From Anaerocolumna chitinilytica (GTDB lineage: Bacteria; Bacillota; Clostridia; Lachnospirales; Lachnospiraceae): DNA of 64,000 bases. The notes beneath the pieces were generated by a model. The model did no database searches. It saw only the letters and a program-made list of their open reading frames with translations, and had not been told where the DNA came from. Both the position numbers and the translations under genes were made by a program. The stretch is taken from contig NZ_AP023368.1 in the NCBI RefSeq assembly GCF_014218355.1, positions 3,290,001 to 3,354,000 on the forward strand. Reading direction: 5' to 3'. Positions 1 to 64,000 of this stretch are shown here, in pieces. Numbering within the stretch: position 1 is the first letter of the stretch; every line of letters starts with the position of its first letter.

Positions 1-1275
1 TGCTCTGGTAGGAATAAAAATGTATCCGTCCACATTGGGAGCATCCATATAGGTCCTTCCGATATAAACATTTCCGCTGTCCATTCCATAATCATCCAGA
101 GATTCATCCGGCAGTTTTCCTTCGATTAATACTTTTAATCTGTCACCGATTTTTTCTTCTGATTTTTCGAATGCAATACTTTGCTGTAATTCCATAATTT
201 CTTTCTGACGTTTTACTTTTACGGGTTTTCTAATCTGAGAGGGCATTTTGGCAGCAGGCGTATCTTCTTCCTTGGAATAGGTGAATACACCAAGTCTTTC
301 AAACCCCATCTCCTTCACAAAAGCTTTCACTTCTTCATGATTTTCCTCTGTTTCACCGGGAAAGCCGGTAATTAAGGTTGTCCGAAGAGCTATATCCGGT
401 ATTTCTCTTCTTAATTTGTTTATCATGATGGTCAGCTCTTCCTTGGTAGTGCGTCTCCCCATCTTCTTTAATATATCATCACTGGCATGTTGAATTGGGA
501 TATCCAGGTAGTGACAGATTTTGGTTTCGGATTTCATAACCTCTATCAGTTCATCAGTAATCTCCTCCGGATAGCAGTAGAGTATTCGAATCCATTCAAT
601 TCCTTCTATCTTACATAGCTCTCTTAGAAGTTTATGCAAGGATTTCTCCTGGTAGATATCCTTTCCGTAAAGTGTTGTTTCCTGAGCTACCAGTATCAGC
701 TCCTTAACACCGTTATCAGCCAGCTCTTTAGCTTCCTCCAGTACTTCTTCCATTGGTCTGCTCTGATAATTGCCTCTTACCTTAGGGATAATGCAATAAG
801 TACAATGCTTATCACAGCCTTCCGCAATCTTTAAATAAGAGAAATAACCGCCAGTCGTATTAATTCTCTTGTATTTCTGGTGTTTGCTGTTAACATCCTC
901 GTCTATTTTAACTGACTTGCTTCCCTTTAATACCTCATCAATAACAGAAGCTATTTCATCATACTTCTTTGTACCTACCACTCCGTCTACTTCCGGTATT
1001 TCATTCAAAATATCCTGTTTATAGCGTTGTGCAAGACATCCTGTTACAATTAATCCCTTTAATTTACCGTTCTTCTTATATTGCCCCATTTCCAAAATGG
1101 TATTAATACTTTCTTCCTTGGCATCGTTTATAAAGCAGCAGGTATTTACAATAATAATATCTGCCTGTTTTTCCTCATCGGTTATGGTAAAGCCATACTC
1201 TTTTACAATTCCAAGCATTATTTCACTGTCCACCAGGTTTTTGTCGCATCCCAGCGAAACAAAAAATATATTCAT
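1..1275 (-). CDS. rimO: Ribosomal protein S12 methylthiotransferase RimO (3' end cut by window)
   Basis: Radical-SAM enzyme that methylthiolates an aspartate of ribosomal protein S12 in the cytoplasm. Reading from 1275 the protein starts MNIFFVSLGCDKNLVDSE, the N-terminal UPF0004 domain with its first cluster cysteine. This is followed by VNTCCFI and TGCLAQRY for the other two cysteines, and then the radical-SAM CxxxCxxC motif in EGCDKHCTYCIIP. The middle part (YLDIPIQHAS, GFPGETEE) is characteristic of the MiaB/RimO family, and the LGCDKN opening favours RimO over MiaB. A TRAM domain begins near the window edge. 425 codons are present, so only some 15-25 residues should be missing. GAGG lies upstream of the ATG at 1275. 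High confidence in family, slightly less in RimO against a paralogue. Confidence 0.9.
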   Translation of the reverse strand, partial: MNIFFVSLGCDKNLVDSEIMLGIVKEYGFTITDEEKQADIIIVNTCCFINDAKEESINTILEMGQYKKNGKLKGLIVTGCLAQRYKQDILNEIPEVDGVVGTKKYDEIASVIDEVLKGSKSVKIDEDVNSKHQKYKRINTTGGYFSYLKIAEGCDKHCTYCIIPKVRGNYQSRPMEEVLEEAKELADNGVKELILVAQETTLYGKDIYQEKSLHKLLRELCKIEGIEWIRILYCYPEEITDELIEVMKSETKICHYLDIPIQHASDDILKKMGRRTTKEELTIMINKLRREIPDIALRTTLITGFPGETEENHEEVKAFVKEMGFERLGVFTYSKEEDTPAAKMPSQIRKPVKVKRQKEIMELQQSIAFEKSEEKIGDRLKVLIEGKLPDESLDDYGMDSGNVYIGRTYMDAPNVDGYIFIPTRA

Positions 1276-1386
1276 TCAATTCCTCATTTCTACTTTTGTT
1301 GTTGTTCAATCTATGTTTTTTGTTACCTTTGACATTTTAACAGTTTTTTGTAGAAAAGGAAACAGTTATTTTTAATCTGATTCTAA

Positions 1387-1414
1387 TTGACTTTTATCCT
1401 TTTTTTGTTAAGAT
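1387..1414 (+). promoter_or_regulatory. Sigma-A-type promoter of the 1445 gene
   Basis: TTGACT at 1387-1392, a 16-nt spacer, then TAAGAT at 1409-1414. Transcription would begin near 1421, giving a very short leader. That argues against the first ATG (1427) and for ATG 1445, which has AAAGG 10 nt upstream. Confidence 0.6.
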
Positions 1415-1444
1415 AAAAGAAATTATATGAAAGGTATGAAATAT

Positions 1445-3058
1445 ATGAAAAAAACGCGAAATGTTATAATCAGCCTAATCGCCGCTCTTTTGATATTATT
1501 TGTTTATTATTATATCACACTGCCGGCTGTGAATGTACACTCCCACGGCTTCTGGTTCTTTATTATCATTGCCATGATTGTACTCACCCTTGTTATTGGT
1601 TTTGCCTTTAACAAGAAAGATAAGTTAATTACAAGTCCGGGAGACTTTCTGAAAGGTCCTTTTATAAAGGCTTCTTTGGCCCTGACCATTGCTGTTACCC
1701 TCTTTTATATCGGAGGCGCGCTTTTGTCCTCCCCTATTATTAATTCCTCAAAATACCAAAAGCTCCTTGCAGTAAAGGAAGGAGATTTTAAAAAAGACAT
1801 TAAAGAAATCTCCTATTCCGAGATTCCTGTCCTGGATAAAACTTCTGCAACTCTTTTAGGTTCCAGGAAGATGGGTAGTATCACAGAATATGTATCACAG
1901 TTTGAAGTATCAGATGATTATACTCAGATTAATTATAAAGGAGTTCCTAACAGAGTCACTCCTTTAAAGTACGGCAACGCTATAAAATGGTTTACTAATC
2001 ACAAAAACGGTATACCTGCCTATATGCGTATAGATATGACTACGGAAAACGTGTCTCTGGTGAAACTATCAAAAGGCATAAAATACTCCCAGTCAGACCA
2101 TTTTGGCAGATATCTAAACCGTTATCTGCGTTTTCACTACCCGGCTTATGTCTTCGCTTCTTATAACTTCGAAATTGATGAATCCGGTGTGCCTTACTGG
2201 GTGTGCCCTGTCAAGAGCTACACTATCGGGCTGTTCGGTGGTGAAACTATTGGAAAAGTAGTACTTGTGAATGCCATTACCGGTGATTTAAAGACCTATA
2301 AAGTAGCTGATGTTCCCCAATGGGTAGACCGTGTTTACTCTGCCGATTTGCTGATACAGCAGTTTAATTACTATGGAACTTTAAAACATGGCTATCTGAA
2401 TTCCGTCTTTAGTCAGAAGGATTCCCTGCAAACCACTCAGGGGTATAACTACATTGCCCTGGAAGATGACGTTTGGGTTTATACCGGTGTTACCTCTGTA
2501 GGTCAGGATGAATCCAATGTAGGTTTTGTTCTTATGAATCAGCGAACTGCAGAGACCAGATACTATCCAATCTCCGGTGCCGAGGAATATTCAGCTATGG
2601 CCTCTGCCGAAGGCCAGGTACAGCATCTGGGTTATACCGCAACCTTTCCATTGCTCCTTAACATCGGCGGAGAACCAACTTATTTTATTGCTCTAAAAGA
2701 TGCTGCCGGCCTTGTGAAAAGCTATGCCATGGTAAACATCTCCAGGTATCAGATCGTAGCAACCGCTGAAACTATTAAGGAATGTGAACGTCAGTATCTG
2801 CAAAAGCTTCAGGATGACAATATCATTCAGGAAGACACCGATAGTCTTCAGTCCGCCTCCGGTATTATATCAAAGATTGCAGATGTAGTTATTGACGGTA
2901 ACTCCCATTATTATATTATACTACAGGGAAATGACGGAATCTTTGATATCAATGTAGAAAAATTCCCGGAAATTATACGATACAACATAGGAGATTTCTT
3001 AAAGATAACTTTTTCACCAGGTGCCTCCTATAATACGGTAGAAGAACTTCAAGAGTAA
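1445..3058 (+). CDS. Multi-pass membrane protein of unknown function, 537 aa
   Basis: I do not recognise a named family. The N-terminus holds about three hydrophobic segments (roughly residues 8-25, 33-53 and 77-97). A long, mostly hydrophilic region of about 430 residues follows, rich in aromatic and beta-forming residues and probably outside the membrane. It contains GLFGGETIGKVVLVNAITGD, which resembles a PepSY-like or substrate-contact beta repeat. The last 70 residues (SGIISKIADVVIDGNSHYY) look like a small OB-like fold. Start chosen at 1445 (MKKTRNV) because the AAAGG ribosome site lies between the upstream in-frame ATGs and this one. The gene is monocistronic: its own promoter precedes it and a hairpin follows at 3063-3123. 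Proteins of this layout recur in Lachnospiraceae, but I cannot assign a function. Confidence 0.75.
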   Translation: MKKTRNVIISLIAALLILFVYYYITLPAVNVHSHGFWFFIIIAMIVLTLVIGFAFNKKDKLITSPGDFLKGPFIKASLALTIAVTLFYIGGALLSSPIINSSKYQKLLAVKEGDFKKDIKEISYSEIPVLDKTSATLLGSRKMGSITEYVSQFEVSDDYTQINYKGVPNRVTPLKYGNAIKWFTNHKNGIPAYMRIDMTTENVSLVKLSKGIKYSQSDHFGRYLNRYLRFHYPAYVFASYNFEIDESGVPYWVCPVKSYTIGLFGGETIGKVVLVNAITGDLKTYKVADVPQWVDRVYSADLLIQQFNYYGTLKHGYLNSVFSQKDSLQTTQGYNYIALEDDVWVYTGVTSVGQDESNVGFVLMNQRTAETRYYPISGAEEYSAMASAEGQVQHLGYTATFPLLLNIGGEPTYFIALKDAAGLVKSYAMVNISRYQIVATAETIKECERQYLQKLQDDNIIQEDTDSLQSASGIISKIADVVIDGNSHYYIILQGNDGIFDINVEKFPEIIRYNIGDFLKITFSPGASYNTVEELQE

Positions 3059-3062
3059 AATA

Positions 3063-3123
3063 ATAGCCAGGTCTGTGAGATGTAACTCATTTATTTATTG
3101 TTTACACTTACAGACTTGGCTAT
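3063..3123. terminator. Hairpin between convergent genes
   Basis: Arms ATAGCCAGGTCTGT (3063-3076) and ACAGACTTGGCTAT (3110-3123) pair over 14 bp with one G-U, enclosing a 33-nt loop. It lies between the stop codons of two convergent genes and probably ends both transcripts, although neither side has a long T run. Confidence 0.55.
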
Positions 3124-3203
3124 ATTTAATTATTCATTATGGAATTCATGTAGAGATTATATTCTGAATCATCTTAAATTATAATAAGCGATAAGTTCCT
3201 ACT

Positions 3204-4391
3204 TCAATTATCTAGACAAGCATCCAATTCTTTGCAGATTTTCACTTTATCCATGTTCTTTCCAATAAAAACAAGCTTAATCATTCGATCACCGTAAGTC
3301 TTATCCCAATTCTCTTTTATGGTCGGATATTTCTTCATTGCTGCTTCAAGCTCTTCTTTTGTAGCAGCTGCTGCCCATAGTCCAGCCGGTGTTAGATTCA
3401 CCTGTTTTCCTGCCTGCTCAAAGATATGAGCATTGTCCCATTCGTCAGAGAACCACACCATCCCTTTACTTCTGATTATATTGGCAGGCCATTTACTATT
3501 TATCCACTCCTCGAATTTTTCGTAGATAAAAGGTCTTCTTGTATAGTAAAGGAAGGTACTTATTCCATATTCATCCGTTTCACCATTATGATGGTGATGA
3601 TGGTGCCTGTGTTGATGGGTATGTTCTTCCTGCTGACTTTCATGTTCATGGGAGTGGTCTTTCTCTTCTAAAAAGGCTTTCTTCCAGCCAGAGGAGCTCT
3701 CTACTTTATCTAAAGAAAATTTTTCCGTATTCAATACCTTGGTTACTTCTACCCTCGCATAATCAGTTTCAATTATTTCTGCCTCCGGCTGAAGCTGCCT
3801 GATTATTGAAAGAATCTCTCTTTTTTCAGCTTCTGTAACATCAGATACTTTATTTAAAATAATCGTATTACAGAACTCTATCTGTTGTATGACAAGACTT
3901 TCGATATCATCTTCCTCAATATTCTCTTTTATAAGGCTTCTTCCGCCAAGAAATTCGTCCACCAAACGTCTGGCATCAACTACTGTAACCACATTATCCA
4001 GTCTGCATATATTAGGAAGGCGCTCATCTTCTACAGTTCCATCCAACATAGCAATGGTTTGGACAATGGATAAGGGCTCACAGATTCCGCTGGCTTCTAT
4101 TACAATATAATCAAAACGCCTCTGCTTGACTAACTGCACAATCTGCTTCATTAAGTCCGTCTTTAAGCTGCAGCAGATACATCCATTAGATAAAGCTACA
4201 AGATTATCTTCGGCCAGAGTCACTTCTCCTCCCCGTTCGATCAGTTCCGCATCAATGTTAATTTCACCGATATCATTTACAATTACTGCAACCTTATAGC
4301 CTTTCTGATTTTTCAACACTTGATTTAGCAGGGTTGTTTTGCCGGACCCCAAATAACCTGTTATCAGTGTAATCGGTATTCTTTTGTTCAT
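3204..4391 (-). CDS. COG0523 / CobW-type GTP-dependent metallochaperone, 395 aa
   Basis: G3E-family GTPase of the CobW/YciC/ZNG1 group, cytoplasmic, which delivers metal (often zinc) to client enzymes under shortage. Visible parts: P-loop GYLGSGKTT (residues 12-20), the family metal motif GCICCS with Cys71, Cys73 and Cys74, the guanine-specificity motif NKVSD (180-184), a histidine-rich linker at about 246-268 with a run of six His, and a CobW_C domain containing ISTFLYYTRRPF and GLWAAAATKEE. GAGAGG precedes ATG 4391. It is the last gene of a short run (dyad promoter at 5471-5530, CobW remnant, TPR gene, this gene). The operator suggests metal-responsive control. The client protein cannot be told from the window. 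Confidence 0.9.
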   Translation of the reverse strand: MNKRIPITLITGYLGSGKTTLLNQVLKNQKGYKVAVIVNDIGEINIDAELIERGGEVTLAEDNLVALSNGCICCSLKTDLMKQIVQLVKQRRFDYIVIEASGICEPLSIVQTIAMLDGTVEDERLPNICRLDNVVTVVDARRLVDEFLGGRSLIKENIEEDDIESLVIQQIEFCNTIILNKVSDVTEAEKREILSIIRQLQPEAEIIETDYARVEVTKVLNTEKFSLDKVESSSGWKKAFLEEKDHSHEHESQQEEHTHQHRHHHHHHNGETDEYGISTFLYYTRRPFIYEKFEEWINSKWPANIIRSKGMVWFSDEWDNAHIFEQAGKQVNLTPAGLWAAAATKEELEAAMKKYPTIKENWDKTYGDRMIKLVFIGKNMDKVKICKELDACLDN

Positions 4392-4470
4392 GTTTGCCTC
4401 TCTTTCCGCTGCAGCCGCAGACTTGTTTTTGTTTTAAATGAAGCCATAGAACGATTACTTATCCTGTCAT

Positions 4471-5268
4471 TTATTTTACCGGGTGCCCTAAACGGGTAAG
4501 AATCTCTCCAGCTTCTTCATCTCCTGTTAGCTGGTATAAAAATAAGAAGAGAAACCTGGCATACTCCGTGTTATTTCTCCCAAGTTCCAGCTGCGCTGTT
4601 TTATACAACAAGCCCATAGTTTCCTGTCTTGGGATAACCGGTATACTCTTCTTCTTTAATATCTCTTGGAGTTCAGAGATTTCCCTTTCTTGATGTTTTC
4701 TTTTTAAAGCTTTTTCCAGAAATTCTATTTCCTTTGAGGCAACTTCATTGGGGTAATAATACTCACTGTACTCATAAAGTGCTTCTGCAAGTTCCGGCTG
4801 GTACGTCTCTAAGTAAAACATACCAAGGAGTCTGTAATATTTACTCATATCACTTCTGGTATAACAGAAGGGATACATTCTTACGGCAGTCTGATAAAGC
4901 ATATCAAAATTTCCGCTATTCCGGTACAGATGTGCCAATCCATATATAACCTCCACATCCACCGGATTAAAATCAAGGGCTTTTTCATAATAGCTAAGAG
5001 CCATCGCCAGGTCATCCTTTTTCGTGTATCTTTCTGCCAATTCCCGGTATATCAGATGCAGCTTCCAGTCTAAGATTTCGAATTTTTCACCCTGGACTTT
5101 GTATTCGTATATATATAACTCCAAAAGATGATTTGGAGAAAAATAAGGAGTATCCTTCTTGTTCTCAGACACTTCCCACGCTTTTACAAATTCTTTTAAT
5201 TCCTTTAGTGGCGCCTTCTGCAGGTTTTCATAAAGGTAATGGTACTTTTCCTCCAATTCAGACTTCAT
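4471..5268 (-). CDS. TPR-type helical repeat protein of unknown role, 265 aa
   Basis: Mostly alpha-helical protein with TPR-like units, for example ALSYYEKALDFNPVDVEVIY followed by GLAHLYRNSGNFDMLY and a further pair at YRLLGMFYLETYQPELAEAL. No signal peptide, membrane segment or catalytic motif is visible. Start placed at ATG 5268 rather than the in-frame GTG at 5277, because AAAGGCGG lies about 8 nt before 5268. The gene sits 79 nt upstream of the CobW-type gene and immediately downstream of the CobW remnant, so it is probably cotranscribed with the chaperone from the dyad-controlled promoter. A partner or scaffold role in metal handling is only an inference from position. Confidence 0.7.
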   Translation of the reverse strand: MKSELEEKYHYLYENLQKAPLKELKEFVKAWEVSENKKDTPYFSPNHLLELYIYEYKVQGEKFEILDWKLHLIYRELAERYTKKDDLAMALSYYEKALDFNPVDVEVIYGLAHLYRNSGNFDMLYQTAVRMYPFCYTRSDMSKYYRLLGMFYLETYQPELAEALYEYSEYYYPNEVASKEIEFLEKALKRKHQEREISELQEILKKKSIPVIPRQETMGLLYKTAQLELGRNNTEYARFLFLFLYQLTGDEEAGEILTRLGHPVK

Positions 5269-5294
5269 AACTGTCACCGCCTTTCCATAAACAA

Positions 5295-5448
5295 TTAGAT
5301 AATTTTTTGAATAAATTCTTCTTTATCATAACTTTTTCCAATAAACACTAGTTACCATATTCTGTAACAGTTCATTCAGCAGAGTTGTTTTGCCGAAACC
5401 TAAATAACCTGTAATCAATATAATATTTTTCTTAGAATAACTACTCAT
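5295..5448 (-). pseudogene. Remnant of a second CobW-type gene with its middle deleted
   Basis: From ATG 5448 the frame reads MSSYSKKNIILITGYLGFGK and continues TTLLNELLQNMV, a clear CobW N-terminus with its P-loop (Ser to Phe at the fifth position), then stops at 5326. In another frame, downstream sequence reads LVFIGKSYDKEEFIQKII and stops at 5295. This matches the extreme C-terminus of the intact neighbour (KLVFIGKNMDKVKICKELD). So the two ends of one gene are joined with some 300 codons missing between them. The remnant lies directly behind the dyad promoter, in the first-gene position of the operon. Confidence 0.8.
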
Positions 5449-5470
5449 CGAATGTCCTTCCAAACGCAAT

Positions 5471-5505
5471 TAATGGTTAACGCAAATCATTTGCATTAAC
5501 CATTA
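5471..5505. promoter_or_regulatory. 35-bp inverted repeat, candidate Fur/Zur-family operator
   Basis: A near-perfect palindrome, with outer arms TAATGGTTAA and TTAACCATTA and an inner core GCAAAT-C-ATTTGC. It is an odd-centred dyad with only one mismatched pair. The 6-1-6 core is the architecture of Fur-family boxes. It covers the -10 hexamer and start region of the promoter that reads toward the CobW-type gene. COG0523 genes under Zur control are well known; the identity of the regulator here is inferred. Confidence 0.65.
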
Positions 5506-5530
5506 TAGTCCTTCCCTTTTTTCCTGTCAA
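5502..5530 (-). promoter_or_regulatory. Consensus sigma-A promoter of the CobW/TPR operon
   Basis: On the minus strand TTGACA (5530-5525), a 17-nt spacer and TATAAT (5507-5502), both hexamers perfect. The -35 overlaps the stop codon of the preceding gene at 5527, and the -10 runs into the palindrome, so a bound repressor would block polymerase directly. Confidence 0.8.
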
Positions 5531-6207
5531 CCAAGAGCCTGATTGTTTTGGTCGGAAGCATCATTATTGGATTTTCTCAATTTCTTTATATAAACATTCA
5601 TTCGGAATAGTTTCTTTTTTTTATTTTTACCGGGATGCTCATAATCTCCTACAAAAGAGGTATTAATAAAATGACGTATGCATTTTACATCTCGTTCTTT
5701 ATCAAGGGAACGCAGTTCTAACTCCAGATTTTTTCTAATCCGTTTCATAGCTTTACTATGGTCGATTTCCGTAACAAGCCTGCCATCCTGAAAAATAAGT
5801 TCCAATAACGTCTCATAACAATATACAGGTTCATAATAGCGTCCGGAGCAAATCATACCTTTGTCATAGTCTTTAAGATACCCTATTCCGATAATCATGC
5901 CGCCGGTATAGATAAGCGGTACATGGATATCCTCATAGCAGGCATTCGTAATTCCGTAGCTGATTTCCGAAAGCTTTGGTGTTACATTTCCTATCTCCGG
6001 AAACCCTCGGTCACAAAAAACAGATAAATCTTTTAGATAAAGCTTATAATCTTCTACCTCCATATTACCGCTATATTGAAACTGCTTATCTTTCTCCCAG
6101 GTAGGAGAAATTTTTAAATCAGCAGGCAAATAAGGACTGTCTTCACATTTTAAAACCACATAGGTGTTCTCATCTTTTATAATATGGTTGCTGCCAGCCA
6201 TTATCAT
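5527..6207 (-). CDS. Unknown protein cotranscribed with folD, 226 aa
   Basis: I do not recognise a characterised family. The protein is soluble, with a probable beta-rich first 150 residues (GGMIIGIGYLKDYDKGMIC, GRYYEPVYCYETLLELIF) and a charged, helical, lysine-rich C-terminal tail (GKNKKKKLFRMNVYIKKL). No signal peptide or membrane helix is visible. It begins only 12 nt after the folD stop codon, with AAAGG ahead of ATG 6207, so it is very likely translated from the folD message. Its stop codon overlaps the -35 of the next operon. Similar small proteins occur in other Lachnospiraceae as far as I recall, without a known role. Confidence 0.65.
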   Translation of the reverse strand: MIMAGSNHIIKDENTYVVLKCEDSPYLPADLKISPTWEKDKQFQYSGNMEVEDYKLYLKDLSVFCDRGFPEIGNVTPKLSEISYGITNACYEDIHVPLIYTGGMIIGIGYLKDYDKGMICSGRYYEPVYCYETLLELIFQDGRLVTEIDHSKAMKRIRKNLELELRSLDKERDVKCIRHFINTSFVGDYEHPGKNKKKKLFRMNVYIKKLRKSNNDASDQNNQALG

Positions 6208-6219
6208 TATTACCTTTCT

Positions 6220-7077
6220 CTATTTTCTTAAGTTTTGCATTTCTTTGGCACTTTCCACACAATTCTTCATAAGCATGGTAATGGTCATTGGTCCTACACC
6301 GCCCGGTACCGGAGTAATAGCACTTACCAGGTCATAAACGTCCTCAAAGTCAACATCTCCGCAGAGTTTCTTATTATCAAGCCGGTGTATGCCCACATCA
6401 ATTACTACTGCACCTTCTTTGATGAAATCACGATTGATAAATTTAGGCTTTCCTAGTGCAGCTATCAGAATATCTGCTCTCTTTGCCACACTTTTTAGAT
6501 CGACTGTTTTGGAATGGCAGACCGTCACGGTAGCATCTTCTTTTAAAAGCAGTGCTGCCATGGGTTTACCAACAATATTACTTCTACCGATTACTACACA
6601 TTCTTTTCCGCTTATACGAATTCCGGAACGCTTTATCAACTCAATAATACCGGCAGGGGTACAGGATACAAAGCCTTTTTGCCCGGTGTTTAAAAGCCCG
6701 ACATTCTCCGGATGGAAACCATCCACATCTTTTTGGGGAGATATGGCCTTTATAATAACATCTTCCTTTATATTCTTTGGCAGGGGAAGCTGTACTAAAA
6801 TTCCATTAACTTCTACTTTTTGATTTAACTCTTCTATCAGGGCCAGAAGCTCCTCTTGTGTCGTTTCTTCTTTTAGTTCATAAGCTAAAGAACGAATACC
6901 GATATATTCGCAAGCCTTCTTTTTATTTCCCACATATACAGTGGAAGCAGGATCACTTCCCACCTGAATAACAGCTAAAGTAACTTCAATTCCCTGTTCC
7001 ATTAACTGACTGACTTCTTTTTTTAATTCCTCCTTTAAAGCTGAGGATATTTGCTTTCCATCAATTATCTTATCCAT
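6220..7077 (-). CDS. folD: Bifunctional methylene-THF dehydrogenase / methenyl-THF cyclohydrolase FolD
   Basis: Interconverts 5,10-methylene-THF, methenyl-THF and 10-formyl-THF using NADP, in cytoplasmic one-carbon metabolism. The 285-residue length is standard. Visible signatures are the YVGNKKKACEYIGI segment with the catalytic lysine, GILVQLPLPKN, QKDVDGFHP, the nucleotide-binding GRSNIVGKPMAALL, and the C-terminal TPVPGGVGPMT loop. AAGG lies 8 nt ahead of ATG 7077. It leads a two-gene transcript with the unknown 226-residue protein. Its product feeds the formate-THF ligase encoded at 50665-52335 in the same window. Confidence 0.97.
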   Translation of the reverse strand: MDKIIDGKQISSALKEELKKEVSQLMEQGIEVTLAVIQVGSDPASTVYVGNKKKACEYIGIRSLAYELKEETTQEELLALIEELNQKVEVNGILVQLPLPKNIKEDVIIKAISPQKDVDGFHPENVGLLNTGQKGFVSCTPAGIIELIKRSGIRISGKECVVIGRSNIVGKPMAALLLKEDATVTVCHSKTVDLKSVAKRADILIAALGKPKFINRDFIKEGAVVIDVGIHRLDNKKLCGDVDFEDVYDLVSAITPVPGGVGPMTITMLMKNCVESAKEMQNLRK

Positions 7078-7186
7078 AATAAAACCTTGCCCTTTCTAAC
7101 TCTCCTCCTATTTGCGCCAAGGAGTATACAGGCGCTGGCATGCGAGAAAAAAATACGCATCATCCAGGTAATATTTTACCATAGCA

Positions 7187-7320
7187 GTCTTCCTTTTACA
7201 ATCCAAAGCAGCCCTTGGATTAAAAATAGTCTTCCTTTTACAATCCAAGCAATCCCTGGTTTAAAAATAGTCTTCCTTTTACAATCCAAGCAATCCCACG
7301 TCTAAAAATAGTCTTCCTTA
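7187..7320. repeat. Three tandem 41-42 bp repeats plus a partial fourth
   Basis: Units beginning GTCTTCCTTTTACAATCCAA start at 7187, 7229 and 7270, with a fragment at 7311. Units 2 and 3 are nearly identical and unit 1 carries a few changes. They occupy the middle of the 324-bp gap between folD and the hydratase gene (7078-7401). Apart from the terminator hairpin at 7337-7374 I see nothing else in that gap, and no clear promoter for folD. Confidence 0.8.
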
Positions 7321-7336
7321 TCAAGAAGGATACAAC

Positions 7337-7374
7337 AAAATGATTACCCATTAAATACATTGGGTAATCATTTT
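7337..7374 (-). terminator. Terminator of the hydratase gene
   Basis: Arms AAAATGATTACCCA (7337-7350) and TGGGTAATCATTTT (7361-7374) form a perfect 14-bp stem with a 10-nt loop. On the minus strand it follows the hydratase stop (7402) and ends in a T-rich stretch. The A/T-symmetrical stem could also work on the plus strand. Confidence 0.7.
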
Positions 7375-7401
7375 CCTTTATTGTAAACAATATTTTTTTA
7401 T

Positions 7402-9687
7402 TTATTTTTCATTGCGGTAATAATTAATTAAACAACCTTTATCTATAATTTCTCTTTCGTCATCCGTCAATTCACCTAACATAAGCGTAATCTCTTTCAT
7501 GCCTTTTCCTACAATATAGGCTTTGATTTCACTATGTTTCTCTGAAATTGCTTTTTTAATATCTTTTATAAAGAGATAATCACCTTTTTCAAAAGGAACC
7601 TCCTCCTTTAACAGAAAGGGTAGCATTCCCCAATTAATCAGATTAGAGCGGTATCTCTTGGTAGCATATTCTTTTGCGATATTGGCAAGTCCGCCAAGTA
7701 CCTTCTGGCAGCTGGCTGCCTGTTCTCTGGCAGAGCCGTCCCCGGGCTTAACCGCATAGATTACACTGCCAATCTCCGTCTCTGAGGGCTCAACCGGAAA
7801 GACCTTCTGAATAGTTTCATACACTTCTTTCAGCTCGCCCACTGCAGCAAAAATATCTTCTCCCTTGGTACGAGCCTTCTCACCAAGCTGTATTTCTTTG
7901 GCACTTCCTACATAAGCCGGATCCTTCCTGGAAAGAGTGAATTCTGCAAGACCTAAAGGATTCGAACGGTAAGAGGAGGTTTCGCCGGAGGGTATCAGTT
8001 CATCCGTAGTTGTTACCGGATCCATTATAACAGATACCACTTTTAACAGCATATTATCCGTTAGTCCTGACATTGCCGGCCAATCAACAATTCCCGGTCC
8101 AAACTTTATCTCTGTCTCAGGTATGGGCTTTCCTATACCATTATATACGCGGTTATCATAAATCTTACTGTCATAGAAATACTTCGGCTTTAAAAATTCA
8201 GTATCAATATTCTCCGATGAGGTCAAATATCCCTGGCTTGCTGCGGTGGCTGCAATGGATCTTGCATCCATAAGTGCCACGGATGCAATCTGTCCGCTTG
8301 TAATCTTGGATCCCTCTCTGTTAGGGAAATTTCTGGTAGTATGTCTGATGCTAAACCCGTTATTGGAAGGTACATCTCCCGCTCCAAAACAAGGACCGCA
8401 GAAAGCCGTTCTTATCGTTGCACCGGTTTCCATTAAATCTGCTACCAGACCATTCTTTACAAGTTCCATAAAGATAGGCTGACTGGCAGGATATACGCTT
8501 AAGGAGAAGTCATCAGCTCCGATATATTTTCCTTTTAGAATATCAGCTGCATCACAGATATTCTCAAATCCGCCTCCCGCACAGCCGGCGATTACTCCCT
8601 GATCAACATATAATCTGTTGTTGCGAACCTTATCCTGCAAACTATATTTAATCTTATTATCAAGGCTGACAGCCGCTTTCTTTTCTACTTCCGAAAGAAC
8701 ATCATAAAGATTTTCATTCAGCTCATCAATGGTATAAACATTGCTGGGATGAAAAGGCATCGCAATCATTGGTTTGATATCTCCCAAATCTACTTCTATC
8801 ATTCCGTCATAGTAAACTGCTTCCTCTAAAGTGAGTTCTTTATAAGCTTCCGGTCTCTTATGTATCTCATAAAATTCTTTTACCTTATTGTCCGTAACCC
8901 AGATGGAAGAAAGGCAGGTAGTTTCTGTGGTCATAACATCGATTCCTATACGGTAATCAACGGATAATTTATACACACCTTCTCCGAAAAACTCCATTAC
9001 TTTATTATTAACATAGCCCTTTTCAAAGACTGCTCCGATTATTGCAAGTGCTATATCCTGAGGACCGACACCTTTTCTTGGTTCTCCTGTTAAATGAACG
9101 CCAATTACTCCCGGCATATTGATATCATAGGTTTTATTTAAAAGCTGTTTTACAAGCTCCGGCCCGCCTTCTCCGATAGCCATGGTTCCCAAAGCACCGT
9201 AACGTGTATGACTGTCAGAACCCAGGATCATCTTACCACCTTCTGCCAACACCTCTCTTGCAAATTGATGTATAACTGCCTGATGTGGGGGAACATAAAT
9301 TCCACCGTACTTTTTGGCACAGGATAATCCAAACATATGATCATCTTCATTTATGGTACCACCTACGGCACAAAGGCTGTTGTGGCAATTTGTCAGGACA
9401 TAGGGAACAGGGAATTTCTCAAGACCGCTGGCTCTGGCTGTCTGAATAATTCCAACGAAAGTTATATCATGAGAAGTCAATTTATCAAATTTAACCTTTA
9501 ACTTCTCCATATTTCCCGAGGTATTATGTGCCTTTAAAATACTGTAAGCCAGCGTATTTTCAGATAACTCTGACTTGGAACATTCCTTTCCTGTCTTAGC
9601 CTGAAGCATTTCCTTTGTTGCTTCTAATTCGTCTATAACCTCTGTGCCGTGTAAAACATAGGCACCTTTTTCATAAAGCTTAATCAT
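7402..9687 (-). CDS. Aconitase-family [4Fe-4S] hydratase, 761 aa
   Basis: Member of the aconitase superfamily, whose enzymes dehydrate or rehydrate hydroxy-acids at a 4Fe-4S cluster. Cluster cysteines are recognisable in [11 protein letters not shown] and in the CxxC of [11 protein letters not shown]. Other family motifs are [24 protein letters not shown] and the swivel-domain [16 protein letters not shown]. The sequence differs from housekeeping aconitase and isopropylmalate isomerase: it has GCAGGG where those have a CTN motif, and GPCFG for GPCLG. I therefore call it only a hydratase. Start set at ATG 9687 ([14 protein letters not shown]), preceded by AGGAGA; the longer frame to 9879 adds 64 hydrophobic residues unlike this family. 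Monocistronic; terminator at 7337-7374. Confidence 0.88.
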
Positions 9688-9765
9688 CCTATCGTCTCCT
9701 TTATGCTGTTGTATTATTAATGTTGAATTTATACATTTTAATCTATAATAATGAATAACACAAAA

Positions 9766-9793
9766 AATGAGGCACGCTATTAGGTACCTCATT
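9766..9793 (-). terminator. Terminator downstream of kdgK
   Basis: AATGAGGCAC (9766-9775) pairs with GTACCTCATT (9784-9793) over 10 bp with an 8-nt loop. On the minus strand it is followed by six T residues, in the 281-bp gap between kdgK and the hydratase. Confidence 0.75.
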
Positions 9794-9968
9794 ATCATAA
9801 TAGTTATGGTGAGAATAATCAAGATTAATTTTAAATGTTTTATATCTTTCCTTTTATCGGTTTTTAAATACAGCAGCAAACTACATTAATCTGCCTTTTT
9901 TTAGAGTGCTTGGAGTATTAAGAAGTTTAAAATGAATATATATGCACTGAGTCAAAGCTCAAATTTTA

Positions 9969-10985
9969 TTACCGCTGTACCTTTCCTGAGGCATCTCCAT
10001 TCATTAAACGCTCTACTTCACTTCGGGTTACCAGGTTCACATCTCCTGGTATGGTATGCTTCAAGGCAGAAGCAGCCGTAGCAAAATCCAATGCCTCTTT
10101 TATCCCTTTGCCTTCCACCAGTCCGCATATCAGGCCTGCTGCAAAAGAATCTCCGCCGCCTACACGGTCAACAATCCTCATATCATACTTTCTGGTATGA
10201 TAGAATTCCTTTCCATCATAAATACACGCAGACCAGCCGTTATCAGAAGCTGAATAGCTTTCTCTCATGGTGCCCGCCATACACTGAAAACCAAATCTTT
10301 CAATCATCTGCTGAAACATATCCTTAGTTACATCATCCGCTAAAGCTCCATCCGGCTTTTGACTAGGAGTCATTCCAAGTATGTATATGGCATCTTCCTT
10401 ACTGCCGATACACACATCCACATAAGGCAGCAGCTCTGTCATAACCTTTCCGGCTTTTTCATAAGACCAAAGCTTCGCCCTGTAATTAAAGTCCATTGAC
10501 ACTTTGACCCCCAGTTCTCTGGCCTTTTGTAATGCTGCCAGAGCTAAGTCCGCAGCTTTATCGCTTATTGCAGGGGTAATGCCGCTAAGATGAAACCAGT
10601 CTGCTCCCTTAAAGATTGTATCAAAATCAAATTCCTCAATAGCAGCCTCCGACATAGAGGAATGTGCTCTGTCATATACCACATTTGAAGGACGCATGGA
10701 AGCTCCGGGTTCCAGATAATAAATACCCAGACGTTCTCCGCCCTTTATAATATATTCACAATTCACATCATGCTTTCTCAAAGCTGCTACCGCACATTCT
10801 CCGATGGGATTATCCGGGACTTTGGACACAAAATAAGTTTTATGTCCGAATCTTGCAAGAGACACACAGACATTTGCCTCTCCACCGCCATAATTCACCT
10901 CAAAATTATCTGCCTGAATAAATTTTTGATAACCCGGGGTGGATAAACGAAGCATGATTTCACCCATTGTAACAATCTTAGCCAT
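9969..10985 (-). CDS. kdgK: 2-keto-3-deoxygluconate kinase-like PfkB sugar kinase
   Basis: PfkB/ribokinase-fold kinase. KdgK phosphorylates 2-keto-3-deoxygluconate to KDPG, the step after hexuronate dehydration. Evidence: N-terminal VTMGEIMLRLSTPG with the substrate loop YGGGEANVCVSLARFG, and the C-terminal PfkB signature VGGGDSFAAGLICGL with the catalytic Asp. The ending (PGDVNLVTRSEVERLM) is typical of this subgroup. Start set at ATG 10985 (MAKIVTMGEI), with GAGG upstream; the frame to 11045 adds 20 unlikely residues. Length 338 fits. It diverges from a LacI regulator and uxaC, and an operator lies in its upstream region, which supports a hexuronate role. Confidence 0.88.
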   Translation of the reverse strand: MAKIVTMGEIMLRLSTPGYQKFIQADNFEVNYGGGEANVCVSLARFGHKTYFVSKVPDNPIGECAVAALRKHDVNCEYIIKGGERLGIYYLEPGASMRPSNVVYDRAHSSMSEAAIEEFDFDTIFKGADWFHLSGITPAISDKAADLALAALQKARELGVKVSMDFNYRAKLWSYEKAGKVMTELLPYVDVCIGSKEDAIYILGMTPSQKPDGALADDVTKDMFQQMIERFGFQCMAGTMRESYSASDNGWSACIYDGKEFYHTRKYDMRIVDRVGGGDSFAAGLICGLVEGKGIKEALDFATAASALKHTIPGDVNLVTRSEVERLMNGDASGKVQR

Positions 10986-11198
10986 GATAACCTCTTTCCT
11001 GAATTCAAAATTCCCTATTTTAATATAATAATTTGGATTTGTCATATTATTCTATTCTTAAACATTGATTCTAACGTTTTTTGTTAATCAAAGCAAGTTA
11101 AATACTGAAATTTTTATTGTATTTTTTATCCTTATGGTTGGATAAGTTCATACGAGCTTTATATATGTGTATTTTAAATGTGTATATTAAAGCGTATT

Positions 11199-11216
11199 AA
11201 TGTAAGCAGTTACATT
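11199..11216. promoter_or_regulatory. Operator 1 of the hexuronate LacI regulator
   Basis: AATGTAAGCAGTTACATT: 7-bp perfect arms (AATGTAA/TTACATT) round a 4-nt centre. The same half-sites recur at 11344-11359. It lies in the shared kdgK/lacI intergenic region (10986-11369), on the kdgK side. Confidence 0.75.
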
Positions 11217-11294
11217 GATTTCTTATATATCTTACCATATTACTCTTCTGAATTCTATAACGAACTAAAATATAAATATTGATATTTCTTATAC

Positions 11295-11323
11295 TTGATA
11301 TAAAAATCCAATGGAAGTATAAT
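11295..11323 (+). promoter_or_regulatory. Promoter of the LacI-uxaC operon
   Basis: TTGATA (11295-11300), 17-nt spacer, TATAAT (11318-11323). Transcription should start near 11330, just upstream of operator 2. Confidence 0.7.
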
Positions 11324-11343
11324 AAATATAAATAAATACTAAA

Positions 11344-11359
11344 ATGTAAGTACTTACAT
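11344..11359. promoter_or_regulatory. Operator 2 of the hexuronate LacI regulator
   Basis: ATGTAAGTACTTACAT is a perfect 16-bp palindrome. It sits between the predicted start of transcription and the ribosome site of the regulator gene, so a bound repressor would act as a block and give autoregulation. Confidence 0.8.
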
Positions 11360-11369
11360 GTGGAGGTCT

Positions 11370-12371
11370 ATGAATATTTATGACATCTCAAAAAAAGCGG
11401 GAGTATCAACGGCTACCATCTCAAGAGTTCTAAACGGCAGCCCTTCCGTCAGTGAAGCAACAAGAAACAAAGTCCTAAAGGTAATAGAAGACTCAGATTA
11501 TACTCCAAATGCCTTTGCCAGAAGTCTGGGCCTTGATACTATGAAAACCATTGGTATTATGTGTACCGATTCCGCCGACCTGTTTCATGCCAATGCAATC
11601 AACTATCTGGAAAGAGAACTTAGAAAGTGCGGCTATGATTCCCTGCTCTGCTGCACCGGATATGAGTTAAGAGATAAAAAGAATTATATGAAGCTGCTGT
11701 TATCGAAACGGGTCGATGCTGTTATTGTAATAGGCTCTAACTTTCTGGAAGCTGTGGATAAGAATAATGACTATATAAAATCCGCTGCCAGACAGATACC
11801 TCTTATCATAATAAACGGTTATATTAACACACCTGATATTTACGGAATATTATGCGATGAAATGCAGGCAGTTCGGCAAGCCACAGCCCTTTTGCTACAG
11901 CAGGAAAAGAGGAATATATTATTTCTTCATGCTAATAAATCCTTAAGCAGTATGAATAAATTAAAAGGATTTCAAAAAGCTTATGAAGATTGTGGACTAA
12001 CACTGCAAGGCGATTTAATACAACAGTGCCCTCTTGATATTACAGCAGCAAAAAATCACCTGCATTCCTTAAAAATCAAGGGAATAACTTTTCAGGCTGT
12101 CATATCTGCTGAAGATATTCTGGCAATAGGCGCGCTAAAATACGCCAGAGATGAGGGCATTTTGGTACCGGAGGAATTATCTGTAATTGGCTATAATAAT
12201 TCTCTTCTGGCAGAAAGTTGTGAGCCAGAGTTAACTTCTATTGATAATCATGTGGAATCCTTATGTATTACTGCGGTATCCAGCCTGATGAGAGTATTAA
12301 ACAAAGAGAATGTACCCGCTGTAATTACCCTCTCTAGTGAGCTGATTATTAGAAAAACCACAATAGAATAG
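11370..12371 (+). CDS. LacI-family regulator of the hexuronate module
   Basis: Repressor with an N-terminal helix-turn-helix (IYDISKKAGVSTATISRVLN, residues 3-22) and hinge (YTPNAFARSL). A periplasmic-binding-protein-like effector domain follows, ending in ELSVIGYNNSLLAESCEPELTSI. The real start is ATG 11370: the in-frame ATG at 11358 lies upstream of the TGGAGGT ribosome site that serves 11370. The gene is followed 37 nt later by uxaC and diverges from kdgK. Matching palindromes at 11199-11216 and 11344-11359 make self-regulation and control of both flanking genes likely. The effector is probably a hexuronate or its breakdown product, inferred from context. Confidence 0.9.
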   Translation: MNIYDISKKAGVSTATISRVLNGSPSVSEATRNKVLKVIEDSDYTPNAFARSLGLDTMKTIGIMCTDSADLFHANAINYLERELRKCGYDSLLCCTGYELRDKKNYMKLLLSKRVDAVIVIGSNFLEAVDKNNDYIKSAARQIPLIIINGYINTPDIYGILCDEMQAVRQATALLLQQEKRNILFLHANKSLSSMNKLKGFQKAYEDCGLTLQGDLIQQCPLDITAAKNHLHSLKIKGITFQAVISAEDILAIGALKYARDEGILVPEELSVIGYNNSLLAESCEPELTSIDNHVESLCITAVSSLMRVLNKENVPAVITLSSELIIRKTTIE

Positions 12372-12408
12372 ACAAATATATTGAGTATATTTAGAAAAGG
12401 AGCAAAAA

Positions 12409-13809
12409 ATGAAGAAATTTATGGATCAGGATTTTCTATTAACCACCGAGACTGCAAAAGCTCTTTATCACAACTATGCGGCCGACCTTCCGATTATTGA
12501 TTATCACTGCCACATCAATCCCAGAGAAATTGCTGAGGACCGGCTGTTTGGCAATATCACACAGGTATGGCTGGGCGGAGACCACTACAAATGGCGGTTG
12601 ATGCGCGCTAATGGAGTAGATGAAAAATACATAACCGGTGATGCCTCAGATTATGACAAATTCAGAAAATGGGTGGACACCCTGCAAAAAGCCATTGGTA
12701 ATCCAGTGTACCATTTCAGTCACTTGGAACTTCAAAGGTACTTTGGCTATTACGGAGCCTTAACAGAAACTACAGCTGACGAAGTATGGGAATTATGTAA
12801 CGAAAAGCTGTCTCAGAAAGAGTTCAGTGCCAGAAATATTATGCACTCTTCAAAAGTTGAGGCCATCTGCACAACTGATGATCCAATTGATTCCTTATGC
12901 TGGCATAAACAGCTTCAGGAAGACTCAACCTTCCCGGTGAAGGTCTATCCTACTTTTCGCCCTGATAAAGCACTTCATTTTGAAAAGCCTGACTTTTTAG
13001 AGTACCTGTCCGCTTTGTCTGAGGTTAGTGACGTCAAAATTACAGACTTTGAATCTCTTTGCAGAGCATTAAAGAAGCGGATTGAATATTTTGCCGCTCT
13101 GGGATGCCGGCTAAGCGACCACTCCCTCCCATATGTAATGTATCTTCCCGCCGATAAAAATGAAATTGAAACTATATTTAAGAAAAGATTAAGTAAGGAT
13201 TTATTAACAGAAGAAGAAATCTTAAAATATAAGACAGCATTTTTATTATTTGCAGGTAAAAGCTATGAGGAAGCCGGTTGGGTAATGCAGCTTCACTACG
13301 GGCCAAAACGGGACAATAATCAAAAAAGCTTCCGGCTCCTCGGTCCTGATACCGGCTTTGACTGCATCAGTAATGTAAGCTTCTCTTCCCAACTAGCAGA
13401 TTATCTTAATGCTTTAAACGATATGGATGGTCTGCCAAAGACTATTATATATTCTTTAAACCCAGTGGATAATGCAGCTATCGATTCCGTCATTGGCTGC
13501 TTTCAGGAGAGCGGAGTTAAGAGTAAGCTTCAGCATGGCAGCGCATGGTGGTTTAACGATAATAAGTATGGTATCACTGAACAAATGACCTCTCTTGCAA
13601 CTTCCGGTCTGCTGGCTAACTTTATCGGGATGCTGACGGATTCCAGAAGTTTTCTCTCTTATCCAAGGCATGAATATTTTAGGCGAATCCTCTGTGATTT
13701 AATCGGACAATGGGTTGAAAAAGGTGAATACCCTATGGATTTCCACCTCCTTGGTAAGATAGTTCAAGATATATCATATTACAATACAAAGGATTATTTT
13801 CATTTCTAA
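12409..13809 (+). CDS. uxaC: Glucuronate/galacturonate isomerase UxaC
   Basis: Amidohydrolase-fold uronate isomerase that converts D-glucuronate to D-fructuronate and D-galacturonate to D-tagaturonate, the first step of the Ashwell pathway. It has the family's metal site motif DYHCHINPREIAEDRLF near residue 27, KVEAICTTDDPIDSLCWH, VYPTFRPDKAL, LQLHYGP-type segment QLHYGPKRDNN, and the C-terminal SRSFLSYPRHEYFRRILCD. The length of 466 residues matches the family. AAGGAG lies ahead of ATG 12409. Cotranscribed with the upstream LacI gene. Fructuronate or tagaturonate reductase and a dehydratase are not in the window and must be elsewhere. Confidence 0.97.
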   Translation: MKKFMDQDFLLTTETAKALYHNYAADLPIIDYHCHINPREIAEDRLFGNITQVWLGGDHYKWRLMRANGVDEKYITGDASDYDKFRKWVDTLQKAIGNPVYHFSHLELQRYFGYYGALTETTADEVWELCNEKLSQKEFSARNIMHSSKVEAICTTDDPIDSLCWHKQLQEDSTFPVKVYPTFRPDKALHFEKPDFLEYLSALSEVSDVKITDFESLCRALKKRIEYFAALGCRLSDHSLPYVMYLPADKNEIETIFKKRLSKDLLTEEEILKYKTAFLLFAGKSYEEAGWVMQLHYGPKRDNNQKSFRLLGPDTGFDCISNVSFSSQLADYLNALNDMDGLPKTIIYSLNPVDNAAIDSVIGCFQESGVKSKLQHGSAWWFNDNKYGITEQMTSLATSGLLANFIGMLTDSRSFLSYPRHEYFRRILCDLIGQWVEKGEYPMDFHLLGKIVQDISYYNTKDYFHF

Positions 13810-14124
13810 TTGTTGTCATTTCATCTCAATCAACCATAAATCCTTATGAGGCCCTGCGGAACAAATCAGCCTTAAAACAGCAGGTCCTCATAAGGATCAA
13901 TCAATCTTTCATCCATCTAAAAGCTTATATGTAAATTTCTAAATATTGGGTAAATCTTATGTTAATTCTTTCCATATCCTATTGTCTTACTCTCTTCCTT
14001 ATGTTATTTATGAAATATAGATTCTGCCGATACCGGCTACCGGGCGTGCATGCAGGCTGTTATTCGGTCAGGATTTGATTCGCAGCTTAAAACTATAAGC
14101 AATAATAGAAGGAGTATGAAAGTA
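13810..14124 (+). other. 315-bp gap between uxaC and the phosphatase
   Basis: Holds a long hairpin downstream of uxaC: ATCCTTATGAGGCCCTGC (13840-13857) pairs with 13880-13897 over 18 positions with one mismatch, but no T run follows. It is probably the uxaC terminator or an mRNA 3' structure. Beyond it I see a short GC-richer stretch at 14030-14060 with TGCATGCA, and no confident promoter. Confidence 0.5.
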
Positions 14125-15663
14125 ATGATGAAAAAAACTATTAAGAAAGCTATCGCCTGTACAATAGCAGGTATCTTCCTCTTGTCCTTTGCCTTCACCA
14201 ATGACTTTAACAGTATAAAAAGTACGGCTGCCGGTAGTAAAAAAGAAACGCAGGCAGTCACTTTAAAGGCTCCTAAATATGTTTTTATGTTTATCGGCGA
14301 CGGCATGAGTTTTCCTCAGATTCAAGCTGCCAGCGATTATCTTGGCGCTACCTCACAAAACAAATCCTCGAAGATATTAACCGGAAACAAATATCTCAAT
14401 TTTACAAAGTTCCCGGTGGCAGGTTCTGCCGTTACTTATGATTCCACATCTTTCTGCCCGGATTCTGCTTCAACAGCAACCTCGTTATCTACAGGGCATA
14501 AAACATACAGCGGAACCATCAATATGGATGAGACGAAAACAATCACTTATGAGACTATTTCTGAAAAGTTAAAGAATCAGCTTGGGTACAAGATTGGTAT
14601 AATCTCAACCGTAAATTTAAATCATGCTACTCCTGCTGCTTATTATGCCCACCAATCTTCCAGAAGCAATTACTATGCTATCGGTTTGGAAATGATTCGC
14701 AGCGGATTTGACTATTTTGCCGGCGGAGCTCTCTTAAATCCTAACGGAGATAAGAAAGATTCCCCCCAAAGCAATCTGTATGACCTTGCAAAGGATAATG
14801 GCTATAAAGTAATCAAAACCCAGGAGGAAGCTGCTAAGTTAACAGCTGCTGACGGTAAAGCAATTATAATCGGTGAAACGCTGGCTGACAGTGATTCCCT
14901 CTCCTATTCCAACGATACCACGAGCGGAGAATGGGCATTGAAAGATTATGTAAGAAAAGGTATCGATGTTCTTTATAACAAAAAAGGGTTCTTTATGATG
15001 GTAGAAGGCGGAAAGATTGACTGGGCATGTCATGCTAACGATGCCGGTTCAACCATTTCAGATACGATTGCATTGGATTATGCCGTATCAGAGGCTATCG
15101 CTTTTTATAATGAACATCCTAGTGAGACGCTTATTATTGTAACAGGAGATCATGAAACCGGTGGTCTTACCATCGGCTACGCCGGCACTGAATACAATAC
15201 TTTCCTGGATAACCTTTCCAATCAAAAGCTTTCTTATGCCAAATTCGATTCTGCTTATGTCAAGAAATATAAGGAAAGCAAAACCTCTTTTGCTGATGTA
15301 CTAACTGATATCAAGAACAATTTTGGACTGATAACCGATTCAGATCCCAGTGCAAAGGATTATCCCAACCTGGTACTGACTTCTTACGAATACAATAAAT
15401 TGAAGGCGGCCTATGATATGACTATCAACGGAAAGACCGCTAAAAGCCAGGAAGAATATATCCTGTACGGAAATTATGAACCATTGACTGTTACAATAAC
15501 ACATATTCTGAATAATAAATCCGGTATCAGTTTTACCAGCTATGCCCATACAGGTCTTCCAGTTGGTGTATTTGCACAGGGGCAAGGCGCGGACCTTTTT
15601 AACGGTTATTACGACAATACCCAGATATATTATAATCTTGCAAGTCTCTTAAAAGTAAAGTAA
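14125..15663 (+). CDS. Secreted alkaline phosphatase (PhoA-type), 512 aa
   Basis: Metal-dependent phosphomonoesterase exported to the cell surface, which releases phosphate from organic esters. The mature domain opens with MFIGDGMSFPQIQAA, the first metal-site Asp. The nucleophile Ser is in FCPDSASTATSLSTGHK. Other ligands are in LNHATPAAYYAH, GGKIDWACHANDAG and TGDHETGGLTIG. The N-terminus is a signal peptide (MMKKTIKKAIACTIAGIFLL and a small-residue cleavage region). Start chosen at ATG 14125: GGAG at 14111-14114 is correctly spaced for it but too close to ATG 14116. No standard Pho box could be recognised. A YibE/F-type gene follows 116 nt downstream. Confidence 0.92.
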   Translation: MMKKTIKKAIACTIAGIFLLSFAFTNDFNSIKSTAAGSKKETQAVTLKAPKYVFMFIGDGMSFPQIQAASDYLGATSQNKSSKILTGNKYLNFTKFPVAGSAVTYDSTSFCPDSASTATSLSTGHKTYSGTINMDETKTITYETISEKLKNQLGYKIGIISTVNLNHATPAAYYAHQSSRSNYYAIGLEMIRSGFDYFAGGALLNPNGDKKDSPQSNLYDLAKDNGYKVIKTQEEAAKLTAADGKAIIIGETLADSDSLSYSNDTTSGEWALKDYVRKGIDVLYNKKGFFMMVEGGKIDWACHANDAGSTISDTIALDYAVSEAIAFYNEHPSETLIIVTGDHETGGLTIGYAGTEYNTFLDNLSNQKLSYAKFDSAYVKKYKESKTSFADVLTDIKNNFGLITDSDPSAKDYPNLVLTSYEYNKLKAAYDMTINGKTAKSQEEYILYGNYEPLTVTITHILNNKSGISFTSYAHTGLPVGVFAQGQGADLFNGYYDNTQIYYNLASLLKVK

Positions 15664-15779
15664 TATCCGTCCATTAACTTTTATGAAGGATTGCTGAGTG
15701 ACTAATTCTATTTACGATATCTCTGCAATCCTTTACTCTTTAGTAAATAATTAAAATTGCGTAAGCAAAAGGAGCTAAT

Positions 15780-16988
15780 ATGAACCCCTTTTTATATAAA
15801 ATTAAGAAAAATCTTCCTTATCATCTTCCCGTACTGGTATCCCTGGCAGTTTTATTCATACTATTACTTCTTCCCACGGGCTATGAAGATGCTATTATCT
15901 ATAAAGGTGCTGACCGCACCTCAGCCAAGGTTCTCTCTGTAGACAATAAGAATATTATTGATACCGGTCTTATCCGCTCCGGCGAGCAGACCTGTATGGT
16001 GAAACTCCTTGGAGGACGCTTTAAAGGTCAGCAGGTAGAGGGCTTTAATCTATTAAACGGCTCATTAGAAAATGATAAGATATTTGAAAAAGGTGACAAG
16101 GTCTTAGTTGTTATCAGCTACCAGGATTCTAACATACTTTCCGTGAATCTCATTGACCATTATCGAATAAAAAAAGAAGTTATTCTGGCAGCAGCCTTTG
16201 CAATACTATTAATAGCAGTAGCCGGCGAGACTGGATTTCGCTCGCTCATCTCCTTTGCTATCAGTATTTTAATGATATGGAAGGTATTAGTTCCCTCTTA
16301 TCTAAATGGATATAATCCGATATACTTTGGTATTCTTATAAATATATCCCTTACTATCCTGATTCTGTCGCTGGTATTTGGTTTTAATAAAAAAGCTCTG
16401 GCGGCAGTCTCAGGAGCTTCACTTGGTATTCTTGTCACCTGCCTGCTTGGTATAATTTTTACCACAAGTTATAAAATACACGGAGCTATCATGCCAAATT
16501 CGGAAAGCCTTCTCTATAGCGGTTTTGCCAACTTGAATCTGACAAAGATCTTTATGGCCAGTATTTTTATCGGCTCCTCCGGTGCTGTAATGGATCTGGC
16601 CGTTGATATTACCTCTGCTATTAACGAAGTCATCTCCAAAAAACCGGAGATGAGATGGAAGGAAGCTTTTCTTTCAGGCATGAATGTAGGAAAAGCTGCT
16701 ATGGGTACAATGACAACCACTCTGCTTCTAGCGTACTCCGGCGGTTATATTGCCCTTCTCATGGTATTTATGGCGCAAGGGACACCTGTATTTAATATTC
16801 TAAACTATAAATATGTATCAGCTGAAATTCTCGATACTTTTATCGGAAGTATCGGTCTTGTATTGGTTGCGCCTTTTACTGCCTTGACCTGCAGTCTCCT
16901 TTTAACAGGCAGAAAAACTGAAAAGACAGCCTTAGGACGAACAAATGAAATATATTCTGACAACGCCAGTGTATCCTCTGAGATTTAA
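15780..16988 (+). CDS. YibE/F-like multi-pass membrane protein, 402 aa
   Basis: Integral membrane protein of the YibE/YibF family, whose function is not established. One N-terminal helix (residues about 14-32) precedes an extracytoplasmic beta domain (AKVLSVDNKNIIDTGL, QTCMVKLLGGRFKGQQVEG). Six or seven helices follow, with the conserved SIFIGSSGAVMDLAVDITSA and NVGKAAMGTMTTTLLLAYSGG segments. AAGGAG precedes ATG 15780. It lies 116 nt after the phosphatase and could share its transcript; no terminator with a T run separates them. A strong bidirectional hairpin follows at 17018-17056. Confidence 0.85.
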   Translation: MNPFLYKIKKNLPYHLPVLVSLAVLFILLLLPTGYEDAIIYKGADRTSAKVLSVDNKNIIDTGLIRSGEQTCMVKLLGGRFKGQQVEGFNLLNGSLENDKIFEKGDKVLVVISYQDSNILSVNLIDHYRIKKEVILAAAFAILLIAVAGETGFRSLISFAISILMIWKVLVPSYLNGYNPIYFGILINISLTILILSLVFGFNKKALAAVSGASLGILVTCLLGIIFTTSYKIHGAIMPNSESLLYSGFANLNLTKIFMASIFIGSSGAVMDLAVDITSAINEVISKKPEMRWKEAFLSGMNVGKAAMGTMTTTLLLAYSGGYIALLMVFMAQGTPVFNILNYKYVSAEILDTFIGSIGLVLVAPFTALTCSLLLTGRKTEKTALGRTNEIYSDNASVSSEI

Positions 16989-17017
16989 ACTGGTTATATT
17001 TTATCTTTCACAAAAAA

Positions 17018-17056
17018 AGAAGCTGCTTTTACAAATCATTGTAAAATGCAGCTTTC
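17018..17056. terminator. Bidirectional terminator after the YibE/F gene
   Basis: AAGCTGCTTTTACAA (17020-17034) pairs with TTGTAAAATGCAGCTT (17039-17054) through a 4-nt loop with one bulge, flanked by A and T tracts. Confidence 0.75.
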
Positions 17057-17139
17057 TTCATTCTCAAGATAGCACTATAGCATATGGAATGAATCGCTTT
17101 TAGTTCCAGTTACAGAATGGACGATAAATGAGTCCTATT

Positions 17140-17165
17140 CCATTGATATTAGTCAATATCAATGG
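17140..17165. repeat. Perfect hairpin overlapping the ferredoxin stop codon
   Basis: CCATTGATATT (17140-17150) and AATATCAATGG (17155-17165) are perfect 11-bp arms with a 4-nt loop. It encodes the last residues and stop of the ferredoxin and extends past it. No T tract follows, so it may protect the mRNA end rather than terminate. Confidence 0.55.
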
Positions 17166-17337
17166 CACTGGTAGGACAGCTGTCTCTGGCATTTTCTGCC
17201 TCTGCCTCTTTATCAGAAGGAATATCCTCATCAATACCATGAGCAAATCCATCATCACCCATATAGTAAACTTCCGGACATAGATTAGTACATAATTCAC
17301 AACTTATGCAAAGATCTGGACTAACGCTTGCTTTCAT
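17149..17337 (-). CDS. Single-cluster [4Fe-4S] ferredoxin, 62 aa
   Basis: Small cytoplasmic electron carrier. The pattern CISCELCTNLCP followed by SCPTSAI gives the three N-terminal ligands plus the distal Cys of a monocluster 4Fe ferredoxin of the Thermotoga type. The cysteine in NLCP is conserved in that group, but the partner that forms a disulfide with it is absent here. The acidic centre (GIDEDIPSDKEAEAENARD) is usual. It stands alone, with the YibE/F terminator on one side and a DUF3892 gene behind it. The redox partner cannot be inferred. Confidence 0.92.
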   Translation of the reverse strand: MKASVSPDLCISCELCTNLCPEVYYMGDDGFAHGIDEDIPSDKEAEAENARDSCPTSAIDID

Positions 17338-17482
17338 ATTAAATTCCCATTTACCATTCTCTCGAAGGGTACCTTTCTTATATTGTATAGTAATATAATC
17401 TTACTCGTTTAACCGAACAGAGTCAATTCTGTACATGGATATTATAGCTAAAAATTACATTTCTATACATATTTTTTTGATT

Positions 17483-17797
17483 TTATCCTTCATTTGTCAC
17501 AGAAGGCAGACTGGAAAGATTATTGTTCTCATTACCGTCCGGTAATGATTTTAAATATTCGTTTCCTTTTCTTGAAGAAACACCTACCCCTTTTATATCC
17601 CCCTGTTTCGCCGCTTCAACTCCTTCTTCTTTACTAAGAAGCTGCCCATCGGAAAGCTTGTAGCCTGTTACCTTTCCGCTTTCCTTAACCAGTGCAACAA
17701 TTTCTTTAGCATCCGGCTTACTTTCAGGGATATCAGATAATGCCATCATTGGTAAAATGGATGATATATTGCTTTTTTCTGTATTTACATTTTCCAT
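17483..17797 (-). CDS. DUF3892-like small protein, 104 aa
   Basis: Soluble protein with the pattern I associate with DUF3892: IVALVKESGKVTGYKLSDG, then EEGVEAAKQGDIKGVGVSS and NEYLKSLPDG. The N-terminal 25 residues and the Asn/Ser-rich tail are low-complexity. The function of the family is unknown. Start at ATG 17797: GGAGG lies 6 nt upstream, and the preceding in-frame TTG (17800) is too close to it. It follows the propeller gene by 137 nt on the same strand. Confidence 0.75.
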   Translation of the reverse strand: MENVNTEKSNISSILPMMALSDIPESKPDAKEIVALVKESGKVTGYKLSDGQLLSKEEGVEAAKQGDIKGVGVSSRKGNEYLKSLPDGNENNNLSSLPSVTNEG

Positions 17798-17934
17798 CAA
17801 AAACCTCCCAACTAATAAGAATTTTAAATATCCTTATTCCTATCTTAATAAGCAGTATTACAAGAAGCTTGTAATATGCATTGGGATTAGTTTTAACATT
17901 TCTGACACGTCATATTCATTCAGGTCTTTGTCTA

Positions 17935-19068
17935 TTAATTTTCTTGTAAAACAGGTACTAACCGAAAGATTTTATCATCTCCCGGGTTTGGCAGACCCCT
18001 TCCATCCAGATTACTGGTACCAAGATAGATAGAACCATCAGGTGCGCTGTGAACTTCTCTTAGTCTTCCATATTCATTTTTCAGATAACTATCAGTTTGT
18101 AAAACCTGATCTCCGCTTTCATTGAAGGTTAATACCAATAATTCTGTTCCTCGAAGGGTTGTTACCAACAGCTTTCCTTCAAAGGGCCCGCTTTTTGCAA
18201 AAGCAATACCCGACGGGGCAATTGAATCCTTTCCGCTGTTATACACAGGTTTGATAAAATCCCCCTGTTTTAATGGCCAGCCATAATTCCCCCCAGGAAC
18301 GATAATATTGATTTCGTCGTCTCCAACATCACCATGTCCTGAGGCATACAATACATTATTCCGGTTCCAGTCAAGACCTTGCGCATTTCGAATCCCATAG
18401 GCGTATACATAGGAATTCGGAAAAGGATTGTCAGAAGGTACGCTCCCATCTACTTCCAGCCTTAATATCTTCCCTGCCAGACTATTGACATCCTGAGACA
18501 ATTCAGGCTTACCGGTATCCCCGGTAGTTGCGTAGAGTTTCCCATCCGGACCAATCTTTAGCCTTCCTCCATTATGAACCCTGTCACCGGGAATCTTATC
18601 CAATAAAATCTTATCTTCTACCGTATTTCCTTTTTCATAGTGCATTCGAACAATTCTGTTATAGAACTGGTTATTCTCCAAATACGTATACATAACATAA
18701 AAATATCCATTATGATCAAAATTCAAATCTAATACCAGTCCTAGCAGCCCTCCTTCCCCCTGTGCTTCAAAGGGTGGGAGGAAGGTGTATACCGGTGAGA
18801 TGTCCAATATTCCATTTTCTATAAGCCGAACATTTCCATTTCGCTCATTAAAGAAAATTCTCCCATCTGAAGCAATATCTAATGCCCAGGGGACAAATAA
18901 ATTTTCGCTAACAACTTCAATAGCATAAGGCAAATTGTTGTCTTCATTCAGCACTTCCTGATGCTCTATAACATTTTCACCTGCAAAGGATATTCCTTCT
19001 ATGAAATAATCTTTTCTTTTATACCAAGTTGCCATATTCTGAATGATACGGGAATTATTATATAACAT
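17935..19068 (-). CDS. Glucose/sorbosone dehydrogenase-like beta-propeller, 377 aa
   Basis: Six-bladed propeller of the PQQ-dependent glucose/sorbosone dehydrogenase (YliI/Asd) family. Motifs: VPWALDIASDGRIFFNERNG at the first blade, GEGGLLGLVLDLNF, VHNGGRLKIGPDGKLYATTG carrying the catalytic His and ligands, GHGDVGDDEIN and PSGIAFAKSG. Characterised members oxidise aldose sugars in the periplasm with PQQ. Here no signal peptide or anchor is visible from ATG 19068 or the alternative Met12, which is odd for this family, and no PQQ synthesis genes are in the window. It could instead be a binding or lactonase-type propeller. Family assignment is firm, activity is not. Confidence 0.8.
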   Translation of the reverse strand: MLYNNSRIIQNMATWYKRKDYFIEGISFAGENVIEHQEVLNEDNNLPYAIEVVSENLFVPWALDIASDGRIFFNERNGNVRLIENGILDISPVYTFLPPFEAQGEGGLLGLVLDLNFDHNGYFYVMYTYLENNQFYNRIVRMHYEKGNTVEDKILLDKIPGDRVHNGGRLKIGPDGKLYATTGDTGKPELSQDVNSLAGKILRLEVDGSVPSDNPFPNSYVYAYGIRNAQGLDWNRNNVLYASGHGDVGDDEINIIVPGGNYGWPLKQGDFIKPVYNSGKDSIAPSGIAFAKSGPFEGKLLVTTLRGTELLVLTFNESGDQVLQTDSYLKNEYGRLREVHSAPDGSIYLGTSNLDGRGLPNPGDDKIFRLVPVLQEN

Positions 19069-19155
19069 TTTATTGATTTCCCATCCGGATCCATTGTATC
19101 CAAATATATTCTTAATTCATTTTATGGTTGATACGGTAAAAAGTTACTGTACAGA

Positions 19156-20124
19156 TTACAGACGCTTTTTGCTCTGTAATGAATCTTTGAGCATATTCTC
19201 CAGCTGCTGAAGGAAGTCGATTATCTCAGATATGATAATGGATTTCTTGCTCATTTTAATATTCAGCTCTGCCAGTTTATCGCCAAAGGAGCTTATCAAG
19301 CCAACAATGGAATGTACACCTTTAGCGGTTCCGTTAATATCTCTGCTGGTATTTTCAATACCGGTTATAATCTGCTTACTAAAGTTCTTAACCTCATCGG
19401 TGCATTCAGAGACTTGTTTGAAATTCTGACGTGCATCTTCTGCAAATAAAAGATTCTCTTCTATTGAGCTTTTGGAATTATCAATCTCACGACTTAGGGT
19501 TTCTATACTCTGATAAAGGGAATTGACACTTTCATCGATACCTTTTACAAGACCTGCGGTGGAAGCGGACAGTTCTCTGATTCTGTCTGCTACCACAGAG
19601 AAGCCTTTTCCGGCCTCCCCGGCTCTGGCTGCTTCTATGGATGCATTCAATGCCAGCAGATTCGTACTGTTAGCTATCCCTGTTATACTTTTAGACATAT
19701 CCTTTATTCTGTCAAAGTCCTTTTTTAAGAGCAGAAAAGTATCTGTAATGGAATTTAACTTCCCGCAGGTTCCTTGAATCTGTTCTGCCAGTACATTCAT
19801 CTTATCTTCTGCTTCCCAAACTGCTTTATCAGACTTTTGCATAATTTCATTGATCTGGCTGGCATACTTACTAAATTCCTCGAAATCGGCATTTACCTTT
19901 CCAATAGTCTGATTAATACTGTCAAACTCTGCAAAACTGGAATTAATATAGCCAAGATTTCTGGATACCTCCACTTCCTCTTTCATGAATTCTTCTACTT
20001 TTCTCTCAATATGCAGCACACCATAATTTATGTATTTATCGTAATCAATCTCAGAGGCAGCAGCTTCCTGCTCTATGATTCCTGTAGTTTGAATCTTCGT
20101 ACTTTTCTTTTGAAATAGTGTCAT
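19156..20124 (-). CDS. Soluble methyl-accepting chemotaxis protein, 322 aa
   Basis: Chemoreceptor signalling protein without a membrane segment. The conserved MCP hairpin tip is present: ALNASIEAARAGEAGKGFSV followed by VADRIRELS. Long coiled-coil heptads lie on each side. The first 60 residues form a short helical N-terminal part without a recognisable sensor domain or HAMP. It starts 10 nt after the FIST gene stops, so the two are one transcript. The likely arrangement is that the FIST protein supplies ligand sensing and this protein passes the signal to CheA/CheW. The conserved coding of the tip argues that it is active. Confidence 0.9.
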   Translation of the reverse strand: MTLFQKKSTKIQTTGIIEQEAAASEIDYDKYINYGVLHIERKVEEFMKEEVEVSRNLGYINSSFAEFDSINQTIGKVNADFEEFSKYASQINEIMQKSDKAVWEAEDKMNVLAEQIQGTCGKLNSITDTFLLLKKDFDRIKDMSKSITGIANSTNLLALNASIEAARAGEAGKGFSVVADRIRELSASTAGLVKGIDESVNSLYQSIETLSREIDNSKSSIEENLLFAEDARQNFKQVSECTDEVKNFSKQIITGIENTSRDINGTAKGVHSIVGLISSFGDKLAELNIKMSKKSIIISEIIDFLQQLENMLKDSLQSKKRL

Positions 20125-20134
20125 AACATCCCCC

Positions 20135-21238
20135 TTATTCGAATACAGCCAGAACCATAGTCTGATTAAAATGCTGCTGATTCAATTGTTCACCATACCC
20201 TGCGAAGCCAATATAATTGCCAAGAGTATTTCCCATCTCTTTTGCAAAATCATTTAAATATCCATCTTTCTCAAAGAGAATGGATCTGGCAAGGCAATGT
20301 ATCATGATGGTTAAGGACGGGTTGGGAATATCTCTCTTAACCTGTTCTCTGGTCCTTCTAAGTACCTCCTTATAATCATCCGGTTCCAGTAACACCATAT
20401 GGGAGTTATTATATACCCTTGCATGGTATGCCATGCCGTTATGATCTGTAATTCCCTGGTTGGCTGTTATATACATTTCATTGCCGATTAATCTTCCCAA
20501 CGGATAGCTGTCCAGATAAGACGGCAGGTTCTTAATGTCTGTATTTAAAGCTTTTGCCATAACCTGCGCTGCCGGCTGGTCATTATATTCATATACGATT
20601 CTATTTCTAATATCTACTTTCGTAGCAGTAAAATGCCATTTAGTTGGTCTATATATGTTTTCGCGGTATAATTTGATTCCACCGCCCAAATTTTTGAGTA
20701 TTACAAAAGCACAGGCTTTTTCCATTACCTTTCCGTTAAAGGATATCATGGTCTTTTCAGCATTACCACGATCACCGGCAGAACCACCGAATAAAGGAAT
20801 TCCCTTGTCCACCAGCACAGAACTAAACGTTGAAAGGATTAATTCTTCACTGCTTATCAATGCCGAAGATACTTCAAAGCAAATCGTATTCTGCGTATTC
20901 TTAAACTGTTTTACACAATTTTCAATACGATCAATATATTTTAGGGGATATCTGTCAACCTCTTCCAGCACATCACCGTAACATTCAATCCCTTCTTCAA
21001 TACCAAGAACTATAAGCGTATCCTTATAAGCTCCCTCCTTGCATAATCCAACAAAGGTGGTAGAGCCAATTATAAGACTGTCGGGAAATAAGTTCTTCAT
21101 ATCAACCGTATATTTTGTAAAATTATCTGCCTCTGAAAAAAATAGGATTAGTTTCGGATTTACTAATCCTTCTGTAGCTTCTTTGACTGCCTGTTCCTCT
21201 TGCTGCTTTCTGCTTCTTCCAATTCTGTACTCCATCAT
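20135..21238 (-). CDS. FIST-domain sensor protein, 367 aa
   Basis: FIST_N plus FIST_C protein. The FIST fold is a proposed small-ligand sensor of bacterial signal transduction, predicted to bind amino-acid-like molecules. Visible: an N-terminal half with NPKLILFFSEADNFTKYT, PDSLIIGSTTFVGLCKEG and PLFGGSAGDRGN, and a C-terminal half ending GNYIGFAGYGEQLNQQHFN, the characteristic FIST_C end. No membrane segment. It precedes the soluble MCP gene by 10 nt. The ribosome site is weak and two Met codons begin the frame, so the exact start is uncertain by one residue. No promoter stood out. Confidence 0.87.
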   Translation of the reverse strand: MMEYRIGRSRKQQEEQAVKEATEGLVNPKLILFFSEADNFTKYTVDMKNLFPDSLIIGSTTFVGLCKEGAYKDTLIVLGIEEGIECYGDVLEEVDRYPLKYIDRIENCVKQFKNTQNTICFEVSSALISSEELILSTFSSVLVDKGIPLFGGSAGDRGNAEKTMISFNGKVMEKACAFVILKNLGGGIKLYRENIYRPTKWHFTATKVDIRNRIVYEYNDQPAAQVMAKALNTDIKNLPSYLDSYPLGRLIGNEMYITANQGITDHNGMAYHARVYNNSHMVLLEPDDYKEVLRRTREQVKRDIPNPSLTIMIHCLARSILFEKDGYLNDFAKEMGNTLGNYIGFAGYGEQLNQQHFNQTMVLAVFE

Positions 21239-21377
21239 GCTACCCAGGTTAAGTCCCTTATCCTTTCTGCCCGTTTTATCCCTGCATTATATCTATGATA
21301 TGCTACCATATTAAGGTATCTTTTACAAGCAATGTATTGTTAACATATTATCAATTCGCGCATTTTACATTTTTTTA

Positions 21378-21406
21378 TTGTATTTATAAATGTCTTATAG
21401 TATAAT
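21378..21406 (+). promoter_or_regulatory. pyrBI promoter
   Basis: TTGTAT (21378-21383), 17-nt spacer, TATAAT (21401-21406). The leader to ATG 21444 is only about 30 nt, too short for a PyrR-type attenuator or an E. coli-type pyrBI leader peptide. Confidence 0.7.
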
Positions 21407-21443
21407 AATCAGTTGAAAAAATTAACAGTATACGGAGGTAGTC

Positions 21444-22358
21444 ATGAAACATCTTATTAGTCCCCTCGACTTATCTGTTTCAGAATTAGAGGATATTCTA
21501 AGGCTGGCAGACGACATTTTAAGTGATAAGAAGAAATACTCGGATATCTGCCATGGCAAAAAGCTGGCAACACTATTCTATGAACCGAGTACCCGTACAA
21601 GACTTAGTTTTGAAGCCGCTATGCTTAATCTTGGCGGAAGTGTTTTAGGTTTCTCATCAGCAGATTCTTCCTCTGCCGCCAAAGGTGAAAGTGTTGCCGA
21701 CACCATACGTGTTATCTCCAGTTACGCTGATATCTGTGCTATGCGTCATCCCAAAGAAGGCGCTCCCTTCGTTGCTTCTACCTATTCTTCCATTCCTGTA
21801 ATCAATGCCGGTGACGGCGGTCACAATCATCCCACTCAAACCTTAACGGATTTATTTACTATTTCAAAATTAAAGGGCAGACTTGATAACCTAAAGATAG
21901 GTTTTTGCGGTGATTTAAAATTCGGAAGAACCGTACACTCTTTAATTAATGCCATGGTACGCTATGAAAATATCCATTTTGTTTTGATTTCACCCGATGA
22001 ACTTAAGATACCCGCTTATCTCCGTGAAGAAGTATTGGATGCCAATCATATTTCTTACGAGGAAGTGAAAAACCTTGAAGCAGTTCTTCCTGACCTTGAT
22101 TTGTTATATATGACAAGGGTCCAGAAGGAACGCTTTTTTAATGAGGAGGATTATATCCGCTTAAAGGATTCCTTTATATTGGATGCCAAAAAGATGTCAC
22201 TAGCCAAAGAAGACATGCTGGTACTTCACCCTCTGCCCCGTGTAAATGAAATTGCAACAGAAGTGGATACGGACAAGCGTGCAGTGTACTTTAAACAGGC
22301 AGAACTGGGAGTATATGTACGAATGGCCTTGATTATGAAATTGCTGGAGGTGGCTTAA
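21444..22358 (+). CDS. pyrB: Aspartate carbamoyltransferase catalytic chain
   Basis: Makes N-carbamoyl-aspartate from carbamoyl phosphate and aspartate, the committed step of pyrimidine synthesis. It has the carbamoyl-phosphate loop [12 protein letters not shown], the second-domain [14 protein letters not shown], and the C-terminal [11 protein letters not shown]. Length 304 residues is normal. GGAGG lies ahead of ATG 21444. Its stop overlaps the pyrI start by one base, so the two chains are translationally coupled and probably form the allosteric holoenzyme. Confidence 0.97.
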
Positions 22359-22783
22359 TGTTAAATATCGGAGGTTTAAACCAGGGAATAGTAATTGATC
22401 ACATAGAAGCCGGCGGGGCTATGAAGATTTATTCCTACTTAAATCTGGAAAAACTGGATTGCAGTGTTGCTATTATTAAAAATGCCAGAAGTAATAAGAT
22501 GGGTAAGAAAGATATTATTAAAATAGATGGCTTCCTTGATATGGATTTGGATATACTGGGAGTTCTCGATAGGAACATTACGGTTAATATCATTGAAGAC
22601 GGTAAAATAAAATCAAAAAAGAACCTGAACCTGCCAGAACGGGTAACCAATATTATTAAATGTAAGAATCCTCGTTGCATTACTTCCATAGAGCAGGAAC
22701 TTCCTCATATTTTCCGTCTTACGGATAAACAAAAAGGAGTATACCGTTGCGTATACTGCGAACAGGCCTTTAAGAGGATTTAA
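22358..22783 (+). CDS. pyrI: Aspartate carbamoyltransferase regulatory chain
   Basis: Zinc-containing regulatory subunit that binds nucleotides and holds catalytic trimers together. The N-terminal allosteric domain (GIVIDHIEAGGAMKIYSYL) is followed by a zinc domain whose four cysteines are CKNPRC and CVYC. 141 residues, as expected. The A of its ATG is the last base of the pyrB stop codon. PyrI is common in clostridia and absent from Bacillus, in line with the taxonomic guess. Confidence 0.96.
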   Translation: MLNIGGLNQGIVIDHIEAGGAMKIYSYLNLEKLDCSVAIIKNARSNKMGKKDIIKIDGFLDMDLDILGVLDRNITVNIIEDGKIKSKKNLNLPERVTNIIKCKNPRCITSIEQELPHIFRLTDKQKGVYRCVYCEQAFKRI

Positions 22784-22870
22784 ATCTTTCACCGCATAAT
22801 CTAAATGTTAATAATATTTTGGGCAGAATCCATTTCCGGTTTCTGCCCTGATATTATCAACAATCACTCC

Positions 22871-24622
22871 CTAACCCAAATCCGGCTCATCCAAAAGTAT
22901 TATACTATCTCTTACTTTTCCTTCTGTTTCAAATACAATAATCTCATTCATCCCTTCTTTTAACAGAGGTCCCGGCAGATACAGCCTCTTTTGCGGGCCG
23001 ATTTCCCAGAAACGTCCAAGGTTGAAGCCATTAATAAATACACAGCCCTTCCCCCAGCCTTCCATATCAATAAAAGTATCACATTTTTCCGTTATTAAGA
23101 ATTCAAAGCGGTAAAAAGCAGGTTCCTTACTCTTCCAGCCTTTTTTAAAGTCCAGTTTTCCGATATTATCCAAAGGCAATGAGTAATGAGTCCAGTTCAT
23201 ATGCTGATGTCCGTTAATAACTACTTCTCCGTCAATCCCTTTACGCTGTTTATCCAGATAGGGTCCAAAATTGACCCTTCCCATATTCTCCATCAATATT
23301 GTTATGGAGCTGCCTTGTTCAAAGGCTAAGGATAGATTATGCTCTTTCAATAGTTCTCTGTCATATAATGTTATCACCGGCTCTTTGGAAATATATATTT
23401 TAGCCCGGTCATTGGCTTGATGCAAACGGATTTTTTCAATTTTCTTCTCCTTAACCAGTGTTGACCGATATAGAATGTAACCATAGTTCTGCCCCAGTTT
23501 CTCCATAGATTTGGGAAAGGTATCAAATAGCGGCTCGGATATGTCCTCAAGAACTTCAAATAATCCCACTTTTCCCGTACAGGTTAGTTGGCCGTAAGCC
23601 TTTTTTTCAATCCTGGTGGTAAAGACCACCTCCGGAAGTTTCACATATTTTCCGATAATCTTCTGAAATGCTTTATATTTGGGGGTAATGTCACCGGCTT
23701 CTGTTAAAACGGCGTCATAATCATAGGAGGTAACATCAGGAGTAAGTTCCTCGTAATAATTAGAGCCGTTCATAAAGCCGAAATTAGTACCTCCTATGAA
23801 CATATAGATATTAATATTCCCATACTGCAGACCTTCATCCAGATCTTTGCAGTTCTCTTCCAGATTGGAAGTTTTATGCCCTCCGTTTCCCCAATGGTCA
23901 AACCAGCCAACCCAGAATTCCATACACATCAAAGGTCCTCTGTCTGTATACTGCCTCAGAACCTCAAACTGCTCTTTCATTCCGGAGCCGAAATTTCCTG
24001 CCGGCAATACCCCCTCCAGGCTTCCGCAGGAAAGGGCATCTCCCCAAGGGCCGTCAGATGTAATAAAAGGTACTGTTACACCGTTTTCAAGCATTAATTC
24101 TTTTATCTCATTCAGATATCTTGTATCGTCTGCGAAATAACCATATTCATTTTCAATTTGCACCATAATAATCGGACCGCCGTTAGTCAGCTGAAGAGGT
24201 GCCGTAATTTCAAACAATTTTTTATAGTAATCACGGACATGCTTTAAAAAAGGCGGATAAACACTTCTGAGGTGCATTCCCTCTTCCGCCAGCAGCCAGG
24301 CAGGAAGTCCCCCAAATTCCCATTCCGCGCAGATATAGGGAGATGGTCGAAAAATTACCCATAGTCCCAGGTCGGCGGCAATTTCTATAAATTTCTTTAC
24401 ATTCAGGATACCATCGAAACAAAAAGTTCCTTTTTTGGGTTCATGCAGATTCCAGGGTACATAGGTCTCCACCGTATTACATCCCATGGCCTTCAGTTTT
24501 TCAAGACGGTCACGCCAATATTCCGGTACAATTCTGAAATAATGGACAGCCCCGGATATTATCTGAACAGGCTTTCCATTCATATAAAATTTTTCTTTTA
24601 TTTCAAAGGTGTTAAATGCCAT
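22871..24622 (-). CDS. GH35 beta-galactosidase, cytoplasmic, 583 aa
   Basis: Retaining exo-beta-galactosidase of glycoside hydrolase family 35. Catalytic acid/base Glu159 lies in IENEYGYF and nucleophile Glu235 in MEFWVGWFDHWG. The TIM barrel opens with SGAVHYFRIVPEYWRDRL, and the C-terminal sandwich domains end with VFINGFNLGRFWEIGPQK, both typical. There is no signal peptide, so it should act on imported galacto-oligosaccharides. Start ATG 24622 with AGGAG upstream. It is the last gene of the galactan locus but is separated from the LacI gene by a terminator, and carries its own operator at 24648-24661. Confidence 0.95.
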   Translation of the reverse strand: MAFNTFEIKEKFYMNGKPVQIISGAVHYFRIVPEYWRDRLEKLKAMGCNTVETYVPWNLHEPKKGTFCFDGILNVKKFIEIAADLGLWVIFRPSPYICAEWEFGGLPAWLLAEEGMHLRSVYPPFLKHVRDYYKKLFEITAPLQLTNGGPIIMVQIENEYGYFADDTRYLNEIKELMLENGVTVPFITSDGPWGDALSCGSLEGVLPAGNFGSGMKEQFEVLRQYTDRGPLMCMEFWVGWFDHWGNGGHKTSNLEENCKDLDEGLQYGNINIYMFIGGTNFGFMNGSNYYEELTPDVTSYDYDAVLTEAGDITPKYKAFQKIIGKYVKLPEVVFTTRIEKKAYGQLTCTGKVGLFEVLEDISEPLFDTFPKSMEKLGQNYGYILYRSTLVKEKKIEKIRLHQANDRAKIYISKEPVITLYDRELLKEHNLSLAFEQGSSITILMENMGRVNFGPYLDKQRKGIDGEVVINGHQHMNWTHYSLPLDNIGKLDFKKGWKSKEPAFYRFEFLITEKCDTFIDMEGWGKGCVFINGFNLGRFWEIGPQKRLYLPGPLLKEGMNEIIVFETEGKVRDSIILLDEPDLG

Positions 24623-24647
24623 TTTTTCTACTCCTGTTTTTATTTTA

Positions 24648-24661
24648 TGTAACCGATTGCA
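24648..24661. promoter_or_regulatory. LacI-type operator in front of the GH35 gene
   Basis: TGTAACCGATTGCA, a CG-centred dyad sharing its core with the two sites before the solute-binding protein gene (41437-41460 and 41501-41520). It lies between the regulator's terminator and the GH35 ribosome site; the promoter hexamers here are not clear. Confidence 0.7.
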
Positions 24662-24674
24662 TATCCTGTTTTAA

Positions 24675-24720
24675 AAAATCAGCCCCCCTATTTGCCATAG
24701 GAAGAGGGCTGAATTTTTTA
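24675..24720 (-). terminator. Terminator of the 17-kb galactan operon
   Basis: On the minus strand TTCAGCCC pairs with GGGCTGA across a partly structured loop and is followed by six T. It lies 20-65 nt after the LacI stop codon. Confidence 0.75.
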
Positions 24721-24740
24721 GTGCTTTTTTCCGGCTCGGT

Positions 24741-25799
24741 TTATATTGTACTGCTTCGTATAATAATTTCCGGTTTAATCAGTGATGTCTTACCATGTAC
24801 GGCACCCTGGGCCTGCATAAGCTTCTCTAGAGTATTAAAAACTTTTTTCCCGTAATATTCATATCTTGGACTGATAGAAGTAATATGAACCGGTGTCATC
24901 GTAGTAATACTTGCATTATCAAATCCGGTAACTGCAAGGTCACCGGGAATTTTTAAACCTGCTTCCAGGGCACAGTTGACCACACCCAAGGCAACATAAT
25001 CATTAATGCCGCAGATAACTTCCGGAAGAGGCTTCTTTTCTTCTAAGAGTATTTTTAAGCTGTCATAGCCGGCACTGTAGCTGAATACGTCATTTCCTGT
25101 GAGCCATCTGACGGAAATATCCAGACCCAGCTTCTCTCCAATAGCATAAGCAGCTTTTTTCTTAATATAGGAAGGGTAATACTGATCTGCCCCTCCGGTA
25201 AAGAGAATCCGTTGATAGCCCCTTGATTTTAAAAACTGGAGCAATTCCTCCACACCTTTTTCATCATCGGTGTAAATACCGCTGCATCCAAAGCGCTCCG
25301 CTTCTGCACCACAGGAGACCATCGGTATTTTCTTACCTACCTCTTGAATCTCCTTTACATAATTATCCGGAAGGTGAATCTCATCCATTCGGCCACCCAT
25401 GATAACAATTCCATCCACATGCTTTTCTTGCAGAGAATTCAGCAGTTTGGATTCCAAATCATAATCACCTTTTGAATTCAGCAATATTGTCATATAACCA
25501 TGTCGGGAAGCCCATTTCTCAAATTCATAATAAACATTGGCAAAATACATATTGCCGATATGGGGTACAATATATCCAATGGTTTTTGTAAAGCCGGCCT
25601 GCAGGTTCTGAGCAAAGGTATTGGGTTTGAAATTATATTTTTTAACCAGTTCCATAATTTTTGTTTTATTTGCTTCCGATACATAGCCCCTACCGGATAT
25701 CGCTCTGGAAACCGTTGCAGCAGAGACTCCAACTTCCTTGGCAATATCGTAGATGGTTAACTGCTTTGGCACATCGTTGCTATCTAAAATAGAAATCAC
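24741..25799 (-). CDS. LacI-family regulator of the galactan locus
   Basis: DNA-binding repressor: helix-turn-helix TIYDIAKEVGVSAATVSRAI (residues 15-34), hinge FKPNTFAQNLQ, and an effector domain ending in LAVTGFDNASITTMTPVHIT. The start is the GTG at 25799, overlapping the GH30 stop by four bases, with AAGGA upstream in the end of that gene. It is the last gene of the long operon. CG-centred dyads of the LacI/CcpA type before the first gene and before the GH35 gene are its obvious targets. The effector is presumably a galacto-oligosaccharide, inferred from context. Confidence 0.92.
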   Translation of the reverse strand: MISILDSNDVPKQLTIYDIAKEVGVSAATVSRAISGRGYVSEANKTKIMELVKKYNFKPNTFAQNLQAGFTKTIGYIVPHIGNMYFANVYYEFEKWASRHGYMTILLNSKGDYDLESKLLNSLQEKHVDGIVIMGGRMDEIHLPDNYVKEIQEVGKKIPMVSCGAEAERFGCSGIYTDDEKGVEELLQFLKSRGYQRILFTGGADQYYPSYIKKKAAYAIGEKLGLDISVRWLTGNDVFSYSAGYDSLKILLEEKKPLPEVICGINDYVALGVVNCALEAGLKIPGDLAVTGFDNASITTMTPVHITSISPRYEYYGKKVFNTLEKLMQAQGAVHGKTSLIKPEIIIRSSTI

Positions 25800-27358
25800 C
25801 AGTCCTTTGACAAAATAATTGTAGTAATCGATTGCTTACTGACCTCAACCGTGTCTCCCATATCATATCGTCCACTCTCTATTTTGTCCAAATCATGGCT
25901 GTCTGAGGTCTCATATACATTGATACCAGTATATTCTACTGCCCCTGGAATATCAAGCAAAAGTTTTTTATTGTCCTCCGCCTGGTTTATTATAACAAGA
26001 ACCAATTCCTCCTTTCCCTCTTCGTTAACACCGGTAAATGCAACTGGCTTTAACTCTTTGATATCCGAGCTTTCCTTTATCCCAATCCTTTGATACCCCG
26101 GTCTTATGAATCTGGAGTAATTTCCGTAGCCCCATAGACGTTTCAGAGGATTTAAGGCTTTCTTCTGCTCGTTCACATAGATAAGTCCGTCATGATAGCC
26201 ACCCGGAGCTACAGCCACCCAGTTCTGCCAGGATACCACATCCAGTACCGTTAAGTCCTCCTGAAGCACTCTGGCAAGCTCAAAAGCGGAAGCCATGGTA
26301 ACATCCGAACCATTTACCATCTCACACCATTCGCTCATGCGAAGCTTCACCTCTGGATGGTTTGCATCCATCCAACGCTTAAAAGCAGCCTTGGAAGCCG
26401 TATCAGACCAGTAGGAATGGTTGTCTATGGTATCAAAATAACCACCCAGAACCGTATCATTTAATAAGGCGCTGGTATAGGCTATAGCATCTCCTTTCCA
26501 TTCTCCGCTTTCCGGCCCTGATAATGCCACACCTTTTAACTCAGGCCTGTTGTTAAGCTCCTCCAAAAAGGCGCGGTATACCTTGGCAATTGCAGCAGGC
26601 TCGTAATGGCATCCTTCCTGTCCTTCCGTCCAATCCCATTGAGGTTCATTAATAGGAGAAATGTATTTTACCGGAATTCCTTCCTTCTTAAAATGTTCTG
26701 CAACATCCATAACATATCTGGCAAAGTCATCATAATTTTCCGGCAGGATATTCTCCTTGCTGCCCTTTGTTACCTGAGCCGTCCCATTTATAGTCAATCT
26801 CTCCAGTGGACTGTTGCAGAACATTACCACTTCTTTTACACCAAGTTCTGCCGCCCGTTTCATAAACCATACTGCATTGGCGTCCTTATTCCAGTTGTAC
26901 TGGAAAGGTGCTGTTTCAAAACTTTGGGCTCGTCTGTGAGGGTCACTGTAAGTTCCCTTTCCGCTGTCAGCGGAGCCGGCTCCGATATTATACCGGTAGC
27001 TGCTTAGCCCGATACCCTTTTCTCTGTCAAATAAAAGCATCGCTATCTCATCTCTGACAGATCGGCCGGTATCTTTGTATTCATTCTCCCAGCCCCCTAC
27101 ATACTGGGACCACCAGCAGCCGCTGGTGCCAAAGCTTTCAAGGGTCTGATGTTTATCCGTTATGTCAATATTCAAGGTAATTGCTCCCTCTGTGTCATTT
27201 TTTCCAGACTGTTCATCTGCTTCCTTCGTAACCGCTGTTTCACCCTGTAATCCATTTCTGCCGGAAATATCACTGTCTTTCTTTGATCCATTTCCCAGAG
27301 AACAGCCGGTTAACAGAAGCAGCACACATAAAACCGTCACACTCCACTTTTTCTTCAT
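25796..27358 (-). CDS. Secreted GH30-family lipoprotein, probable endo-beta-galactanase
   Basis: Extracellular glycosidase of clan A, best matching GH30. Acid/base Glu238 lies in YISPINEPQWDW and nucleophile Glu343 in LRMSEWCEM. The barrel start (QTLESFGTSGCWWSQYVGG) and a short C-terminal beta domain fit. The N-terminus is a lipoprotein signal with lipobox LLTGC (Cys19), so the enzyme is anchored outside the membrane. Start at ATG 27358 with GGGGGAA upstream; the frame to 27394 lacks a ribosome site. The pattern resembles GH30 endo-beta-1,6-galactanases more than glucosylceramidases, and GH35 in the same locus agrees, but xylan or glucan cannot be excluded. Confidence 0.83.
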   Translation of the reverse strand: MKKKWSVTVLCVLLLLTGCSLGNGSKKDSDISGRNGLQGETAVTKEADEQSGKNDTEGAITLNIDITDKHQTLESFGTSGCWWSQYVGGWENEYKDTGRSVRDEIAMLLFDREKGIGLSSYRYNIGAGSADSGKGTYSDPHRRAQSFETAPFQYNWNKDANAVWFMKRAAELGVKEVVMFCNSPLERLTINGTAQVTKGSKENILPENYDDFARYVMDVAEHFKKEGIPVKYISPINEPQWDWTEGQEGCHYEPAAIAKVYRAFLEELNNRPELKGVALSGPESGEWKGDAIAYTSALLNDTVLGGYFDTIDNHSYWSDTASKAAFKRWMDANHPEVKLRMSEWCEMVNGSDVTMASAFELARVLQEDLTVLDVVSWQNWVAVAPGGYHDGLIYVNEQKKALNPLKRLWGYGNYSRFIRPGYQRIGIKESSDIKELKPVAFTGVNEEGKEELVLVIINQAEDNKKLLLDIPGAVEYTGINVYETSDSHDLDKIESGRYDMGDTVEVSKQSITTIILSKDW

Positions 27359-27398
27359 AAAAATTCCCCCATGCGCACCACTGCGTGCGTTCAACTCA

Positions 27399-27690
27399 TT
27401 GTAGAAATTGATTATTAATTTCCAAACGCCTTAAGATTGCGCCGAGGATTTCGCAGGCACAATCTTGTGTAGAAATTATGCTTTTCAATAATTCCTACTA
27501 CCCATTATGCCCTTTCCGACGCGCCTTAAGATTGCGCCGAGGATTTCGCAGGCACAATCTGCGTAGGAATTATGCTTTTCAATAATTCCTACTACCCATT
27601 ATGCCCTTTCCAACGCGCCTTAAGATTGCGCCGAGGATTTCGCAGGCACAATCTGTGTAGGAATTATGCTTTTCAATAATTCCTACTTAT
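27399..27690. repeat. Three tandem 94-95 bp repeats, each with two hairpins
   Basis: Units starting CGCCTTAAGATTGCGCCGAG begin at 27427, 27522 and 27616, after a degenerate partial at 27401. Each holds stem 1, AGATTGCGCC with GGCACAATCT, and stem 2, GTAGGAATTAT with ATAATTCCTAC (perfect 11 bp in units 2 and 3, 8-nt loop). The array fills the whole gap from the permease stop codon to the GH30 leader inside a same-strand gene run. It resembles REP/BIME-like intergenic repeats; no coding potential is seen. Confidence 0.85.
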
Positions 27691-28688
27691 CCGACAAGAC
27701 CTGAATTCTCAAGGTTCTCAACAAGCCACTTTTGCGCACCGAAATATACCAGCAGCAGAGGTATCAGAAAGATCAGTACTGCTGCCTGCTTCACAGCATC
27801 AAAGGCAAAATCCGTAGCCAAAGGTACATTAAACCAAACCTTTATCGCATTCAGAACAAAGTCCTTGTTGGCTGTTGAAAAGACTCTGGCGAGAGTAGAA
27901 CTTAAATAAGGACCGTCTTTGTTGAAATAACTGGTTAAGTAAGTATCTCCGTAATTCCAGACAAAAGATAACACCGCTACCGTCGAGATGGCCGGCACTG
28001 CATTAGGTACCATAATTTTAAAATAAGTTTTGTGGAAACCACAGCCGTCAATCAGGGCGGCTTCCTCCAGTTCATTGGGGATATTTTTGAAAAACTGGCT
28101 GAATATGAAGATAAAAAGACTCTGCTGTACGCCAAAACCCAGTACTGCCAGCATAATAAGGGTTATGGGTTTATTAATAAGATTAATCTCTCCTGCAGCT
28201 GTAAAAAGTTTTAATAACCCAAATGCATTAAAATGAGAGTAATAAATATACTGTGCCAGCAACAGAGACTGCCTGGGAACCAAAAACACCAGTATTACCA
28301 AGAAAAATACCACACGATGTCCAAGAAACTTTACCCTCGCCAGGGAATAACCGGCCATAGCGGAAAAGAACACCTGTATCGACATGATTAAACCAGCATA
28401 CAGGATGGATTTTATCATGGTCATAATACCTTCCGGCATACAAAATCTTATTGCCGCCCTGAAGCTGGTAATAGAGAATTCCAAAGGCAGCCAGATTACA
28501 TTAGGATTTCCTAAATCTTCAATGTTAGAAAATATGGTAGGTACCAGTTGGACAATCGGATAAAGAATTGTAAAACATAAACCTGCAATAATACAAAATA
28601 GAAAGACGGATTGCAGGACATTCTTCCATTTCTTGCGAAAGAGGTAGACCTTAAGCCCAAAAGAGGCGTTCTCTGTCTTATTTTTCAT
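27687..28688 (-). CDS. Carbohydrate ABC permease, MalG-like (pair A)
   Basis: Inner-membrane permease of the CUT1 sugar ABC family. About six helices, with the EAA loop ELEEAALIDGCGFHKTYFKI that contacts the ATPase, and the conserved C-terminal PLLLVYFGAQKWLVENL. The first helix lies near residue 30. Its ATG (28688) is inside the end of the MalF-like gene, an 11-bp overlap that couples translation. The hairpin repeat array begins directly after its stop codon. Substrate likely a galactan oligosaccharide from gene context. Confidence 0.92.
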   Translation of the reverse strand: MKNKTENASFGLKVYLFRKKWKNVLQSVFLFCIIAGLCFTILYPIVQLVPTIFSNIEDLGNPNVIWLPLEFSITSFRAAIRFCMPEGIMTMIKSILYAGLIMSIQVFFSAMAGYSLARVKFLGHRVVFFLVILVFLVPRQSLLLAQYIYYSHFNAFGLLKLFTAAGEINLINKPITLIMLAVLGFGVQQSLFIFIFSQFFKNIPNELEEAALIDGCGFHKTYFKIMVPNAVPAISTVAVLSFVWNYGDTYLTSYFNKDGPYLSSTLARVFSTANKDFVLNAIKVWFNVPLATDFAFDAVKQAAVLIFLIPLLLVYFGAQKWLVENLENSGLVG

Positions 28689-29583
28689 ATTTCTTTACCA
28701 CCTTTCTTAAAACCAGCAGGACAACTCCAAGAACCAGCAGCACATTGAAAATATATACTACGGATAAGGCCGAACCGGTACCAATCTTACTTTGTTCAAA
28801 AGCAAAGCTATAAGCCTCTTCCGATATAGGAGACTTTAAGAACATATCCACCACCGTATATATAGTAACAAAAAGCGTTATATGCATAATAGTGGGTATG
28901 GTAACCTTCCAAAAGGTCTCATAAGCCGTTGCCCCTTCAATTTTTGCCACCTCATACAGGCTTGGACTGATAGACTGAAGTCCTGCAAGATATATCAGGG
29001 TCTGGACACCTGATTGGGAAAGCACGTCAAATATCTTATCCACGTAAGATATGACCGGCTGCAGAATGCTCATAGGTATATCCATGTATCTCATTAATAA
29101 AACACTGATATAACTTTGACTGAATAAGCCGGAGCTCTCTTTCACCCATTCACCTCCGGTAGTAATTGCCAGCATATTAATAACGATGTCAAGTCCGAAA
29201 ATAATAGGCAGGAAGAAAATTACTCTTACAATTCCCCTTCCCTTGAATTTTAAGTTGGCTAACAACGCCATAAATAAACTGAAGATAACGATAAGAGGAA
29301 CATTGGTCAATATCGAAAGGTTCTGGTCTGCAAAAAGCCTTGCCATTGGCTGTGCTCCGGTAGTTACCTCACTCTGGAATAAATCGATGTAATTCTGAAA
29401 CCCAATATAATCAAATTTCATGCCGCCCGTATCATTGACACTTACCTTATTAAAGGAATACATTACCGTATTAAACAAAGGTATGGCAAAGCACAGGAAA
29501 AAACCTACTATAAACGGCAGGACATAGAGGAAGCCGTTGAGCTTTCTTTTAGTTTTGTATTTTAACGGAAAAATATTTCGCAT
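28678..29583 (-). CDS. Carbohydrate ABC permease, MalF-like (pair A)
   Basis: CUT1 permease partner of the MalG-like protein, with six helices, the N-terminal FLYVLPFIVGFFLCFAIPLF and the EAA loop SLYEVAKIEGATAYETFWKV. GGAGG precedes ATG 29583. It follows the DUF5696-like gene by 12 nt. The region between helices 2 and 3 (about residues 120-190) is longer than usual for this family. With the pair at 34403-36214 it gives the locus two complete permease heterodimers. Confidence 0.92.
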   Translation of the reverse strand: MRNIFPLKYKTKRKLNGFLYVLPFIVGFFLCFAIPLFNTVMYSFNKVSVNDTGGMKFDYIGFQNYIDLFQSEVTTGAQPMARLFADQNLSILTNVPLIVIFSLFMALLANLKFKGRGIVRVIFFLPIIFGLDIVINMLAITTGGEWVKESSGLFSQSYISVLLMRYMDIPMSILQPVISYVDKIFDVLSQSGVQTLIYLAGLQSISPSLYEVAKIEGATAYETFWKVTIPTIMHITLFVTIYTVVDMFLKSPISEEAYSFAFEQSKIGTGSALSVVYIFNVLLVLGVVLLVLRKVVKKYEK

Positions 29584-29595
29584 CCCTCTTCCCTC

Positions 29596-32226
29596 CTACT
29601 TTCCTGAAATAATAAATCCTAGGGCAGGTATCTCACTGCCGTCTACAACAACGGAATGGAGGTTATAGTTTGTTATAACCCTTGCACCTGAAGCATATTC
29701 CGTGCAGAATACATTATCTGATAAGATTTTGTGTCCTGTAATTTCCATGGTACCGATTTTCTCCCAGGCATTCTTACACTGTGAGTATACCTTTTGTATG
29801 GTGTCCTTCTGCTTTTGGTACTCGGTAGCGTAATAGTAGGAATAAGCGGTCTCCTGTAAAATATCATCACTCTTGGCACTCAAAGTAAATTTCGGATATA
29901 CACCAAGCTCTACTGACTGGAGTACATAATAGGCAGGATTTTCGGAAGACATATTTACATTCTCCGTTGTTACCTGGACCAGTCCGTTCATAACCAGCTG
30001 CCGAAAGGGAATCGTAATATAAAAGGAGGCGTAATCACTGCTCTCTCTTGAGATATCTTCCGCATAGGAACCATATAATACATTCTTCATCATGGGATTT
30101 TCCAGAGACAGTTCATGGCTTTCGGAGAGTTTCTTTAAGCTGTCTTCTGCAATTCGTCCGGCTTCATAAACTGACACCTTCTTCTTAAAACGGTAGTCTG
30201 CCATGTTATAATGAGCCAGATCGGATATGGCAAGCTTATCATACTCCTTAGCCCCGTCCAGGAATTTATTCACCACTCCGTCTAAATATCTGGGTGAGAG
30301 CAGATAGAAATAATTCACATCAAATCCGGTAAATCCATCCAGAATGCCTAAGGACGGCAGATAACGGTATATGGTGGCAGGAGAATTGGAATAGTCATAT
30401 ACGGCATGGGTTTTCGCCCGAAAGCCGTTGCCCTTATCATAAACCTTGGATAAGCTTACATCAAAAAACATATCCGCCTTCCGTTCACCGGCCAGATTCC
30501 TTAATTCTTTCAATTCCTCTTTCGATCCGTTGGCAGAGGTCAGTTCAGCTCTATTGTTAAGCTTATTTTCAAACCCACCGTTAAAGAAACCGGTATATTG
30601 CAGCGCCATATTGACATCCGGTAAATCTTTGATAATATCCGACAGTTCTTTGTAAGTCGTCACAGAATAACTCGACTGGTAAGGGATACCCAGAAAACGC
30701 TTGGTAAGAGATATGGTACCTAAAAAGTCCATATACACCTTTGCCTTATCCGGATAGGACAGTTTTGTAATATTCCCCTGTTTCATCAGATATTCCTGAT
30801 AGGTTTTCGCCATATCAAAGTAAGAAACATTTCCCGGAAACAATTTGTAACGAATAGTATAATCCACATCCAAAACTCCCGTATCCACCAGATAGGAAGC
30901 CTTGTTGTCACTATAAGGGCCATATACCTTAACATTACTGTACTGTGCTGCATCAAAAGAAGCATAGGCTTTGTTATAGGAGGAAGCGCTGTCTTTTGCC
31001 GTAGAGGCCAGCTTGACATTTATGTAGGAAGTTTCGGCGCCTTTCTCAATGATTCCAAGAAAACCGTGAGAAGCATTCTCCATGGTCCCGTATGTCATGC
31101 CAAATACCGGCATCATAAGCTCTTCCCCGTATTCTGGGGCGAAGTAGTAATCAGCCAGAGAGTTATTATTATAAATTGGCCTGATATAATCGGGCACAGC
31201 CATATTAAAAGTATTAAATTTAAACAGTGCTCCAGCCCCATCCGGTACCAGGATGTATCCATCCTCATACTCTTTGGAAGCTGCTGCTCCAAAGTTGGGA
31301 AGCACTTTGATATTTTGTATGGTGTAATAGGAATTACCGCTTACCATCTGCTGTGTGGGTACACGGAATACAAAATCATCTCCATCAAGAGTCGCTTCCG
31401 CAACAATTTTAAACTGTGCCGGCTCGGTAAAAGTTACGCTAAGTCCCATTTCATTGCTGTCACTTATGAGCATTTCTTTTGTATAACCCAATAACTCAGC
31501 CAGTTTGATCAACTGTTTGACGGCACTTCTTGGAGGAGTTCCATTATAGGAAACCGCATAACAGTCCTCAGTAATGCTCTTTTTATACAACAGCTCCAGA
31601 GTCATTTTATATTTATCTGCCGAAACCTGGTCAATCTTGCCGGTTTCCACCAGGTTTTTGATACCAGCTAAAAAGAAATTTTCAAACCTGTCCGTTGGCA
31701 TTTTCTGCGGATAATATTCCGGGAAGCGTTCTGATTCCCCTTCATTGATATCCATGGTTATCTGAACACCATTATCTATCTTTTTTAAGACATAACTCCC
31801 AAGCTGGGTACAGTAGGTATAGGAATCCCATTCGGTAAGGTTATTATCTTTCCCCAGGTAGGAAACCGTTAGCATGGCAAGCTCTGAGGCCTCATTACTC
31901 CCGTTAACGGTAGAATTCCATACCTTTCCGGTGTTTTTATCCTTTAGCTTCAAGTTCATGGTCTTACTGTTTATGTAGAGCTGTTTGCTGTCACTTTCCG
32001 CTACCAGCACCTCGCCCATATCATGGGATATCTCCTCTCCTGTCTTGGACAGTTCCGCCTTATCTGCCTCGGGCAGAGGACCTGCTTTCACCCCAAGAAC
32101 AGGTATATAACGCAGGAATCCGATAATAAGGCATATGATCAGAACTGTTGCCACCATCTTACGGGCAAAATGTCTGGCATATATTTTACGGATTTTTTCC
32201 GTCAGGAGTCTTATATAATCCGCCAT
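29596..32226 (-). CDS. DUF5696-like membrane-anchored surface protein, 876 aa
   Basis: Large protein with one N-terminal membrane helix (about residues 25-45) and some 830 extracytoplasmic residues. Segments such as MNLKLKDKNTGKVWNSTVNG, GYILVPDGAGALFKFNTF and a TIM-barrel-like stretch (SVTTYKELSDIIKDLPDVNM) match my memory of DUF5696 proteins. These recur beside CUT1 transporters in Paenibacillus and Lachnospiraceae polysaccharide loci. The distal half resembles a divergent glycosidase barrel, but I could not pick catalytic carboxylates with confidence. AAAGGA precedes ATG 32226. Likely role: glycan binding or processing at the surface; this is inference. Confidence 0.72.
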   Translation of the reverse strand: MADYIRLLTEKIRKIYARHFARKMVATVLIICLIIGFLRYIPVLGVKAGPLPEADKAELSKTGEEISHDMGEVLVAESDSKQLYINSKTMNLKLKDKNTGKVWNSTVNGSNEASELAMLTVSYLGKDNNLTEWDSYTYCTQLGSYVLKKIDNGVQITMDINEGESERFPEYYPQKMPTDRFENFFLAGIKNLVETGKIDQVSADKYKMTLELLYKKSITEDCYAVSYNGTPPRSAVKQLIKLAELLGYTKEMLISDSNEMGLSVTFTEPAQFKIVAEATLDGDDFVFRVPTQQMVSGNSYYTIQNIKVLPNFGAAASKEYEDGYILVPDGAGALFKFNTFNMAVPDYIRPIYNNNSLADYYFAPEYGEELMMPVFGMTYGTMENASHGFLGIIEKGAETSYINVKLASTAKDSASSYNKAYASFDAAQYSNVKVYGPYSDNKASYLVDTGVLDVDYTIRYKLFPGNVSYFDMAKTYQEYLMKQGNITKLSYPDKAKVYMDFLGTISLTKRFLGIPYQSSYSVTTYKELSDIIKDLPDVNMALQYTGFFNGGFENKLNNRAELTSANGSKEELKELRNLAGERKADMFFDVSLSKVYDKGNGFRAKTHAVYDYSNSPATIYRYLPSLGILDGFTGFDVNYFYLLSPRYLDGVVNKFLDGAKEYDKLAISDLAHYNMADYRFKKKVSVYEAGRIAEDSLKKLSESHELSLENPMMKNVLYGSYAEDISRESSDYASFYITIPFRQLVMNGLVQVTTENVNMSSENPAYYVLQSVELGVYPKFTLSAKSDDILQETAYSYYYATEYQKQKDTIQKVYSQCKNAWEKIGTMEITGHKILSDNVFCTEYASGARVITNYNLHSVVVDGSEIPALGFIISGK

Positions 32227-32278
32227 CTTATTTCATCCTTTCATGTTTTACTGAAATCTATGAGAGCCGCTTCGGCTT

Positions 32279-32914
32279 TCAGTTCACTCTTCTTATAATC
32301 TCCTGTCCGACCGATGTAAAAAAATAGTACATGCGCTCTAACAGTGAGAAAAACAGTATGCCTAAAAAGATAATAATAAAGGCGGCCACCGCTGTTGCCA
32401 GCAGAGTTTTGATATTCACGGAAAAAGTATATTCATGTATTATACACAGTCCGGCTAAAAGGACAAAGACAAACCAGACCACACCGATCTCCTGCAGGGA
32501 TTTTACAATGATAACTTCTTCCTTTATAATAAAATTACTGATAAAGGCCGTAATACCGTTGAACAATAACATGGGAAGAATGGAATAACATATTACGATA
32601 TAGATATCCCGCATGTTGCCTTTTCCGTTAAAAAGAGTGGTTACCGTCCAGTTGCTTACCGTAAAAAGGAGAAATACGGATAAGGCAGAAATAAATATAG
32701 ATACGCTGTTCATTGCAAAGACAGCATTCCTGTTCATAACAAATCCGGTATACTGATAGGCAATACATTGCATAATACCGTAGAGTACCAGGATTACCGT
32801 AGCAATCAAAACACTTCCTTTTCCCCGGTACTTAATCTCATAGAAGCCGTCAAAGGGATGAAACATGGCGTACCTTAGATAATGCAGCCGTTCCTTTATT
32901 ATCTCACTCCTCAT
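32279..32914 (-). CDS. YIP1-like multi-pass membrane protein, 211 aa
   Basis: Small integral membrane protein with about five helices (around residues 33-52, 65-85, 100-122, 135-155 and 170-195) and the FHPFDGFYEIKYRGKGS opening characteristic of Yip1-domain proteins of Firmicutes. Start at ATG 32914: AAGGAG is 10 nt upstream, while the GTG at 32923 is too close. It overlaps the end of the NHL gene by 11 bp, so the pair is translationally coupled. Its function is unknown; position suggests a part of the same envelope complex as the NHL and DUF5696-like proteins. Confidence 0.78.
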   Translation of the reverse strand: MRSEIIKERLHYLRYAMFHPFDGFYEIKYRGKGSVLIATVILVLYGIMQCIAYQYTGFVMNRNAVFAMNSVSIFISALSVFLLFTVSNWTVTTLFNGKGNMRDIYIVICYSILPMLLFNGITAFISNFIIKEEVIIVKSLQEIGVVWFVFVLLAGLCIIHEYTFSVNIKTLLATAVAAFIIIFLGILFFSLLERMYYFFTSVGQEIIRRVN

Positions 32915-34382
32915 TCTGTCCACTCTCCTTCTTATGATATCTGACTTCCGTAAATAGAATCAGGAAGATAAAAGCTAAAAAGATAACCGCTATTATACCA
33001 AAATGGCTTTGCAGCACCTCAGCCCGGTATCCGTTATAAGCCTTGGAATAGAACTCACGGTTATTTCCTAACTTAAAGTAATACATTGCTTTCTTATATT
33101 CATCCTTCATCAGATAGTTCTTGCCGATACCAGCATAAGCGACCTCATAATTGGCATTCAGGGTCAGTATTTTCTTAAACTGTGTCAGGGCCTCATCCCA
33201 TTTACCGTAATAATATTTCTCGCTGGCAAGAAGTGCCGCTTCACCGAAATCCGTAGGTGTTAGGATATAGGCGCATTTTAAAGTGCTGTCTGCTACCACC
33301 AGGTTGTTTCCCAGCCATGCGATACCCGTAGGCATCTGGAAAGAACCCTTTGTCTTTCCCTGAGAACCGAAGGCATCAAGAAGCTGTCCGTCAAAGTCGT
33401 AGAGAAAAATCCTTCCTTTGGATTTATCTATCACTGCATAAGTACCATAATCCTGTACGGCAATATCAACAAACTGGCTCTGATCCGCAATCTTCATCCG
33501 GTGTATATCCCCGACAACACTGGTATTGCCCTTCTCTCTTAAGACGTTTTTACCGCCGGAATTCAGCCGGAATACCATATGCTGTGCTGCTGCGTCAAAG
33601 GTTACGGCATATACAAAGCCGTCGGAATCCAGGTCTATGTTATTAAAGGCGGGTGCAAAGGTCCTCTTCATCTGCTCCTTTTGCCTGTCAGAGGAAATGG
33701 ACTTCCAGAAATAATCAATAACATTAACGGAAGGGGAATTCACACCAAAATACCTGGAAAAAGTACCGTCCGAATTCAATTCTAGAATACCCTCATAACT
33801 TGACTGTACCACCACATAAATCCTGCCCGTATTATCTACGACAATTTTTGAAGGTTTAAATTCTGAAACCCCTGCCATATTTTCAGGTTTTTTAATCACT
33901 CTTTTCAAGGTATAATTCCTGCCGTCCAGAACGATAATTCTTTCGGCTCCTGTATCGGCGATAAAAAGCTCCTGGTCTTTTTCCTGATAAAATGCACCTT
34001 CCGGAGCACTTAATACCAGCTGTGCCCCGCTTTTTTCATCTATTACAATCTTGTCATTCGCATCCCTGATAACTTTTAGGGATTTCACAAAAGAACCTCC
34101 CTGATTTACGATGTCCACCCGGCCTTCCAGCGTATCTACCAGGAAAATACGTCCGTCCCCGCTGGTAACCACATCGTTAAACCCCTGTACCTTGATGCCT
34201 CCCATATTTTTCTCATTAATTACCCGGTCCAGCTGAAAGGCTGCCGGACTCTCTACGGCATTCCCCCAGTAATCATAGGTATAGCCCTCAAAATCATAGC
34301 TTTTACCATCGGCAGCGTAAACATCCATAGGTATAAATACCAGTATGAATACGAGCAGGATTAGTAAGCACTTTTTCTTCAT
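32904..34382 (-). CDS. NHL beta-propeller/TPR protein with C-terminal membrane anchor, 492 aa
   Basis: Exported protein. Signal peptide KKKCLLILLVFILVFIPM with cleavage near VYAAD, then an NHL-type propeller (DVVTSGDGRIFLVDTLEGRV, KIVVDNTGRIYVVVQ, MPTGIAWLGNNLVVADST). A TPR pair around residues 385-445 (KYYYGKWDEALTQFKKIL, KNYLMKDEYKKAMYYFKLGN) and a C-terminal membrane helix at about 462-480 follow. The topology puts propeller and TPR outside with a short inner tail. GGAGGAG precedes ATG 34382. It is coupled to the YIP1-like gene and lies between the two permease pairs. It is probably an interaction scaffold; no enzymatic residues were identified. Confidence 0.8.
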   Translation of the reverse strand: MKKKCLLILLVFILVFIPMDVYAADGKSYDFEGYTYDYWGNAVESPAAFQLDRVINEKNMGGIKVQGFNDVVTSGDGRIFLVDTLEGRVDIVNQGGSFVKSLKVIRDANDKIVIDEKSGAQLVLSAPEGAFYQEKDQELFIADTGAERIIVLDGRNYTLKRVIKKPENMAGVSEFKPSKIVVDNTGRIYVVVQSSYEGILELNSDGTFSRYFGVNSPSVNVIDYFWKSISSDRQKEQMKRTFAPAFNNIDLDSDGFVYAVTFDAAAQHMVFRLNSGGKNVLREKGNTSVVGDIHRMKIADQSQFVDIAVQDYGTYAVIDKSKGRIFLYDFDGQLLDAFGSQGKTKGSFQMPTGIAWLGNNLVVADSTLKCAYILTPTDFGEAALLASEKYYYGKWDEALTQFKKILTLNANYEVAYAGIGKNYLMKDEYKKAMYYFKLGNNREFYSKAYNGYRAEVLQSHFGIIAVIFLAFIFLILFTEVRYHKKESGQNEE

Positions 34383-34402
34383 TTTCCATTCTCCTCCTAT
34401 TA

Positions 34403-35293
34403 CTAACCCTTCACACCGGAAGTTGCCATTGTTTCGATAACATTACTCTGTGACAAAACGAATACTGTTATGGGAACCAGCAGCATAATAAAGGATATGG
34501 CAGAGGATACACCGGTACGGGATATACCGCCGCTTACCAGCTGTTGGAGCACATAAGTTACAGGCTTTAATTCTTCCGTATAGATAAATACACCTCCGGT
34601 AGTACCCCACATCTGTTGAAAGGACAGGATTATTAAGGTAATCCACGCAGGCTTGCACAAAGGCATAACCACGCTCCAGTAAGTCTTAAATTCTCCTGCT
34701 CCGTCAATTTTAGCAGCCTCCAGCATCTCATCCGGTATCTGTACCATAAAATTCTTCATCAGGTACAGACCAAGGGTCGATCCTATAGCCGGCAGGATGA
34801 CCGCCCAATAAGTATCTATCATACCAAGCTTGCTCATAATCAGGTAATTGGGTATTGCCGTTACGGAGGCGTTAAACATCAGGGCATAAACTATGATATT
34901 GCTCATCAGTTTGGAACCCGGAAAAGTATATTTCGCCAGGGGAAAGGCAGCCATAGAACCAAGAAGCACGGTTCCGAAGGTTCCGAGAACCGTAATAACA
35001 CCCGTATTGAATATATATCTTGATAAAGGCACATTAAAGCTTTCCACAATAGTTGCCAGGTCAAAAAAGTTATTCAGGGTAGGATTTTCCACCGTCATTT
35101 TAGGAGGTATGATAAAGATTTCACTTAAAGGCTTAAATGCATTTACCACTGTAAATATGAGGGGAAAGAGGCTGAACAAACCAAAGAAAACAAGCACCAG
35201 CGTAAGACCGATATCTCCCATAAGGCTTCGGTTTCTTCTTCTTAATTTTCTTGCACGCAGCTTTGATACAAGAAACTTATATAATTGTTTCAT
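34403..35293 (-). CDS. Carbohydrate ABC permease, MalG-like (pair B)
   Basis: CUT1 permease with six helices; EAA loop EMLEAAKIDGAGEFKTYWSV and the typical ending VLSQSNVIETMATSGVKG. ATG 35293 is preceded by AAAGGCGG. It is followed 20 nt later by the NHL gene and preceded 18 nt earlier by its MalF-like partner. It is sequence-divergent from pair A (different loops and C-terminus), so the two pairs are not a recent duplication. Confidence 0.92.
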   Translation of the reverse strand: MKQLYKFLVSKLRARKLRRRNRSLMGDIGLTLVLVFFGLFSLFPLIFTVVNAFKPLSEIFIIPPKMTVENPTLNNFFDLATIVESFNVPLSRYIFNTGVITVLGTFGTVLLGSMAAFPLAKYTFPGSKLMSNIIVYALMFNASVTAIPNYLIMSKLGMIDTYWAVILPAIGSTLGLYLMKNFMVQIPDEMLEAAKIDGAGEFKTYWSVVMPLCKPAWITLIILSFQQMWGTTGGVFIYTEELKPVTYVLQQLVSGGISRTGVSSAISFIMLLVPITVFVLSQSNVIETMATSGVKG

Positions 35294-35311
35294 TTTACAA
35301 ACCGCCTTTCT

Positions 35312-36214
35312 CTAGCCTAATTTACGAAGCAGCTTCTGTACTATAATATTGCATAGGAGCATTATAAAAAACAGAATCACTGCAATGGTACACGCATAGC
35401 CCAACTCATATCTCACATTACCGTAGTCATGGAGATGTGTCAGAATGGTATGCCCTGCATAACTGGCAGAAGGGAAGCCTGCCAGATCAATGGAAATCTG
35501 TGAAACCGACAGGGAACCTGTAATCTGCATAACCGCACCGAACATAAGCTGGGGCTTCATAGAGGGTAAGGTTATATACCAGAGTTCCTGCCAGCGGTTC
35601 CTGACCCCCTCCACCGCTGCCGCTTCATACCAGGACTTATCTACGTTCTGAAGCCCTGCAATAAAAGCCAGGAAGCTAACGCCAAGACTTAACCACAGCT
35701 GTACCACAATCAATATGGGCATAACATACTTGGCAGTTTCAAACCATAGGATACGGCTCTGGATAAATCCCAGCTTTAACAGCCAGGCATTTGCCCATCC
35801 GTAAGTATCGGAAGAGAAAATCAGTTTCCATATCATATAGGCATTACCCGAAATAGAGGGGGCATAAAATACCAGGGTAATGATGGACCTTGGAACCGGG
35901 GGCAGCTCATTAATCATCCAGGCAAACAAAAAGCACATAATATAGCTGATAGGGCCGGTTATCAAAGCAAACAGCAGCGTATTCTTAATGGCAATCAGGA
36001 ATACGTCATCCCGCACCAAGAGATTTATGTAATTGGTCAGCCCGTTAAAACTGGGAGCTTCCACCATGTTAAAGGATGTAAAGCTTAAAACAATGGAAAC
36101 AACTACCGGAATCAGTGTAAATACAATAAATATCGTTGCAAAAGGTGCAATGAGCAGATATTTGTACTTATGATGCTTCCATACCAGTGATAAAGGCTCT
36201 TTCTTCTTTTTCAA
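35312..36214 (-). CDS. Carbohydrate ABC permease, MalF-like (pair B), TTG start
   Basis: CUT1 permease with six helices, N-terminal YLLIAPFATIFIVFTLIPVV and EAA loop SWYEAAAVEGVRNRWQELWY. Start is the TTG at 36214: AAGGAGGT lies 7 nt upstream, and the open frame further up runs into the solute-binding protein gene without a ribosome site. 300 residues. It begins 19 nt after the stop of that gene, consistent with the order binding protein, MalF, MalG. Confidence 0.9.
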   Translation of the reverse strand: MKKKKEPLSLVWKHHKYKYLLIAPFATIFIVFTLIPVVVSIVLSFTSFNMVEAPSFNGLTNYINLLVRDDVFLIAIKNTLLFALITGPISYIMCFLFAWMINELPPVPRSIITLVFYAPSISGNAYMIWKLIFSSDTYGWANAWLLKLGFIQSRILWFETAKYVMPILIVVQLWLSLGVSFLAFIAGLQNVDKSWYEAAAVEGVRNRWQELWYITLPSMKPQLMFGAVMQITGSLSVSQISIDLAGFPSASYAGHTILTHLHDYGNVRYELGYACTIAVILFFIMLLCNIIVQKLLRKLG

Positions 36215-36233
36215 GGAAATACCTCCTTCTATT

Positions 36234-39143
36234 CTATTTCTGCACTGATAAGTGGAATTCCCTGCGCTTGTTGGTAATCTCCTTATCAATGGTCTTCAAA
36301 TTTAAGTACAGGGTTTCTCTGGGGTTGGCACCTTCTGCTACTACATTGTTAAAGGAATATAGTACCATTCTTGTCAGCATATAATTACCGGGGACTGCCG
36401 GTATTCCTACGGTGGATTGCATCTGTGACAATATTTGGGTAAGCTCTGCATTACTCCAGGGCAGCCTCTTAATAACTTCCGGATCGGCAGCCGGATAACG
36501 GGCAGAAGTTCCCATGACGGATTCTACGGTATTAGCATACTGCAGTTGTGTTTCTGTATTATTCCACCATTTTACAAACTTCCAGGCGGCCTCTTTTTTC
36601 TTAGATGTATTCAGGATTGCACTGTTTACCGTTTCAATCACATAGGAGTCGTTCACAGCCCCATCTTCCCCTTTTACTCCCGGTAGAGTGGTAAAGGACC
36701 AAAGACCTTTGATTTCAGGAGCAAATACCTCTAACTGGCAGTAGGTGGTGTACTTAATCACACCAATTGGCATTTCTCCGGTACGGAATCTGGTGGAGAA
36801 ATCCACATTGGGATTAAATCCGTAATTGGTAAAGAAATCCGTATAAGTCTTAAAAGCTTCCATTGCCGCATCCGTTCCAAGATTGCCGGCTATTCCATAA
36901 TCATTACCGGTGCCTTTATACAAATTACCGCCGAACTGATAGACCAGGGAAGGATAAAAATTCGGTGCCCCCTGGGCATTCGGAAGGAAAAATTCATAGT
37001 TATTTTTCTTTAAAACCGGTAGGATTGCTTTTACATCCTCCCAGGTTTTTGGCGTTTCTGCTCCTATAGCCTTTAGAATATCATCTCTCGTAAACAGCAT
37101 CATAAAATCCGCCTGTTCCGGTATACCGTATACGCTGCCAAGATAAGAAGCAGCATCCAGCTCACTCTTATAATATTTGCCGGTGGCTTCCGAAAACCCG
37201 TCCAGCTTTGATAAATCCACCACCGCACCGCGCATGGCAAAATCCAGCAGGGTTGCCTGGTTAAGCCCGATAACTGCATCGGGACTGTTACCGGCAAGAG
37301 CCGCCCTTAATACCACATCCACAGGAATTAACTGCAGGTCGATATTAATATTATTTTCCGGTGTAAATTTCTCATCAATAAGGTTCTGAATAATCTGCGC
37401 CTGCTCCCTGCCGATGCTCTGCACATTAGCTGCCGTTCCGGCGTTGACCATCCAAACTTTTATGGTATCGCCCCCTGCTGTATCCTCTTTCTCACTTACC
37501 TGGCTTATCTTAGCAAAGAAAGTGGAGAAGAAACGGATTGTTCCGTAATAAGCACTTTCCATAAAGCTGCTCTTCGCTCTCGGCAAGTCCCCGCCCGGTG
37601 ACGACAGGATAAAGCTGTCAAGCTCCAGAGGCATCTCGGAGATGTTGACCAGCCAGGTTGCCAGAGCTGAAATATTCTCCTTCAGCTGCGCTACTTCTTC
37701 CACTACGCTTTCAGGATTTTTGGCAAGTCCCTTCGCTTCTACTGCCATTTTCTCAAGAAGACTGGTGTTTTCCCCTTTTTCTCCGGTGATTGCAACCAGG
37801 TTATCAACTATCTGATACAGCCTTGCTTCTTCCTCTGTCATAGTCTGCTGAAAATCCGGGATTTTCTTCGCAATCTGATAATCAATGAACTTATCCGGTG
37901 TCTGTCCGGTTATCTGTGTCACTTTCAGATACATCTGGTTCAACCGGTACATACTTTCTTCCACATCGTTAATAATGCCTCCGAAATCCCCCATTACACA
38001 TTCCAGACTGATGGTGTTGGTTCCTGCCTTCAGATAAAAGAGATAGGGTGTTCCATCAGACCCTGTTATCGTATAATTTGACATACTGCTGCTGTAATCG
38101 AAATTAACGGCATCCATTTCCGAATAAGGAACCGTTCCGTTTATGTACAATCTTCTAACCGAGGTTACACCCCTCTTCAGATTCTGTCTGCCCTTAAAAG
38201 TCAATTCATAAAGTCCTTCTTTTGGAACGGTAATATCCCAGGATATCGCATTACCCGGCTGTTTCCAGTTGTTTGCTCCAATGGTGTTGTATTTAATCTT
38301 ATACGGGTGATACGGATATAGCAGAGAATCTGAGTAATTCTTCTGAATATTAATAGAAGATGAATTTTTTTCAATATAGGAAGTGCCGCCTTCTGCACGT
38401 TCTGCCTGGCAAATAATGTTTTTACCGTCATATACCGGATACTTTTCTTTTAATTGGTTAATAACCTCTGCGTAAGCTGCCGGCTTTTCTGCTTTTTGAA
38501 AGATAATTGACGTAAATTCAACGGGCTCTTTAATAGCTTCAAAAGTTAAGGTATTGGTACCCTTTTTTAAATAAAATACGTAAGGCTCTCCTGTTCTTCT
38601 TTCGGAATCTTCCACATAAATCTTTGTTTCCTTATAGATTTCTTTTGTATTTGGTCTTATTTCATTTCCGTTTTTGCTCTTAATTTCACCATCGGTCCAA
38701 AAACGTTTAAACACCACCTGTTCCAGACCGTCATAACATATTTCGCCGTTAAGAAGAAGTCTTCTTTGAATATCCGAGGTGGTTCCTGTACGAGGAATAT
38801 ACCCTATCTGAAGATTGTAAAAACCTTCTGTCTGAACCTCAAAGGTCCAGGTTATAGAACCACTGTCACCTGTTGCCAGACCTTTGTCCGTCTTTTCTGC
38901 TGTCATGCCGCCTGTTGTCTTAAAAGAATTCAGATTTACTTGCAGACTGGTATCCAGAATCGTTCCGTTATAACCATTCTGGTCGAGATATTCCTTATAG
39001 GACGTGTCATAAACAGCGGCATTTGAGGCTGGAACTGCATACATTCCCTTAGAATGATCCTTATTTAAAATCAAGGCAGTAACCGCAATAATTACGAATA
39101 ATACGGTTATTAGAAGTATTATTAAGGACTTCTTCGATTTCAT
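36234..39143 (-). CDS. Membrane-anchored solute-binding protein fused to two beta-sandwich modules, 969 aa
   Basis: Chimeric ABC binding protein. The N-terminus is a single hydrophobic helix (SLIILLITVLFVIIAVTALI) with no lipobox, so it is anchored as an uncleaved segment. Two related beta-sandwich modules follow, at about residues 55-230 and 255-400. Each has a WTFEV/SWDIT strand, then GFYNLQIGY or GLYELTFKG, an RRLLLNGE/RRLYINGT turn and a PYVFYLKKGTNTLTFE/PYLFYLKAGTNTISLE strand, like carbohydrate-binding modules. After a helical linker, the last 400 residues form the binding-protein fold (KVWMVNAGTAANVQ, DAVIGLNQATLLDFAMRG, AAWKFVKWWNNTETQLQYAN). This layout is unusual for a binding protein. 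Confidence 0.85.
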   Translation of the reverse strand: MKSKKSLIILLITVLFVIIAVTALILNKDHSKGMYAVPASNAAVYDTSYKEYLDQNGYNGTILDTSLQVNLNSFKTTGGMTAEKTDKGLATGDSGSITWTFEVQTEGFYNLQIGYIPRTGTTSDIQRRLLLNGEICYDGLEQVVFKRFWTDGEIKSKNGNEIRPNTKEIYKETKIYVEDSERRTGEPYVFYLKKGTNTLTFEAIKEPVEFTSIIFQKAEKPAAYAEVINQLKEKYPVYDGKNIICQAERAEGGTSYIEKNSSSINIQKNYSDSLLYPYHPYKIKYNTIGANNWKQPGNAISWDITVPKEGLYELTFKGRQNLKRGVTSVRRLYINGTVPYSEMDAVNFDYSSSMSNYTITGSDGTPYLFYLKAGTNTISLECVMGDFGGIINDVEESMYRLNQMYLKVTQITGQTPDKFIDYQIAKKIPDFQQTMTEEEARLYQIVDNLVAITGEKGENTSLLEKMAVEAKGLAKNPESVVEEVAQLKENISALATWLVNISEMPLELDSFILSSPGGDLPRAKSSFMESAYYGTIRFFSTFFAKISQVSEKEDTAGGDTIKVWMVNAGTAANVQSIGREQAQIIQNLIDEKFTPENNINIDLQLIPVDVVLRAALAGNSPDAVIGLNQATLLDFAMRGAVVDLSKLDGFSEATGKYYKSELDAASYLGSVYGIPEQADFMMLFTRDDILKAIGAETPKTWEDVKAILPVLKKNNYEFFLPNAQGAPNFYPSLVYQFGGNLYKGTGNDYGIAGNLGTDAAMEAFKTYTDFFTNYGFNPNVDFSTRFRTGEMPIGVIKYTTYCQLEVFAPEIKGLWSFTTLPGVKGEDGAVNDSYVIETVNSAILNTSKKKEAAWKFVKWWNNTETQLQYANTVESVMGTSARYPAADPEVIKRLPWSNAELTQILSQMQSTVGIPAVPGNYMLTRMVLYSFNNVVAEGANPRETLYLNLKTIDKEITNKRREFHLSVQK

Positions 39144-39227
39144 ACTGATACCCGTGCCTTTCCAGATAAATTTATATTTAAGCTACCTTAAGGTAACTAA
39201 TAGAAGTAATTCATTTCCGTATAAATT

Positions 39228-39295
39228 GGTTGCTGCAATCCGTCTCATTTCATCCTGCAATCCTTGCAGTCCTATACTGACGTTTTGCAGCAACC
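39228..39295 (-). promoter_or_regulatory. Intercistronic stem-loop between the two binding-protein genes
   Basis: GGTTGCTGCAA (39228-39238) pairs perfectly with TTGCAGCAACC (39285-39295). Nested inside is a second perfect hairpin, CTGCAA-TCC-TTGCAG (39255-39269), sharing the TGCAA motif. It sits in the 192-bp gap after the first gene of the operon and lacks a T run, so mRNA stabilisation or processing is likelier than termination. Confidence 0.6.
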
Positions 39296-39335
39296 GGAAA
39301 TTAACTTCAAACTTTTTTACTGTTAAGCCACCCTT

Positions 39336-41420
39336 TTACTCCGCTTCCGCTACTGTTACAGACAGGGTCACATTACTGCTGTTACCGGCAAAATCTGTGG
39401 CTGTAATAACCACATCATAATCTCCGGGTGTGGACGTATCAAGACCAGAGATATCCGCTGTAATATTAGCAGAGATATCAAGACCGTCCGTATCAACGGC
39501 ACTTGCAATGAAATCACCTTTCCAGGCGATTTTGGATGCATCCTCATCCAGCTTAATCTTGCGGTAATCCTTTACCTGTGTGATAACAGGCGCCTTCTTA
39601 TTCTCCGGATCATAAACCGTAACCGCAGAACTTAAGTTAGCTTCGTTCTTAGATTTATCCGCCATCTTAACCTTCAGACCATCTCCATAACTTCCCACCT
39701 TGGAGAAATCGGCAGCCGAATAGTCATAAGTTGCAGCAGTTGCATCAAGAACACCGTCAATAGCATCCTCAATGGATAAATAATCTGAGAAGGCAATCTT
39801 CTTCGGGTCCGTTCCCGCAGGGAATACCAGAGGCTTTGCCACAGTAATAACCGGTGCAATATTATCCCTTATCTCATCACTGGCAAGAATACTTTCCATA
39901 TTGGCGGCCTTTTCCGTAAACAGATTCTTATTGGCAGCAATGGATACATCATAGGATGCATAACCGTCAACACCATAAAGGGATTTGCCGAAGATATCAT
40001 CCCAGACAACACGGAAACCAAGAAGATCAGAATAATCATTGGGAACCGTCTGTTTGGATATATACTGGAAGGTCTTTAAGAGATCATCCCCGTAAGTTTC
40101 ATTAAAGATATCCAATCCAAATCCTGTAGCCTGGGTTGTAGCTGCACTGTCTTTATATGCAGCGATGCTGTCAACACCGCCAAGAGTCTTATAATAAGTA
40201 CTGTAGTAAACCTTAAGGAATTCAAGGGCAAGTTTGGTTGTGTCAGCATCAACACCCTTTAAGATACCGATACTGTCACCTACTGTTAAAACCTGCTTAT
40301 AATTGGGGTCATCCGAAGCCATATCATCGGGTCTGGGCCAGGGAACCATACCAATAGATTCTCCTCTGTCAGCCGCTGAGGAAGCCACACCTGCAATAGT
40401 CCAGTCGGCACAGTCAGTAAATACGGTAGCACCTGCTCCAAAGTCACCGGAGCCCTGTAACCATTTAGGGGTATAACCATCATCGTAAAGACCGCACTCT
40501 GATAATAAACCTCCATCCATTAATTCCTTAATATAAGAAGTTGCTTTTAAGGCCTCTTTGGAATCAGCCTTTAATCCATCAGAACCATAGATTTCTCCGC
40601 CGTCAGCAAAAATAGCGGAAAGTCCTGCGAAACGGTGATCTGTTTCATAAGCTTTTACCTTATCATACTGTGTACCATCAGGAGCTTTGGTATTAGCATA
40701 AAAGGTCTGGATTTTAGAAAGGTAATCCTTGAAGGCACTCCATGTCCATTTGCCATCCAGGAACAAATCAGTAGGATATATAGTCTTGCCATCAGCATCC
40801 TTTAAGGAGTCTACCTTTTCAATCATTGAAGCATTGTAGATCAAAGGCCATCTGGGGATAAAAGCCTGCTTGGATGTCAGGAAGTAATTATGTCCATATA
40901 ACTTGTCATATAGCATCCAGGAATATTCAGGGTCAGAGAACAAATCTGCATAGTCATCAAGAGGCTGTAGAATATTCTGGGATAAAATTGTATTTTCTGA
41001 ACCACCCCACAGTATAGCAATATCGCAAACCGGATTACCCGCAAGTACACTGGTAATTAATTCACTTCGAGTATCTGTTGCATACTGAACGAATTCTACA
41101 TCCACATTCAACTGCTCTTTTGCTGCCTTCAATGCAGCTAAAGATGCCTGTCTGGATGTTTCATCCATTGTGTATTCCCCGGTAGTTGGGTCCTTATAGT
41201 TAGGATCCAGACCTGCTTGCCAGTGTGTTCCCCAACGAAGAACTTTTGATTCTCCCTCAGGTGTTGCAGTATCAGCCTTTGTAGGCTCGTTCGTGATTGC
41301 TGCCTCTGTAGGCTTCATGGTTTCTTCCGAACCTTTTTTAGAGCAGCCCGTCATTCCCGCTGCCAGCATTGAAAAGATAATTACAACTGCTGCTGACCTT
41401 TTCAGTACTTTCTTAATCAT
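39336..41420 (-). CDS. Lipoprotein solute-binding protein with C-terminal Ig-like domains, 694 aa
   Basis: First gene of the galactan operon. Lipoprotein signal with lipobox AAGMTGC (Cys26). The binding-protein fold runs to about residue 510 (VLRWGTHWQAGLDPNYKDP, FVQYATDTRSELITSVLAG, CDIAILWGGSENTIL). Two Ig-like/bacterial repeat domains then occupy about 510-694 (NIAPVITVAKPLVFPAG, then APVITQVKDYRKIKLDEDA and PGDYDVVITATDFAGNSS). AAGGAGGAAGG precedes ATG 41420. It should deliver sugar to one of the two permease pairs. The terminal Ig domains are uncommon on binding proteins and suggest contact with cell wall or polymer. Confidence 0.88.
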   Translation of the reverse strand: MIKKVLKRSAAVVIIFSMLAAGMTGCSKKGSEETMKPTEAAITNEPTKADTATPEGESKVLRWGTHWQAGLDPNYKDPTTGEYTMDETSRQASLAALKAAKEQLNVDVEFVQYATDTRSELITSVLAGNPVCDIAILWGGSENTILSQNILQPLDDYADLFSDPEYSWMLYDKLYGHNYFLTSKQAFIPRWPLIYNASMIEKVDSLKDADGKTIYPTDLFLDGKWTWSAFKDYLSKIQTFYANTKAPDGTQYDKVKAYETDHRFAGLSAIFADGGEIYGSDGLKADSKEALKATSYIKELMDGGLLSECGLYDDGYTPKWLQGSGDFGAGATVFTDCADWTIAGVASSAADRGESIGMVPWPRPDDMASDDPNYKQVLTVGDSIGILKGVDADTTKLALEFLKVYYSTYYKTLGGVDSIAAYKDSAATTQATGFGLDIFNETYGDDLLKTFQYISKQTVPNDYSDLLGFRVVWDDIFGKSLYGVDGYASYDVSIAANKNLFTEKAANMESILASDEIRDNIAPVITVAKPLVFPAGTDPKKIAFSDYLSIEDAIDGVLDATAATYDYSAADFSKVGSYGDGLKVKMADKSKNEANLSSAVTVYDPENKKAPVITQVKDYRKIKLDEDASKIAWKGDFIASAVDTDGLDISANITADISGLDTSTPGDYDVVITATDFAGNSSNVTLSVTVAEAE

Positions 41421-41436
41421 AAACCTTCCTCCTTTT

Positions 41437-41460
41437 TAATGTGTAATCGGTTACACATTA
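41437..41460. promoter_or_regulatory. LacI-type operator O2 upstream of the galactan operon
   Basis: 24-bp inverted repeat with perfect arms TAATGTGTAA and TTACACATTA round the centre TCGG. It ends against the ribosome site of the first gene. Its centre is 62 bp from that of O1, close to six helical turns, which would suit looping. Confidence 0.8.
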
Positions 41461-41500
41461 TTACAAAATTCGCCTTTGGCAATTTACCCAATAAGATATA

Positions 41501-41520
41501 ATGTGTAATCGATTGCATAT
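41501..41520. promoter_or_regulatory. LacI-type operator O1 at the transcription start
   Basis: ATGTGTAATCGATTGCATAT contains the CG-centred core TGTAATCGATTGCA (41504-41517). It overlaps the expected start near 41518. Confidence 0.75.
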
Positions 41521-41524
41521 GACT

Positions 41525-41553
41525 ATTATATTATATAGATTTATACTTGTCAA
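41525..41553 (-). promoter_or_regulatory. Promoter of the galactan operon
   Basis: On the minus strand TTGACA (41553-41548), a 17-nt spacer and TATAAT (41530-41525), both perfect. The 313-bp gap 41421-41733 otherwise holds O1, O2 and the recQ terminator. Confidence 0.85.
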
Positions 41554-41663
41554 TTATACCCTTAAATTTATTTGCATAATATTTCTATAAAACTAATCTT
41601 ATTTATAGCGTTTATAGAGTAATTGCACATTACATTGCATTCTATTTGTTGCTATTGTGGCGT

Positions 41664-41716
41664 AAAAAGGCTGTTCATTTACGCATATAAACTTGCGAAA
41701 AACAAACAGCCCTTTA
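41664..41716 (-). terminator. Terminator downstream of recQ
   Basis: GGCTGTT (41669-41675) pairs with AACAGCC (41705-41711). On the minus strand the stem is followed by TTTTT, 18 nt after the recQ stop codon. Confidence 0.7.
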
Positions 41717-41733
41717 AAAGGTTATACTCTATT

Positions 41734-44028
41734 TCAGGTTCTTTCTATTAAGTCAAGTAATTTTAATTGTGCTTTTTCATCATATAGTATTACAAGGTAT
41801 TCATTACCGTTTCCACTGGTGCGATTTTCCGTTATAATTCCAGCTTCCTGCCCCTTCTCTGTAGGATATGTTTCCGGCCTCCCTAATTTGGGATTATAAC
41901 GCTCCAAAAGATAACCTTCTTTCTTTAATATAGCTGTAACATGGACACCGGCCAGCCTTTTCATAATACTTTCATCCCGGATATCATTTAACTTATCTAC
42001 GAACTGAGAGATTGTAATCTTTTCTTCTGTTTTATAAGCCTCCCGCATTTCTTTTGTCAATGAAAAATCATCTTTTAGCTTTTTGCTTCGGACTATCTTC
42101 TCCGGTTTTGGCTCGGCCTCAGCCGGTTCATATGCCAGGACTTCCTTACTTCCTTTGGTAAAATCCAGTATAGCTTTTAGAAATTTCTCTCCATACTTTA
42201 AAAATTTGTTCTCTCCCACACCGGTTACCGTCAGCATTTCATCCTTCGTGAAGGGAAGCTTTACACACATATCGGTAAGTGTCCTATCAGAAAAAATAAT
42301 ATATGGAGGCATACCCTCTTCCCTGGCAATATCTGTCCGTACCTGCCGAAGCATTTCAAAAAGGTCAAGCCCTCTGGATGTTAAAATCTCGGACTTACGT
42401 AATCTTCCTCCTTTCCCGGAGGCATTAGATCCTGCTTTTCCGTCTTCCCTATCTTCTGTGTTTGTCTTTGAAGTTTTAAGAATGACTGCTGCTTCTCCCT
42501 CTATCACCTTTAAGGCAGTACGGTTAAGCTTCACAACTGCATATTTATCACTAGTAACAAACAAATATTCGTCTAATATCAATTTATTTACTATCTGTTT
42601 TAGAAAACCTTCCTGATAAGAAGCCAGTTTTCCGTACATGCTCTGATTAACCATATTCGTAGCAGTCAGTTTTGCTGTCCTTCTTCCAAGCAATGCAGCA
42701 ATAATAAGATTTATACCATACCGCTGACCACTTTCCCTGATGCATTGTAAAATAACCATACTTTGCTTCGTTACATCTGTTTCTTCGTACTCATTTAAGC
42801 AGTTGCAGCAATTACCACAGGAGCTGTTACCGTATTGTCCGAAATAATTTAAGATATATTCTCTCAAACAATCCTTTGTAAAGCAGTAATAGGTCATTTT
42901 TTTGAGCCGTTCCATATCCCGTTCTAGAATAATCTCACGGTCCGCAAAATCCTGTTCTTCACCGGCATTGCCCTTCTCTATCAAGAATTTATTTACTTCC
43001 ACATCCCTGCCGCTGTACAGCAGAATGCATTCTGATGGCTCACCATCCCGTCCTGCTCTACCCGCCTCCTGGTAATAGCTTTCTATATTCTTTGGCATAT
43101 TATAGTGGATAACATAGCGCACATTGGATTTATCGATTCCCATACCAAAAGCATTCGTAGCCACCATTACAAGGTTTCTGTCATAGATGAAATTCTCCTG
43201 ATTCCGGCTTCTGTCTGTATCAGACATACCGGCATGATATTTGGCTGCTGCTACTCCCTCTTTCAATAAAAGTTCCCATAATTCTTCTACGTTATTTCTT
43301 GTATTACAGTAGATAATTCCGCATTTCCCCGGATGCTCCGCTATATAATGCAGAATCTCCTTCTCTTTATCCTTTGGTGTTCGAACCTCATAATAAAGAT
43401 TCTCTCTATCAAATCCAGTTACCACTACTTCCGGTGACTGAAGCTTTAGGATACAGCTGATATCCTCCATAACTTCCTTTGTTGCTGTTGCTGTAAAAGC
43501 CCCGATAACAGGCCTCTTCGGAAGCTGCTCAATAAACCTTACAATCTTTAGGTAACTCGGTCTAAAATCCTGCCCCCATTGTGAAATACAGTGAGCTTCA
43601 TCCACTGCTACCATAGAAATCCTGGTATTTAGAGCAAAATAAAGAAACTCTTCTGTTTCAAGCCGCTCAGGTGCAACATATATCAATTGATACTTTCCCT
43701 GCCTTGCATATTCAAGAGCCAGGCTAACCTGCCTTGCCGAAAGAGAACTGTTGATAAAAGCTGCATGAATACCAACTTCATTCAAAGCGGCTACTTGATC
43801 TTTCATAAGAGATATTAACGGCGATATTACCAGAGTTACCCCTTCCATAATGATACCGGGAATTTGATAGACCAGTGATTTACCGGCTCCTGTCGGCATA
43901 ATACCAAGAGCGTCTCTGCCGCCCAATATACTATGTATCAGAGTTTCCTGCCCATTTCGAAAATTCTCATAGCCAAAATACTTTTTAAGCACCTCCAAAG
44001 CCAAATTTCTTTTGTTATTTTGAATCAT
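41734..44028 (-). CDS. recQ: ATP-dependent DNA helicase RecQ, 764 aa
   Basis: Superfamily 2 3'-5' helicase for recombination and replication repair. Walker A PTGAGKS (Lys50), DEAHCISQWGQDFRPSY, the motif VI QEAGRAGRDGEPSEC, then the RQC zinc site (CFTKDC and CGNCCNC) and winged-helix region. An HRDC domain (IAREEGMPPYIIFSDRTLTD) is followed by about 120 further residues including a helix-turn-helix-like segment ending KLGRPETYPTEKG. The length exceeds E. coli RecQ (about 610) and fits the longer Firmicute form. It begins 33 nt after the NAD-kinase-like gene with AGGGGGAG upstream, so it is probably the last gene of the five-gene run. Confidence 0.95.
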   Translation of the reverse strand: MIQNNKRNLALEVLKKYFGYENFRNGQETLIHSILGGRDALGIMPTGAGKSLVYQIPGIIMEGVTLVISPLISLMKDQVAALNEVGIHAAFINSSLSARQVSLALEYARQGKYQLIYVAPERLETEEFLYFALNTRISMVAVDEAHCISQWGQDFRPSYLKIVRFIEQLPKRPVIGAFTATATKEVMEDISCILKLQSPEVVVTGFDRENLYYEVRTPKDKEKEILHYIAEHPGKCGIIYCNTRNNVEELWELLLKEGVAAAKYHAGMSDTDRSRNQENFIYDRNLVMVATNAFGMGIDKSNVRYVIHYNMPKNIESYYQEAGRAGRDGEPSECILLYSGRDVEVNKFLIEKGNAGEEQDFADREIILERDMERLKKMTYYCFTKDCLREYILNYFGQYGNSSCGNCCNCLNEYEETDVTKQSMVILQCIRESGQRYGINLIIAALLGRRTAKLTATNMVNQSMYGKLASYQEGFLKQIVNKLILDEYLFVTSDKYAVVKLNRTALKVIEGEAAVILKTSKTNTEDREDGKAGSNASGKGGRLRKSEILTSRGLDLFEMLRQVRTDIAREEGMPPYIIFSDRTLTDMCVKLPFTKDEMLTVTGVGENKFLKYGEKFLKAILDFTKGSKEVLAYEPAEAEPKPEKIVRSKKLKDDFSLTKEMREAYKTEEKITISQFVDKLNDIRDESIMKRLAGVHVTAILKKEGYLLERYNPKLGRPETYPTEKGQEAGIITENRTSGNGNEYLVILYDEKAQLKLLDLIERT

Positions 44029-44061
44029 GTACTCCCCCTAGTTCTTTCGTTCTTTAAACGT

Positions 44062-45009
44062 TTATACTACAAGATGACCGCACTTTTCTGCCACTGAGAT
44101 ACGCGCTGTTATCCCGGAATGAAATCCTAAATAATCACTTTCCATACCATCACTGAAAATTACACCATTCTCAGGCATCTGTGATGTAATTGTTAAAGGC
44201 ATTTTCTCTGATACACTTCCAAAAACTATTTCTGCTCCGGTACTTTTGCTCTCATAAGGTTCCCTGACTGTAAAATAAAGACAGTTCATATCCCAACTGG
44301 TTTGAACACCCCGTATTTCATCGATCCCGGAAGTATTTGGCATGTTTGACCTTACTATTCCTGCCGCTCCTTTTAGAATGCTCTTCAGCCATCCGGTTGA
44401 CCCAAGACCTGTGGAGATAATAATACCGCTGGAGGATTGGTTTTCCTCTTTTTTTCCGTAGGTAATATGATATCTCGAGGAGACATGGGTCTTTTGCCCG
44501 ATAAAAAGGTCATTCACCCCATATATCACCTGTCCGTCATTTAATTCTGCTTTTGCCATGGTAACCTTTTGAATCTGACTATTTCCCTTGATACATTCTG
44601 CCACTACTTCTGCTGCTTGGGAAGGCCGAAAGGGCAAAAGAACTCCATCCCATCTTACAGGGTCCGGATTGACACCGATAAGTAACTGATTATCCAGGTA
44701 CTTCATGGTATTGGCCACCAGCCCATCCTGACCTACCACCACAACAATATCTGTAGGATCAAAGATGAAATTCGGAACAAATTCCCGATCCAGCACCTGC
44801 ACTCTTCCAAGCCGTTCCAGTTCCAGATTTACATGCATCAGCGCTTCTTCATACTTTTTATCCTCTTGCAGATAATCTGAAAAATCACTTCCCATATGCT
44901 CGATATAGAATCTCGCTTGTTCTACTGTATTAAAACGGTAAATCAGTTCTTTTAATCTGGACTTTCTTTTAATGATAATGATTTTTCTATCATATAAACG
45001 CCCGCTCAT
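44062..45009 (-). CDS. NAD-kinase-like protein, 315 aa
   Basis: Member of the NAD/diacylglycerol kinase superfamily. It keeps the phosphate-donor motif as VVVVGQDG (usually GGDG, here Gly-Gln-Asp-Gly), the NE/D motif as GVNDLFIG, and the Gly-rich loop IIISTGLGSTGWLKSI. The C-terminal strands (FTVREPYESKSTGAEIVFG, FSDGMESDYLG) also fit. The Asp is retained, so activity is possible, but the sequence is clearly different from housekeeping NadK and may phosphorylate another substrate. Start at ATG 45009 (MSGRLYDRK), because AGGGG is about 10 nt upstream; the GTG at 45018 is within the ribosome site. It lies between the SPFH and recQ genes. Confidence 0.8.
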   Translation of the reverse strand: MSGRLYDRKIIIIKRKSRLKELIYRFNTVEQARFYIEHMGSDFSDYLQEDKKYEEALMHVNLELERLGRVQVLDREFVPNFIFDPTDIVVVVGQDGLVANTMKYLDNQLLIGVNPDPVRWDGVLLPFRPSQAAEVVAECIKGNSQIQKVTMAKAELNDGQVIYGVNDLFIGQKTHVSSRYHITYGKKEENQSSSGIIISTGLGSTGWLKSILKGAAGIVRSNMPNTSGIDEIRGVQTSWDMNCLYFTVREPYESKSTGAEIVFGSVSEKMPLTITSQMPENGVIFSDGMESDYLGFHSGITARISVAEKCGHLVV

Positions 45010-45118
45010 ACAAACCACACCCCTTCTGTTACCTGCTCACTATGAATGTACCGGCATTATACTGATACCAATATAACCTTAAGTGGTATTTAGCTAATAG
45101 TAGATTACCATTCTTTCA

Positions 45119-46132
45119 TCAGCTTTCTTTCATTAATTCCCTTAATAAGTCCGGGGAAATGTTAAGCTGTCCAATCTGTCCGGCCTTTTCTGCCAGTTCC
45201 TGAAATGCAATGGCAATAAGCTTACTTGGCTGCATATCAATATTTGCAAGAGATTGAATTACCTCCGGTTTCATTCCTTCCAGTACCTTCATAACAGCTG
45301 CCAGCTCATAAGCTTTACCATCGGCTTCAGCCTTCTTATTTTCCACAGTAAGATTAATAAATTCCTTCCTTTTTTCCTCCAGGGCAGTCTCGAAGTCCAT
45401 CTGCTCTTCCTTTTGAAGATTCTTCTTTTGCTGTACAACACGGTCAGCTTCCAACTGTGTCTCTTTTACCAGACGCTTTTTATTTTCAACAGCAATTTCC
45501 GTATTAAATTCATTTTCTTTTACGCGACGTTCCTGGTCAATAGCAGCATTACGTCTTTCGTATATAGCTTCATCAGCACTTCTTAATATTTCTTCTCTGG
45601 TCTGGGCTTCCAAGGCTCTTGCCGTTTCCCGGTTCGGCAGGACAGAGAGGATAAGAACACCCAGAATATCAATTCCAAGGAATGAGATTTCAGCATTTTC
45701 CGCAATTTCTGATTTGATGCTTTTAGCAAGCAGCTGACTTGACTTAATAGCTTCTTTTAAAGCCATTTCTTCAATGGATTTCTTCGTCAGTACTCTGACA
45801 ATATTAATGATACGTTGAGGTAATTTCTTTGGGTCTTCGGATGAATAGCCATTTCCCTTCATATCCAGGGTATAATTAAGAACCTCGGCTATTTTTTTAT
45901 AATCCGCTATTCGGTAGGTAATCTGCCCTTGAATTGTTACTGTTTGAAAATCCGCTGTTACTTCTTCAAAGATAAACGGAACCTCATTACTTTCCATCGG
46001 AATGGCAACAATTGAAGTTTGTGGAACATAATAGTAGAAAGACAAACCTGCTCCCTCTCTAACAACCTTTCCATTCCTATATTTCAAAACATACTGACTC
46101 GGTTGAAACTTTACATAGCGAAAACCAAACAT
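45119..46132 (-). CDS. SPFH/band-7 family protein without membrane segment, 337 aa
   Basis: Stomatin/prohibitin/flotillin-type protein. The SPFH domain covers about residues 20-185 (GAGLSFYYYVPQTSIVAIPM, TVTIQGQITYRIADYKKIAEV). A long charged coiled coil follows at about 185-280 (ALEEKRKEFINLTVENKKAE), then a short helical end. No signal or membrane helix is visible, unlike most SPFH proteins, which suggests a soluble or peripherally bound oligomer. GGGAGGATAATT precedes ATG 46132. It starts 29 nt after the methyltransferase gene stops. Assembly into ring-like oligomers is known for the family; the role here is not known. Confidence 0.85.
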   Translation of the reverse strand: MFGFRYVKFQPSQYVLKYRNGKVVREGAGLSFYYYVPQTSIVAIPMESNEVPFIFEEVTADFQTVTIQGQITYRIADYKKIAEVLNYTLDMKGNGYSSEDPKKLPQRIINIVRVLTKKSIEEMALKEAIKSSQLLAKSIKSEIAENAEISFLGIDILGVLILSVLPNRETARALEAQTREEILRSADEAIYERRNAAIDQERRVKENEFNTEIAVENKKRLVKETQLEADRVVQQKKNLQKEEQMDFETALEEKRKEFINLTVENKKAEADGKAYELAAVMKVLEGMKPEVIQSLANIDMQPSKLIAIAFQELAEKAGQIGQLNISPDLLRELMKES

Positions 46133-46161
46133 AATTATCCTCCCGTCTTAGCTGAATATGT

Positions 46162-48261
46162 TTATTCTTTCTTTTCTATAACCACCAGACAAGTACTGTC
46201 CGGAAGCCTTACAGGCTTTCTTCTTTCATCAAAAAATTCAATTTTTTGGGATAAAGCTAAGGTATACCCTTCCTGGAGAAAATGCTCCAATACAATAATT
46301 TCAGCTTTCTCCCCCAGAACCTTACTGATAAATCGGCGAAATCCTTCCGGCGTAAAATACCCGAACTGTTCATTCACTTCATGTACATAGGACTTCTCTC
46401 CCCAGGTATAGGTATATAAGAATTCCATGGCATCATTTACCGGAAGTATTACTTCATTCTGTCCAACCATATCATATTGGATTTCCCGTCCCTTAAAGTC
46501 CGAGGTATATCTTTTCAGGAACTCCATCCCATCATGGGATAAGAACCGAATAATTCGTTTTTCTTCCTTCTCTTCTGTCATAATACCATCCCGGATTATG
46601 ATTCTCCCGCCGGGTTTTAATACATCAAAGGCACTTTGGAAAGCTGCTGCCAAGGTATTATAATTAAATTTACTGCCTTCGAATTCGATATAGGAAAAGA
46701 GTTCATGCAAAATGGAACAAAAGATAATGGTGTCAATACTGTTTTCCGGCAGATAAGAGCTTAAGTTTAAGGCATCTCCATACATAACTTCCCATTGTTT
46801 ATTCTCTATCTGTTTCTTTCGCTTCAGATTATCCAAAACATTCTGTGCAATATCAATACCGGTAACCCTCTTCTCCGGTGCATTTTCTTCAATAAGATCC
46901 ATAAGAGCACCACCGCCGGGGCCAATGTCAATTACTTTCTCCCCTTTTATGTAATCCAGAATGATTTTTTTATAATCAATACTCTGATTCATAGTTTTTA
47001 GATAAGTTTCTTCCTCATAGAATCTATCATATTTGTCTTTCCTTAACTGAAACAGGTCAAACAGTAGAACAATCGCACTTTCATATAGTACATCTGCTTT
47101 TTCTGCTTCCACACAAAAATCTATCAGTTTTTCGCCGGCAGGTGAATATGCGAAGTGAAAGAAAAGCGTACTGCGGGGTTCGCCAAATAAACTAATATGC
47201 TGAGATACATGAAGACTGGTTCCGAATGTGCCTCCTAAAATATCTTCAAATGACATAGCAGAAAGATAACTCTCAATAATGCGCTTTTTATAAATATTAA
47301 TTCGTTTACGTCCTTCGTGCTGGTAATAAATATCTTTCATAAGAGGTTCAAAACTGATATGTCTTACTGCTTCTGTTTCTGCAATCTGGTTTCCGATTAT
47401 CAAAAATATCTTTATGAATTCTTCAAAGGAAAAATCATAAAGAGCACTTTCTACAAACCATAGTTCTTTTTGGTATAAAAGTTCTTCCAGTTTTTCTTTT
47501 ATATTATTCTTTATAACTAATTTTTCATATAATGCCTCAAAATCTTCCCCATGCTCAATGGAACTCTTCCTAAGACGTCTTAACCTTTCTCTTAAATCAT
47601 AGTCCTTTAGCAGGTCATTATTTACTATATATGAAATCACCGATTTCAACTCCGGTTGTATCTTCTCCCACAAATTAGCATCAACCCCTGAAACAATGCA
47701 GTAGTTGAGAAGTTCCAAAGTAGCAGCAAGCTTTTCTTTGGTTAAAGTTCCTTCTCTGATAAGTTCTGTCAGCGCTACGTTTCCAGACAGCGATACTTCT
47801 CCTCTGATATACTGCCCAATTAATCCGTGAGTACTGATCAACACAGTTACAATATGCTTTCGCTCATTTGAGGTAATTACGTTTTTTTGGTATATATCCG
47901 CTGAGCCTATATTGTGAACATATAAGTTGATTCCTGACTCAAGCCACTTTTTTCTTTGATAATCCGTTCCGCCCTTGGCAACCTCTGACCATATTAGCGT
48001 CTCTTCCACCAGAGAGATGATATCTGATGGGATATTTTCTTTCATTCCCTTTTGCTCCAGAACCCGAAGGGTTCGTTCCACATAATCCAGTAAATAACTG
48101 CTTTTTTTCTCTTCCATGGAATGAAGCCGTTCCATATTGATATTTTCCTGTGATGTTACTGACAGGTACATAAGCCATTTTTCTTCTTTTAAGACCTGTT
48201 TGTTCCCTTTTCTAAATCGCTCAATACATTCCAGTGAGTATAGATTTCTACTGTCTTTCAT
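46162..48261 (-). CDS. Large protein with helical N-terminus and class I SAM methyltransferase domain, 699 aa
   Basis: The last 260 residues form a Rossmann methyltransferase: motif I KVIDIGPGGGALMDLIEE at about residue 445, then VTGIDIAQNVLDNL, EVMYGDALNLSSYLPENSID, TIIFCSILHELFSYIE and LKPGGRIIIRDG. The first 430 residues are almost purely helical, HEAT-like, with many charged residues and no named domain that I recognise. Start at ATG 48261, the second of two adjacent Met codons, 6 nt after AAGGAG; the frame to 48291 lacks its own ribosome site. It is 44 nt after the NUDIX gene and 29 nt before the SPFH gene. The substrate is unknown; the fused helical domain could be a recognition module. 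Confidence 0.8.
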   Translation of the reverse strand: MKDSRNLYSLECIERFRKGNKQVLKEEKWLMYLSVTSQENINMERLHSMEEKKSSYLLDYVERTLRVLEQKGMKENIPSDIISLVEETLIWSEVAKGGTDYQRKKWLESGINLYVHNIGSADIYQKNVITSNERKHIVTVLISTHGLIGQYIRGEVSLSGNVALTELIREGTLTKEKLAATLELLNYCIVSGVDANLWEKIQPELKSVISYIVNNDLLKDYDLRERLRRLRKSSIEHGEDFEALYEKLVIKNNIKEKLEELLYQKELWFVESALYDFSFEEFIKIFLIIGNQIAETEAVRHISFEPLMKDIYYQHEGRKRINIYKKRIIESYLSAMSFEDILGGTFGTSLHVSQHISLFGEPRSTLFFHFAYSPAGEKLIDFCVEAEKADVLYESAIVLLFDLFQLRKDKYDRFYEEETYLKTMNQSIDYKKIILDYIKGEKVIDIGPGGGALMDLIEENAPEKRVTGIDIAQNVLDNLKRKKQIENKQWEVMYGDALNLSSYLPENSIDTIIFCSILHELFSYIEFEGSKFNYNTLAAAFQSAFDVLKPGGRIIIRDGIMTEEKEEKRIIRFLSHDGMEFLKRYTSDFKGREIQYDMVGQNEVILPVNDAMEFLYTYTWGEKSYVHEVNEQFGYFTPEGFRRFISKVLGEKAEIIVLEHFLQEGYTLALSQKIEFFDERRKPVRLPDSTCLVVIEKKE

Positions 48262-48305
48262 CATCTGCTCCTTTTCTAAATAAATATGCATATACCCGTA
48301 GCTTT

Positions 48306-49229
48306 CTAATTAACTATATTGTTTTCAGAATGGACTCGATATAACTTTGACGGCCTGTGGCCGGCATCTGTCCTGTATTGCTCTGTTTCTTCTACCATAG
48401 CAGTAATCTTTCTTCTGAAATTGGCTTTTAAAAGTTCCTTATCAAGGATAGTTTCATAGACCTGCTGCAGCTCCGTAAGAGTAAATAGTTCCGGCATAAG
48501 GTGAAAAACAATATCCGTATACATAATCTTACTGCGAAGTCTTTCCAGTGCATAGGCGATTATCTTACCATGGTCAAAGGCAATACCCTCTGACTTGGTA
48601 ATCCTTCGCTCTGTTATACTCATTCCCCGCATTAAGTTATTTGATATCTCGAACTCAGCCGTTAGGTTTTCCTTATTACTGGTAAGAGATAATTTCAACT
48701 TTTGCACCAGTATTGTACCATTCTCTGTATCTCTTCTTTCCTCATCTATCTGCTTCAATTTCACATCAAACCATGCTGCATCCGAAGCATCATCCATTCC
48801 TCTGGGTGACAGGTAACGGCTATCTGTTAAAGCCATATAAGATGTACTTATAACCCTAGTTCTTGGATCTCTCCCGGTGTCCCCCCAGGTGTATAGCTGT
48901 TCCATATAGATACCTGTTAAACCGGTCTCTTCGGCTAATTCACGCCTGGCTGCTTCCTCAAGATCTTCCTCCATCTTAACAAAACCGCCTGGAAGCGCCC
49001 ATTTTCCTAAGTAAGGATGCTCGCCTCTCTTAATCAGGAGAATACTTAATTTTTTCTCTGTGAGCTTTCTGTAATTTTGTTCTTCCCTCTCTCTTACTGT
49101 AAAGATTAACATATCAACCGTAACAGACGGTCTGTCATACTTTGCCGGGTTATAGCCCTTTAAAAATTCAGCTTCCGTCAACCCATTCTTATCTTTTATA
49201 TCGAATTGTATCCGGTTCTCCTTTTCCAT
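48306..49229 (-). CDS. NUDIX hydrolase with NrtR-like winged-helix C-terminus, 307 aa
   Basis: Intact NUDIX box at residues 82-104 (GFVKMEEDLEEAARRELAEE then TGL), matching Gx5Ex7REUxEExGU, so pyrophosphohydrolase activity on a nucleoside diphosphate derivative is plausible. The C-terminal 100 residues (VFHLMPELFTLTELQQVYET, KELLKANFRRKI) are the winged-helix found in NrtR regulators, which sense ADP-ribose and control NAD metabolism genes. Start at ATG 49229: the GTG at 49244 lies inside the GTGAGGT ribosome site. First gene of the run NUDIX, methyltransferase, SPFH, NAD-kinase-like, recQ. It may regulate its own operon; no matching operator was identified. Confidence 0.88.
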   Translation of the reverse strand: MEKENRIQFDIKDKNGLTEAEFLKGYNPAKYDRPSVTVDMLIFTVREREEQNYRKLTEKKLSILLIKRGEHPYLGKWALPGGFVKMEEDLEEAARRELAEETGLTGIYMEQLYTWGDTGRDPRTRVISTSYMALTDSRYLSPRGMDDASDAAWFDVKLKQIDEERRDTENGTILVQKLKLSLTSNKENLTAEFEISNNLMRGMSITERRITKSEGIAFDHGKIIAYALERLRSKIMYTDIVFHLMPELFTLTELQQVYETILDKELLKANFRRKITAMVEETEQYRTDAGHRPSKLYRVHSENNIVN

Positions 49230-49436
49230 CTTTCTTGACCTCACTGAAGATTTTCATTTTACTTGAAACTTGTATATTACACTTTAAAAAACTTTTAAAC
49301 CTATCTGCCTTAATTACGAAGTAGTTATATATGATATTGTTTACTGGATATTAATTATCTAGATATTGTTTACACGTTATCATTTTCTTGCTTATTTGAA
49401 ATTAATACTTTGATGTAGTTTACTTAATATTTACCT

Positions 49437-49534
49437 TGATATTTCTTATTTGATATTTTTTATTTGATATTTTTTATTTGATATTTCTTATTTGATATTT
49501 CTTATTTGATATTTCTTACTTGATAATAATACTT
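49437..49534. repeat. AT-rich 14-bp tandem repeat, seven units
   Basis: TGATATTT starts at 49437, 49451, 49465, 49479, 49493, 49507 and 49521, an exact 14-bp period with unit TGATATTTCTTATT. It decays into related copies up to about 49600 and, upstream, to about 49400. It lies in the 522-bp gap (49230-49751) between the dismutase and the NUDIX operon. That gap also holds a hairpin, GCCCTATAG (49708-49716) with CTATAGAGC (49725-49733), just after the dismutase stop. No clear promoter was found. Confidence 0.85.
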
Positions 49535-49751
49535 GATATTTCTTATTGAAATTAATATTTTGATATTTCTTACTTGATATTATCAATTTGATAATATCAT
49601 TATGTCTTATATTCCTTCTTTTGTCAACTGTCTCATATCTTTAAAATACTGTTTTATGTCCATCGTTGATGTCCAGCTGACGAAAAGATTCCTCTCTCAT
49701 ATAAGAAGCCCTATAGCTTTTACCCTATAGAGCTCCAGAAATCCATATATT

Positions 49752-50339
49752 TTACTGTAACATTGACATTCTCTCTCCAACTACCTGCCAGTCGATATTA
49801 TCCATAAACCGATCGATATATTCTGCTTTATTATCAGCATATTGCAAGAAATAAGCGTGTTCGTACATATCCAGAACCAGAAGCGGTATTGACATTGCCA
49901 TATACCCATCGTCATGAGTATCCAGACTGTCATTGCGGAAGGAATCAGACCTAGGATCATAGCAAAGGATTGCCCAGCCTCTGCTGGCTTTGGCTGTAGC
50001 AACAAATTGATCTTTCCAGTTATCAAAACTTCCGTAGTCTCTGGATAGCATCTGGGTTATCATCGTGCTTGGTGTATTATTCGTAGACCCTATATTTTCA
50101 AAATATAATTCATGAAGAATTACACCGTTTAGGGCATATGTCTCTCCTCGTTTAATACCTCTGAATTCACTATATGTCGCATTGGCCTCTTTTACACCTG
50201 TGTTATCTTTTAAAAGAGCATCGATCTCGTTCATCTTGTTAATGTATCCTTCATATAGCCGCATATGTACGTCAAATTGTTCCTGGTTAATTACTGTAAC
50301 ATCATCCGAATATTCAAAGTTTAACTTTACGAATTTCAT
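49752..50339 (-). CDS. Fe/Mn superoxide dismutase family protein, 195 aa
   Basis: Dismutase-fold protein. The metal-ligand segment near the C-terminus is present as LVLDMYEHAYFLQYADNKAEY (Asp and His of the DxxxH pair), and the second His is in NGVILHELYFENIG. RGWAILCYDPRSD matches the usual GWxWL region. The N-terminal ligand helix reads HMRLYEGYINKMNEI, with a single His instead of the usual HHxxHH. In an ungapped comparison that His is shifted by one, so catalytic competence is not certain. Start at ATG 50339 with GGAGG 5 nt upstream; the frame to 50351 has its ATG within the ribosome site. Monocistronic, probably an oxidative-stress gene. Confidence 0.85.
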   Translation of the reverse strand: MKFVKLNFEYSDDVTVINQEQFDVHMRLYEGYINKMNEIDALLKDNTGVKEANATYSEFRGIKRGETYALNGVILHELYFENIGSTNNTPSTMITQMLSRDYGSFDNWKDQFVATAKASRGWAILCYDPRSDSFRNDSLDTHDDGYMAMSIPLLVLDMYEHAYFLQYADNKAEYIDRFMDNIDWQVVGERMSMLQ

Positions 50340-50539
50340 TCCATCCTCCATTATTCCTACTACATATTATTCCATTACTTAAATATACGCAGAAAAATTT
50401 CAATTAGTATTATATTATTTATTTTAGATAAACTTCATGAAAAGATACTTCCTATTCTTCTAATCAAGCTTTTTGATACCTCAATTGATTGTAAGTTCTG
50501 GAGAATATTATCTTATAGTTCAGAATGTTGTACCCTAAC

Positions 50540-50617
50540 AAAAAGAGACTGTCAGGTGTTTTTGAAGATACAAAAGTCTATAAATCAGCTTTTATTCCAA
50601 CAAGCCTGAGCAGTCTC
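50540..50617 (-). terminator. Long-stem terminator downstream of fhs
   Basis: GAGACTGTCAGG (50545-50556) pairs with CCTGAGCAGTCTC (50605-50617) with one bulge round a 48-nt loop. On the minus strand the stem ends in TTTTT. It lies in the 325-bp gap 50340-50664; the rest of the gap shows nothing recognisable. Confidence 0.7.
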
Positions 50618-50664
50618 ATTTCTGCTGTTACTATTCAATTAACAAACTACTGCATTTTCTTATT

Positions 50665-52335
50665 TTAAAATAATCCTATAATATTACCATCTTCATTTAC
50701 ATCTATCTGCTCAGCAGCCGGTACCAAAGGAAGTCCAGGCATGGTAACAACGGTACCTGTTATTGCAACTACAAAACCTGCACCTGCCGATAAATAAACT
50801 TCTCTGATATTGATATTAAACCCTTCAGGTCTTCCAAGCTTTGCAGGGTCATCAGAAAGAGAATACTGATTTTTAGCCATGCAAACCGGAACCTGGCCAT
50901 AGCCCATCTCTTCTATTTTCCTCAGTGTCTTCTCAGCCTGTGAATCATAAGTAACAGAAACAGCTCCATAAATATCCTTTGCCACTGTCTCAATTTTCTC
51001 TTTTAAGGAGAGTGAAAGGGGATAAAGGGGAGCAAAGTTACTTCTCTTTGTATCAAGCATTTCAATTACTTTATCCGCTAAGGCAAGACCGCCTTCGCCA
51101 CCCTTCTCCCAAACCTCGGAAATGGCAAACTCACAGCCTCTTTCTTCACAGAACTCCTTTACAAACTGAAGCTCTTCTTCGGTATCCGAAGAAAAACGGT
51201 TCAGCGTTACGACTACCGGAACCTGAAATTTCTGGAGATTCTCTATATGCTTTTCCAGATTAACGATTCCCTTCTTAAGTGCTGATAGATCAGCTTGTCC
51301 AAGTTCCTTCTTTGGCATACCACCGTTATATTTTAAGGCCCGCACAGTTGCTACCAGAACAACTCCATCAGGTTTTAAACCTGCGCTGACACACTTGATA
51401 TCAAAGAATTTCTCAGCTCCGAGGTCAGCTCCAAAGCCGGCTTCCGTAACTACAATATCCGCCAGCTTCAAGGCTGTTTTCGTTGCTCTTACACTGTTAC
51501 AGCCATGGGCAATATTTGCAAAAGGACCACCATGTACAATAGCAGGAGTATTCTCAAGAGTCTGAATCAGATTCGGTTTTATAGCATCTTTTAAAAGGGC
51601 TGCCATAGAGCCTACTGCCTTTAGATCTTGTGCTGTAACTGGTTTTCCATCATAAGAATAAGCTACTATTATTCTGGACAGTCTTGCTTTTAAGTCTTCC
51701 ATATCATCTGCAAGACAGAGAATTGCCATAATTTCTGAAGCAACGGTTATGATAAAATGATCTTCTCTTACCACTCCGTCTATTTTTTTGCCAAGACCAA
51801 TGACAATATTACGCAGTGCACGGTCATTCATATCAAGGCATCTCTTCCACACAATCTGGTTCGTATCAATATTCAGCTGATTTCCCTGATGAATATGATT
51901 ATCGAGCATTGCTGCCAAAAGATTATTTGCGGAAGTAATCGCATGAAAATCTCCGGTAAAATGAAGGTTTAAATCCTCCATAGGAACTACCTGTGAATAT
52001 CCGCCGCCAGATGCACCGCCCTTCACACCAAAACAAGGCCCAAGGGAAGGCTCTCTTAAGGCAATAACAGCTTTTTTCTCTCTTAAAGCCAGTGCTTGTC
52101 CAAGACCAACGGTGGTCGTTGTTTTTCCTTCTCCTGCCGGTGTGGGATTAATTGCTGTTACTAATATTAACTTACCGTCTTTCTTATCCTTTACCTTATC
52201 CCACAATTCATCTGAAAGCTTTGCTTTGTATTTACCATAATAATCCAAATCATCATCCGAAATATCAAGCAGTTTAGCAACCTCTCTGATATGTTTCATT
52301 GATGCTTTTCTTGCAATCTCTATATCCGTTAACAT
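50665..52335 (-). CDS. fhs: Formate-tetrahydrofolate ligase
   Basis: Makes 10-formyl-THF from formate, THF and ATP, feeding purine synthesis and, in acetogens, the methyl branch of the Wood-Ljungdahl pathway. Family signatures: [73 protein letters not shown] and the C-terminal [20 protein letters not shown]. 556 residues, as expected. AGGAGG precedes ATG 52335. Stand-alone gene with its own terminator. Together with folD in this window it completes formate to methylene-THF conversion. Confidence 0.98.
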
Positions 52336-52446
52336 CCTATCATAGCCTCCTGTTAGCTTTTGTATCTATTATATACCAATTTCCTGTAAGAAAGATAGTA
52401 CTTCATTCATTATAATTACAGATTACTTTTATTAATATTATTTATT

Positions 52447-52476
52447 TTGACCAAATCGCTGAACTAGGGTTATAAT
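52447..52476 (+). promoter_or_regulatory. Promoter of the HAD phosphatase gene
   Basis: TTGACC (52447-52452), 18-nt spacer, TATAAT (52471-52476); the leader is about 25 nt and carries AAGGAGG before ATG 52508. Confidence 0.7.
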
Positions 52477-52507
52477 AATTTCTAGATCCAACTAAGGAGG
52501 AAAACCA

Positions 52508-53176
52508 ATGAATGACACAATATTATTTGATCTGGACGGAACGCTGCTTAATACCTTAGAGGATATTGCAGACGGTGTAAATCATGCTTTACGAAAAATG
52601 AATTATCCGGAGAGAACCCTTGATGAGGTCAGGCAGTTTGTCGGTAATGGAGTTGCTATGCTGATAAAGCGTGCGGTACCGGAGGGCACCTCCGAAGAAC
52701 TGATAAACACCTGCCTTCAGTTTAATAAAGAATATTATTCCACACACGTAAACGAAAAGACTAGACCCTATGAGGGTATCATGACATTACTAAAAGAACT
52801 TAAGGATAAAGGATATAAAGTAGGTGTCGTTTCCAATAAATATGACAGTGCTGTTAAGGATTTATGTCACCTTTATTTTTCTGATTATGTAACTGTGGCT
52901 GTAGGTAACCGGACAGGAGTTCCTACAAAACCTGCACCGGATTGCGTATATTCAGCAGTTCAGGAACTAGGTTCCGATCTCGGTAATACTGTCTTTGTAG
53001 GTGATTCCGATGTGGATGTGCATACCGCACACAATGCAGGCTTACCCTGTATCGGTGTTGCCTGGGGATTTCGCGGCAGAGCCTTTTTAGAAAGTGCAGG
53101 TGCTGATATGGTAATTGATAATCCCACGGAACTTCTTCCTGTATTAGCATCTGATGATATCATTAAAAAGCACTAA
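52508..53176 (+). CDS. HAD-family phosphatase, phosphoglycolate phosphatase-like
   Basis: Cytoplasmic haloacid-dehalogenase phosphatase. Motif I DLDGTLLNT has both catalytic Asp residues, motif II is VVSNK, motif III GVPTKPAPD contains the Lys, and motif IV is VFVGDSDVDVHTA. The helical cap between motifs I and II (NHALRKMNYPERTLDEVRQF, VGNG) is the C1 type of Gph and PGMB-like enzymes, and 222 residues fits Gph. The natural substrate (2-phosphoglycolate, pyrophosphate or sugar phosphate) cannot be fixed from sequence. It has its own promoter and a hairpin downstream, and converges on aspS. Confidence 0.9.
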   Translation: MNDTILFDLDGTLLNTLEDIADGVNHALRKMNYPERTLDEVRQFVGNGVAMLIKRAVPEGTSEELINTCLQFNKEYYSTHVNEKTRPYEGIMTLLKELKDKGYKVGVVSNKYDSAVKDLCHLYFSDYVTVAVGNRTGVPTKPAPDCVYSAVQELGSDLGNTVFVGDSDVDVHTAHNAGLPCIGVAWGFRGRAFLESAGADMVIDNPTELLPVLASDDIIKKH

Positions 53177-53199
53177 TTTCAGCGTAGAAAATACCCAAA

Positions 53200-53235
53200 A
53201 ATACTGTATTAATAAGAAATACTGCATTAATAAGA
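53200..53235. repeat. 18-bp direct duplication
   Basis: AATACTGTATTAATAAGA (53200-53217) is followed directly by AATACTGCATTAATAAGA (53218-53235), differing at one base. It lies between the HAD gene and its terminator. Confidence 0.8.
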
Positions 53236-53243
53236 AATACAAT

Positions 53244-53274
53244 CCAAGGGACAGTTCTTGGTCATGTCCCTTGG
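53244..53274. terminator. Hairpin between convergent HAD and aspS genes
   Basis: CCAAGGGACA (53244-53253) pairs perfectly with TGTCCCTTGG (53265-53274); 11-nt loop. The T tract on the plus strand is short. Confidence 0.65.
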
Positions 53275-53311
53275 TGTTTCCCACAAATGAGAGCAGAATA
53301 ATTTTTTTATA

Positions 53312-54628
53312 TTAGGGCACTAACCGATTCATATCTCTGGGAAACAGCGCTGCTTCCCTGACATTATTCTTACCCAACAGGCTCATAGTGAATCTCTCCA
53401 CTCCCATTCCTAGTCCTCCATGGGGAGCAATCCCATACTTATGAAGCATTAAATAACTTTCAAATGCCTCAGGGTTCATGCCTCTTGCCACCATCTTTTC
53501 GACCTGTGCATGATAATCATGAATACGCTGTCCCCCTGTAGTAACCTCTATTCCTCGAAACAACAAGTCAAAGCTTTTGGTTACTTCCTTATTATTTTCC
53601 TCTTCCATAGCATAGAAAGGTCTCTTAGCCGTTGGATAATGAGTAACAAAGATAAATTCACTGCCGGTTTTCTCTTTTACTAACTGGCATAGCAGTCGTT
53701 CTTCTTCCGGCTCAAAATCATAGAAGTCTGCTATTTCTCTGTTAAACTCCTTTTGTATCCATTCTTTTGCTTCTTGAAAGGATATGGCAGGAATTTCTTC
53801 TACAACAGGAAGTGATACCGAAAGCAGTTCCAGTTCCTCTTTGTAATTATCCTTAAGATACGCCATTGAATACTGAAGCATTGCAGTTTCTGTCTCCATA
53901 ATGTCATAGAAACTGTTGATATAGCCCATTTCCAGATCCAATCCCATATATTCATTGAGGTGCCTTGCTGTATCATGCTTTTCCGCTCGGTAAACAGCAC
54001 CGACTTCAAATACTCTGTCATAAACACCTACCATCATTTGTTTAAAGGCTTGAGGACTTTGGGCAAGATAGGCTTCTTTTCCGAAATACTCAAGGCTGAA
54101 CATGTTCGCACCTCCTTCCACTCCTGCAAATACAATCTTTGGTGTGTGTATCTCTGTGAATTTCTGATTCCTTAGAAATTCTCTTGCTCCATTTATAAAT
54201 CCTTCCTGTATTTTAAATACCGCTCTTTCTTTATGATTTCTAAGAGTAACAGGACGGTAATCCAGTTTTGTTTCAAGTGATGCTTTTACCTCTTTGTTAT
54301 TGATAACTACCGGCGATTCAGCTGCCGGCTGGGAGAGAATCTCTACCTCAAGTATATCAATCTCAAAGCCTGCACGAGCCCTTTCTTCTTTTCGTACCAT
54401 TCCCTTAATTCGTACACAGGCATTTTCACAAAGTTCTTCATAAGAACATTTACTGGTATCCAAAACACATTGAATAAGATTTCTTGCCGTTCTGATTATT
54501 ACAAATGAAAAACCGCTCATTTTTCTTATCTTATAAACCGCTCCGGTAAATTCCGCAATACTGCCTAATTTTTCTCTTAATTCTTTTTCTTCTATTACTT
54601 CTATCGTTTTACCAACAATATTATTCAT
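53312..54628 (-). CDS. aspS: Aspartyl-tRNA synthetase, archaeal-type (probably non-discriminating), 438 aa
   Basis: Class IIb aminoacyl-tRNA synthetase charging Asp onto tRNA. An N-terminal OB anticodon-binding domain lies at residues about 1-120. Motif 2 is FEVGAVYRAEKHDTARHLNE and motif 3 GGLGMGVERFTMSLLG. The bacterial GAD insertion is absent and the length is near 440, so this is the AspRS2/archaeal-genre form, often able to charge tRNA-Asn as well for later amidation by GatCAB. Start at ATG 54628 with GGAGG 5 nt upstream; the ATG at 54640 is part of that ribosome site. Expression appears to be controlled by the attenuator leader at 54851-55098. Confidence 0.93.
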   Translation of the reverse strand: MNNIVGKTIEVIEEKELREKLGSIAEFTGAVYKIRKMSGFSFVIIRTARNLIQCVLDTSKCSYEELCENACVRIKGMVRKEERARAGFEIDILEVEILSQPAAESPVVINNKEVKASLETKLDYRPVTLRNHKERAVFKIQEGFINGAREFLRNQKFTEIHTPKIVFAGVEGGANMFSLEYFGKEAYLAQSPQAFKQMMVGVYDRVFEVGAVYRAEKHDTARHLNEYMGLDLEMGYINSFYDIMETETAMLQYSMAYLKDNYKEELELLSVSLPVVEEIPAISFQEAKEWIQKEFNREIADFYDFEPEEERLLCQLVKEKTGSEFIFVTHYPTAKRPFYAMEEENNKEVTKSFDLLFRGIEVTTGGQRIHDYHAQVEKMVARGMNPEAFESYLMLHKYGIAPHGGLGMGVERFTMSLLGKNNVREAALFPRDMNRLVP

Positions 54629-54661
54629 ACAAACCTCCATAGGATGCGCTTTAGCGTATAT

Positions 54662-54832
54662 TCAGATTAAAAGTGATAATTGTTCTTTCATTTTCACACT
54701 AATGTTTTCAAATTTACAGCCCTGCCATTTAAACGGCTGCAGGATAGGACTGAGAATTTCCCAGTCGTTTATTAATACAATTCTCAATATTTCACGCGCC
54801 ATATCTTTTCCAGCATAATCTGTATGCTGCAT
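54662..54832 (-). CDS. Small ORF between the attenuator and aspS, 56 aa
   Basis: Reads MQHTDYAGKDMAREILRIVL and ends MKEQLSLLI. It begins with a strong site (AAGGGGGTGATAAT then ATG 54832) immediately after the leader terminator and ends 33 nt before the aspS start. No similarity recognised; it is predicted soluble, helical first half, one Cys. Position and ribosome site argue that it is translated whenever the terminator is read through. It could be a real small protein or a coupling cistron for aspS. Confidence 0.6.
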   Translation of the reverse strand: MQHTDYAGKDMAREILRIVLINDWEILSPILQPFKWQGCKFENISVKMKEQLSLLI

Positions 54833-54850
54833 ATTATCACCCCCTTAAGC

Positions 54851-54894
54851 AAAAAACCACCCGGATATTATATTAAAATACAATACCCAGGTGG
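54851..54894 (-). terminator. Attenuator terminator in the aspS leader
   Basis: On the minus strand CCACCTGGGTATTGTATT (54894-54877) pairs with the stretch 54874-54857 through Watson-Crick and three G-U pairs, then TTTTTT (54856-54851). The stem is some 16-17 bp once a minimal loop is allowed. It stands upstream of the 56-residue ORF and aspS, so it must be read through for expression. Confidence 0.85.
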
Positions 54895-54922
54895 CTTTTT
54901 GTTCTGATGATATAAGAATCCT

Positions 54923-54983
54923 GCCTCCATAGGTACAAGCCAAATAAGCGCTTATACCTATGGTTCTCCATAGCTATAAGCGC
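54923..54983 (-). promoter_or_regulatory. Mutually exclusive hairpins of the aspS attenuator
   Basis: Segment 1 GCGCTTATAGCTATGG (54983-54968) pairs with segment 2 CCATAGGTATAAGCGC (54963-54948), 15 of 16 positions, AGAA loop. Segment 2 can instead pair with segment 3 GCTTGTACCTATGG (54940-54927), 14 positions with one G-U. Segment 3 (TACCTATGGAGGC, 54935-54923) can also pair with segment 4 GCCACCTGGGTA (54895-54884), which is the 5' arm of the terminator. Segment 1 overlaps the leader-peptide stop codon. Confidence 0.8.
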
Positions 54984-55030
54984 CGCCTATCATCGTCCCT
55001 ATTCATGAAGGAAGGCTTAAAAGGATTCAT
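54974..55030 (-). CDS. aspS leader peptide with three consecutive Asp codons, 18 aa
   Basis: MNPFKPSFMNRDDDRRRL, from ATG 55030 to a TAG at 54974, preceded by GAGG at a usable distance (GAGGTAGAATT then ATG). The Asp codons GAC GAT GAT lie at 54997-54989, directly 5' of hairpin segment 1, whose sequence encodes the final residues and stop. An Asp run in a short ORF ahead of the aspartyl-tRNA synthetase gene, followed by competing hairpins and a terminator, is the layout of ribosome-mediated attenuation. The three following Arg codons (AGG CGG CGC) are rare types and could add a pause. Confidence 0.8.
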   Translation of the reverse strand: MNPFKPSFMNRDDDRRRL

Positions 55031-55069
55031 AATTCTACCTCATCTTAGTGATAATAAATTATTTTTGAT

Positions 55070-55098
55070 ATCTTACCATAAAGCATTCAATTTGTCAA
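55070..55098 (-). promoter_or_regulatory. aspS promoter
   Basis: On the minus strand TTGACA (55098-55093), 17-nt spacer, TAAGAT (55075-55070). Expected start near 55063, about 33 nt before the leader-peptide ATG. The 321-bp gap 54833-55153 is thus fully explained by promoter, leader ORF, hairpins and terminator. Confidence 0.85.
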
Positions 55099-55153
55099 AG
55101 TGAACTTTATACCGGTTTATGTGATTTTGCAAATCAGCCCGGGACCAAGTTCA

Positions 55154-56059
55154 CTAACAAACTTTTGTTTCATAAATAATTTCCTTTATGTGTCTCGCAT
55201 AAGCTCCTGCAACATTAAAACCGGTAACACTTTCCATCCCCCCAAAAAAGGCATTGGAATTCACCTCACATACAACCGGTTCCCCAGATTCTCCAAATAA
55301 CAGATCAATGCCGCAATAATCCAGTTTCAAGATGTCTGCTACTTTCTCAGAAATTTCTTTAAAAGACGGTGGTAAGTCAAACACTTCCGCCCTTCCTCCC
55401 AATTCTATATTGGACCGAAAATCCGTATCTGATATCCGCTTCATACTGCAAGCTACTTTGCCACCGATAACAATTACTCTTGCATCTTTTCCCTCACTGG
55501 AGTTTATCATTTTTTGAAACAAATGCTCTTTACATTTTACTTTTTCCATGTTTAATAATAATTCATCCCGGTTTTCTGCTCTGAACACTCCTGATCCAAG
55601 CGAACCATAGCATTCCTTTATAATACACGGATAACCAAGTCTTTGCTCAATCATTTCAATTCTCTTCATTACCTCCTGTAAAGACGCATCTTTATTATAG
55701 CAAAGTAATCCCGGAATAGTATCGGGCATTTTAATCCCTTTATCTGATAGTGCTATATGTGTCATCATCTTATCATCACAGGTAAGAATCGCTTCATGTG
55801 AGTTAAACAGCCGCTTACCTGTTTTTTCAAGAAGTGCTGAAGTATATTTATCCTTATCCAAATATATTATAAAATCATAATCCTTAAGAAAGGAAGTACT
55901 GCTGCCGGAGATTATCATTGCTGTTTCAATGCTGCAGGGTTTTATATCACACTCTATACCCAGCACTTTTAATTCATCCTTTAAACGAACCGGTTGATGC
56001 ATGGCAGACTTTAGTTTAGAAAATGCATTTACTAAAATCAGTCCTTTTTTATAATTCAT
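55154..56059 (-). CDS. RimK-like ATP-grasp ligase, 301 aa
   Basis: ATP-grasp carboxylate-amine ligase of the RimK family. Glycine-rich loop KECYGSLGSGVFRAENRDEL, phosphate and Mg sites in VIVIGGKVACSMKRI, DFRSNIELGGRAE, and the terminal YCGIDLLFGESGEPVVCEVNSNAFF. The N-terminal domain (about 1-100) lacks recognised features. Such enzymes add glutamate or other amino acids to protein, cofactor or peptide ends; the substrate is not shown here. GGAG precedes ATG 56059, and the gene starts 21 nt after the ftsK stop, so it rides on the ftsK transcript and ends before the divergently placed aspS promoter region. Confidence 0.88.
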   Translation of the reverse strand: MNYKKGLILVNAFSKLKSAMHQPVRLKDELKVLGIECDIKPCSIETAMIISGSSTSFLKDYDFIIYLDKDKYTSALLEKTGKRLFNSHEAILTCDDKMMTHIALSDKGIKMPDTIPGLLCYNKDASLQEVMKRIEMIEQRLGYPCIIKECYGSLGSGVFRAENRDELLLNMEKVKCKEHLFQKMINSSEGKDARVIVIGGKVACSMKRISDTDFRSNIELGGRAEVFDLPPSFKEISEKVADILKLDYCGIDLLFGESGEPVVCEVNSNAFFGGMESVTGFNVAGAYARHIKEIIYETKVC

Positions 56060-56080
56060 TCATTTCATCTCCAAGTCTTA

Positions 56081-58846
56081 TTAATAATATTCGTCCACAT
56101 ATTGTTCAAACTCTTCCAAAGACATTAATATCTTTCTTGGTTTCGTGCCTTCTTCCGGCCCCACCACACCGGCCTCTGCCAGCTGGTCCATAATTCTTGC
56201 AGCTCTGTTAAAGCCGATTTTATATACTCGTTGCAGCATTCCGATAGAGGCTTTATCCTTATCTATAATAAACTTACCGGCTTCTATAAAATAATCATCA
56301 CGTTCGCTGCCTCCGCCACTTGCTGAACTACTCTCTCCCGATTGGGCATTTGCAATCTTACCGGCTACTTCTTCACTATATTCTGCTCCGTTATTGGTTT
56401 CTGCAAGGAAACGTACAACTTCGCTTACTTCCTTATCTGAGATAAATGCTCCTTGAACACGTACGGGCTTTGGATAACCGGAAGGAAAGAATAACATATC
56501 CCCTTTACCAAGCAGCTTCTCTGCGCCAGATCCGTCAATAATTGTCCTGGAATCAATAGCCGAAGATACAGAAAAAGCAATTCTGGAAGGAATGTTTGCC
56601 TTAATCAGACCGGTAATAACATTAACAGATGGTCTTTGGGTTGCAATTATAAGGTGAAGCCCTGCTGCACGAGCCATTTGAGCCAAACGGCAAATAGCAT
56701 CCTCAACTTCTCCGGGTGCTACCATCATAAGGTCAGCAAGCTCGTCTACTATAATAACAATTTGAGGTAATTTCTGATATCGTTCATCCTGATATTCTGC
56801 CACAGTTGCTACCTTATCGTTATAACCCTTTACATCTCTCACCCCTAAATCTGCGAATTTCTTATAACGTTCCGTCATCTCCATGACAGCCCAGTTAAGC
56901 GCTGCAGATGCTTTCTTAGGGTCGGTTACAACCGGTATCAACAGATGGGGAATCCCATTGTATACACTTAACTCAACTACTTTTGGATCTACCATAATCA
57001 TTTTTACATCTGATGGATTTGCTTTATATAAAATACTCATTATTAAAGTGTTTATACATACGGATTTACCGGAACCGGTAGCTCCTGCTATAAGAAGATG
57101 GGGCATCTTTGCAATATCAGTAACAATCGTTTGTCCGCCAATATCTTTTCCTACAGCAAAAGCAATATCTGATGCATGTCCTTTAAATTCCTTGCTGTCT
57201 ATGAGTTCACGAAACAACACTGTTGCGTTATCCTTATTAGGAACTTCGATTCCTACCGCTGCTTTTCCAGGGATAGGAGCTTCAATACGAATATCCGCTG
57301 CTGCCAGATTAAGCTTGATATCATCGGCAAGACCGGTTATTCTGCTTACTTTAACGCCTTGCTCCGGCAGGAGTTCATATCTGGTTACAGACGGCCCGCA
57401 GCTTACATTGGTTACCGTAACACCAACCCCAAAGCTTTCCAGGGTCTTCTGGAGTTTGAGAGCTGTTTCTTTTAAATCCCGTTCAGAAACACCTTTTACA
57501 TTCCCCTTTGGTTTTGCTAAAAGATCTAATGGTGGGAATACATATTCCTTTATCGGAGCCTGTTGGTTAAGATTCATCTCACTGGCTATATCTTCCCCAC
57601 CATCTTCTTTGTCCTTCTTCTCTGGCTGTTGTTTTACATGGATATCCTTTGGCTCTTCTTCATAAAATACGCCATTTTCTTCTGCCGTATTTTCCACCTT
57701 AAAGTTCTCGGCTCTATCTATTTGTATCATATTATCCATATTGAATGCATTCTCGGGCTGTTCTTCGTCCTCTTTTAAGCCATTCTGGCTCTCCGGCTGA
57801 GTATTTATGTCAAAAGCCGAGGTGCTATTATTTACATCCGCAAACATACCGTCAGTAAAAGGCATGACCGAGATATCTTCTGCTTTCATAAATTCTGGTT
57901 CTGAAGCTCTGGCTTCCTGCAAAACAAATCCCATGTCGGCTTCCTGGATTGGAAAATCTTCCTTTATAGCTGGGGTTATTTCCTGCATTTCTACAGCTGC
58001 CTTACCCCCGTCTTTCTTCTTTTTCGAAGCTTTTCCTCTTTTTCCTGCTGCAGTATCTTCTGTATTTTGGTTTTCTACTACAGTCTCTTTCGTATCTACG
58101 CCATTTTCACTCTGGTCTTTATTCTTTTGAAAGGAAATGATTCTTGCTTTTCTTTTGGGTAAAACCTCTTCCTCATCGGACTGTTCGAAGGCTTCCTCCT
58201 GTCTTATTCGCTTCAATTCCTTCATTTGAAGAAGTGCTGCTTCGCTCTTTTGCCCAAGAGGTTTGAACAGAGATTTACCCGTAAAGAGAACGATTAGTAC
58301 CGCCATTATTCCAAACAGTACAACATAACTGCCAACCAACCCAAATAAAGGTTTAATCAAACTGAGTAATAAACCACCAATAAGTCCTCCGCCATTTCTT
58401 TTATCCGCAGATGTCAAATAGACATCGATAAGCCTTGTGCCTTTCGGGAATCCGGTCTGAATTAATTGTATTATTGCAGCCAGAACAACTCCGCTTAATG
58501 CCGCTGTAATAATCTTGACGTAAGCCGTCTTATTACCTCTGTTTGCAATCCCAAATGCAACCGAAAAAAACAGAAAGAAAGGCAGCAAAAAGGCAAGGAA
58601 ACCCACCATGCCAAATGTAAAGCTATTAATCCATTTCCCAACTATTCCGCTTAAATTAAAATTACTAAGTATCAGCAGCAGCGAAACTACAAGGCTGGTA
58701 ACCAATGTAACCTCATCCCTGAACATATTATCCTTTTTCGCAGCTTTTCTTTTTCCTCTATGTACACTCTTTCTGCCATTTTGCCCTTTTGCAGTACTTG
58801 TCCTTTTTCTGGCAGAACTATTATTTTTTCCTTTTACGGCAGCCAA
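56081..58846 (-). CDS. ftsK: DNA translocase FtsK/SpoIIIE, TTG start, 921 aa
   Basis: Septal DNA pump that clears chromosomes from the division site or moves them into the forespore. Four or five N-terminal helices (residues about 50-195), a long acidic, low-complexity linker (about 210-450), then the RecA-like motor with Walker [14 protein letters not shown] and Walker [14 protein letters not shown]. The C-terminal gamma winged helix is [20 protein letters not shown]. No ATG is available: TTG 58846 is chosen because GGGAGGG is 7 nt upstream, while TTG 58852 is too close. It follows tepA and ylzJ-like genes as in Bacillus. Confidence 0.95.
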
Positions 58847-58950
58847 ACCCAAACCCTCCCTAACTTAAAAATAGACCCGGAACTGTGCAGCTGTCTGCTG
58901 CTTTCCTGATCTTTTGACAGCCATTAAAAATGCCTTCATTTACAAATTAT

Positions 58951-59003
58951 TTCCTGAAAGAAAATGTAGGACAATAGCATTTCCTATCTTATTCTTTCAG
59001 GAA
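58951..59003 (-). terminator. Hairpin between the ylzJ-like gene and ftsK
   Basis: TTCCTGAAAGAA (58951-58962) pairs perfectly with TTCTTTCAGGAA (58992-59003) over a 29-nt loop. No strong T run follows, so partial read-through into ftsK is possible. Confidence 0.55.
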
Positions 59004-59033
59004 TTTACCATAATTTTATTATACCCTTAAACC

Positions 59034-59279
59034 CTATTCCTTGCAAGGAAAATTATTCCCCGGGGAATACTGGGGATTCAAATAATCCTGCATATCGGTG
59101 GACTGTATTCCTTCAATAATATAGTTATCTCCCTCTCGTCTGGTATATATTCTACCATGTTCTACACCAAATCCACTTCGTTCTACATCAGTCGTCTTTT
59201 CTCTGTTATCCTTCGACTTAATCAACGAATCTGTTCTATCAGTGTAGATTCTCTCCAGAGGTACTACGGTGTAGAGCAT
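59034..59279 (-). CDS. YlzJ-like protein, 81 aa
   Basis: Short protein with the YlzJ opening MLYTVVPLERIYTD and a repeat-like YTRREGDNYIIEGIQSTDMQ followed by DYLNPQYSPG. YlzJ-like proteins sit between tepA and spoIIIE/ftsK in Bacillus and clostridia, exactly as here. Their function is unknown. Its ATG (59279) lies inside the end of tepA, a 16-bp overlap, with AGGTGAG upstream, so translation is coupled. Confidence 0.88.
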   Translation of the reverse strand: MLYTVVPLERIYTDRTDSLIKSKDNREKTTDVERSGFGVEHGRIYTRREGDNYIIEGIQSTDMQDYLNPQYSPGNNFPCKE

Positions 59280-59992
59280 TCTTTCTCACCTCTTCCTGTC
59301 AGTTCGTATAATTTACCTAATGCTTCTTTAATTCCGCCTACTTCATCGATAATCCCATTCTCTACTGTTTCAATGCCTACCAATATAGAGCCTACATCTT
59401 TCGCAAGCTGGCTGGTGTTGTGCATCAGATTTTTTAACTTTTCCTTTTCAATTTTGGAATGAGTTGATACAAAATTCAAAATACGGTCCTGTATCTTTTC
59501 AAAATAATCGTAAGTCTGTGAAACCCCTATCACTGTGCCATTCATACGCACCGGATGTATAATCATGGTGGCAGTGGGAACGATAAAGCTGTATTTTGCT
59601 GACACTGCCAAAGGCACACCGATAGAATGACTTCCTCCTAATACTAATGAAACGGTCGGTTTACTTAAAGATGCTATCATCTCTGCAATTGCAAGTCCCG
59701 CTTCCACATCTCCTCCTACCGTATTTATAAGAATCAAGAGTCCGTCAATATCTGAACTATCTTCAATCGCGGCAAGCTGTGGTAAGACATGTTCATACTT
59801 CGTTGTTTTATTATGCTGGGGCAGGCATTCGTGTCCTTCAATTTCTCCTATAATAGAAAGCAGGTGAATCTTAGATTTTCTTTCTTCATTAACCAGAGTT
59901 GTTTGTCCGAATTCCCTGATCTTACCATCATCTAACTCTACCTTTTCCTTTTCTTCCTTTTCTCTCTCAAGCTTGGCTTCGTCTTTACTCAT
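59264..59992 (-). CDS. tepA: ClpP-class serine protease TepA, 242 aa
   Basis: Translocation-enhancing protein of the ClpP/SDH-like fold. The nucleophile Ser is in LGGSHSIGVPLAVSAKYSF, oxyanion and substrate residues in NTVGGDVEAGLAIAEMIAS, and the His in IIHPVRMNGTVIGVSQTYDY. The N-terminal 40 residues are charged and helical. No signal peptide is visible. AAGGAG precedes ATG 59992. It is the first gene before ylzJ-like and ftsK, matching the sporulation-associated cluster of Bacillus, where TepA was linked to presecretory protein handling and spore small-protein degradation. Confidence 0.92.
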   Translation of the reverse strand: MSKDEAKLEREKEEKEKVELDDGKIREFGQTTLVNEERKSKIHLLSIIGEIEGHECLPQHNKTTKYEHVLPQLAAIEDSSDIDGLLILINTVGGDVEAGLAIAEMIASLSKPTVSLVLGGSHSIGVPLAVSAKYSFIVPTATMIIHPVRMNGTVIGVSQTYDYFEKIQDRILNFVSTHSKIEKEKLKNLMHNTSQLAKDVGSILVGIETVENGIIDEVGGIKEALGKLYELTGRGEKECSTP

Positions 59993-60130
59993 GGCATCTC
60001 CTTACATCTATTTCGTATTTCTTTTATCCTTTATATGCCAGTTTATGGCTGTTCACGTCTTCACATATTGTCATCGTGATAAGTTTTAATATTCCCAAAT
60101 CAAAGTTAAAATATCATGAAACCTTAACAT

Positions 60131-60170
60131 AAAAAAGATTAACCATATTTTTGTATGGTTAATCTTTTTT
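60131..60170. terminator. Strong bidirectional terminator upstream of tepA
   Basis: AAAAAAGATTAACCATA (60131-60147) pairs perfectly with TATGGTTAATCTTTTTT (60154-60170), 17 bp with a 6-nt loop. On the minus strand it ends the dehydrogenase-like gene that stops at 60222. Confidence 0.85.
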
Positions 60171-60221
60171 TGTATTATCAATATTATAAGTTAATTCATA
60201 TAAATTAATTTGTATTTCATT

Positions 60222-61550
60222 TTAAGTCTCATTTTTCATTTTAAAAAGTTTTGAGTGCCTGATTAACTCTGCTCTATTTCGTATGTAGGGAACAAGTCGT
60301 AACGTTATCGGAGCCAAAATATCTTGTGGTTTCCCATAGTTCTCTTTGCTTTTACAATCAACAGCAGTCATTAGTTTTATCAGTTCCGCTTCGGAAGGCA
60401 ATTTATCAAGAACGCCGGCAATTAAAGGTCGTTTACTGCCATGTTCCCATTCATTCGTTAATTCAAAGGATTCCTCTAACCCTGTATCTGGGATTTCATC
60501 CCGACTACTTTTCCTTCTAAAATTCACCTCTAATAAATTATACGCTATCCCGTCATATGGTATTGCTTTGTAGATTCCGTTTCTTATAGAACTTTTGATT
60601 TTATGACAGGTATGTATTGCCATCATTAAACCCAATGAGAACTTTTCTCCATGATTAACCTCTGAACTTGTGCTGTTCATTTCCATGTCCTCCAAACCAG
60701 AAATCTGGGACAACATGCGGCCTTCAAATTTTGAACTATCAATCATCTGCATGGTAACACCTGATAGCAATAAGGCATACATTAATTTCTCATAAGCTTC
60801 TTTCGTACCAGTTTCCTTCGTACCTGCTTCCTTCGTACCGGCTTCCTGCAAAGCTCCCTTTAAGTTATTGATACTTATGCATACATCCTTTAACGCAGTC
60901 ATTTCCATTTCGCAAACCCGGTTACAGATATACTCACCAGTTACCATATGGGATATCTCCCAATCTGTAAGAGCCGTATATTTACCAAGCATAGCGGATA
61001 TCCCTGCTGCAGTAAGCTTATAGGGAGCTTTTGCAAAAATTAACGTATCTGCGAGAACGAAAACCGGTGAAACTCCCGGTAATACTTTCTTAAATCCATT
61101 CCAATTTATTACGGATACCGGAGAAGCATAAGTGTTACAACTGGCGGCCGTAGGAACCGAAACGAAAGGAATACAAAATTCTTTCGCAAGATACCTGCTG
61201 ATTTCATGTATCGTGCAGGAACCTGCTGCAATGAGCAGTCTTGGATTATCAGAAGCCAATATCCCTTTTTTAGCCAAAGCAAGCCCAATATTATCCGCCC
61301 TAAGACCATTGGCCGGAAGTATTACAAATTCAGATCCCGGCAGAAGGATTTCGATTTGCTTTCCTGCTGCCTGGTATGTATTGGTATCACAGATAACAAC
61401 AATGCTGCTATTTGGACCTTTATGTATATTCTTTATTTTATCAGGAAGTTTTCTTAATGCATTTTCTTCAATTAGTATATCCTTTACAAATATCTCATGG
61501 GTTCTGCCGCAAGTACAAGTTCCACGAAATCTGCTTAAGTCTATTTGCAC
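60222..61550 (-). CDS. Glycerol-1-phosphate dehydrogenase-like (AraM/EgsA) protein with altered metal site, 442 aa
   Basis: Homologue of AraM/EgsA of the iron-containing alcohol dehydrogenase superfamily, enzymes that reduce DHAP to glycerol-1-phosphate with a Zn/Ni ion. The framework is clear: AAGSCTIHEISRYLAKEF, SVPTAASCNTYASP, MLGKYTALTDWEIS, VNHGEKFSLGLM. Key positions differ from the family: GSGT is GSCT, the Asp of the SVDG/SMDG substrate motif is Asn, and the metal Asp of AGFGD is Ala (AGISA). The GEHH-type His is missing from the EGRMLSQIS segment; only the HGxK His remains. An insertion at about residues 235-250 is a 15-bp coding repeat. GTG 61550 start, GGGAGGG upstream. Probably not a normal dehydrogenase. 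Confidence 0.82.
   Translation of the reverse strand: MQIDLSRFRGTCTCGRTHEIFVKDILIEENALRKLPDKIKNIHKGPNSSIVVICDTNTYQAAGKQIEILLPGSEFVILPANGLRADNIGLALAKKGILASDNPRLLIAAGSCTIHEISRYLAKEFCIPFVSVPTAASCNTYASPVSVINWNGFKKVLPGVSPVFVLADTLIFAKAPYKLTAAGISAMLGKYTALTDWEISHMVTGEYICNRVCEMEMTALKDVCISINNLKGALQEAGTKEAGTKETGTKEAYEKLMYALLLSGVTMQMIDSSKFEGRMLSQISGLEDMEMNSTSSEVNHGEKFSLGLMMAIHTCHKIKSSIRNGIYKAIPYDGIAYNLLEVNFRRKSSRDEIPDTGLEESFELTNEWEHGSKRPLIAGVLDKLPSEAELIKLMTAVDCKSKENYGKPQDILAPITLRLVPYIRNRAELIRHSKLFKMKNET
60801..60845. repeat. Three 15-bp tandem repeats inside the dehydrogenase-like gene
   Basis: Units of type CTTCGTACCGGCTTC start at 60801, 60816 and 60831. In frame they encode (E)AGTKE-type pentapeptides three times. 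A slippage-prone, in-frame insertion in a surface loop. Confidence 0.85.
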
Positions 61551-61771
61551 GGTATACCCTCCCTTTTCTTATACAGAAAAACGGAGCCACAGCCTGTAAT
61601 ACACTCTATTATCGCTAAGATAAAAGGGTAATTACATATTCAATCTTCTTTATAAAAGTTGCATAAGCCATACGCTCCGTTAAAAACACTATATTTTATT
61701 ATATTAATGAATCCGTGTCCTGTTCCTTAAATTTCATGAATATTTTTAATCTTTCCTTAATAGGAGCAGGT

Positions 61772-63022
61772 CTATTGTAAAAGTCCTTCTTTATCAATGC
61801 CTTCTAAGTTCCCTACCAGGGAAATACTAACATTTTCTTTCACTAAATATTTGGCTGCAAACTGTTTGATTTCTTCTCTGGTTACAGCATTCACCTTCTC
61901 GATAATTTCTTCTAAAGGTATAATATATCCTCGGAAAAGCATTGCCTTTCCATTGCTGTTCATACGATTCTTTGCAGTCTCATCGCCCAGTATAAGTTCC
62001 GTTTTTATCTGCTCCTTACACATCGAGAGTTCTTCATCCGTAATCCCGTTCTCTTTGATATCATCAATAATCTGAAAAATATTATTTATGACTGGTTTTA
62101 ATTGAGAAGGATTCATAGCACCGTATATATGAAAAAGTCCTGCTTTGGAATATGAGCTTCCATAGGAATATATTGTATAGGTTAAACCAAGGTTTTCTCT
62201 GATTTCCTGAAATAATCTGGAATTTATACTTCCGCCGAACACTGAATTCAGAACAGTAAGTATATATTTTTCACTTGCATCTGATTGAATCGATTCATAA
62301 GCCATATTCAGATGGAGCTGCTCCACGTCTTTGTCTTTTACATAGAATGTAGATTCATAAGTAGGTGCGGGGGCTATTACTGATTTTTCACCGGATGGTA
62401 TCTTACTGAAATTCAGCTCTAACCGTTCCATAATTTCATCTTCCTTATAATTACCCGCTACAGATATCACCATATTCTGAGTTACATAGTGCTTTTTCAT
62501 AAATTCCACTACTTCCGCTCTGGTGATATTTTTTACTGTTTCTTTCGACCCTGAAATCTGATACCCCAGAGGATGCTTGTCCCAGACTTTCATCTGAAGC
62601 ATTTCATGAACCAGATCCTCCGGTGAATCATCATACATATCAATTTCTTCTATGATAACCCCCTTTTCCTTTTGAAATGAGTTTTCTTCAAAAAGAGAGT
62701 TATTAAACATATCTCCTAATATATCAATTGCAATAGGTAGATGCTCGTCCAAGGTTACCGCATAAAAGGATGTACATTCCTTACTGGTATAGGCATTAAT
62801 ATCTCCTCCTATTTTAGCCATTTCATCTGCAATCTGCTTTGCACTCCTGTTTTCTGTTCCTTTAAAGAGCATATGCTCAATTATATGTGAAATCCCGTTA
62901 TTCTTAGCATTCTCATTGGAAGAACCTACCTTAACCCATATCCCTAATGCCGCACTTCTTAGATATGGCATTGCTTCCAATACAACAGTTATTCCATTGG
63001 ATAATTTCCTGGTATTTACCAT
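61772..63022 (-). CDS. M16-family zinc peptidase (YmxG/processing-peptidase type), 416 aa
   Basis: Pitrilysin-type metallopeptidase, beta-subunit-like short form. The inverted zinc motif is HIIEH in NNGISHIIEHMLFKGTENRS, with the downstream Glu in ECTSFYAVTLDEHLPIAID. Motifs SRLFQEIRENLGLTYTIYSY and ISLVGN at the end are normal. Start at ATG 63022 (MVNTRKLSNG), with AAAGG 9 nt upstream; the TTG at 63031 abuts that site. In Bacillus, M16 genes (ymfF/ymfG, ymxG) lie near ftsK/spoIIIE and tepA, in keeping with this neighbourhood. Cytoplasmic; the substrate is unknown. Confidence 0.93.
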   Translation of the reverse strand: MVNTRKLSNGITVVLEAMPYLRSAALGIWVKVGSSNENAKNNGISHIIEHMLFKGTENRSAKQIADEMAKIGGDINAYTSKECTSFYAVTLDEHLPIAIDILGDMFNNSLFEENSFQKEKGVIIEEIDMYDDSPEDLVHEMLQMKVWDKHPLGYQISGSKETVKNITRAEVVEFMKKHYVTQNMVISVAGNYKEDEIMERLELNFSKIPSGEKSVIAPAPTYESTFYVKDKDVEQLHLNMAYESIQSDASEKYILTVLNSVFGGSINSRLFQEIRENLGLTYTIYSYGSSYSKAGLFHIYGAMNPSQLKPVINNIFQIIDDIKENGITDEELSMCKEQIKTELILGDETAKNRMNSNGKAMLFRGYIIPLEEIIEKVNAVTREEIKQFAAKYLVKENVSISLVGNLEGIDKEGLLQ

Positions 63023-63157
63023 TAATTTCAACCTTTCTGATAATCGATAAATTCAATTGTATCATCATTGCAGTTATTATACAACAGTGAAAAATCCAAT
63101 GTGTTTATTTATTTACATTATTTGTATTTTTAATCTTTTCTTTCATATTGTGTAATG

Positions 63158-64000
63158 CTAATACTGAACAAAATCCTTGTCAAAGTTTACTTCTGTCACA
63201 CCATTGAATTCCGCCAGATGATACGCTGCACCTTTTACACCTTCCTGATACTTATCCCAATTCCTGCCTTCTTCCAGCCATATCCGCTTTACGTCCAGCG
63301 CTTTTTTCTTACGGTTTAATATAAATTCACCTCTGCCAATAATATCGTCGTCAGATAAGATAGGAAGCACATAATGCCCATATTTCCGTTTATCAAGGGG
63401 GGTATAGATCTCCCATTTATAATCAAAATCAAAGAGACTTTGAATAAGCTTTCTATCCCAGAGCATATTGTCAAGTGGTGCCAATAATTCTGTTCTTTCA
63501 GTACAGGATTCCTTCGCACTACTTAATAACTTAATATCCTCTTTCATACAATACAAGGGATCCTTTATCTCTTCTACATTTAGCTTAACTATTTTACCTT
63601 TTTCCAATAACTCACCAAATATTTTCTCCCTGTCCGAGGCCTTAAGATTCTTGATACCTAGCCAGGCATCGGAAGGCTTATTCCAAAGCAGTCCCACACC
63701 GGATATTCTTCTTAATACTCTCCATTTATAATGATCATAATCTTCCTTTAAAGGGTCCCTGCGTTTATATTCTTTCCCCAAATACTCTTTTGCAGGTGCA
63801 TAATACTTATTCGAGCCCTTTTTATGATGGATAATCAATTCTCCGGCAAAATAAAGATTCTCAAGAGCGATTCTTGATAAGCTGGTATTCATTCCCCAAT
63901 ACCAATCAACGCTCTCCCCTGTCTTTATATCCTTTGAACTGATTGGACCAACTTCTTTCATCTTCTTTAGAATAACCGGTGCAAGTGCATTGACTTCCCT
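63158..64000 (-). CDS. YcaQ/AlkZ-like winged-helix protein (5' end cut by window)
   Basis: C-terminal 280 residues of a HTH_42/AlkZ-family protein, the family of the E. coli interstrand-crosslink glycosylase YcaQ. Recognisable are WYWGMNTSLSRIALENLYFA, a winged-helix region, and the very typical LLAPLDNMLWDRKLIQSLF followed by DFDYKWEIYTPLDKRKYGHY and VLPIL. The frame stays open from 63961 to the window edge (13 more codons reading REVNALAPVILKK), so the ATG at 63961 is not the true start and about 100-120 residues lie outside. The YcaQ QxQ catalytic motif would be in the missing part, so activity cannot be judged. Confidence 0.85.
   Translation of the reverse strand, partial: REVNALAPVILKKMKEVGPISSKDIKTGESVDWYWGMNTSLSRIALENLYFAGELIIHHKKGSNKYYAPAKEYLGKEYKRRDPLKEDYDHYKWRVLRRISGVGLLWNKPSDAWLGIKNLKASDREKIFGELLEKGKIVKLNVEEIKDPLYCMKEDIKLLSSAKESCTERTELLAPLDNMLWDRKLIQSLFDFDYKWEIYTPLDKRKYGHYVLPILSDDDIIGRGEFILNRKKKALDVKRIWLEEGRNWDKYQEGVKGAAYHLAEFNGVTEVNFDKDFVQY

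Follow-up and report, generated by a model that had tools for sequence, protein, structure and literature searches.

Does the short, aspartate-rich reading frame ahead of an aspartyl-tRNA synthetase gene in Anaerocolumna chitinilytica form the sensor of a ribosome-mediated attenuator? A first-pass annotation of the window, i.e., the whole 64,000-nucleotide stretch that was analysed, had proposed a promoter TTGACA-N17-TAAGAT, an 18-codon ORF containing GAC GAT GAT, and five RNA segments with a switching logic that would control aspS. All of these parts, together with the terminator, were located on the minus strand, as follows.

55070..55098, minus strand: promoter TTGACA-N17-TAAGAT with TG preceding the -10 (sequence; sequence and position conserved in relatives)
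54974..55030, minus strand: leader ORF MNPFKPSFMNRDDDRRRL, 18 codons and a stop codon, with the Shine-Dalgarno (SD) sequence GAGGTAG upstream (sequence; homologous leaders)
54989..54997, minus strand: sensor codons GAC GAT GAT, three Asp (sequence; relatives)
54995..55003, minus strand: segment 0, AATAGGGAC, the Asn-Arg-Asp1 codons, which may pair with segment 3 when the leader is not translated (minimum free energy and consensus folds; duplex energies)
54968..54984, minus strand: segment 1, which contains the leader stop codon
54948..54963, minus strand: segment 2 (pairing tests)
54920..54941, minus strand: segment 3, the 5' part of the putative antiterminator (pairing tests)
54878..54897, minus strand: segment 4, the 5' arm of the terminator and partner of segment 3 (sequence; pairing tests)
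54855..54874, minus strand: segment 5, the 3' arm of the terminator, followed by a U run (sequence)
54897-54854, minus strand: intrinsic terminator with U run
54662..54832, minus strand: ORF2, MQHTDYAGKD..., with the strong SD AAGGGGGTGAT (sequence; relatives)
53312..54640, minus strand: aspS2, non-discriminating aspartyl-tRNA synthetase (family profile matches)

The whole element, from promoter to terminator, runs on the minus strand from 55098 to about 54848 and begins with a sigma-70-type promoter. The leader ORF starts with the ATG at 55030, ends with the stop codon at 54976-54974 and reads ATG AAT CCT TTT AAG CCT TCC TTC ATG AAT AGG GAC GAT GAT AGG CGG CGC TTA TAG. The 225-nt leader region folds at -85.3 kcal/mol (z -7.92), and none of 200 shuffles folded as well. 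Taken alone, the promoter of the window was not above chance, with 5 promoter-like sites in a 3-kb scan vs. a shuffle mean of 9.6. A promoter match of at least 10/12 was found directly before the leader in 60 of the 98 distinct relatives with enough upstream DNA, compared to 0/98 for a stretch 300 nt further upstream and 4/98 for shuffled stretches. A gene for a RimK-type ATP-grasp ligase (55154-56059, minus strand) lies directly upstream of the leader, and an ATP-grasp-like coding sequence seemingly lies upstream of the leader also in L006 and L007, as read by eye.

The controlled gene encodes a non-discriminating aspartate--tRNA(Asn) ligase of the archaeal type (NF003483, 541.7 bits; TIGR00458, 386.3 bits with a cut-off of 368.4). 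An aspartyl-tRNA synthetase (AspRS) gene therefore does lie downstream, as the first-pass annotation had it, but it is an accessory aspS2 and not the ordinary aspS. Its start is probably the ATG at 54628, because the ATG at 54640 overlaps the SD. Non-discriminating AspRS also makes Asp-tRNA-Asn, and aspS2 enzymes serve tRNA-Asn as well. The genome of the window additionally contains a bacterial-type, housekeeping aspS1, an AsnRS and a second aspS2 (paralog B), which is 55% identical, has gatB about 2 kb downstream and a T-box upstream. Rfam family RF00230 was obtained in 4/4 stretches upstream of paralog B, scoring 59.2 bits in the window's genome and 71-81 bits in those of three relatives, in no case reaching the gathering score of 93; by pattern, the T-box motif string was present in 12/12 such stretches, and the specifier was read by eye as AAC (Asn). 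A bacterial-type aspS1, over the family cut-off and distinct from the leader-controlled gene, was found in 14 of the 15 leader-bearing genomes checked, the exception being the 86% complete genome G043. Judged by gene content, the leader-controlled AspRS is a spare.

To what extent is the leader a property of AspRS genes in general? It is present in L001-L015, i.e., 15 of the 30 aspS2-type loci of the first set, and a pattern search did not find it in L016-L042. A covariance search in Lachnospiraceae, proposed by the first-pass annotation, did recover the leader upstream of AspRS: a model built from these 15 leaders (R1) matched 24 of 397 genomes across the family at E <=0.01, two of them (one genus) via His leaders or a spurious match. 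Across the order, R1 matched 9 of 295 genomes, and outside the family only G062 gave a strong score. A pattern scan found at least 120 loci, mostly labelled as Lachnospiraceae, this abundance being a lower bound. Among the matches listed, the leader occurs in the genera Anaerocolumna, Lacrimispora, Kineothrix, Herbinix, Eisenbergiella, Fusicatenibacter, Murimonas, Mobilitalea and Acetatifactor; in metagenome-assembled genomes labelled Roseburia, Blautia, Sellimonas and Dorea; in further Clostridia, one Ruminococcus and one Phoenicibacter; and in three bins labelled Paenibacillaceae, whose leaders match those of Lacrimispora.

When 154 loci were scanned with the leader pattern, 152 matched (re-fetched copies included), L071 and L073 being the two that did not; L073, read individually, precedes aspS2. 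The 152 matches are followed by aspS2 in 127 cases and by aspS1 in nine (in L184 by a shortened gene); in 14 the stretch ends within 700 nt of the leader, and two, L189 and L192, have no AspRS. L192 was rejected as a chance pattern match that is not a hit of model R1, and L075 was not a leader on reading. Collapsing leaders more than 93% alike left 106, or 105 distinct leaders without L192: 91 before aspS2, five before the bacterial-type aspS1 (L184 among them), eight with too short a stretch and one before another gene. An AspRS gene is thus found downstream of 96 of the 97 distinct leaders with enough downstream DNA. The 17 new loci found by R1, which were not selected by codons, gave a similar distribution, with 14 before aspS2, two before aspS1 and one (L071) before another gene. 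The same leader stands before two distant AspRS families, which points to the amino acid as what links leader and gene. Two single loci are recorded here as well. In L189 (4240-5547), an Asp leader is followed by a gene for a zinc-type dehydrogenase and an ORF resembling methionine aminopeptidase, on a stretch without AspRS; L214 (from the 67% complete genome G020) has the terminator and ORF2, and no AspRS gene on the stretch.

The leader behaves as a translated frame in relatives. An in-frame start with a purine-rich SD is present in 103 of the 105 distinct leaders (six with TTG) and missing in two, and a stop codon is present in all 105. By the rule used, which searches in frame only, the distance from the start to the Asn/His codon is 27 nt in 58 leaders, 30 nt in 29 and another value in 16. 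The stop falls at codon 6 or 9 after the Asn/His codon in 87 leaders, which places it at the start of, or within, segment 1, and at codon 5, 11 or 13 in the other 18. Residues 2-8 of the peptide are variable. The sensor codons are not: the first and third Asp are Asp in 105/105 leaders and the second in 104 (one Glu), most of these leaders having been collected via a pattern that fixes part of the Asp-run and neighbour codons. In the 17 loci found by the model the three Asp codons are kept in 16, preceded by NK, KG or QK in L060, L063 and L074. A second model, R2, which omits the sensor codons and includes the His leaders L203 and L204, added L243, a leader ending in RRDDD before aspS2. Among 14 weak model matches read by eye, two are Asp leaders (L242 and L243) and four are His leaders (L250, L251, L252 and L257), and in seven (L244-L248, L253 and L254) no leader was seen.

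The conserved stretch extends beyond the Asp run. The residue two before it is N in 86 leaders, H in 17, K in one and Q in one, and the residue directly before it is R in 102, K in two and G in one; this conservation of the Asn and Arg codons counts against a reading based on Asp alone. Two further explanations draw on it. The first is an arrest peptide, in which the ribosome is halted by nascent LNRDDD, possibly together with a drug or other ligand, instead of by slow decoding of Asp. The very constant N/H-R-D-D-D and a start 27 or 30 nt before the Asn/His codon in 87/105 leaders would suit such a peptide, while the changes in the residues preceding DDD (NK, KG, QK, RR) and in residues 2-8 argue against it, as do the sibling leaders described below, and we regard it as improbable. 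The second holds that the leader senses asparagine, arginine or a general slowdown of translation. Asn-Arg precedes the Asp run, Arg often follows it, an Asn run occurs in L071 and aspS2 enzymes, from what is known of the family, act on tRNA-Asn as well. Against this, His replaces Asn in 17 leaders and Lys or Gly replaces Arg in three, compared to 0/105 replacements of the first or third Asp (a figure that is partly built into the collection), and the bacterial-type AspRS is also found downstream of the leaders. This explanation, too, has little probability in our view.

Leaders of the same architecture with other codon runs provide a comparison. His leaders matched by R1 precede hisG in L203 (MFSLFINHHHHHHCSERL) and L204 (MFCIFNHHHHHGITRL) and hisS in L250 (MYNLNINIKCKHLHHHHK), L252 (MFTTLIAIQQLHHRHKQRL) and L257 (MLFTMHHHHTFSDCNL); the His leader of L251 (MFTINVNPHHPHSLRL), likewise an R1 match, is followed ~650 nt further on by an ORF whose matches to binding proteins of amino-acid transporters fall below the cut-off. 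In L257 (1841-1960, minus strand), away from the studied leader, there is a sub-threshold match to the RF00514 His_leader (35.8 bits; gathering score 49). Six weak matches to R1 or R2 read by eye included three Arg leaders (E 0.003-0.014), namely L259 (MTSLVLSNLRRRDRRKLL) before argS, L258 (MNHCLNNQIRRRYRYLLV) before an argS fragment and L260 (MLSLTLSQLRRRDRRKHL) before a BlaI-like gene, while L261-L263 were not leaders. A model built from these three Arg leaders had matches at E <=0.01 in 8 of the 240 family genomes searched. Its loci before argS are L264 (the same place as L259), L265, L267, L268 and L269, the last of which (MNNMTINSLRRRYRRKFL, G000:C1:5233718-5233836) has a similar layout and belongs to the genome of the window itself, where one of two argS genes follows it. 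L266 (Arg) precedes an ORF without gene assignment, L270, with Glu replacing several Arg, precedes an ORF without family match, and in L271 no leader was seen. As for AspRS, a second full-length argS exists besides the leader-controlled one in G000, G002, G147, G178 and G020.

Altogether, five His and five Arg siblings stand before intact hisS, hisG or argS, so that codon and gene were swapped together. An arrest peptide does not predict that such siblings mostly precede genes for the same amino acid, and the drug-type version was rejected on the variable flanking residues and these codon-swapped siblings before matching genes. The exception is L071 (G099:C176:12573-12687), which keeps the leader architecture (R1 67.6 bits; R2 E 2.1e-11) and encodes MYYSVKCFHLNGNNN, with Asn codons (LNGNNN before the stop) in place of Asp. 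The gene that follows has no link to Asn and matches MTA/SAH nucleosidase (NF004079, 185 bits with a cut-off of 169); with codons and gene mismatched, L071 is a counter-example. Other mismatches are L189 (Asp, dehydrogenase), L260 (Arg, BlaI-like), L266 (Arg) and L270 (Glu/Arg). The first-pass annotation had counted homologous leaders that keep the hairpins and not the Asp codons as evidence against an Asp attenuator. Such leaders do occur among the siblings, but their target gene has mostly changed to match, with L071 as the misfit.

A riboswitch, a T-box or an operator bound by AspRS is most improbable: the high nucleotide conservation of AGGGACGANGAT and a weak resemblance of the 2:3 hairpin and terminator to the RF04312 trpB motif would favour it, whereas that conservation is what codons that also pair with segment 3 would give, the leader start and stop are present in relatives, and no Rfam family reached its gathering score in the window or in 16 leader stretches (some overlapping). 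A T-box or known riboswitch match, which the first-pass annotation had also counted against its proposal, was rejected on these searches; RF00230 was absent among the 11 Rfam matches up to E 10 in 54600-55200, and the His_leader RF00514 had no match in the window. Membership in the trpB motif was rejected as well (37.3 bits, gathering score 59; found in 0/120 family genomes), as was a pure RNA aptamer.

The pairings 1:2, 2:3 and 3:4 co-vary, a check that the first-pass annotation had proposed. On an alignment fitted to helix 1:2, this helix is paired in 95.4% of cells with both-sided changes at 9/15 pairs, and 0/500 shuffles scored as high on any measure. In a duplex test, each segment was paired with its partner from the own locus or with partners from other loci. 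The own-locus partner was favoured for 1:2 (-23.7 vs. -20.5 kcal/mol, n=94), 2:3 (-15.5 vs. -13.1 kcal/mol, n=94) and 3:4 (-13.99 vs. -12.02 kcal/mol, n=86; 0/2000 permutations), with the reservation that sequence relatedness inflates permutation tests and was not fully removed in the pairing tests. The control pairings 2:4 and codons 2-9 with the farther flank showed no own-locus advantage in the same test, and segment 1 against the reversed arm 4 gave a slight difference in the opposite sense (p 0.034). An outer helix between codons 2-9 and the flank after segment 3 is weakly supported, the cognate partner being better in 60% of 94 (p 0.0055). The sign of the 3:4 result was the same with two terminator finders, the first giving 80/97 loci with some distant hairpins and the stricter one 98/106 (L192 included). 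By eye, the terminator arm still matches segment 3 in L010 and L009, where the spacing between segment 3 and the terminator is 292 or 512 nt. As predicted from these pairings, antiterminator and terminator are mutually exclusive, with co-variation.

The sensor codons themselves can take part in this folding. When the window is folded without a ribosome, and likewise in the consensus fold, part of AATAGGGAC and segment 3 form a helix that encloses hairpin 1:2. Within the Asp set the 0:3 pairing is -10.0 at the own locus vs. -9.2 at other loci, own being better in 66%; in the window itself it is weak (-9.4 kcal/mol). Compared by class, the sensor-codon stretch on average pairs better with segment 3 of its own class than with those of the two others: -13.8 vs. 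-9.9 and -11.4 for Asp, -12.5 vs. -7.7 and -11.3 for His, and -14.8 vs. -11.3 and -11.2 for Arg. In a balanced set of 18, with hand-picked His and Arg stretches, the own-locus pairing beat 10,000 permutations. Exceptions are L252 and, slightly, L251, which pair better with Arg-type segments, and L258, which pairs better with His-type segments. Given this own-class and own-locus preference, the codons may have a second role besides sensing, as an RNA strand that withholds segment 3 from segment 4.

Can the position of a ribosome select between these folds? We folded transcripts ending after segment 4 from 97 loci (L192 left out) with an assumed ribosome footprint of 30 nt, with which a ribosome on the first Asp codon ends directly before segment 1. 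The mean number of expected 3:4 pairs was 8.8 with Asp1 in the A site, 7.4 with Asp2, 6.0 with Asp3, 3.7 at the stop codon and 4.7 with no ribosome; when only the RNA ahead of the ribosome was folded, the means were 10.5, 8.8, 7.2 and 4.5 for Asp1, Asp2, Asp3 and stop. At least 5 expected 3:4 base pairs were obtained in 94% of the 97 loci with Asp1 in the A site vs. 31% at the stop. The Asp1 and stop states differed by at least 2 bp in the predicted sense in 78 loci and in the opposite sense in one (L105), and the untranslated state was also lower in 3:4 than the Asp1 state (64 vs. 0). The window folds as 1:2 plus 3:4 with the ribosome on Asp1 and as 2:3 with the ribosome at the stop, its gain in 3:4 being small (3.8 vs. 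2.0 expected bp) if RNA behind the ribosome may pair across. In this model the antiterminating stall would fall at Asp1-Asp2, which speaks against sensing of Asn or Arg. In silico, ribosome position thus selects the fold, and the switching logic of the first-pass annotation is reproduced: the Asp1 ribosome favours the antiterminator and the stop ribosome does not.

Based on the leader ORF, the Asp codons conserved amid drifting neighbours, the co-variation, the footprint folding and the AspRS downstream, we consider it highly likely that the five-segment element attenuates transcription of the accessory AspRS gene by a ribosome-mediated mechanism, with charged tRNA-Asp as the signal that is sensed, as first proposed. 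Stalling, termination and read-through in the cell are what we infer from this. When Asp-tRNA is short, the leader ribosome would stall with an early Asp codon in the A site, covering the sensor codons and leaving segment 1 free. Segment 0, being covered, could then not hold segment 3; 1:2 would form, segment 3 would pair with segment 4, segment 5 would be left without a partner and transcription would read through into aspS2. With plentiful Asp-tRNA, the ribosome would reach the stop codon and block 1:2, so that 2:3 would form and 4:5 would terminate. Without translation, 1:2 would form and the sensor codons would hold segment 3, and therefore 4:5 would also terminate. The gene would presumably serve as an inducible spare for Asp starvation or inhibition of the housekeeping AspRS.

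The mechanistic kind is already known. In the his operon attenuator of E. coli and Salmonella, with segments A-F, a ribosome on the sensor codons leads to B:C and D:E and read-through, and a ribosome at the stop leads to C:D and E:F and termination. The logic proposed here is the same, 1:2 plus 3:4 corresponding to B:C plus D:E, and 2:3 plus 4:5 to C:D plus E:F. The element of the window differs in its Asp codons, its AspRS gene, the lack of a match in the window to RF00514, the Rfam family of the his attenuator, and in sensor codons that can pair with segment 3 when untranslated.

Within Firmicutes, and as far as the accessible parts of these sources go, His leader peptides have been described before hisS*/hisZ in bacilli (Naville and Gautheret 2010, PMC2965389) and before his operons of the Bacillus cereus group, Eubacteriales (Lutispora, Peptostreptococcaceae) and Erysipelotrichales (PMC9413887). 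These are likewise leader-peptide attenuators replacing T-boxes, once on a duplicated hisS, but are described for His only, unlike the Asp leader. The cysS uORFC-8-2 motif of Rhodobacterales (PMC8632094) shares the control of a synthetase by leader codons for its own amino acid and differs in belonging to Alphaproteobacteria and Cys. The transamidation operon of Clostridium acetobutylicum is controlled by a two-codon (Asn/Glu) T-box (Saad et al. 2013, as cited in PMC4052509), and here paralog B likewise has a T-box and gatB; that T-box binds tRNA and has no leader peptide, unlike the Asp leader. In the part available of a Shewanella survey, the aspS 5' UTR is classed simply as the leader of a tRNA synthetase (PMC2659441). 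In the accessible portions of the open-access literature, we found neither an Asp-codon attenuator of AspRS nor a codon-swapped synthetase set. The view that such an element is unexpected and undescribed therefore stands for Asp and AspRS within that literature, but not for the his-type logic or for leader peptides in Firmicutes, where His leaders are known. Asp specificity, the codon-swapped set and the double use of the sensor codons appear to be new.

Between the terminator and aspS2, ORF2 may add a second level. Its SD resembles a long complement of the anti-SD at the 16S end, and a co-varying 6-bp hairpin lies right after the start codon (54829-54811, minus strand; 309/324 cells paired vs. 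a shuffle maximum of 287). In relatives, conservation is limited to about the first 10 codons. A pattern search for the motif M-x-H-x-D-[D/Y]-[V/A]-x-x-D recovered it at 61 of the 105 distinct leaders and in 0/9 aspS1 loci. ORF2 is perhaps a second Asp-sensitive or mRNA-stabilising step.

The Asp leader is very probably a conserved, ribosome-mediated attenuator for a spare AspRS and one of a codon-swapped set. A wider proposal, which we put forward tentatively, is that in Lachnospiraceae and related Clostridia spare synthetase genes carry codon-swappable attenuators (Asp, His and Arg so far) in place of T-boxes; that the sensor codons also sequester the antiterminator, so that a change of specificity forces a change in segment 3; and that a second Asp-rich leader ORF at aspS2 (MGHxDDVxMD, its start codon followed by a hairpin) supports the attenuator through an effect on translation or on mRNA stability. 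The pairing between sensor codons and antiterminator would be a design rule for specificity change in such leaders, and the natural Asp/His/Arg codon-swap series makes attenuator specificity directly testable. Our findings suggest that a large group of Clostridia may regulate synthetase genes by ribosome stalling, not by T-boxes alone, and that spare synthetases are perhaps kept silent until charging fails, e.g., under an AspRS inhibitor.
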